This document shows positions 1 to 38,717 of a stretch of DNA of 38,717 bases, one piece after another. A model generated the notes under the pieces. That model made no database searches. It was given only the letters and a program-made list of their open reading frames with translations, and was not told the origin of the DNA. A program made the translations under genes and the position numbers. This DNA comes from Polynucleobacter meluiroseus (GTDB taxonomy: Bacteria; Pseudomonadota; Gammaproteobacteria; Burkholderiales; Burkholderiaceae), in the NCBI GenBank assembly GCA_945947155.1, contig CAMEXM010000012.1, positions 1-38,717 of the forward strand, written 5' to 3'. Within the stretch, counting starts at the first letter, position 1. Each line of letters starts with the position of its first letter.

Positions 1-953
1 TAACCCAAGTGATCCATCATCATAGAGGCGCTCCAAATTTGGCCGATCGGGTTGGCAATCATCTTGCCAAAGATATCGGGTGCAGATCCATGCACAGGCT
101 CAAACAGCGATGGAAATAATCCTTCGGGATTAATACTGCCGGATGGCGCTACTGCAATGGTGCCGGTACAGGCAGGGCCTAAATCAGACAGAATATCGCC
201 AAACAAATTACTGGCCACGACGACATCGAAGCGGTCTGGGTTCATCACAAACTGTGCTGTCAAGATATCAATGTGGTACTTATCGCTTTTAACATTCGGG
301 TACTTTTTGGCCATTGCCTCAACCCGCTCATCCCAATACGGCATCGTGATCGCAATACCGTTCGACTTGGTTGCAGACGTCAGGTGTTTTTTATCTCGGC
401 TCTGGGCTAAGTCATAAGCAAACTTCAGGATACGATCAACTCCGTGGCGTGTAAAAACGGATTCTTGCAAGACAAATTCCCGATCCGTATCGGGGAACAT
501 TTTTCCGCCCACGCTAGAGTACTCGCCTTCGGTATTTTCGCGTACGACAAAGAAATCAATGTCACCGGGTTTGCGATTCGCGAGTGGGCAAGGCACACCC
601 GGCAGTAAGCGGACGGGGCGTAAATTGACGTACTGATCAAAGCCGCGGCGGAACTGAATCAAGCTACCCCAGAGCGATACATGGTCTGGAAGTACATCTG
701 GCATGCCAACGGCGCCAAAGAAAATGGCATCGTATTGCATTAGGGTATCAAACCAATCGTCCGGCATCATCTTGCCGTGCTTGAGGTAGTAATCGCAACT
801 TGCAAAGTCGAAGTGATCAAACTGCATCGGAATACCCAATTTTCTGCTGACCGCCTCCAAGGCGCGCAGTCCCTCGGGCATCACTTCTTTGCCGATACCA
901 TCTCCTGGAATGATGGCAATTTTGGGATTCTGAACTATTTTCTGTGCTTTCAT
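1..953 (-). CDS. dmlA: D-malate / tartrate dehydrogenase (isocitrate/isopropylmalate dehydrogenase family), C-terminus truncated by window edge
   Basis: Reverse-strand frame open to position 1, so absent from the ORF track. Reads MKAQKIVQNPKIAIIPGDGIGKEVMPEGLRALE...WGSLIQFRRGFDQYVNLRPVRLLPGVPCPLANRKPGDIDFFVVRENTEGEYS...NLFGDILSDLGPACTGTIAVAPSGSINPEGLFPSLFEPVHGSAPDIFGKMIANPIGQIW, characteristic of the DmlA/TtuC family. ATG at 953. Confidence 0.9.
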   Translation of the reverse strand, partial: MKAQKIVQNPKIAIIPGDGIGKEVMPEGLRALEAVSRKLGIPMQFDHFDFASCDYYLKHGKMMPDDWFDTLMQYDAIFFGAVGMPDVLPDHVSLWGSLIQFRRGFDQYVNLRPVRLLPGVPCPLANRKPGDIDFFVVRENTEGEYSSVGGKMFPDTDREFVLQESVFTRHGVDRILKFAYDLAQSRDKKHLTSATKSNGIAITMPYWDERVEAMAKKYPNVKSDKYHIDILTAQFVMNPDRFDVVVASNLFGDILSDLGPACTGTIAVAPSGSINPEGLFPSLFEPVHGSAPDIFGKMIANPIGQIWSASMMMDHLG

Positions 954-1049
954 GGCGGGCTTTGTGAGGGGGAGTTAGACGGAGTGCAGGGCAGCACATT
1001 GATTGGGGTTATTTTACAAGCCTTGCTGTGGAGGAATAGGCTAATGCCA

Positions 1050-1715
1050 CTAACTGATGGCTCGCCGAATCGCATCCCGCCCCGGCTTACCCTCGGCAAT
1101 CGAGTCTGAGTCGGCATTCGGGGTGTTTTCAATCGTTTCGAGCACAGCCTCCTGCATGCGGATATTGTCCTTAGGGCAGATCGGCGCGCCGTAACTGGCC
1201 CAACGCTTCAGTAAGGTCACCTCGTAACCGCACTGCCCGCACTTGGCTTTATTGCGACTGGCATTGCTTGGTCGTGGAGGCGGAAAGGCAATCGCCTGAT
1301 GGGGGTATGGCCCCAGTTCCTGACCAATCATCATCAACCGTACTACCAAGGCCTCGCTGGCGTGGGCCATGCGTGCAGGGCCCTCTAAGCCCAATGCCTG
1401 GGCTATCCCCTTGAAATCCTCGCCGTGGCCGCTAAAACAGTCGTCCACCGCATGGCAGAGCTCATGAACCAAGGTGTCTAGCAACTGAACCGGCTCATCC
1501 AACTTGGGGGAAATAAAAATCTCATTCACGCCATCGCCTGAGCGCTCGCGAGGCCAGCACTGACCCAAGGTAGTACGCGGACTGCTAGAAGCCGGAAAGC
1601 CGCAGGACACGCGAACCGGCGGAATCGCATACCCCGCCTTTGAAAATATCGGCTCAAGGCGTCGAACCGCCTCTTGTAACCAGGCTTCGCGGTTGATGTT
1701 GTGGGGAATGGCCAT
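1050..1715 (-). CDS. SprT-like zinc metalloprotease-type protein
   Basis: Contains HELCHAVDDCFSGHGEDF (HExxH) and a C-terminal CGQCGY...CPKD zinc ribbon-like segment. ORF extends to 1874, but MAIPHNINREAWLQEAV (ATG at 1715) is the more plausible start. Confidence 0.8.
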   Translation of the reverse strand: MAIPHNINREAWLQEAVRRLEPIFSKAGYAIPPVRVSCGFPASSSPRTTLGQCWPRERSGDGVNEIFISPKLDEPVQLLDTLVHELCHAVDDCFSGHGEDFKGIAQALGLEGPARMAHASEALVVRLMMIGQELGPYPHQAIAFPPPRPSNASRNKAKCGQCGYEVTLLKRWASYGAPICPKDNIRMQEAVLETIENTPNADSDSIAEGKPGRDAIRRAIS

Positions 1716-1799
1716 AAAAGTGAAAAAAAGGGGGGATAAAAAAACAGGGGTGAACTGAGCTGAATTGCGATCATACGCCAGCGCCATTAGAATATACGC

Positions 1800-3110
1800 A
1801 TGAAAGATCTTGAAAGCCTCAGCGCATCCGATGCCGCCCTCGCCCTTGCCCAAGGAAAGATAAAGGCAGAGCATTTGGTCTTGGCGTGTTTAGACCGTAT
1901 TGGGCAACGCGAACCCACCATCAAGGCATGGGTAAGCCTTGGCAAAGAAAATGCCATCGTACGTGCACGGCAGCTCGACCGCGGAGCATCGACCGGTCTT
2001 TTGCATGGGTTACCCATTGGCGCCAAAGACCTCTTTGATACCTACGACCTGCCCACGACCTATGGCTCGCCCATCTACAACAAGCACCAACCGACGACGG
2101 ACGCAGTCTCGATTGCCTTGATGCGCAAAGCGGGTGGCATTATTTTGGGCAAAACCGTGACAACGGAATTTGCAACCTTTAAGAGCGGCCCCACTGCCAA
2201 CCCCCACAACACCGCCCATACTCCCGGCGGCTCCTCCAGTGGCTCTGCTGCTGCCGTAGCCGACTTTATGGTTCCCTTGGCTACCGGCACCCAAACGGCC
2301 GCATCCATCATTCGTCCTGCGAGCTTTTGTGGTGTGATTGGCTATAAGCCGAGCTATGGCAAAGTCAGTATTGCAGGCGTTAAAAGCCTCTCGATTTCAT
2401 TGGATACCATGGGCTGTTTTGGCAGAACCGTAAGCGATGTTGCCTTAGGCGTAGCAGCGATGAGCGGCGATCACCATTTGGCCACGATCGATACGCTGCA
2501 TCACAAACCACGCATTGCGCTTGCGAATACAGTGCATTGGCCCTTGGCGCAAAAAGAAACCCATACCGCAATGGCTTTAGCTCGCTTTGCCGCAAATACC
2601 ATCAGCCACCATGGCATTACCGAAGCAAGCTTGCCCGCCTTGTTTGACGGCTTAGCCGCCGCACAAGGCCGCATCATGACTTCAGAAATGTCCCGGAGTT
2701 TGCTATTTGAGCGGATGCATTACCCCAAGCTACTCAGCAGCCTGATAACGGCGCAACTCATAGATGGTGCCGCTTTACCCTATGAAGCCTACACCGCCGA
2801 TTTAATTTATGTTGCGCAAGCGCGGCAAGCGATGGATCAGTTTTTTACAGACTGCGCTGATGTCATCATTACCCCAAGCGCTATCGGCGAGGCTCCTGCT
2901 ACCAAGTCCCATACTGGCGATCCCATTTTTTGCCGCTCGTGGTCGGCATTGGGATATCCCTGTATCAATATCAATGTCAGCACAGGACCAAATCATATGC
3001 CGGTAGGAGTGCAACTGGTTGCAGGACTTGGACGCGACCGCTTATTACTCAGCACCGCAAAGGCATTTGTAGGGGCGCTAGCTGACCCCGCTTCGCGCGC
3101 CCAAGCCTAA
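1800..3110 (+). CDS. Amidase signature family protein (GatA-like)
   Basis: Amidase signature GGSSSGSAAAVADFMVPLATGTQTAASIIRPASFCGVIGYKPSYG; also GLPIGAKDLFDTYDLPTTYGSPIY. Confidence 0.88.
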   Translation: MKDLESLSASDAALALAQGKIKAEHLVLACLDRIGQREPTIKAWVSLGKENAIVRARQLDRGASTGLLHGLPIGAKDLFDTYDLPTTYGSPIYNKHQPTTDAVSIALMRKAGGIILGKTVTTEFATFKSGPTANPHNTAHTPGGSSSGSAAAVADFMVPLATGTQTAASIIRPASFCGVIGYKPSYGKVSIAGVKSLSISLDTMGCFGRTVSDVALGVAAMSGDHHLATIDTLHHKPRIALANTVHWPLAQKETHTAMALARFAANTISHHGITEASLPALFDGLAAAQGRIMTSEMSRSLLFERMHYPKLLSSLITAQLIDGAALPYEAYTADLIYVAQARQAMDQFFTDCADVIITPSAIGEAPATKSHTGDPIFCRSWSALGYPCININVSTGPNHMPVGVQLVAGLGRDRLLLSTAKAFVGALADPASRAQA

Positions 3111-4228
3111 CGCTGACCAATACGCACAGCACCAAATACCGCCTGTGCTTCCGCAGGTAAACACCGCCAGTACTGCTCGCTAGCATGCACTTCGCCTTTA
3201 AGGGCTGCTGCTGCTTCCCAGGCCCAGCGCGGCTTATATAGAAACGCCCTAGCGAGAGCGATCAGATCAGCATCGCCCCGCTCCAAAATGGCCTCTGCTT
3301 GCTGCGGACTGGTAATTAATCCCACGGCAATGGTAGGCAAGCCAGCATGCGCTTTGATTGCTTTCGCAAAAGGCACTTGGTAGTCCGGTCCAATGGCAAT
3401 TTGTTGTTGGCGTGAAATACCGCCCGATGAGACGTGAATAAAATTAGCACCTGCTGCCTTTAAGCGAGCGGCAAACTCGCTTGACTCTTCGGCGGTCCAG
3501 CCGCCATCCATCCAATCCGAAGCCGAAAGACGCAAGCCCAACACCCCCGAATACGCCGCGCGAACGGCTTTAAACAGTTCCAGCGGAAAGCGAATGCGAT
3601 TCTCAAAAGAGCCGCCATATTCATCGCTGCGTTGGTTTGCAATCGGCGATAAAAACTGGTGCAGCAAATACCCGTGAGCAGAGTGCAACTCCACCCCGTC
3701 GATACCAATCCGATCAGCGCGCATGGCTGCAGCTACAAATGCATCGATCATCGCCTGCAGTTCGTCTGCGCTCATGGAATGCGGAGTACGTTCATTGGGT
3801 AGCTGCGGAATCTCCGATGGGCCACAGATAGCCCAGCCGCCCTGATCCTCTGCCAGTAACTGACCACCCTCCCAGGGGGTTGCACTCGATGCCTTGCGAC
3901 CAGCGTGCGAGAGCTGGATAAAAACAGGCAATGCTGGTGCTAAGGCACGCGCTCGGTATAACTTATCTTTTAAGGCTGCCTCCGTCGCGTCATCCCATAA
4001 GCCCAGGCAGGCTGGGGTGATTCGCCCTTGGGCCGTAACGGCAGTCGCCTCAATAATGAATAACCCTGCGCCGCTATTGAGTAGATTGCCCCAATGCATC
4101 AGGTGCCAATCCATGGCGCGACCATCCACTGCGGAATACTGGCACATTGGCGCTACCACGATGCGGTTTGCCAGGGTCAAATCACTCCTGGGGGATGCTA
4201 GGGTATAAGAGGAAAAGAGCAGACTCAT
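3107..4228 (-). CDS. NADH:flavin oxidoreductase / old yellow enzyme family (YqjM-like)
   Basis: NRIVVAPMCQYSAVDGRAMDWHLMHWGN, QLSHAGRKAS, GVELHSAHGYLLHQFLSPIANQRSDEYGGSFENRIRFPLE motifs. Confidence 0.92.
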   Translation of the reverse strand: MSLLFSSYTLASPRSDLTLANRIVVAPMCQYSAVDGRAMDWHLMHWGNLLNSGAGLFIIEATAVTAQGRITPACLGLWDDATEAALKDKLYRARALAPALPVFIQLSHAGRKASSATPWEGGQLLAEDQGGWAICGPSEIPQLPNERTPHSMSADELQAMIDAFVAAAMRADRIGIDGVELHSAHGYLLHQFLSPIANQRSDEYGGSFENRIRFPLELFKAVRAAYSGVLGLRLSASDWMDGGWTAEESSEFAARLKAAGANFIHVSSGGISRQQQIAIGPDYQVPFAKAIKAHAGLPTIAVGLITSPQQAEAILERGDADLIALARAFLYKPRWAWEAAAALKGEVHASEQYWRCLPAEAQAVFGAVRIGQR

Positions 4229-4418
4229 TGAAAAAACCTTTTATAGAGGAATATTGAGGAATACAGCTGAACATAGGCGATAGCGATAGAATAATGGGAT
4301 TCAGGATCAATCCGGCACATCGCGGGACCAAACCCCCGATTTGCCGCATAAACCAAGGTATTTCCCCGAAATTAGCCACCAAACCTCATTTAGCTCCAGT
4401 CCACCAGCAGAAAGCCCT

Positions 4419-5945
4419 ATGACAAGCAATAAAACCCCCCCATTTAATTCCAAAGACGATATTGCGCACTTTGTTGGCGGCGCTCTGCACCTGCCCAGTA
4501 ATTCTCGCTTTGGCGATGTGTACCACCCTGCCAGCGGCCAAGTTGCCCGGCGTGTTGCGCTCGCCAGCAAGGGTGATGTCAACGAGGCTGTTGCCTCAGC
4601 TAAAGCAGCCTTTCCGGCCTGGGCGGATACGCCGCCCCTGCGCCGTGCGCGCATTCTATTTAAGTATTTAGAGCTACTGAACCAACACCGCGATGAATTG
4701 GCCGCCATCATCACTGCTGAGCACGGTAAAGTCTTTACAGATGCGCAAGGCGAAGTAACGCGCGGCATTGAGATTGTGGAATTTGCGACTGGCATTCCGG
4801 AGTTACTCAAAGGCGACTATAGCGAGCAAGTCTCTACCGACATTGATAACTGGATCATGCGACAGCCCTTGGGCGTAGTTGCAGGCATTACGCCGTTTAA
4901 CTTCCCAGTAATGGTGCCGATGTGGATGTTCCCGGTAGCCATTGCTTGCGGTAATACCTTCATTTTAAAACCCAGCCCAACCGATCCATCTGCTTCACTC
5001 TTGATGGCTAAATTACTCACTGAGGCTGACCTCCCCAAAGGTGTTTTTAACGTCGTTCAGGGAGACAAAGAAGCGGTGGATGCCTTAATTGAAAATCCCG
5101 ATGTCAAGGCGATTAGCTTTGTTGGCTCGACCCCAATCGCTAACTACATCTACGAGCGCGGGGCACACTTTGGTAAACGGGTGCAAGCCCTCGGAGGCGC
5201 CAAGAATCACATGGTAGTGATGCCCGATGCCGATATTGATAAAGCCGTTGATGCCCTCGTTGGCGCAGCCTATGGCTCTGCCGGTGAGCGCTGTATGGCG
5301 ATCTCGGTGGCTGTTTTAGTAGGCGATGCCGCCGAAAAAATCATGCCTAAACTGATTGAGCGTGCCCGTACCTTGAAGATTAAAAATGGCATGGAGCTCG
5401 ATGCAGAAATGGGTCCGATTGTGACCCGGGCTGCCCTCGATCGAATTACCGGCTACATTGATAAAGGCGTTGCTGCGGGTGCAAAGCTATTGGTTGATGG
5501 CCGCGGTTTTACGGTGCCGGGATCAGATAAGGGATTTTGGTTGGGTGGTACGTTGTTTGATGGCGTTACCCCCGATATGCAAATTTACCTTGAAGAGATT
5601 TTTGGACCCGTTCTCTCTTGCGTACGTGTTGCCAATTTTGCAGAAGCGCTGGATTTAGTTAATACCCATGAATTTGGTAATGGCGTTGCCTGCTTTACCA
5701 GCGATGGCAATATTGCCCGTGAATTTGCTCGCCGCGTTCAAGTGGGTATGGTCGGCATTAATGTACCGATTCCGGTGCCCATGGCTTGGCATGGCTTTGG
5801 TGGCTGGAAGCGCTCGCTCTTTGGCGATATGAATGCCTACGGCAAAGAAGGCGTGCGTTTTTATACCAAACAAAAGAGTGTGATGCAGCGCTGGCCAGAG
5901 AGCATTGCTAAGGGCGCCGAGTTTGTAATGCCCACGTCCAAGTAA
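4419..5945 (+). CDS. mmsA: Methylmalonate-semialdehyde dehydrogenase (CoA-acylating)
   Basis: ALDH family: [75 protein letters not shown] typical of MmsA. ORF track starts at 4341; ATG at 4419 (MTSNKTPP) preferred. Confidence 0.9.
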
Positions 5946-5994
5946 TTCTTTAGCAAGGTGCTGCCGACTCCAGCGCTTAGGCAGTCCTGAATCA

Positions 5995-6022
5995 AAAATA
6001 GCAACCTTCGGGTTGCTATTTT
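5995..6022. terminator. Bidirectional intrinsic terminator between convergent mmsA and DUF1178 gene
   Basis: AAAATAGCAACC-TTCG-GGTTGCTATTTT perfect 12-bp stem with UUCG-type tetraloop, T-rich tracts on both strands. Confidence 0.93.
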
Positions 6023-6081
6023 CTTTGGTACGTTCTTTATTGGTTCTACTGATTTTTAGCGAGGCAACACGGGTGCAGGAT

Positions 6082-6600
6082 TTACTGTAGGGTGTTTTTT
6101 AAGAGTGGTATGACTGGCAAAGACAGGACTTCGATTCCTTCTTCACGCAATGACTCCGCCTCATCTGCAGTAGTCTGTCCCCGAATGCTGCGCTCGGGCG
6201 ACTCTTTGTAATGAATCTTGCGAGCCTCTTCTGTAAATCCAGAACCCACGTCCTCCGAACGATTCATAAGTTCACGCACCCCGTTTAAAAATGCGGCCTG
6301 TACATGGGCTTGCAATTGGCTATGGTCTGTGCGCGTGATTGCGGCCACTTCATTCTGGTTTGGCTGATTTTCCGCAGGACTTACCTTGGTGAGTGCTACG
6401 GCCTCACTCCTCTGGCCTTCATCCTCTTTGGCGTGTGACTTCGCGATGTGAGGCGCCGATGGCATCCGCGTAATCGCAGTACTGTTGCATAAAGGACAGG
6501 CAAGCATGCCAATGGCCTGCTGGGTGAGGCAATCTTCCTCAGAAGCAAACCATCCCTCAAAGCGGTGATCAAAGGAACAGGATAGGTTATAGACTTTCAT
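6082..6600 (-). CDS. DUF1178 family protein
   Basis: MKVYNLSCSFDHRFEGWFASEEDCLTQQAIGMLACPLCNSTAITRMPSAPHI is typical of the DUF1178 N-terminus. Confidence 0.88.
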   Translation of the reverse strand: MKVYNLSCSFDHRFEGWFASEEDCLTQQAIGMLACPLCNSTAITRMPSAPHIAKSHAKEDEGQRSEAVALTKVSPAENQPNQNEVAAITRTDHSQLQAHVQAAFLNGVRELMNRSEDVGSGFTEEARKIHYKESPERSIRGQTTADEAESLREEGIEVLSLPVIPLLKNTLQ

Positions 6601-6640
6601 ACCATGTAGGTGGGGGCAAAACTGCTAAATTCAATACAGC

Positions 6641-7267
6641 TTAGTTTAATGGTGTTTTAACACCAGCGACCGTGACGACTTGGGGCTTAATCAAACCCTG
6701 GCGGTAGCGGTCCAGCCAATAGGCTGAAATTGTGGTCTTGACGTCGGTGATGGCGCCCTCTTCTACCCAGGCCAGCAATTCCTCGAGGGATGCAGCGAAT
6801 ACATCCAAAAATTCCTCATCGTCAAGCTGACGCTGGCCTTTACTTAACCCCTCGGCTAAATAAATATCGATGAATTCGGTCGAATAGGAAATCACTGGGT
6901 GAATGCGCCGGATATAACTCCATTTTGTGGCGGTATACCCTGTCTCCTCTTGCAATTCGCGCTGAGCACACACAAGGGGATCCTCCCCCAAATCCAATTT
7001 ACCCGCCGGAATTTCCATACATACCCGCGCAACGGGATAGCGGTACTGGCGCTCCAGCAAAACACGTCCATCGTCCAGTAGCGCAAGAATCGCCACCGCA
7101 CCGGGATGCGTGAGGTACTCACGCACTGCTTCGCCGCCATCGGGCAAGCGAACAGTATCGCGTTTCATGTTTAAAAAAATACCACCATAGAGATCGCGGC
7201 TTTCAAGGCACTCTTCTTTCAGATGCGCGTCGCCTTGCGGTAGGTGGTGCAATGATTTTTCAGTCAT
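6641..7267 (-). CDS. NUDIX hydrolase (ADP-ribose pyrophosphatase-like)
   Basis: Nudix box region GKLDLGEDPLVCAQRELQEETGYTATKW. ORF extends to 7354 into nuoN; MTEKSLHHLPQ (ATG at 7267) preferred. Confidence 0.88.
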   Translation of the reverse strand: MTEKSLHHLPQGDAHLKEECLESRDLYGGIFLNMKRDTVRLPDGGEAVREYLTHPGAVAILALLDDGRVLLERQYRYPVARVCMEIPAGKLDLGEDPLVCAQRELQEETGYTATKWSYIRRIHPVISYSTEFIDIYLAEGLSKGQRQLDDEEFLDVFAASLEELLAWVEEGAITDVKTTISAYWLDRYRQGLIKPQVVTVAGVKTPLN

Positions 7268-7314
7268 CAAGAGCGCTCCATAAAAAATCCAGCTAATTAG
7301 CTGGGTTGGGGGTG

Positions 7315-8814
7315 TTAACCGCCAAGCAAGGTGTTTCGCATGACATCCAAACACAAGGCCATTAAAGCACCTGGAAAGATGCCCAAAACCAGAATGGCAA
7401 TGCTATTGAGGCCCAATATGCCACGCGAGATACCAGAACCAGTAATCTCATGTTCGCGCAGTGGTGCATCAAAATACATCACCTTCACAACCCGCAAGTA
7501 ATAAAAGGCGCCGACCAAGGATGCCATTACGGCAATCACGGCCAAGGCGGTGTACTCTGCATCAACCAAGGCTTCTAGCACCGATAATTTGGCGGCAAAG
7601 CCAACCGTCGGCGGTATACCGGCCAAGGAGAACATCATCACCAGACCCATGAATGCAAACCACGGATGCTTTTTATTCAAGCCCTTTAGGCTATCGAGGG
7701 TCTCGCAGTCATAACCTTTTTTCGATAGCAGCATTAACAATCCAAAGCTAGCCAAGGTTGTCAAGGTATACGTCACTGCATAAAACAGCGCCGCACTATA
7801 AGCATGGTCATCGAATACCGACAACATACCGAGCAAGACAAATCCCATTTGGGCAATCGCTGAATACGCCAACATGCGCTTGACGTTGGTTTGCGCAATT
7901 GCCGTCACATTACCAATCACCATCGACAATACCGCCAGCATGATGAGCATCGGCTGCCAATCGCTAAATAGCGGCAGCAAGGTATTGACTAGCAAACGAA
8001 AGAGTAAAGCAAATGCCGCTAATTTAGGCGCAGCCGCAATCAATAAGGTAACCGCAGTTGGAGCACCTTGATAAACGTCTGGCACCCACATGTGAAAAGG
8101 CACGACACCCAATTTAAATGCCAAGCCCGCCATAATAAAGACTAAGCCAAAAGCCATGATTAAGTGGTTAATCCGGGGATCCGCTACGGCTTTAAAAATC
8201 TCAATCAGATCGAGTGAGCCAGTCACGCCATAGAGCATCGACATGCCGTAGAGTAAAAAGCCGGATGCCAAGGCGCCCAGAATAAAGTACTTCATTGCCG
8301 CCTCAGTGCTCTGGGCATTGTCCTGCCGCATCGCAACCAATCCATAGGTTGATAGCGCCATCAGCTCTAGGCCGAGATACAGGGTGAGCAAGTTTGCACC
8401 TGAAATGAGAACGCACTGCCCTAGCAAGGCAAACAAGGCTAAAACCATGAAGTCAGGCCTAAACATGCCGCGATCTACTAAATACTGACGGGAATAGATC
8501 AAGCTGATGAGTAGCGCAAAGCAGGAAGCGGACTTCAATAGGTTTGCCAAGGGATCTGCTTGGAATAAACCCATCATGGCGTAGATTGGCAAGTCAGGAA
8601 TACGCAAAGCGAATACCGTTCCAATCACCAGCAAGAGCAGCAGCGCGCCGTTATATACCAAGTTGGCACCGCGCGGCGTATCAAATACCTCACGCACCAT
8701 ACCATCGGCCGCTAGGGGTGTTTCTTTTACAAAAGCACTCAATACCAGCAATAAGCAGGCCGACAGCAGTATTACTAGCTCGGGTAAAAGAACAATGAGG
8801 TCAAGGATTTCCAT
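7315..8814 (-). CDS. nuoN: NADH-quinone oxidoreductase subunit N
   Basis: Antiporter-like multi-TM protein at the distal end of the nuo operon; [40 protein letters not shown]. Confidence 0.97.
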
Positions 8815-8829
8815 ATTCTTATCTCGGCT

Positions 8830-10296
8830 TTACAGTTTGCTAATCGCAACGTGTTCCAGCAAATGGATGACCGCTGGATGAATGATGTCGGTAAAAGGTT
8901 TTGGATAAACGCCCATCCACAACACACAAATGGAGAGCACTGCCATCATCAGAAACTCACGGCCATTAATGTCGGTTAAGGCATCGACTTCTTTATTGGC
9001 AATGGCCCCAAACAAGACGCGCTTCACCATCCACAAGGAATAGGCAGCACCAAGCATTAGCGCGGTAGCCGCCAGCAAGCCAATCCAAAAGTCATAATCA
9101 ACCGCTGCAAGAATCACCATGAATTCCCCAACGAAGCCGGAAGTTGCTGGTAAACCGCAGTTGGCCATCGCCATAAAGACCATGAAAACAGAGAACTTCG
9201 GCATGCGGTGGATAACGCCACCAAAATCAGCAATTTGACGAGTATGCATGCGATCGTAGAGAACCCCGATCGCCAAAAACATCGCCCCTGAAATAAAGCC
9301 ATGGGAAATCATCTGAATGATGCCGCCCTCAATGCCAAGCGGACTAAAGAGGAAAAAACCTAAAGTGACAAATCCCATATGGGCAACCGATGAGTAGGCC
9401 ACCAATTTTTTCATGTCCTTTTGGACTAAGGCAACCAGACCGACATAGATAACAGCAACCAAAGAGAGGAATATCACAAAGGGGCCGAGGTACATACTGG
9501 CGTCCGGCGCAATCGGCAAAGAGAAACGTAAAAAACCATACGCACCCAGTTTCAGCATAATTGCCGCCAATACAACCGAGCCGCCGGTCGGCGCTTCAAC
9601 GTGCACATCGGGCAGCCAGGTATGCAAAGGCCACATTGGTACCTTGACCGCAAAGGCCATAAAGAAGGCAAAGAAAATGAGGATTTGCTCAACAATATCT
9701 AGGGGAGCGTGATGCCAAGTCTGAATATCAAACGTATTGGTGGCGTTATAAAGATAGAGCATCGCTATTAAGGTAAGCAGCGAGCCAAGCAAGGTGTAGA
9801 GGAAAAACTTAAACGCGGCATAAATGCGGTTTTTGCCACCCCATACGCCGATGATGATGTACATCGGTATTAAAGTCGCCTCAAAGAATACGTAAAACAG
9901 CATGCCATCGAGGGCAGAAAACACGCCAATCATCAAGCCCGACAAAATCATGAAGGACGCTAAGTACTGCGATACTTTTTCAGTGATGGCATCCCATGCG
10001 GCAACAACAACAAAGATGTTAATAAACGCCGTCAGAACCACAAACCAAACTGAAATGCCATCGACGCCCAAATGGTAGTTAATGTCATAACGCTCAATCC
10101 AGCTGAACTTCTCGACAAACTGCATCGCTGCCGTTGTTTCATCAAACCGGAAAACCAGAGGGAGGGTTGCAATAAAACCCAGCACCGATCCGAACAGAGC
10201 CAAGTAGCGCACTCCAGAGGATGGGCGCTCCGATCCATAAATCAAGATGATCAGACCAAAAACGATCGGGATCCAGATGGCGTAAGAAAGAATCAT
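8830..10296 (-). CDS. nuoM: NADH-quinone oxidoreductase subunit M
   Basis: VKVPMWPLHTWLPDVHVEAPTGGSVVLAAIMLKLGAYGFLRF, DMKKLVAYSSVAHMGFVTLG; operon position. Confidence 0.97.
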   Translation of the reverse strand: MILSYAIWIPIVFGLIILIYGSERPSSGVRYLALFGSVLGFIATLPLVFRFDETTAAMQFVEKFSWIERYDINYHLGVDGISVWFVVLTAFINIFVVVAAWDAITEKVSQYLASFMILSGLMIGVFSALDGMLFYVFFEATLIPMYIIIGVWGGKNRIYAAFKFFLYTLLGSLLTLIAMLYLYNATNTFDIQTWHHAPLDIVEQILIFFAFFMAFAVKVPMWPLHTWLPDVHVEAPTGGSVVLAAIMLKLGAYGFLRFSLPIAPDASMYLGPFVIFLSLVAVIYVGLVALVQKDMKKLVAYSSVAHMGFVTLGFFLFSPLGIEGGIIQMISHGFISGAMFLAIGVLYDRMHTRQIADFGGVIHRMPKFSVFMVFMAMANCGLPATSGFVGEFMVILAAVDYDFWIGLLAATALMLGAAYSLWMVKRVLFGAIANKEVDALTDINGREFLMMAVLSICVLWMGVYPKPFTDIIHPAVIHLLEHVAISKL

Positions 10297-10311
10297 GAGA
10301 AAAGCTTCAAC

Positions 10312-12363
10312 TTAATAGGCTATATAAATGTAGGTGTACAAGACCCAGGACAACAAAGCAATCAAGCCTAGGATCATGGCAAAAGCATAGTGGTAGAGGT
10401 AGCCCGACTGCAGGCGACGCACGAGCCCGGAAAAACGGCCAACCAAGTGGGCGCTGCCATTAACAAAAAAGCCATCGATAATTTTTTCGTCGCCGCGATG
10501 CCAAAAAATTCCACCAAACCACAACATGCCTTTTGCAAAGACGGTTTGATTCAATTCATCGAGGTAGTACTTATGGTCGAGTAATTTCTTGATTGGAGCC
10601 AATGCTTCCGATACCTTAGCAGGCAAGCTAGGTACCCACAAATAACCAATCGCAGCGGTCAGCACGCCCAAAACAACGAGTAACAATACCGGCGTACCGA
10701 ATGCATGCATCGCCATTGCAACCGGCCCATGAAATGCTTGCGCTAAGTCTTTCATGACGGGATGCTTAGCGATATCAATAAAGATCGAGTCGCCAAAGAA
10801 GCTACCAAAGAGCAAGGGGTCAATGGTGTTAAAACCAATGATGACCGATGGTATTGCCAAAAGGATGAGCGGAATAGTCACAACTAAAGGCGATTCATGT
10901 GGCTTTTGGCCTGGTGCTAGACCATGATGGGCGTGATCGTCATGGCCGTGATTGTCGTGTGCATGATGGCCATGACTTGCATGCCCGAAACGCTCTTTGC
11001 CATGGAAGACATAGAAATACAGGCGGAAGGAATACAAGGCAGTAACAAAGACACTGGCCATCACCGCAAACAAAGCAAAGCCAGAACCAGGAATGGTGCT
11101 GGCAGCAACCGCCTCAATAATCGAATCTTTGGAATAAAAGCCCGAGAAAAACGGCGTGCCGATCAAGGCCAAACTACCCAAGAGCATCATCAAGCAGGTT
11201 ACGGGCATGTACTTCCATAGCCCGCCCATTTTGCGCATGTCTTGTTCGTGGTGCATACCCAAAATCACACTACCCGCCCCGAGGAACAAGAGGGCCTTAA
11301 AGAAGGCGTGGGTCATTAAATGGAAGATGGCAATCGGATAGGCCGAAACGCCTAAAGCGATTGTCATGAAACCCAATTGCGACAAGGTGGAATACGCAAC
11401 CACGCGCTTGATGTCGGTTTGCACGATGCCCAAGAAGCCCATGAATAAAGCGGTAATGGAGCCAGTCACCAAGATAAAACTGAGGGCCGCGTCGGACAAC
11501 TCAAACAGGGGCGACATGCGGCTCACCATAAAAATACCGGCAGTCACCATGGTTGCGGCATGAATCAAGGCGGAAATGGGGGTTGGGCCTTCCATCGAAT
11601 CGGGCAGCCACACATGCAAGGGAAATTGGGCTGATTTGCCCATGGCGCCAATAAAGAGGCAAATGCAGGCAACCGTCACTAGATTCCAATCCGTGCCTGG
11701 CAAGGTTTGTGCAGCGAGGACCGTGTTTTGGGCAAAAATCGCATCGTAGTTCATTGACCCGGTACTAGCCAAGAGCAAACCAATGCCCAAAATGAATCCA
11801 AAGTCGCCAACGCGGTTTACCAAGAAGGCCTTCATATTGGCAAAGACGGCGCTTTGACGCTCGTAGTAAAAACCAATCAATAAATAAGAAACAACGCCTA
11901 CCGCCTCCCAACCAAAAAAGAGCTGCAGCAAGTTATTGCTCATCACCAGCATGAGCATGGCAAAAGTAAACAAGGAGATATAGGAGAAGAAGCGGTTGTA
12001 GCCCTCCTCCTCTGCCATATAGCCAATGGTGTAAATGTGCACCATCAAGGAAACAAAAGTGACCACTACCATCATCACCGCACTGAGCGGATCAATTAAA
12101 AAGCCAATGTCAAAACTAAGCTCGCCAAGCTCCATCCAGCGGTAAACCGAGCCGTTGAAGTAAAAACCGTCCATCACCTGCATCAATACATTGCAAGACA
12201 AAATAAACGCAATCACCACACCCAAGATAGCAATGGTTTGGCAAGCGCCACGGCTCAGTTGTTTACCTAAAAAGCCAGTGCCGAAAAATCCCACCAACAT
12301 GCTGCCAATTAATGGCGCAAGGGGTATGGCACAGAGTACGGGAATAGTGAGGGTCAGTTCCAT
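10312..12363 (-). CDS. nuoL: NADH-quinone oxidoreductase subunit L
   Basis: GAMGKSAQFPLHVWLPDSMEGPTPISALIHAATMVTAGIFMVSR, DIKRVVAYSTLSQLGFM; 683 aa. Confidence 0.97.
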   Translation of the reverse strand: MELTLTIPVLCAIPLAPLIGSMLVGFFGTGFLGKQLSRGACQTIAILGVVIAFILSCNVLMQVMDGFYFNGSVYRWMELGELSFDIGFLIDPLSAVMMVVVTFVSLMVHIYTIGYMAEEEGYNRFFSYISLFTFAMLMLVMSNNLLQLFFGWEAVGVVSYLLIGFYYERQSAVFANMKAFLVNRVGDFGFILGIGLLLASTGSMNYDAIFAQNTVLAAQTLPGTDWNLVTVACICLFIGAMGKSAQFPLHVWLPDSMEGPTPISALIHAATMVTAGIFMVSRMSPLFELSDAALSFILVTGSITALFMGFLGIVQTDIKRVVAYSTLSQLGFMTIALGVSAYPIAIFHLMTHAFFKALLFLGAGSVILGMHHEQDMRKMGGLWKYMPVTCLMMLLGSLALIGTPFFSGFYSKDSIIEAVAASTIPGSGFALFAVMASVFVTALYSFRLYFYVFHGKERFGHASHGHHAHDNHGHDDHAHHGLAPGQKPHESPLVVTIPLILLAIPSVIIGFNTIDPLLFGSFFGDSIFIDIAKHPVMKDLAQAFHGPVAMAMHAFGTPVLLLVVLGVLTAAIGYLWVPSLPAKVSEALAPIKKLLDHKYYLDELNQTVFAKGMLWFGGIFWHRGDEKIIDGFFVNGSAHLVGRFSGLVRRLQSGYLYHYAFAMILGLIALLSWVLYTYIYIAY

Positions 12364-12379
12364 TGCAGGGTCTTTTTAA

Positions 12380-12688
12380 CTAGCCTTTGAGGTGATCAAG
12401 CTCTTCAGCATTGATCGAATCGAACTTACGGAACAAGGCAACCAAAATAGCCAGGCCAATTGCAGCCTCGGCAGCAGCCACGGTCAAAATGAAAAACACA
12501 AATACTTGACCGGCCATATCGCCTAAGTAATAGGAAAAGGCTATAAAGTTCATATTGACGGATAGAAGCATGAGCTCAATGGCCATCAACAAAATAATGA
12601 TGTTGCGGCGGTTTAAGAAAATGCCAACAACACTAATGGCAAACAAGATGGCGCTCAAGACTAAGAAATGGGCAAGCGTTACGGTCAT
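12380..12688 (-). CDS. nuoK: NADH-quinone oxidoreductase subunit K
   Basis: 102-aa small membrane subunit, [22 protein letters not shown]; between nuoJ and nuoL. Confidence 0.97.
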
Positions 12689-13347
12689 TTTGGTTCTCCG
12701 CCCGATTTGCCACGTTGATCCTGCTTCGCATCCATTTCTGAATCCATCTTCACCATGCGCATACGATCAGCTGGGTTCACTGCAACCTGATCGGCAATGA
12801 TTTGGGATTTAGAATCTTTGCGGCGGCGCAGTGTCAGCGCAACCGCTGCAATGATTGCAACCAATAGAATCAGTCCGGCAATTTCAAAAGCATAAACATA
12901 ATCAACAAAGACCAGCCGACCAAGGGCTTGGGTATTGGAAACGCCGCCCATCTCTTCCATCATCGGTTGTAAGGGGGTCGTTGTGCCAATAAAGCCGCGT
13001 ATCAGAACAATCGATAACTCCATCACAATGACGGCACCGATTAAAAAGGCAACGGGTAAGTATTTCTTGAAATCGCGACGCAGGTGGGCTAAATCCAAAT
13101 CAAGCATCATCACCACAAACAAGAATAAGACCATGACAGCGCCCACGTACACCAAAATGAGTACAAGACTTAAAAACTCTGCGCGCAGCAGCATCCATAA
13201 ACCCGATGCGCAAAAAAAGGACAGCATCAAAAACAAGGCAGAGTTCACTGGATTTCGAGAAATAATCACCTGCAGCGCAGCGAGCACCAAAATGCCGGCA
13301 AACGCATAAAAGAAAATAGCAAAGAGGGTTGCGGGTTCGAATGTCAT
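12685..13347 (-). CDS. nuoJ: NADH-quinone oxidoreductase subunit J
   Basis: [52 protein letters not shown]; overlaps nuoK by 4 nt. Confidence 0.96.
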
Positions 13348-13356
13348 AGCAATTAT

Positions 13357-13848
13357 TTAGCGATAAGGAGCATCAGCAGCGCGGTTAGCGGCAATGTCTT
13401 TTTCATACTGGTCGCCGACTGCTAGCAACATGTCTTTGGTGAAATACAAATCGCCCCGCTTGTCACCAAAGTACTCAAAAATATTGGTTTCTACAATTGC
13501 GTCAACTGGGCAAGCCTCTTCACAGAAGCCGCAAAAAATACACTTGGTTAAATCGATGTCGTAGCGCGTAGTACGGCGGGTGCCATCCTCACGCTGATCC
13601 GACTCAATGGAGATCGCCATGGCGGGACAAACAGCCTCGCATAATTTACAAGCGATGCAACGCTCTTCCCCATTCGGATAGCGGCGTAATGCATGCAAGC
13701 CACGAAAGCGCGGGGACTGTGGCGTCTTTTCTTCAGGGTATTGCACCGTAAACTTCGGCTTGAAAAGGTATTTGCCGGTAATCGCCATGCCGGTCAAAAT
13801 GTCTTTCAACATTAAGCTACTTAAGAACTGACTAATCCGTTTCAACAT
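13357..13848 (-). CDS. nuoI: NADH-quinone oxidoreductase subunit I (2x[4Fe-4S])
   Basis: [12 protein letters not shown] and [12 protein letters not shown] ferredoxin motifs. Confidence 0.97.
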
Positions 13849-13857
13849 AATCGTGAC

Positions 13858-14931
13858 CTAGTTCCAAATATTCCATGGGGAGACAACCCAAGCGCCCACC
13901 AACACCACCCAGAAAACAGCCAAGGGAATAAAAATCTTCCAACCTAGGCGCATGATTTGGTCGTAGCGATAACGGGGTAAAGTCGCCCGCAGCCAAATAA
14001 AGCACGACAAAATAAAGAATGTTTTAGCAAAAAGCCAAAAAAATCCAGGGATATCGCGCAGGATGGGTAAATCCAAAATGGGTAACCAGCCGCCCAAAAA
14101 TAGGATGGATGTCAGTGCGGCAATCATGATCATGTTGGCGTATTCCGCCAAGAAGAACATGGCATACGCCATACCGGAGTACTCCACCATGTGGCCCGCA
14201 ACAATCTCCGACTCACCTTCCACCACGTCAAACGGATGGCGATTGGTTTCGGCTACGCCAGAAATAAAGTAAATCAAGAACATGGGCAACAAAGGTAGCC
14301 AGTTCCACGATAGGAAATTCAGCCCCATATCAGCAAAGATGCCGGTATCTTGCAGGAGCACAATTTTGCTTAAGTTAAGTGAGCCTGAAATGATCAGTAC
14401 GGTAACAAGCGCAAATCCCATGGCGATTTCGTAGGAAATCATTTGTGCCGAAGCGCGCATTGCCGCTAAAAAAGGGTACTTGGAATTGGATGCCCAACCC
14501 GCCAAGATTACTCCATATACCCCGATTGATGAAATCGCAATGATGTACAAGAGACCGGCATTGACGTCGGCCAGAACTAAATCAGATTGAAATGGTATGA
14601 CCGCCCAGGATGCAAATGCCGGCATGATGACCATCACCGGCGCAACAATAAACAACACCTTATTCGAACGGGTCGGCGAAACGATTTCTTTGAGCAACAA
14701 CTTAATCGCATCAGCGATGGGCTGCAATAAACCGAGAGGGCCAGTTCGATTGGGGCCAATACGAATGTGCATCCAACCAATCAGTTTGCGCTCCCACAAG
14801 GTCATATAGGCAACCGCAGCAAACATCGGCAAGACAATCGCTACGATCTTTAGCAATGTCCACACCAGCGGCCAAAAAGATCCGAGTAATTCAGATCCAA
14901 AGGTGTTTACGGTATTGAGTAGCTCTGTCAT
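13858..14931 (-). CDS. nuoH: NADH-quinone oxidoreductase subunit H
   Basis: [64 protein letters not shown] at 14931 (MTELLNTVN) preferred over 15021. Confidence 0.96.
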
Positions 14932-14939
14932 CGCAATTC

Positions 14940-17270
14940 CTAAACTCGGCTCACCGTAACGGCGCCAAACATCGCTCCGAGCGCAGCACTCGCAGGCGTG
15001 GTTGCTGACAGTCGAACACACCCGGCAGCCAACTGGCTTTCCAACATGGCCGGCATCTGTGCTGTATTGGTGCCCTGTGTAATGGCTACCAAATCGCCCT
15101 CTTTTAAATTCAGTTCCGCGAAGGTCTTAGCATTTAAACCTAAGCGATGTGCATTTTTTGCATCGCGGGTCAGTTGCAATGCGGGAGCACGCCGTACGAT
15201 CGCATCTACGCCATAAATGGGCAAATCCGTTACCCGCTCAAGGCCATTGATGGCTTTCTCTTGGGTAAGGCTCATGGCCGCAGTGAATCGGTTATTTAGG
15301 CGCTCGACAATGGGTTTTGCTAAGGCCTCACCACAAACTTCTTCGGGTGTGTTTAGCAAGAAGCCATTCAGGCCTAATAAACTCCCCAGAGCGCGCAATA
15401 CTTTCCATGCCGGTCTTGCATCCGCCAAGGGGCGTACCGATGGTTGTATGGTCTGCACTGTTCCTGCTGCGTTAATAAAACTACCTACCGATTCCGTGAA
15501 CGGCGTAATGGGTAACAACACATCCGCCAATTCCAATAGTTCGCTGCTTGCAAACGCACTCAGCGCGATAACGGTATCAGCCTTGGCCAATGCAAAGCGG
15601 GCCTGTTCGGGATTAGGCAAATCCGAGAGTGGTTCTACATTAAGCAAGAGCACGGCGCGTGCGCTGCCATCCAAAATCGACTCAATACCGGCATTCGCTT
15701 TTTGCTGAACGGCTTGTAGCAATGGAGCCGCAACCGCATTGCCACCGACGGGCAAGAATCCAAACGTCGCGCCAGTTTGCTCGGCAATAAATTGAGCCAG
15801 CACATGTAGGTTGGAAGCATGGGGGTGGGCAATCGCAGCGGAGCCCAAGAGAACTGCTTTACTCGATCCAGACAAAAGGCTATCCGCAATCGCTTGCGCT
15901 TCGTGCGAAACCGCCCCACCCTGAATACCTGCCGGTAATTGACTTGCGTTTGCTTTTGCAATGGCACTTGCCACCTCAGTCAGAACTGCCGTCCAGCGAC
16001 TAGGCGCTGCAGCAATACCAAGGGCAGGCATCAACCAGTCATCACCGCCAGCATCAAGGCGAGCAACCTGAAGACCACGTTTGCTAGCGGTGCGCAAGCG
16101 TGCGGCAATTAGCGGCTGTTCTTTACGTAAAAAACTACCAATCACGAATGCGCGATCCAGTTGGCTTAGATTGGCAATCGGCATGCCCAGCCATGGCGCA
16201 GCTGCGCTACCCCGCATATCGGTTTGGCGTAGGCGCGTCTCTACACGGTCAGAACCCATTGCGCGCACGACTTTTTGCAGGAGATGCAACTCTTCCACGC
16301 TCGAAATTGGATGAGCGATGGCTGCAAGTGCTTCAGCGCCATGATCCGTTGTAATGGTTTTCAAGGAGCGGGTAACGTACTCTAAAGCAGACTCCCAGTC
16401 TGTCTCAAGCCACTTGCCTTCTTGCTTGACCATCGGCACGGTGAGGCGCTCTGCGCTGTTTACGCCCTCATAAGCAAAGCGGTCGCGGTCACTGATCCAG
16501 CATTCATTAATGGCTTCATTTTCCAAAGCCACAACCCGCATCACGCGGTTGGCTTTGGTTTGGGCTGTGGTATTAGTGCCCAAGCTATCGTGTGGGCTCA
16601 ATGAGCGCTTACGGCCTAGCTCCCAAGTACGTGCAGCGTAACGGAATGGCTTGCTCGTCAAGGCGCCGACTGGGCAAATATCAATCATGTTGCCCGATAA
16701 CTCGGAATCAATCGTTTGGCCGGCAAATGTAGTGATCTCAGAATGTTCGCCACGGTTCACCATGCCGAGTTCCATAATTCCAGAAACCTCTTGACCGAAT
16801 CGAACACAGCGGGTGCAATGAATGCAACGTGTCATCTCTTCCATCGAGATGAGTGGCCCCGCATTTTTATGAAATACCACGCGCTTATCTTCACTGTAAC
16901 GGGAGGTTGATTTTCCGTAACCAACGGACAGATCCTGCAATTGGCACTCGCCACCTTGATCGCAAATCGGGCAATCCAGTGGGTGATTAATTAATAAGAA
17001 CTCCATAACCGAACGCTGCGCTTCGACTGCTTTTGCAGAATGGGTGAATACCTTCATGCCTTGGGTTACGGGTGTTGCGCAGGCAGGCAATGGCTTCGGC
17101 GCCTTTTCTACCTCAACCAAGCACATGCGGCAATTGGCTGCAATCGATAATTTCTTGTGATAGCAAAAATGGGGAATATAGGTTCCCAATTTAGTTGCGG
17201 CATGCATCACCATCGAACCTTGCGGAACTTCGACTGCCTTGCCGTCCAATTCGATTTCAACCATGCTCAC
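14940..17270 (-). CDS. nuoG: NADH-quinone oxidoreductase subunit G
   Basis: N-terminal 2Fe-2S and Cys/His cluster motifs ([42 protein letters not shown]), molybdopterin-like C-terminal domain. GTG at 17270 or ATG at 17264. Confidence 0.96.
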
Positions 17271-17301
17271 GTCAACAAATCCTTCTCTTTTCTAGTCGCT
17301 A

Positions 17302-18597
17302 TTAAACGTATTCGGGCACGATGCAACGCTTGTGCTCAACGTGGTACGCAAATTCATCCATGTAGTGCTTAAGCATGCCGCGAACTGGCATTGCTGCCGC
17401 ATCGCCCAAAGCACAAATGGTTCTTCCTTGAATGTTCGCTGCTACGTCATTCAGTAAATCCAAATCTTCTGTGCGCCCTTGTCCATGCTCAATCCGATTG
17501 ACGATGCGCCACAACCAGCCGGTTCCCTCACGGCATGGGGTGCACTGTCCGCACGACTCTTCGTGATAAAAGTACGATAGGCGCAACAACGACTTCACCA
17601 TGCAACGGGTGTCATTCATCACAATAACCGCGCCTGAACCTAGCATTGAACCCGCTTTGGCTATGCTGTCATAGTCCATCGTCAGATCCATCATCATGGC
17701 ACCAGGAATAACTGGCGCTGAAGATCCGCCCGGTATGACTGCTTTTAAGGCCTTACCTTCGCGCATACCGCCAGCGAGTTGCAAAAGCTCTGAGAACGGC
17801 GTACCCAATGGGACTTCGTAATTACCAGGGTGCACCACGTCGCCAGACACCGAGAAAATCTTCGTGCCGCCATTGTTTGGTTTGCCAAGTTGCAAATACG
17901 CTTCACCGCCGATCGCCAAAATGAATGGCACAGCAGCGAAGGTTTCAGTATTGTTAATCGTGGTAGGTTTGCCATACAAGCCAAAGCTTGCGGGGAACGG
18001 CGGCTTGAAGCGGGGCTGACCCTTTTTACCTTCAAGGGATTCAAGCAAAGCGGTCTCTTCGCCGCAAATGTAAGCACCCCAACCTGGTGTTGCATGCAGT
18101 TGGAAATTAAAGTCTGTACCGAGAATGCCATCGCCCAAGTAACCTGCGGCACGGGCTTCTTCTAAAGCCTCTTCAAAGCGGGTATAGGCTTCCCAGATTT
18201 CACCGTGGATGTAGTTATAGCCAGCGCCAATACCCATGGTGTAGGCGCCGATGATCATGCCTTCGATCAGCGCATGCGGGTTGTAGCGCATGATGTCGCG
18301 GTCTTTGAATGTACCGGGCTCGCCCTCGTCGCTGTTACAAACTAAATACTTCTGGCCCGGGAATTGACGGGGCATAAAGCTCCACTTCAGCCCGGTCGGA
18401 AAGCCTGCGCCGCCACGACCGCGCAATGAAGATGCTTTTAACTCGGCAATCAATGCTTCTGGCGTGACTTTATCCTTCAGAATTCGGCGCAGCTGCTGAT
18501 AACCGCCGCGGCTCTCATAGTCTTTGAGGCGCCAGTTATTTCCAGTAAGGCCAGCCAAAATTAAAGGTTTGATGTGACGACTATGGAGACTGGTCAT
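17302..18597 (-). CDS. nuoF: NADH-quinone oxidoreductase subunit F
   Basis: [41 protein letters not shown]. Confidence 0.97.
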
Positions 18598-19112
18598 GCT
18601 GGTAGCCCTTTTGCCGAAGTGCGCAACTCATTTAAGAGCGCATCAATTTTTTCATTACTCATAAAACTGCACATGGTTTTATTGTTCACGAGCATCACCG
18701 GGGAGTCGCCGCAGGCACCCATACACTCACCCTCTTTTAAGGTAAATGTGCCACACGGTGTGGTCTCATTAAAACCAATGCCCAATTGCTGCTTTAAATG
18801 GTTGGCCGCGCGCTCACCATTGCTAAGTTGGCACGGTAAATTAGTGCAGACCACAATTTTGTGCCGCCCAATTGGCTTGGTGTCATACATATTGTAAAAA
18901 GTAGCGACTTCGTCAACCGCAATGGTAGTCATACCCAAAAGCGACGCCACTTCAGAAATCACTTCGGGCGATACCCAACCCACTTCCGTTTGGGCCGCAA
19001 TCAAGCATGCCATCACTGCAGATTGCTTTTGGTCAGCGGGATACTTCGCAATATTGCGTTCCATGTCGGCGCGCGTCTGTGCAGAGAGTTGCAAGGTTGG
19101 AGTATGTGTCAT
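18594..19112 (-). CDS. nuoE: NADH-quinone oxidoreductase subunit E
   Basis: [13 protein letters not shown]...[17 protein letters not shown] 2Fe-2S thioredoxin-like motif; overlaps nuoF by 4 nt. Confidence 0.96.
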
Positions 19113-19137
19113 GAATTAGTCCTGGGTACCTATGCGA

Positions 19138-20391
19138 TTAGCGATCAATCTCGCCAAACACAATGTCTTGCGTACCAATAATCGTTACCGCGTCGGCAAT
19201 CATATGGCCGCGGGCCATTTCGTCGAGCGCTGCCAGATGCACAAAACCAGGGGCGCGGATTTTCAAGCGATATGGTTTATTGGCGCCGTCGGATACTGCA
19301 TAGATGCCAAACTCACCCTTGGGGTGCTCCACTGATGCGTAAGCCTCTCCAGCAGGAACATGAATGCCCTCGGTAAAGAGTTTGAAGTGATGAATCAACT
19401 CTTCCATATTGGTTTTCATATCCACACGCGCTGGTGGCGATACCTTATGGTTATCGCTCATCACTGGGCCGGGATTTGCACGCAGCCACGCAATACACTG
19501 CTGCACAATGCGATTGGACTGGCGCATCTCTTCCATGCGAATCAAATACCGATCGTAGGAGTCCCCGTTAACACCAACCGGAATCTCAAAGTTTAATCGA
19601 TCGTAGACCTCATAAGGTTGCTTTTTACGCAAATCCCACTCCACACCAGAACCACGCAGCATGGGTCCGGTAAAGCCTAGTTGCAAGGCGCGCTCAGGCG
19701 ACACAACGCCAATACCCACAAGACGCTGCTTCCAAATGCGGTTATCCGTTAACAAATTGCAGTACTCATCGACGTTTCCGGGGAAGCGCTGTGTAAACGC
19801 CTCAATGAAATCAAGCAAGGAACCGCTACGATCTTCGTTTAAGCGCTTGAGGGCACTGCTACTGCGAGTCTTCGACTCCGCAAACTGCGGCATGCGCTCT
19901 GGCAGGTCACGGTATACCCCGCCCGGACGGTAATAGGCCGCATGCATCCGCGCACCCGAAACGGCTTCGTACATATCAAAAATATCTTCACGATCGCGGA
20001 AAGCGTACAAGAAGACTGCCATTGCACCGACGTCTAAGCCGTGGCAACCAATCCACAATAAGTGGTTGAGTAAACGCGTTAATTCGTCATACATCACGCG
20101 GATGTATTGCGCACGCAGCGGCACATCAACGTTGAGTAATTTTTCAATTGCCATCACATAGGCATGCTCGTTCACCATCATCGAGACGTAATCAAGGCGA
20201 TCCATGTACGGCACACTCTGAATCCAGGTGCGAGTCTCGGCGAGTTTTTCAGTCGCGCGATGCAGTAAACCAATATGTGGATCAGCGCGCTGAATGACTT
20301 CGCCGTCGAGCTCCAGCACTAAGCGCAATACGCCGTGCGCAGCCGGATGCTGAGGGCCGAAGTTCAGGGTGTAATTTTTGATTTCGGCCAT
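19138..20391 (-). CDS. nuoD: NADH-quinone oxidoreductase subunit D
   Basis: [43 protein letters not shown]; 417 aa, not fused to NuoC. Confidence 0.97.
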
Positions 20392-20393
20392 GA

Positions 20394-20993
20394 TTAAACG
20401 GGGCCTCCGTATTGCTCTTCCCGTACCACGCGCGGCGTAACCTCACGGGCCTCGATCGTGACCGGCTGGTAAACAACCCGCTGCAACTCGGGGTCGTAGC
20501 GCATTTCAACATTGCCTGAAATCGGAAAATCTTTGCGGAAGGGATGGCCAATAAATCCATAGTCAGTCAAGATGCGGCGCAAGTCAGCATGCCCGTCAAA
20601 CAAAATACCAAAGAGGTCAAATGCTTCGCGCTCAAACCAATTGGCTGAATTCCACACCGAAGTGAGTGAGGAAACCAAGGGATAGCTATCGTCTGGCGCA
20701 AAGACCCGAAGACGTAAACGCAGATTGTGCTTAACGGACAACAAATGGGTCACCACCGCAAAACGAGGGCCGCTATAGCTGCCATCAAGGTAGTCTTGGT
20801 AATCAATACCGCATAAATCAATCAGCTGCTCAAAGCCCAGTGCCGGGTCGTCACGCAAAATCAAAGCAGACTCGAGATACATGTCTGCGCGCAACACTAC
20901 CGTTAACTCATTCAAAGCCAATGTGATCGACTGCACCCGTCCGCCAAGAGCGCACTCGACGTGGGACTGTAATTGATTCAGGCGATCAGACAT
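20394..20993 (-). CDS. nuoC: NADH-quinone oxidoreductase subunit C
   Basis: [41 protein letters not shown]. Confidence 0.97.
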
Positions 20994-20996
20994 TCC

Positions 20997-21479
20997 TTAT
21001 GCCTTCCGCGCAATGGTGCTGGTGCGGCCAATTTTGGCTTGCAGTTGAATAATGCCGTAGATGAGGGCTTCTGCAGTGGGTGGGCAGCCCGGCACATAAA
21101 TATCAACCGGTACGATACGATCACAACCGCGCACGACGGAATAGGAGTAGTGGTAATAGCCACCGCCATTGGCACACGAACCCATCGAAATCACCCAGCG
21201 GGGTTCGGGCATTTGGTCGTACACCTTACGCAAGGCTGGGGCCATTTTGTTACAGAGGGTGCCCGCTACAATCATCAGGTCCGACTGCCGTGGCGAGGGA
21301 CGGAAAACTACACCGAAGCGATCCAAGTCATACCGCGCAGCGCCCGCATGCATCATCTCCACGGCACAGCACGCCAATCCAAAGGTCATCGGCCATAACG
21401 ATCCCGTGCGGGTCCAGTTAATCAACTGATCCGCTGAGGTAGTAATAAATCCTTCTTTGAGTACGCCTTCTAGTGCCAT
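20997..21479 (-). CDS. nuoB: NADH-quinone oxidoreductase subunit B
   Basis: [44 protein letters not shown]...[18 protein letters not shown] at 21479 preferred over 21605. Confidence 0.97.
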
Positions 21480-21484
21480 AACGA

Positions 21485-21844
21485 TCACTCCCAGTCGAGA
21501 GCGCCCTTTTTCCAGATATAGACGAATCCCACGATGAATACAAATAGGAATACCACCATGGACGCGTAACCTTCCCAACCGATGTCGCGCAAAGCAACGC
21601 CCCAAGGGAATAAAAAGGCCGTTTCCAGGTCAAACAAAATAAAGAGGATAGCAACTAAGTAATAGCGCACATCGAATTTCATGCGGGCATCTTCAAATGC
21701 CTCAAAGCCGCACTCGTAGGAAGAGAGTTTTTCTGCATCGGGGCGGGATGGTGCCAAGACCTTACCCAAAAACATCGGCACAATTCCGACGGCAATGCCG
21801 ACAAGAATAAAAAGCAAGATGGGGAAGTAATTAGCGAGGTCCAA
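21485..21844 (-). CDS. nuoA: NADH-quinone oxidoreductase subunit A
   Basis: [41 protein letters not shown]; first gene of operon. Confidence 0.97.
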
Positions 21845-21968
21845 AGCAATCCTGATCTGAAGGCAGTTTTAAGTCCTAAATTAACTCTAAAAATATCCTA
21901 ATAAACACGCCTGATTATGGACTAAAAGTCGAATATAAATATTGACTTAGAACAAATCAGTTACGAAC

Positions 21969-22053
21969 TGGTGCCGACGGCGAGACTCGAACTCGCACAG
22001 CCTAAGCCACTACCCCCTCAAGATAGCGTGTCTACCAATTTCACCACGTCGGC
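21969..22053 (-). tRNA. tRNA-Leu (anticodon GAG)
   Basis: Reverse complement GCCGACGTGGTGAAATTGGTAGACACGCTATCTTGAGGGGGTAGTGGCTTAGGCTGTGCGAGTTCGAGTCTCGCCGTCGGCACCA; 7-bp acceptor stem, long variable arm, TTCGAGT T-loop, encoded CCA; anticodon loop TTGAGGG. Confidence 0.97.
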
Positions 22054-22155
22054 ATTCGTAAAACCCATCAATTCTACTGCATGAGGACTACCCGTACTTT
22101 GCTTAATTCCTACAAAAAATGATGTCATTTCGCCATTTTTTGTAGCTGTAATTTT

Positions 22156-22503
22156 CTATTTTGGAACTGCCGGTTTCGATGGATCTTGCACTGGGGCTGC
22201 AGGCGGATTCGCTCCGGTTGCCGCTGGCGCAGTAGTGCCCGACAAAACGCCTGCATCGACTGGCTTTTTATTACCAATCCACGTAATCGCAATCGTCGCC
22301 GCAAAGAAAACAAAAGCCAGTACTGCGGTAGCGCGGGATAAGAAATTAGCCGAGCCGCTGGCACCAAAGACACTTCCAGAAGCGCCTGAGCCGAAGGCAG
22401 CACCCATATCAGCGCCTTTACCTTGCTGCAATAGAACCAATAAGATGATTGCAAGGGCAGAACCCACTTGCACTACCATCAACGCTGTTTTTAACCATTC
22501 CAT
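22156..22503 (-). CDS. secG: Preprotein translocase subunit SecG
   Basis: ALAIILLVLLQQGKGADMGAAFGSGASGSVFGASGSANFLSRATAVLAFVFF. Confidence 0.96.
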   Translation of the reverse strand: MEWLKTALMVVQVGSALAIILLVLLQQGKGADMGAAFGSGASGSVFGASGSANFLSRATAVLAFVFFAATIAITWIGNKKPVDAGVLSGTTAPAATGANPPAAPVQDPSKPAVPK

Positions 22504-22524
22504 GGTTTATCTCCAATTAAAAAT

Positions 22525-23283
22525 TTATGCTCGGCAAATAGCCAAGAATTCCTGCGGATCTAAGGAAGCGCCGCCTATCAACCCACCATCGATGTCCGGC
22601 ATACCAAATAGCTCTACGGCATTGTCAAACTTCACACTGCCGCCATACAAAATACCAATATGAGATGCGACATCTGCATTAAATTCAGTCAATTGCAGGC
22701 GAATCTCGCGGTGCATGTCTTGCGCAATTTGGGCGCTCGCCACTTTGCCAGTTCCAATCGCCCAAACTGGCTCATAGGCGAGTAAGGAATCTACCAAACG
22801 GTCTTGCAAAATGGAAATTTGCCGTGCAACCTGAGTCCGGACTACCTCAACTGCTCTGCCTGAGTTACGCTCATCGGCAGTTTCGCCCACGCAGATCACC
22901 GGAGTTAAACCCTGATCCAGTGCTTGTAGCGCTTTCTCCGCAATCAATCGATCGGATTCATTGAACCGGTCGCGACGCTCAGAATGCCCAACTAAAACGT
23001 ATTTACAGCCAAATTCGTGGAGCATGGCCGCACTTACCTCACCCGTAAAGGCGCCGCCCATTTCGGCGGAAACATCTTGCGCACCCAGCGCAAGCGTTGC
23101 GGAAGAGCATGCTGCAATCTGCTGACTGCAGTCGGCAAAATAAGGATAAGGCGGACATAAACCAAAACGGCGACCTGCGGGCATACCTTTTTCCATTTCC
23201 GCACAGACTGTTTCAATCCAATGGCGGCAGGCGGCTTTACTGCCGTGCATTTTCCAGTTACCAATCACCGTTATCGGACGCAT
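22525..23283 (-). CDS. tpiA: Triosephosphate isomerase
   Basis: VIGNWKMHGS, YVLVGHSERR, YEPVWAIGTGKVAS, ILYGGSV. Confidence 0.97.
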   Translation of the reverse strand: MRPITVIGNWKMHGSKAACRHWIETVCAEMEKGMPAGRRFGLCPPYPYFADCSQQIAACSSATLALGAQDVSAEMGGAFTGEVSAAMLHEFGCKYVLVGHSERRDRFNESDRLIAEKALQALDQGLTPVICVGETADERNSGRAVEVVRTQVARQISILQDRLVDSLLAYEPVWAIGTGKVASAQIAQDMHREIRLQLTEFNADVASHIGILYGGSVKFDNAVELFGMPDIDGGLIGGASLDPQEFLAICRA

Positions 23284-23301
23284 GCTTTAGTTAAGCCTAT
23301 G

Positions 23302-24300
23302 TCAAACCGTTAAAACAATCTTGCCAACGTGCTCGCTTGATTCCATTAAGCGATGCGCCTCGGAAGCCTGATCGAGGCTATACGTTTTATAAATTACCGG
23401 TTTCAAGGAGCCTTGATTTATGATCGGCCAAACCCGCTCAAATAGCTGTTTCGCAATTTCGCGCTTAAAGGAAACAGACCTTGGACGCAGTGTAGAGCCC
23501 GTTATCGTTAAACGCCGGCGTAAGATTTGCCCAGTATTCACCTCTGATTTAGAACCACCCATGATGGCGATGATCACAATTCGGCCGTCATCGGCCAAAC
23601 AGTCAATCTCACGTTGCAAATACGTGCCAGTGACCATATCCAGGATGACGTTCACACCCTTGCCGTCAGTGGCTTTCTTGATTTCTTCCACAAAGTCTTG
23701 GGTTTTGTAATTAATGGCCAGATCTGCGCCAAGTTGGATGCAGGCTGAACATTTTTCATCGGTACCGGCCGTAACAAAAACACGGTGACCCAAGGCTTTC
23801 GCAATCAAAATGGCAGTCACGCCAATGCCGCTAGACCCCCCCTGTACCAGTAATGTTTCTCCTGCGGTAAGTTCGCCGCGCATGAAGACGTTGCTCCAAA
23901 CCGTAAAAAAAGTTTCGGGCAGGGAGGCTGCTTCCAGGTCAGTAAAACCGGTGGGATAAGGCAGGCATTGTGCGACTGGAGCAAGGCAGAGTTCGGCATA
24001 GCCGCCGCCCTGAACAAGAGCACAGACTTTGTCGCCTAACTTGAGTCCAAATTGATTATCAGCATGCGTCAGATCACCGCCAATGATTTCGCCAGCAACT
24101 TCCAGTCCAGGAATATCGGATGCGCCAGCGGGAACCGGGTAATGTCCTTTGCGTTGCAACACATCGGGACGATTAATTCCGGCCGCCAACACTTTAATCA
24201 AAATTTCACCCGATCCTGCACTGGGTAGAGCAGGATCTGGGCGAGTCGTAGGCATCAATACCTCAGGGGCACCAAATTCACGAATTTCAACAACGCGCAT
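23302..24300 (-). CDS. NAD(P)H quinone oxidoreductase, zeta-crystallin/PIG3 type (MDR superfamily)
   Basis: AAGINRPDVLQRKGHYPVPAGASDIPGLEVAGEI, LVQGGSSGIGVTAILIAKALG. Confidence 0.92.
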   Translation of the reverse strand: MRVVEIREFGAPEVLMPTTRPDPALPSAGSGEILIKVLAAGINRPDVLQRKGHYPVPAGASDIPGLEVAGEIIGGDLTHADNQFGLKLGDKVCALVQGGGYAELCLAPVAQCLPYPTGFTDLEAASLPETFFTVWSNVFMRGELTAGETLLVQGGSSGIGVTAILIAKALGHRVFVTAGTDEKCSACIQLGADLAINYKTQDFVEEIKKATDGKGVNVILDMVTGTYLQREIDCLADDGRIVIIAIMGGSKSEVNTGQILRRRLTITGSTLRPRSVSFKREIAKQLFERVWPIINQGSLKPVIYKTYSLDQASEAHRLMESSEHVGKIVLTV

Positions 24301-24335
24301 CGCACGGTTCCTATTTAAAAAGCGCCAATAAAGAC

Positions 24336-26480
24336 TTAGGCCTGTTCTTCAGTGGATGACTCCGCTGCACCGGCTAAAGGAGCAATCGTGCCACCCTCTT
24401 CTGCCATCGCTGCTTTGAGCGAGAGGCGTAAACGACCGCGCTCATCCGCAGCCAATAACTTCACGCGTACCACTTGACCCTCTTGCAGGAAGTCTTTGAC
24501 TTCTTTTACACGCTCATTGGAAATCTCAGAGATGTGCAATAGGCCGTCTTTGCCAGGAAGAATATTAATCAAGGCACCAAACTCAAGCAATTTGACTACA
24601 GGTCCTTCGTAAATCTTACCCACTTCGGCTTCGGCAGTAATGCCTTCGATGCGGGCCTTGGCTTCTGCCATGCCTTCTGCGCTAGTCGATGCGATTGTGA
24701 CAGTACCGTCATCTTTAATGTCGATGCTGCAACCGGTTTCTTTCGTCAAGGCCTGGATCGTTGCGCCGCCCTTGCCAATCACTTCACGAATCTTATCGGG
24801 ATGAATCTTGAACGACACCATGCGAGGTGCATGCTCGGACAGTTCAGTGCGGATCGTACCCATGGCCGATTGCATTTCACTCAAAATGTGCAGGCGACCT
24901 TCTTTGGCTTGTGCCAATGCCACTTGCATAATTTCTTTAGTGATGCCTTGTACTTTAATATCCATCTGCAGCGCAGTAATACCGCTTGCCGTTCCGGCAA
25001 CCTTAAAGTCCATATCGCCGAGGTGATCTTCATCGCCCAAGATGTCAGTCAACACCGCAAAGCGGTTGCCGTCCAAAATCAGACCCATCGCTACACCGGC
25101 AACGTGTGCCTTTACGGGTACGCCTGCATCCATCAGAGCTAAGCAGCCGCCACAAACCGAGGCCATGGATGAAGAGCCGTTGGATTCGGTAATCTCAGAA
25201 ACAACCCGAATGCTGTAAGCAAAATCTTCTGGGCTTGGCAGGACTGGAATCAAGGCACGCTTGGCTAAACGACCATGGCCGATTTCACGGCGCTTAGGCG
25301 TACCAACCCGACCCGTTTCGCCAGTGGCAAACGGAGGCATGTTGTAGTGGAACATGAAGCGATCGCGGTACTCGCCTTCGAGCGCATCAATGATTTGCTC
25401 GTCGCGGGCAGTGCCCAAAGTAGCGATGACCAAAGCCTGAGTCTCGCCGCGGGTAAACAAGGCAGAGCCGTGAGTACGTGGCAATACGCCATTGCGAATT
25501 TCAATTGGACGTACGGTGCGCGTATCGCGGCCATCAATCCGTGGCTCGCCATTCAAAATTTGGCTACGCACAATCTTGGCTTCGATATCAAACAAAATAT
25601 TGCCAACCGCAACCTCATCGACAGCACCGTCAGCAGCCAGTTTTGCCATGACCTCTTTCGTAATGGCTTTTAACTTGTCCGAGCGCGCTTGTTTTTGACG
25701 CAGTTGATACGCCTCGCGCAATGGTGCATCGGCTAATGCAGTTACCTTCGCAATCAAAGGCTCATCTTTTGGTGCAGCAGTCCAGTCCCATTCGGGTTTA
25801 CCGGCATCGCGCACTAAATCTTGAATCGCATTGATGGCGGTCTGCATTTGCTCATGGCCATATACAACGGCACCAAGCATGATGTCTTCAGGTAATTGCT
25901 GCGCCTCTGATTCGACCATTAATACAGCGGCTTGGGTACCAGCAACAATTAAATCCAGCTGGCTCGTTAACTGCTCAGAACGGGTTGGGTTCAGCAAGTA
26001 CTGGCCATCACGGTAACCGACGCGAGCCGCGCCAACCGGACCGTTAAATGGAATACCGGATACCGCCAAAGCAGCCGATGCTGCAATCAATGCCGGAATA
26101 TCGGCAGGCACGTCGGGGTTAATCGACAGCACGTGAATCACAACCTGTACTTCGTTGAGAAAGCCTTCTGGAAACAAAGGACGCAGTGGACGGTCAATCA
26201 AGCGTGACGTTAAGGTCTCACCTTCGGATTGACGCCCTTCACGGCGAAAGAAGCCACCTGGAATCTTGCCAGCAGCATAGGTCTTCTCAATGTAATCGAC
26301 GGTTAATGGGAAGAAGTTTTGTCCTGCTTTAGCAGAGCGAGCTGCTACCACGGTACCCATCACAACGGTATCGTCGACGTTCACAATCACAGCGCCGCCG
26401 GATTGACGCGCGATTTCGCCCGTTTCCATTGTTACTTGGTGATTGCCCCATTGAAAACTTTTCACTACTTTTTTAAACAT
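24336..26480 (-). CDS. pnp: Polyribonucleotide nucleotidyltransferase (PNPase)
   Basis: RNase PH domains, KH domain ([40 protein letters not shown]) and S1 domain. ATG at 26480 (MFKKVVKSF) or 26486 (MTMFKK); ORF track extends to 26522. Confidence 0.97.
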
Positions 26481-26688
26481 GGTCATTCTGATCTTCTCCA
26501 ATTTAATCCACACCGCATTCACATGAATGCCAGGTGCGTTATTACTTGCGTCGCAGATAAATCAGCGCTACGACACCACTGGAGCGATTACAGATTACAT
26601 GGGATGCCATTCCAGGGAGGCACTGAACACCACGTTCAGAAACTCATTGGAATGACACGATCCCCTAAACGGGTAATCTAAAACGCTC

Positions 26689-26753
26689 AAAAAAATATGC
26701 CACCGCCCTAAGACTGAATCAGTAATGAGTCAATCTCAAGACACGATGGCATA
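26689..26753 (-). terminator. Probable rpsO-distal intrinsic terminator (large-loop stem plus U7)
   Basis: On minus strand TATGCCA(44-nt internal sequence that can itself fold, e.g. ACTGATTCAGT)TGGCATA followed by TTTTTTT. Confidence 0.6.
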
Positions 26754-26769
26754 GCGCTACGGATACGAT

Positions 26770-27039
26770 TTACTTACGGAGACCTAATTTCTCGATCAAT
26801 GTGCGATAGCGAGCCAAATCCTTGCCTTTGAGGTAATCCAAAAGGCGGCGGCGGCGTGAAACCATCTTCAATAAGCCACGACGGCTGTGATGGTCTTTGG
26901 CGTTGGCCTTGAAATGGGGGGTTAGTTCATTGATGCGGGCGGTCAATAGTGCAACCTGTACTTCTGGACTACCCGTGTCATTTGCGCTACGCGCGTTGTC
27001 TTTGACGATTTCCGCCGTTTTGATATCAGCAACTGCCAT
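26770..27039 (-). CDS. rpsO: 30S ribosomal protein S15
   Basis: [49 protein letters not shown]. Confidence 0.98.
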
Positions 27040-27257
27040 TTTCTACTCCTTACTTGCGAACACTAGAGCTTTCACCCTAAATTGTGTCGTGCGATTATTA
27101 AACATAAAAACAAAAAAGCTTTATAAATCATAGCCCTCGAATTGTAGCAGAGATCCGGGGCCTAAAGTGGCAATGGTCATATCCCCGAGATCAGGCCCAT
27201 AATAATATATCTAATAAAAACAATAACTTAGCTATATTCTATGGTTGCTGTTCTCGC

Positions 27258-28805
27258 TCACGGTGCCATTTGGGCGTTTAACTTCACTTGCCGTGGATCG
27301 TGAAGCTTATTTAAGGCCGATAAGTAAGCCTTAGCCGAAGCAGCAATGATGTCTGGGTCGATACCAACGCCGTTCACAATCCGCCCTCCTTTGGCTAAGC
27401 GTACCGTGACCTCACCTTGCGACTGGGTGCCGGAGGTAATGGCATTGACGGAATAAAGCAGCTGCTCCGCCCCGCTTTTGGCCATCGCCTCAATTGCATT
27501 CAGGCTGGCATCCACCGGACCATTGCCCTCTGCCTCAGACGTCATCTTCTCACCGCCCATGTGAAAGACTACCTGAGAGCTAGGACGCTTGCCAGTCTCA
27601 GAATGCTGACTCAGGGAAACGAAGCGATAAAACTCGCTTTCTTCGGCCGAGGCAGAGCCGCTTGTAATGGAAATAATGTCTTCATCAAAGATTTCGGACT
27701 TTTGGTCTGCCAATGCCTTAAAGCGCGAGAATGCGTCGTTGAGCTCCTCCTCAGTCTCGATCGTAATACCGAGTTCCTGCAGGCGCTGCTTAAATGCATT
27801 GCGGCCCGATAACTTGCCCAGCACGATTTTATTTGCTGACCAGCCCACATCTTCAGCGCGCATGATTTCATAGGTATCGCGGGCTTTCAAAACCCCATCC
27901 TGATGAATGCCGGACGCATGCGCAAAGGCATTGGCACCCACCACCGCTTTGTTGGGCTGCACCACAAAACCAGTAATTTGCGAAACCAATTTGGATGCCG
28001 GCACGATTTGCGTTGCATCAATACCCACACTTAAATCAAAGTAATCCTTACGGGTACGCAGCGCCATCACAATCTCTTCGAGGGCCGTATTACCAGCACG
28101 CTCACCTAGACCATTGATCGTGCACTCCACTTGCCGCGCCCCACCGATCTTGACGCCCGCCAAAGAGTTGGCGACACCCATGCCCAAATCGTTGTGGCAA
28201 TGCACCGACCAAATGGCTTTATCCGAATTGGGGATGCGGGTACGCAAGGTGTGAATGAACTCGCCGTATAACTCAGGAACGGCATAGCCTACGGTATCCG
28301 GTACGTTAATCGTGGTTGCACCCTCGGCAATCACTGCTTCCAGCACACGGCATAAAAAATCGACTTCCGAGCGATAGCCGTCTTCGGGCGAGAACTCAAT
28401 GTCGGCAGCTAAATTACGGGCAAAGCGAATCGACTTTTTGGCCTGCTCAAAGACTTGGTCAGGCGTCATGCGTAACTTCTTTTCCATGTGCAATCGACTG
28501 GTTGCCAAAAAGACATGGATGCGTTTTGCGTTGGCTGCCTTGAGAGCATCGGATGCGCGGGTAATGTCGTTTTCATTGGCGCGGGCCAAGGAACACACAA
28601 TCGAATCCTTGACTGCAGCCGCTACCGCTGAAATAGCATCAAAGTCACCTTCGGAGCTGGCTGCGAAACCTGCCTCAATCACATCTACTTTAAGGCGCTC
28701 GAGTTGCCGGGCAATACGGACCTTTTCATCTTTGGTCATGGACGCCCCTGGCGATTGTTCGCCATCACGCAAGGTAGTGTCAAAAATAATTAACTTATCG
28801 GTCAT
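27258..28805 (-). CDS. leuA: 2-isopropylmalate synthase
   Basis: [67 protein letters not shown] at 28805 ([11 protein letters not shown]) preferred over 28832. Confidence 0.97.
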
Positions 28806-28855
28806 CACTGCTCTCCAATCCACTGCCATCATTTAAAAAGGGTACTGCGCAATCC

Positions 28856-28885
28856 AAAACAAAAACCCCAGCAAATTTGCTGGGG
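28856..28885 (-). terminator. Intrinsic terminator (attenuator) in leuA leader
   Basis: Minus strand CCCCAGCAAATTTGCTGGGG followed by TTTTTGTTTT, about 50 nt upstream of the leuA ATG and downstream of a Leu-rich leader ORF. Confidence 0.93.
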
Positions 28886-28942
28886 CCGGTAAGTCTGCTT
28901 GATGATTTATTGCTCCTGCATCACCTAAGCGTTACCCGCCCC
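28882..28942 (-). promoter_or_regulatory. Candidate antiterminator pair of the leu attenuator
   Basis: Minus strand GGGGCGGGTAA (28942-28932) can pair with TTACCGGCCCC (28892-28882) at 10 of 11 positions; the second arm overlaps the 5' CCCC of the terminator stem. Confidence 0.8.
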
Positions 28943-29002
28943 GAGCCGCAGGCTCAGTGCTAGAAGAAGTAGCTTAATTGCGTGCGATTTATTCGTTACC
29001 AT
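28925..29002 (-). CDS. leuL: Leucine-rich leader peptide of leuA (25 aa)
   Basis: ATG GTA ACG AAT AAA TCG CAC GCA ATT AAG CTA CTT CTT CTA GCA CTG AGC CTG CGG CTC GGG GCG GGT AAC GCT TAG = MVTNKSHAIKLLLLALSLRLGAGNA; 7 of 25 residues Leu, four consecutive; followed by antiterminator/terminator structures. Confidence 0.85.
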   Translation of the reverse strand: MVTNKSHAIKLLLLALSLRLGAGNA

Positions 29003-29008
29003 GAATCT

Positions 29009-29037
29009 AATATACCTTAATTACCCATTTAGGTCAG
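29009..29037 (-). promoter_or_regulatory. Predicted sigma70-type promoter of the leuA leader
   Basis: Minus strand CTGACC (-35, 29037-29032), 17-nt spacer, TATATT (-10, 29014-29009); predicted TSS at or near 29002, the A of the leader ATG. Confidence 0.6.
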
Positions 29038-29883
29038 TTTACGACCGCTAAACCGTTCCCAGCCCCAAATCACATAACCGGAAATGGCATAAATCACGAA
29101 GATGCCGAATAAGGTTAAGGGTGGATTGGACGAAATCAACACAAAGGTCAAAATCATCAAGACCATGACGCCAAAGGGAACGCGATAACGGATATCCAAG
29201 GCCTTACCACTATAAAAACGGGCATTGGAGACCATGGTTAAGCCAGCATAGATGGTGATCAAGAACGTCACCCACGGAATGGCGCTGTCACGCACAGGCA
29301 ACTGATTGTCGTCTGCAAGCCATATAAATCCGGCAATTAATGCTCCAGCGGCTGGGCTAGGTAGGCCTTGGAAAAACTTCTTATCCACAACCCCGTTGTT
29401 GGCGTTGAAACGCGCTAAGCGCAAGGCGGCTCCAGCACAATAGGTAAAGGCAGCCAGCCAGCCCCACTTACCAAAATCCTTGAGCACCCACTCGTACGCA
29501 ACCAAGGCCGGAGCAACACCGAATGACACCATGTCGGCTAAGGAATCGTATTGCTCGCCAAAAGCGCTTTGCGTATTGGTCATCCGCGCAATACGGCCAT
29601 CCATACCATCCAATACCAAGGATGCAAAGATAGCGATTGCCGCCGCCTCAAACTGATGATTCATGGCTTGAACGATAGCAAAGAAGCCGCAGAATAAGGC
29701 AGCCGTTGTGAATGCATTGGGCAGCAAATAAATGCCCTTGTTGCGGACGCGGGGCTTATCTAATTCAGGCCCATCGACCTCAAAATCAACGGAGTCATCA
29801 GACTGATCTTGTGCATCAGAACGATTACGTCCGCGTGAAATACGCGCACGATCAAGGCGATTACGACGACGAAATGGAGTCAA
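29029..29883 (-). CDS. pssA: CDP-diacylglycerol--serine O-phosphatidyltransferase
   Basis: CDP-alcohol phosphatidyltransferase motif LDGMDGRIARMTNTQSAFGEQYDSLADMVSFGVAPA. Confidence 0.95.
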   Translation of the reverse strand: MTPFRRRNRLDRARISRGRNRSDAQDQSDDSVDFEVDGPELDKPRVRNKGIYLLPNAFTTAALFCGFFAIVQAMNHQFEAAAIAIFASLVLDGMDGRIARMTNTQSAFGEQYDSLADMVSFGVAPALVAYEWVLKDFGKWGWLAAFTYCAGAALRLARFNANNGVVDKKFFQGLPSPAAGALIAGFIWLADDNQLPVRDSAIPWVTFLITIYAGLTMVSNARFYSGKALDIRYRVPFGVMVLMILTFVLISSNPPLTLFGIFVIYAISGYVIWGWERFSGRKLT

Positions 29884-29917
29884 TGCGCTTCCTATTTACT
29901 GAAGTAAATCAGGTAAA

Positions 29918-30565
29918 TCAATCAAGACCCGGTAGGCGAGCCAAAGCTGTTCTGGTTGCAGAGACCTTCTCGCCCACACTGACCAAAGGCTCGGCCGTTA
30001 AAGGCAAATATACATCGACTCGCGATCCAAAGCGAATGAAGCCGTAGCGGGATCCCCGCTTGACGTGCTCGCCCGCATGGATGTAGCACAAAATACGCCG
30101 TGCAATTAAGCCGGCTACCTGAACCAAGGTGACTGTTTGGCCATTGGCATCAATCACGACTGCATTGCGTTCATTTTCGACCGACGCCTTATCTAGCGCC
30201 GCATTCACAAACTGCCCTGGGAAATATTGCACTTCTTTAACAAGGCCATTGACCGAGCAACGATTGGAGTGCACGTTAAACACATTCATAAACACACTAA
30301 TCTTGATTGCCTCGCGATTAGCATACGGATCCTGCGTCTTTTCAACTACGACAATCCGACCATCTGCTGGGGATAGAATCAAATCACGACCCAGTGGCGC
30401 AATGCGCTGGGGGTCGCGAAAAAACTGCAATACAAAAAAGAAAATAATCCACAGGGGCAATGCCCATGTAAATCCAGCGTACTCCTGGACTAGCAACGTC
30501 GCCACCCCAACTGCTGCCAAATATGGCCAGCCTTCTTTCGCAATAATGGGGTGGGGATACATCAT
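29918..30565 (-). CDS. psd: Phosphatidylserine decarboxylase (short, archaeal-type family)
   Basis: FRDPQR...[12 protein letters not shown]...[21 protein letters not shown]...[16 protein letters not shown] (includes the GS cleavage region). Confidence 0.94.
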
Positions 30566-30595
30566 GGGTACTTTGCGCCTTTTTTGGGTGGTTGT

Positions 30596-31627
<1,032 letters not shown>

Positions 31628-31688
31628 TTAAATCGTAGTAAGTGGGTTAAACAAATGGGGTTAGGAGTAAATTTCCTAATGACTGCAA

Positions 31689-32180
31689 TTAGACCTTCAA
31701 AATCCGTTCGCCGCGGCCGATACCCGAGCCTCCAGAGCGTACTGTTTCTAGAATGGAAGCGCGGTCGATCGAATCAATGAAGGCGTCTAGCTTAGAGCCA
31801 TCTCCGGTCAGTTCTATGGTGTAACTCTTATCAGTAACATCAATGATGCGACCACGGAAAATGTCCGTTGTGCGCTTGAGCTCCTCGCGCTCTTTACCCA
31901 CTGCACGGACCTTGATCAACATCAATTCGCGCTCAATGTGCGAGCCTTCAGTCAAATCAAATACTTTCACGACTTCAACCAAACGATTGAGGTGCTTAGT
32001 GATTTGCTCAATCACATCTTCAGAGCCAATCGTCACGATCGTCATGCGCGACAGCGATGGATCTTCAGTTGGTGCAACGCTGAGTGTTTCAATGTTGTAG
32101 CCACGCGCCGAGAAGAGACCGACGACACGGGACAACGCGCCCGGCTCATTCTCGAGTAATACAGAAATAATGTGGCGCAT
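31689..32180 (-). CDS. ilvH: Acetolactate synthase small subunit
   Basis: ACT domain MRHIISVLLENEPGALSRVVGLFSARGYNIETLSVAPTEDPSLSRMTIV. Confidence 0.98.
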   Translation of the reverse strand: MRHIISVLLENEPGALSRVVGLFSARGYNIETLSVAPTEDPSLSRMTIVTIGSEDVIEQITKHLNRLVEVVKVFDLTEGSHIERELMLIKVRAVGKEREELKRTTDIFRGRIIDVTDKSYTIELTGDGSKLDAFIDSIDRASILETVRSGGSGIGRGERILKV

Positions 32181-33958
32181 TACAAATCCTCACTGCCTAA
32201 GAGCATTTCAGTAATACCCTTACCTGCTTGCACCATTGGCCAGACGTTCTCTTCCGGATCGGTTTGGAAATCCATAAATACCGTGCGATCTTTCAAGCGA
32301 ATGGCTTCCTTGAGGGCTGGCTCAACATCCGCCTTGGTTTCAATCCGCATACCGACGTGACCAAAGGCCTCGGCCAGCTTGACGAAGTCGGGCAAGGAAT
32401 CCATGTACGAGCTGGAGTAGCGGCGGTTATAGGTCAACTCCTGCCACTGGCGCACCATACCCAAATAACGGTTGTTGAGCGACACAATTTTGACTGGGGT
32501 GTTGTACTGCTTACAGGTCGACAGCTCTTGAATGCACATCTGAATCGAACCTTCGCCCGTGATGGTAAATACATCTTGGTCTGGGAAGGCTTTTTTGATG
32601 CCCATAGCGTATGGCAGGCCGACACCCATGGTGCCAAGGCCACCTGAATTAATCCAGCGACGGGGTTTATCGAACTTGTAGAACTGCGCTGCCCACATTT
32701 GATGCTGACCAACGTCAGAACAAATAAAAGCATCACCGCCCGTCAGTTCCCATAACTTTTCAACCACGTATTGGGGTTTCACAATCTGCGAATCACGGTC
32801 GTATTTCAGGCAGTCTTTTTTGCGCCATTCGTTGATCTGCTCCCACCACTTTGCAAGGTGGGCATTGTTTTTGAGAGGTCCTGCCGCCTTAACTTGACTG
32901 GTCATCTCCACCAAGACTTCCTTGAGATTGCCAACGATCGGCACATCCACCTTAACGCGCTTGGCAATCACCGATGGATCAATATCAATGTGAATGATCT
33001 TGCGGGGGTGGCTTGCAAAGTGCTGCGTATTGCCAATCACGCGATCATCAAAACGCGCGCCAATGGCAATCAACACATCCGAATGCTGCATGGCCATATT
33101 GGCTTCATAAGTGCCGTGCATACCTAGCATGCCAACAAATTGGGGGCTAGTACCCGGGAAGCCACCAAGGCCCATCAAGGTATTGGTGACTGGGTAACCG
33201 AGGGCATCGGCAAAGGCTTTGAGCTCAGGCGCCGCATCCGACAAAATGACGCCGCCGCCGGTGTAAATGAACGGACGCTCGGCTTCCAGTAACAAGGAAA
33301 CCGCTTTGCGAATCTGACCGCTATGGCCGCGCAAAACCGGGTTGTAGGAGCGCATGGTCAGCTCTTCGGGGTAAATGAACTGACCCTTGGCTGCTGAAAT
33401 GTCTTTCGGAATATCGACCAGCACGGGGCCAGGTCTTCCAGTCTGTGCAATGTGAAAGGCTTTCTTTAGCGTCAGCGCTAAATCATTAATATCTTTCACC
33501 AAAAAATTGTGTTTGACGATGGGTCGCGTAATGCCCACTGTATCGGCTTCTTGGAATGCATCTTCACCAATGGCGTAGGTGGGTACGTTACCGGTAATGA
33601 TGACCATCGGAATGGAGTCGGTGTAGGCAGTAGCAATTCCAGTGACAGCATTGGTGACGCCGGGACCGGAGGTCACCAATGCGACCCCTACCTTGCCTGT
33701 AGCGCGGGCATAGCCATCGGCAGCATGCACAGCCGCTTGCTCGTGGCGCACCAAAATGTGCTCAAACTTGTCTTGCTTGTAGATTTCATCGTAGATGAAC
33801 AGAACTGCTCCACCGGGATAACCCCAAACAAACTCGACGCCTTCTGCATGCAGGGCATGGACGAGCATTTCGGCACCAATCATTTCTGGTCCGGTTTTGG
33901 TAGGAATTGGAGTGGAATCGCCCTTGGAGGCTAAAAATTCGGCGCTGCTGGTATTCAT
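32180..33958 (-). CDS. ilvB: Acetolactate synthase large subunit
   Basis: ThDP enzyme: GAEMLVHALHAEGVEFVWGYPGGAVLFIYDEIY, GPGVTNAVTGIATAYTDSIPMV. ATG at 33958 has an upstream AAGGA; the ORF-track start at 33976 is a TTG. Confidence 0.97.
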   Translation of the reverse strand: MNTSSAEFLASKGDSTPIPTKTGPEMIGAEMLVHALHAEGVEFVWGYPGGAVLFIYDEIYKQDKFEHILVRHEQAAVHAADGYARATGKVGVALVTSGPGVTNAVTGIATAYTDSIPMVIITGNVPTYAIGEDAFQEADTVGITRPIVKHNFLVKDINDLALTLKKAFHIAQTGRPGPVLVDIPKDISAAKGQFIYPEELTMRSYNPVLRGHSGQIRKAVSLLLEAERPFIYTGGGVILSDAAPELKAFADALGYPVTNTLMGLGGFPGTSPQFVGMLGMHGTYEANMAMQHSDVLIAIGARFDDRVIGNTQHFASHPRKIIHIDIDPSVIAKRVKVDVPIVGNLKEVLVEMTSQVKAAGPLKNNAHLAKWWEQINEWRKKDCLKYDRDSQIVKPQYVVEKLWELTGGDAFICSDVGQHQMWAAQFYKFDKPRRWINSGGLGTMGVGLPYAMGIKKAFPDQDVFTITGEGSIQMCIQELSTCKQYNTPVKIVSLNNRYLGMVRQWQELTYNRRYSSSYMDSLPDFVKLAEAFGHVGMRIETKADVEPALKEAIRLKDRTVFMDFQTDPEENVWPMVQAGKGITEMLLGSEDL

Positions 33959-34154
33959 TGGTAAGGTCCTTTGCAATTTTCGGCAAAAAATTGTTTAGGC
34001 TGCTCTGTCCCGTGCTTTTGGCCCGAGTTCGAACGGCGCTTGAACTGAATAAAAAACCGCTTCTTGGACGGCCCTCTAATCGGTGAACCTTTAATTGTAA
34101 AGCAATACCTTAAAATGGAGGCATTCTTCCCACACAAGGCCTACCTGTTTTTGC

Positions 34155-34724
34155 ATGGCATCTGCCCCCGAACTCGCTGATTTTCTCAGCAGCGTTGAAA
34201 AACGCGCATTCAAACAGGCTATTTATGCTGTGCGGGATGAGGACGCGGCATTGGACATCGTTCAGGACGCCATGATCAAGCTGGCCGAGAAATACGGGGA
34301 TAAGCCCAGCGCAGAACTGCCCCTACTCTTTACCCGCATACTTCAAAACCGCATCCACGACTGGTTTCGGCGCCAAAAAGTGCGTAATGCCTGGGTTACC
34401 CTATTTTCGAATATGGGTAAAAAATCGGATGAATCCGATGATTACGACCCCTTAGAGCAGCTCCAAGCGCCCGATGACAGCCAAATTCACCAGGATGGTG
34501 CTCAAAAGTTGGAGCAAAGCCAGCTTTTGCGTAGTCTAGAGGCTGAAATAGCAAAATTACCAGCGCGTCAACGAGAAGCCTTCCTGATGCGTTATTGGGA
34601 TGAGCTAAGTATTGCTGAAACTGCCCAAATCATGGGTTGCAGTGAAGGAAGCGTCAAAACCCAGTGCTCCAGGGCAAGCCAAACTTTAGCTAATGCATTG
34701 AAAATAAAAGGAATTTCATTATGA
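34155..34724 (+). CDS. ECF-type RNA polymerase sigma factor
   Basis: Region 2 (AIYAVRDEDAALDIVQDAMIKLAEKY...LFTRILQNRIHDWFRRQ) and region 4 (LPARQREAFLMRYWDELSIAETAQIMGCSEGSVKTQCSRASQTL). Confidence 0.92.
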   Translation: MASAPELADFLSSVEKRAFKQAIYAVRDEDAALDIVQDAMIKLAEKYGDKPSAELPLLFTRILQNRIHDWFRRQKVRNAWVTLFSNMGKKSDESDDYDPLEQLQAPDDSQIHQDGAQKLEQSQLLRSLEAEIAKLPARQREAFLMRYWDELSIAETAQIMGCSEGSVKTQCSRASQTLANALKIKGISL

Positions 34725-35206
34725 ACCGTAACCAAGACCCCCAATTTGAACTGGATCGGATTGGCGGCGCCGTGCGCGAATGCCTTGACGGTTCCACAGC
34801 ACAATTACCCAGCCGCATTACGGATCGACTGTATTTGGCACGCCTTGCGGCAATGGCAGCGCGCAAGCATGAATTCGTGCCGCAATTGGAGCGCGTAATG
34901 CGTCCACAACTGGCCTTGAATCAGGGTGGCAACCGCAGTCAGCCCTCCTCCAATTGGGCTCGATTAAGTTGGTTTGCGCCCTTTATTGTCTTGGCTATGG
35001 GCTTATTGGCGATCGCCGAATGGCAGCAAGATGCGCGCATCAACGACATTGCTGCGGTCGACATTGCCCTACTATCGGACGACGTTCCACCAGACGCCTA
35101 TATGGATAGCGGTTTTCTGGCATTCTTAAAACTCAGTAGCAATGCCAAGCGGGAGTTAGAAGCCGGCAATTCCGAAAAGGCCGAAGCTGCAGTCGACCCA
35201 TCCTAA
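34721..35206 (+). CDS. DUF3619 family protein, one predicted TM helix; candidate membrane partner/anti-sigma
   Basis: ATGA overlap with sigma factor gene; cytosolic N-terminus, TM segment WFAPFIVLAMGLLAIAEW, C-terminal DDVPPDAYMDSGFLAFLK typical of DUF3619. Confidence 0.8.
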   Translation: MNRNQDPQFELDRIGGAVRECLDGSTAQLPSRITDRLYLARLAAMAARKHEFVPQLERVMRPQLALNQGGNRSQPSSNWARLSWFAPFIVLAMGLLAIAEWQQDARINDIAAVDIALLSDDVPPDAYMDSGFLAFLKLSSNAKRELEAGNSEKAEAAVDPS

Positions 35207-35228
35207 CTTAGGACCGAACCAGATAACC

Positions 35229-35828
35229 ATGCTCTCCATACGCTTCCTGCACACAAAATCTGCGCTCGCTGCAAAGCAAGGGGCATGGGGTACGAGTATG
35301 GGTACGTTTCTCCTCTTTTTTAGCCTGCTGGCGATTAGCCCCGCCAATGAGGTGGCAGCCCAAACCAAACAGCCATCCACAGCCAGTGCTCTAAAACACA
35401 GCGGTAATTGGGACGACTTAAGCGTAGTGCAACAAAAAATCTTGGCTCCGCTCGAAGAGGACTGGAGCTACCTCTCCAAAGAGCGTCGGCAAAAGTGGAT
35501 TCAGGTTGCCAATCTTTACCCCAAGATGAAGCGGACCGATCAGGAACGCTTGCAATCGCGCATGAACGAGTGGTCCAAACTCTCGCAAAAAGATCGCCGC
35601 ATCGCGCGCGACAATTACCTCAGCAGCTTGCGCTTCCCTGCGGAAGAAAAAGCCTCCGCATGGCAGGCCTACCAGCAACTCAGTCCGGAAGATAAGAAAA
35701 AATTAGCGGCCAAGGAAGACAACAAGAAAAAGCCAACCGCAGCCAGCTCGCCCACGCTGCAAAATCGCCCGAACCCACCACCTACCGTAACGCCGGCTGC
35801 TGCGCCTAATAAAGACGATGGTGCATGA
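35229..35828 (+). CDS. DUF3106 family protein, likely exported
   Basis: N-terminal hydrophobic segment MGTFLLFFSLLAISPANEVAAQT followed by WDDLSVVQQKILAPLEEDWSYLSKERRQKWIQVANLYPKMKRTDQERLQSRMNEW. Start may be ATG at 35298. Confidence 0.82.
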   Translation: MLSIRFLHTKSALAAKQGAWGTSMGTFLLFFSLLAISPANEVAAQTKQPSTASALKHSGNWDDLSVVQQKILAPLEEDWSYLSKERRQKWIQVANLYPKMKRTDQERLQSRMNEWSKLSQKDRRIARDNYLSSLRFPAEEKASAWQAYQQLSPEDKKKLAAKEDNKKKPTAASSPTLQNRPNPPPTVTPAAAPNKDDGA

Positions 35829-36382
35829 GTCAACCCTCCTTGGACAGCGCTAGCAGTTCCGTTGATACCCCACTGACTGCCTTACCCTCACCCGGCTTTT
35901 GGAAGCGGGTCTTCTGCATTCTCTATGAACAGTTGATCTTATTGGGCGTGATTGCGCTGCTTTTCTTATTACCCAACCTCGTGCTAGGCATTGTTTTTGG
36001 AGTATCGCTTCCCAGTTGGTTAACGTTTTTCTATTTATACGCCGTGCTGGCTTTTTATTTTGTTTGGTACTGGACGCATACCGGCCAAACCTTGGCGATG
36101 CAAACCTGGCGTGTGAAGTTAGTGAACGTCTCTGGTGCCCGCCTCAGCCGAAGACAGGCACTATGGCGCTACGTCTATGGATCGCTGTGGCTCGTACCCT
36201 GCATCCTGATTCAAGCGAGTGCAGAACTGCAAAAGTGGGGAATCATTGGCCTGCTCTTTGCGGTCTCCCTGTTTCTCTGGCCGCTTACAATTTACTTGGA
36301 CCCGCGTCACCGGCAAACCATTCCCGATCGGCTAGGCAAAACAAAGTTAATTACCTTGCCTAAGATAGAGAAAAAAAAGTAA
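35825..36382 (+). CDS. RDD family membrane protein
   Basis: PGFWKRVFCILYEQLILLGVIALLF...TGQTLAMQTWRVKLVNVSGARLSRRQALWRY; ATGA overlap with DUF3106 gene. Confidence 0.9.
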   Translation: MSQPSLDSASSSVDTPLTALPSPGFWKRVFCILYEQLILLGVIALLFLLPNLVLGIVFGVSLPSWLTFFYLYAVLAFYFVWYWTHTGQTLAMQTWRVKLVNVSGARLSRRQALWRYVYGSLWLVPCILIQASAELQKWGIIGLLFAVSLFLWPLTIYLDPRHRQTIPDRLGKTKLITLPKIEKKK

Positions 36383-36414
36383 AGTCTGCTTCGCGTGCTT
36401 CTTTAGAAGTAGGC

Positions 36415-38717
36415 CTACGCCTCGCGTAAACAATCAATTGCAGTAGTCCGCTGGATCTTACGTTGAAATTGGTAGCCCGCAATTGCGCAAGCAATCAATC
36501 CAAATGCAACGCCCATCGCAATCGATGATGCAAAGGAATTGAATTCAATTTCAAGCACGAAATACCCCAGTGCCCATGCAGCAAGAGCCGCTGCAAATCC
36601 ACCCAAGAGGCCGGACAATCCACCGACAATCGCCAATTCAATACTTGCAATGGCAGCTAGCGTAGGACTCGAAGCGCCGACTGCCTTAAGGAGCGCTGCA
36701 TCCCGAAAGCGCTCGTCTTGTGTTGCTGAGATCGCAGCAAACAAAACCAATATGGCTGCGGCAATCGTGAATGTAAACAAGAGGCCCAAAGCAGCACCTA
36801 AGCGATTGAGTACATCTTGGATTTGTTGTAAAGAATTCGCCACATCCACTACGGTGATGTTTGGATACCGCTGGGTTAAGCGGAAGTCCAATACTTCAGT
36901 ACTAGGCGGCTGATAATACGCAGTAATCCACGATTGCGGTAAGTCTTGCAAGAGCACTGGCGGCATGATCACAAAGAAATTCACCCGCATCGAGCCCCAC
37001 TCCAATGACCGTAAGGAGGTAATTTCAGCGCTGATGGTCTCGCCAGCAATCTCAAACGCCAATCGATCGCCTAGTTTTAATCCGAGGGTTTTAGCAATAC
37101 CAGTCTCAATGGAAATTTGGGGTTTGTCTTGTTTAAACCAGCTACCAGCAAGCACTTTATTGCCACCCGGCAAATCCATGGTGTACGACAGATTAAATTC
37201 GCGATCCACTAAACGGCGGGCATTGTCTTTACTGTAATCGTTTGGCATCACCGGCCGATTATTGATCTCAATTAATCGCCCGCGCACCATGGGATACAAA
37301 TCCGGCTTGCCGAGTCCAGCGGATGCAAGGTCCTGCGTTAAGGCATCGCGTTGATCATTTTGGATGTTGATGACAAAGCGATTCGGCGCATCGATCGGTA
37401 CATTACCTTGCCAGGTTTTCAACAAATCCTGTCGCAACAGCAAGATGATTAATAAGGCCATCAAAGCAATCGCCAAAGCCGTGATTTGCATCACAGCAAA
37501 TGCGGGGCTACGCGCCTGCGCACGCAATGCAAAACGGCCTGTAAATCCCAATCGGCTGAGTATTCCATGGATTGAAGAACGCGCCAACAGCTTCAGGGCT
37601 GCCCATGACAGCAATGCAAACACAGCAATCGCACCACCAAAACTCAAACCAACCCAGCTAGCGAGCTTCCAATCACGCGCTGCCCACAGCAGCAAGACAG
37701 CAAAACTTAAAAACCCCAATAAAGCGACCCAGCGCGCTGCAACCGGAACCCCGCTTAATTCACGGCGAACCAAGCGTACTGGTGAAATCTGGACCAAGGT
37801 AAGTAAAGGCGGTCCCGCAAAACCCAATAATAAAAACCAGGAGAGAAGCGCGCTCCATAAGACCGGCCATAGGGATGGTGGCGGTAAATCGGCCAACAAT
37901 AAATTACCCAAGAACCACATCAGTCCATACTGAATCAGCCAACCCACTGCAATTCCGCATGCAGCCGCCACTAAACCCAATAAGGCCAGTGTTTTCAGTT
38001 GCTGGCGCAGGATCATGCCTTGAGTAGCGCCAAGGCACTTCATCACTGCGCAGACATTGGCCTGTCGTACCACGTAACGGCGCGCAGCCAAAGCAATTGC
38101 TACCGCAGATACCATCGCAGTTAAGAGTGCAATCAAGGATAAAAAACGCTCAGCCCGATCCAGCGTTTTACGCATCACCGGCTGACCCGTCTCCAGGGTT
38201 TCAATGCGCATGCCGCGCAGCTGATCCGATTCGATCGCATTCACAACCCAGTTTTGATAATCGGCAACGGCTGGATTCGATCCCGCAATCAACAAACGGT
38301 AAGTCACGCGACTCCCCAAACCAATCAGTTCCGTCTTGGGCAAATCGTCTAAAGAGATCATGACCCGCGGGGCAAAGTTCATAAATGCAGCGCCGCGATC
38401 GAGTTCACGCAGCAAGACGGCATCGATGCGCAGGCGTGCTTGCCCTAATGCAACGGTATCGCCAATCTTGGCTTGCAAAACTTCAAGTAAGGCTGGATCA
38501 ACCCAGGCATTGCCGGGTGCCGGGCCATTACTACTATTGACTTTATCGTTGTCCTGCGGATTTGTAGTGCGACTGATTTGGAGATCCCCGCGCAAGGGGT
38601 AGTCGCTGCTTACTGATTTGAGTGACGATAACTTACCCCGCTCACCTACTGTTGCCATGCTCGGAAAAACGACCGTTTGCGCAATCGAGAGTTTGCGATC
38701 TTTGGCTGCCTCTATAA
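36415..38717 (-). CDS. FtsX-like ABC transporter permease (YbbP-like, dual FtsX domain), N-terminus beyond right edge
   Basis: FtsX domains (ALTAMVSAVAIALAARRYVVRQANVCAVMKCLGATQGMILRQQ and ...ERFRDAALLKAVGASSPTLAAIASIELAIVGGLSGLLGG). Frame stays open upstream of 38658 to the window end (...DRKLSIAQTVVFPSMATVGERGKL). Confidence 0.9.
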   Translation of the reverse strand, partial: IEAAKDRKLSIAQTVVFPSMATVGERGKLSSLKSVSSDYPLRGDLQISRTTNPQDNDKVNSSNGPAPGNAWVDPALLEVLQAKIGDTVALGQARLRIDAVLLRELDRGAAFMNFAPRVMISLDDLPKTELIGLGSRVTYRLLIAGSNPAVADYQNWVVNAIESDQLRGMRIETLETGQPVMRKTLDRAERFLSLIALLTAMVSAVAIALAARRYVVRQANVCAVMKCLGATQGMILRQQLKTLALLGLVAAACGIAVGWLIQYGLMWFLGNLLLADLPPPSLWPVLWSALLSWFLLLGFAGPPLLTLVQISPVRLVRRELSGVPVAARWVALLGFLSFAVLLLWAARDWKLASWVGLSFGGAIAVFALLSWAALKLLARSSIHGILSRLGFTGRFALRAQARSPAFAVMQITALAIALMALLIILLLRQDLLKTWQGNVPIDAPNRFVINIQNDQRDALTQDLASAGLGKPDLYPMVRGRLIEINNRPVMPNDYSKDNARRLVDREFNLSYTMDLPGGNKVLAGSWFKQDKPQISIETGIAKTLGLKLGDRLAFEIAGETISAEITSLRSLEWGSMRVNFFVIMPPVLLQDLPQSWITAYYQPPSTEVLDFRLTQRYPNITVVDVANSLQQIQDVLNRLGAALGLLFTFTIAAAILVLFAAISATQDERFRDAALLKAVGASSPTLAAIASIELAIVGGLSGLLGGFAAALAAWALGYFVLEIEFNSFASSIAMGVAFGLIACAIAGYQFQRKIQRTTAIDCLREA

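Follow-up and report, generated by a model that had tools for sequence, protein, structure and literature searches.

By what means is leuA, the gene for 2-isopropylmalate synthase, controlled in Polynucleobacter meluiroseus? The window, i.e. the whole stretch of 38,717 nucleotides analysed here, carries on its minus strand an ORF whose product gives whole-length LeuA matches, the best ones coming from genomes assigned to Polynucleobacter, and the same pssA-leuA layout is found in named relatives, which are Polynucleobacter. From this synteny and general knowledge of LeuA, we take the ORF to be leuA. The next large ORF on the same strand beyond it starts about 700 nt away, and leuA appears to stand alone. 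Between the stop codon of pssA (29031-29029) and leuA, a short Leu-rich ORF is followed by an intrinsic terminator (Table 1). As judged from sequence comparison, this element is very probably a ribosome-mediated transcription attenuator, which would sense charged tRNA-Leu through a leader ORF that is itself probably leaderless.

Table 1. Features of the leuA leader and its surroundings in the window. Leader nucleotides are counted on the minus strand, nt 1 being position 29002.
Feature	Position	Strand	Remark
-35-like hexamer CTGACC	29032..29037	-	overlaps last pssA codons; 17-bp spacer to -10
-10 hexamer TATATT	29009..29014	-	ends 6 nt before leader ATG
Predicted transcription start, A of leader ATG	29002..29002	-	inferred from promoter spacing
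Leader ORF	28925..29002	-	ATGGTAACG...GCTTAG, 25 codons, stop TAG, peptide MVTNKSHAIKLLLLALSLRLGAGNA
Control codons 11-14, CTA CTT CTT CTA	28961..28972	-	Leu run in all relatives
Small hairpin GAGCC-TGC-GGCTC	28943..28955	-	nt 48-60, codons 16-20, just 5' of antiterminator arm
Region 2, antiterminator 5' arm GGGGCGGGTAA	28932..28942	-	nt 61-71, within leader ORF
Small stem TGATG...CATCA	28900..28923	-	in antiterminator loop; predicted by folding
Region 3, antiterminator 3' arm TTACCGGCCCC	28882..28892	-	nt 111-121, overlaps terminator 5' arm
Intrinsic terminator hairpin CCCCAGCAAATTTGCTGGGG	28866..28885	-	CCCCAGCA-AATT-TGCTGGGG; nt 118-137; in all 78 relatives
U-tract TTTTTGTTTT	28856..28865	-	directly 3' of terminator hairpin
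leuA ORF (2-isopropylmalate synthase)	27258..28832	-	controlled gene; likely start ATG at 28805

The original prediction, made on the window, had placed the leader ORF, the Leu run, the small hairpin, the antiterminator, the terminator and the U-tract, and every one of these coordinates matches. The leader peptide MVTNKSHAIKLLLLALSLRLGAGNA has seven Leu among its 25 residues, and 10 of the 11 positions of GGGGCGGGTAA and TTACCGGCCCC can pair. The small hairpin is possibly a pause or spacer hairpin. A stem similar to that in the antiterminator loop, TTAATG...CATTAA, is found in main-clade relatives. It is to be noted that the fold of the window taken alone is only mildly unusual (z = -2.2), and that promoter and terminator scans of the window gave scores near background. 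Therefore, the strength of the case lies in conservation.

Comparison of leuA upstream regions from Polynucleobacter genomes, 78 of them distinct, established the ORF, the Leu run, the promoter spacing, the alternative pairings and the terminator as shared features of the genus. The expectation that a leader ORF with a Leu run and a terminator would be conserved was borne out in full, since a short Leu-rich ORF and a U-tract terminator precede leuA in all 78, and the Leu run shows synonymous codon drift. The main-clade peptide is of the type M...LLLLALSLxLGAGKA, and MNxSLSLLLLLxLGQNLGSVHA, MNFxFQSLLLLNLLGLDLxIGAG.. and MNTKFFALLLLNLLxLNHxFGVRENALG are found elsewhere in the genus, together with further types. 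In the main clade the positions of Leu are constant while their codons vary; for example, position -13 is CTA in 16, CTT in 14 and CTG in 6 among 38 distinct ends. CTA accounts for 30% of the Leu codons in the leaders and for 2.5% of those in leuA, a 12-fold enrichment. Changes in leader length preserve the reading frame, including a 12-nt insertion (PSGK). This insertion, as PSGK, PSRK or ASGK, lies just 5' of the Leu run, is scattered over the genus (L006, L017, L034, L035, L134 and L140) and alters how far the control codons lie from the ATG. In one further leader (L014, genome G023), the frame changes near region 2 with four extra codons (MLMNFPPLSNLLLLALSIRLGRVRPELMR), and the stop is shifted about 12 nt downstream with both RNA arms retained. 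The N-terminus varies freely, and codon -7 may encode K, R, Q, T, E, S or A, its third base always being G; the conserved C-terminus of the leader is, on this comparison, what the RNA pairing demands.

The antiterminator arm usually lies within 7-21 nt of the ORF's end, and the partner arm changes along with it: the main-clade pair is GGGGCGGGTA/TACCRGCCCC, and other lineages have CTGGGGTCnGTG/CACGAACCCCAG, TTGGGGTTCGTGA/TCACCAACCCCAG or GGGGCCGGTAT/ATACCAGCCCC. On a plain MAFFT alignment, 79.8% of cells are paired in the true register and at most 51.7% in slid registers. Because one sub-clade is out of register on that alignment, pairs were recounted with the arms anchored at GGGG/CCCC, giving 32 distinct arm pairs, and whole arms were reshuffled among species 2000 times as control. 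Anchored positions were paired in 86.6% compared with 79.2% after reshuffling, and 31 cells with double changes were counted compared with 12.3; neither value was reached in any of the 2000 reshufflings. The covariation which had been anticipated for the antiterminator arms is thus present, and it indicates that pairing between regions 2 and 3 is maintained by compensatory changes between lineages. These changes are confined to only a few lineages, so that the evidence from covariation is good, not overwhelming, and the complementarity of the arms in single sequences is often just modestly above that of shuffles. The small hairpin covaries as well, through synonymous changes: its closing pair, which links the wobble bases of two Leu codons, is A-T in 25, G-C in 10, G-T in 3 and A-C in none.

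A feature absent from the original prediction is that the leader ATG lies at the expected transcription start. Throughout the genus, TATATT, TATAGT or a close variant is found 6-7 nt (once 8 nt) 5' of the leader ATG, the apparent exception L038 being a start codon misassigned by the script, and hexamers like CTGACA or ATGACA occupy the equivalent place of the -35 box in several diverged sub-clades. Transcription normally starts about 6-8 nt downstream of a -10 box, and therefore the RNA should begin at the leader ATG. The same spacing was examined outside the genus on leaders of other Burkholderiales picked by leucine content alone, i.e. independently of the promoter: a spacing of 6-7 nt between the best -10 box and the ATG was seen in 43 of 46, compared with 2 of 236 for other ATGs of these stretches. 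The leader ORF is probably leaderless, with its ATG at the 5' end of the RNA. Leaderless mRNAs are known from Burkholderia cenocepacia and from Cupriavidus (PMC4603805; PMC7563307).

How, then, would such a leader control leuA? We infer the transcription start, the stalling of ribosomes, and the leucine response with its direction and size, as follows. Transcription would begin at or beside the leader ATG, so that a ribosome can load once the 5' end emerges. If charged tRNA-Leu is scarce, the ribosome would stall on the Leu run with its many rare CTA codons; GGGGCGGGTAA would then be free to pair with TTACCGGCCCC before the 3' arm of the terminator is made, and the polymerase would enter leuA. 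If leucine is ample, the ribosome would reach the stop codon and cover GGGGCGGGTAA, the terminator would fold, and an RNA of about 145 nt would be released.

Simpler and richer accounts of the same locus can be imagined. Since the hairpin is located directly 3' of pssA, where it would also stop readthrough from upstream, it could be a plain terminator of the ilv-psd-pssA genes, the leader ORF and the complementarity being fortuitous; yet a plain terminator requires none of the conserved Leu run, the frame, the promoter spacing and the covarying second pairing, and this account is scarcely credible. Another possibility is that a longer transcript, made by readthrough from pssA or from an upstream promoter, carries the translated leader ORF, which would then not be leaderless. 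The upstream genes do share the direction of leuA, and GGAG is found 3 nt 5' of the ATG in one sub-clade, but the stretch for a ribosome binding site is occupied by the -10 box plus 6-7 nt throughout dozens of species, which makes the longer transcript improbable. The peptide or the terminated RNA might additionally act in trans, like peTrpL and rnTrpL of Sinorhizobium meliloti, a species for which an RNA derived from the attenuator and the same leaderless layout have been reported (PMC7298713). However, the N-terminus of the leader peptide is free to vary and its C-terminus is explained by RNA pairing (the residue at codon -7 varies while the codon ends in G), and a role in trans is still less probable than a longer transcript.

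More weight has to be given to a trp-type attenuator of four segments, in which a true 1:2 hairpin protects region 2 and the untranslated RNA terminates. The original prediction had called the geometry classical, and folding was used to compare the states of the RNA, with ribosome footprints masked and sequestration of the 5' arm of the terminator scored before its 3' arm exists. For 73 Polynucleobacter sequences, in a footprint model that ignores kinetics and pausing, the median probability of sequestration was 0.75 in free RNA, 0.78-0.79 when a ribosome was stalled on Leu codons and 0.15 when one stood at the stop codon. The trp leader of E. coli, used as control, reproduced the textbook pattern in the same test (0.08 in free RNA and again at stop, 0.85 for a stall at the last Trp codon), while the E. 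coli leu control gave no clear-cut pattern. Thus, the classical order stands for the two ribosome positions, a Leu stall being predicted to form the antiterminator and a ribosome at stop to abolish it; it does not stand for free RNA, which hides the antiterminator arm in E. coli trp and is predicted to antiterminate in 64 of the 73 Polynucleobacter sequences. A small conserved hairpin does lie directly 5' of region 2, as a trp-type attenuator would have it, but in the window and most species it is clear of region 2, and no 1:2 protector of the trp type is found there. With region 2 left uncovered by any protector hairpin, readthrough is expected of untranslated RNA, and the terminator should form only if a ribosome is at the stop codon; in most species, the ribosome itself is the predicted anti-antiterminator. 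This default-on reading is not uniform, since predicted alternative folds hide region 2 in the free RNA of some species (L003, L024 and L025), in line with the trp type, and the terminator arm is still sequestered with a ribosome at stop in 16 of 73 sequences. Taken together, the trp-type alternative is unlikely, less so than those above. If the default-on reading is true, a leader that has lost its start codon should leave leuA switched on rather than off.

How does the Polynucleobacter leader compare with known systems? It has an end-product codon run, a terminator before the gene and a covarying, mutually exclusive antiterminator, which are the marks of a leader-peptide attenuator. Attenuation of leu genes by leader peptides has long been established, and there is a precedent for a leaderless leader ORF. 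In E. coli and Salmonella, leuL is likewise a short ORF with a Leu run before leuA (the E. coli peptide is MTHIVRFIGLLLLNASSLRGRRVSGIQH), followed by a terminator and a competing antiterminator, and the leu operon of Salmonella is reported to be controlled mainly by transcription attenuation (Searles et al. 1983, as cited in PMC7298713). Unlike leuL, the Polynucleobacter leader seems leaderless, its leuA appears alone, and its antiterminator arm is coding sequence by the stop codon. The trpL leader ORF of S. meliloti is also part of an attenuator and is transcribed from its ATG, but it senses Trp rather than Leu, belongs to an alphaproteobacterium, and its peptide is reported to have a role in trans (PMC7298713). 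The trp attenuator of E. coli shares the logic that a stall on control codons frees the antiterminator arm while a ribosome at stop allows termination. In Geobacter, leuA is controlled by a T-box with a predicted leucine-tRNA-dependent antiterminator, which differs in reading uncharged tRNA directly, without a leader peptide (PMC2700814). The icd-II and carA RNA motifs are from the same genus and likewise came from comparative RNA discovery, but their genes and structures differ, and leuA and leucine are absent from the main text of that study (PMC8632094). The window element matched no relevant Rfam family, including Leu_leader (RF00512), at the gathering threshold or at E up to 5, and we found no published description of it or of a leucine attenuator in Burkholderiales. 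An earlier prediction may exist, for example in the comparative survey of Vitreschak et al. 2004 (cited in PMC7298713), which is the likeliest place for betaproteobacterial leu attenuators. The leuA leader element of Polynucleobacter could be deposited as an RNA family.

Within the window, a coarse scan saw no Leu/Ile/Val-rich leader ORF upstream of the ilvI/ilvB-like gene (window 33977-34150), and the attenuator therefore seems specific to leuA in the branched-chain gene cluster. A coarse scan of four Polynucleobacter genomes likewise saw no Trp- or His-rich leaders upstream of trpE and hisG. A covariance model of the element matched exactly once, at leuA, in every one of 22 Polynucleobacter genomes, and had no match in 24 other genera sampled from the family; thus, any link across the order is one of function and promoter layout rather than of RNA homology. 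Leaders of their own, short and Leu-rich, precede leuA at 51 of 76 loci of other Burkholderiales, where CTA accounts for 42.6% of leader Leu codons and 0.5% of those in leuA (88-fold enrichment). The types in Comamonadaceae end in ..LLLxPHGRR, whose CACGGGC can pair with a terminator arm GGCCCGT. Single-sequence complementarity is clearly above shuffles in 5 of 40 of these other leaders, and folding gives 0.84 for the stall, 0.43 for free RNA and 0.52 for the stop, in the same direction as the genus and weaker. As far as these sequences tell, the logic is shared across Burkholderiales while the RNA sequence is not. We tentatively propose, with somewhat more doubt than confidence, an undescribed, order-wide leucine control in which leaderless, Leu-rich ORFs with CTA codons end in the antiterminator arm and only the ribosome permits the terminator. 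If this is true, leuA would be switched on by a block of translation, opposite to what trp-type attenuators do. The proposed mechanism for leuA is testable; it concerns a major genus of freshwater bacteria and, by analogy, Comamonadaceae and other Burkholderiales. The leaderless start also suggests that attenuators may prefer an ATG at the 5' end, since this couples the loading of ribosomes to promoter escape; short leaderless ORFs of such a kind are readily overlooked by annotation.

The leaders of other Burkholderiales are not all alike. No recognisable U-tract terminator follows the types in Burkholderia, Paraburkholderia and Undibacterium. Leu codons and a leaderless promoter without a U-tract terminator are seen in Burkholderia-type and some other leaders (L028, L029, L041, L045, L048, L056, L066, L067, L080 and L081), in which the role of the terminator may be taken over by a Rho-dependent or translational switch. 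In Ideonella, Polaromonas, Variovorax and Diaphorobacter (L069, L084, L096, L104 and L108), leuA lies directly 3' of a frame resembling the C-terminus of LeuA, which suggests tandem leuA genes, and no leader is found within the stretch examined. In other families of the class (L185-L223; for example L187, L190, L196, L206 and L223), leuA has a different Leu-rich leader, ...LLSLRLLLP-stop, for which Rfam gave no match at E up to 0.5 and no U-tract terminator was obvious. An undescribed type of leuA leader RNA may be present here: in several loci the palindrome CTGCCCTAGGGCAG spans the stop codon, and a small hairpin whose loop UGGCGA is conserved on a varying stem, such as ACCC-UGGCGA-GGGU and GCC-UGGCGA-GGC, follows 20-40 nt further in 12 of 40 loci.
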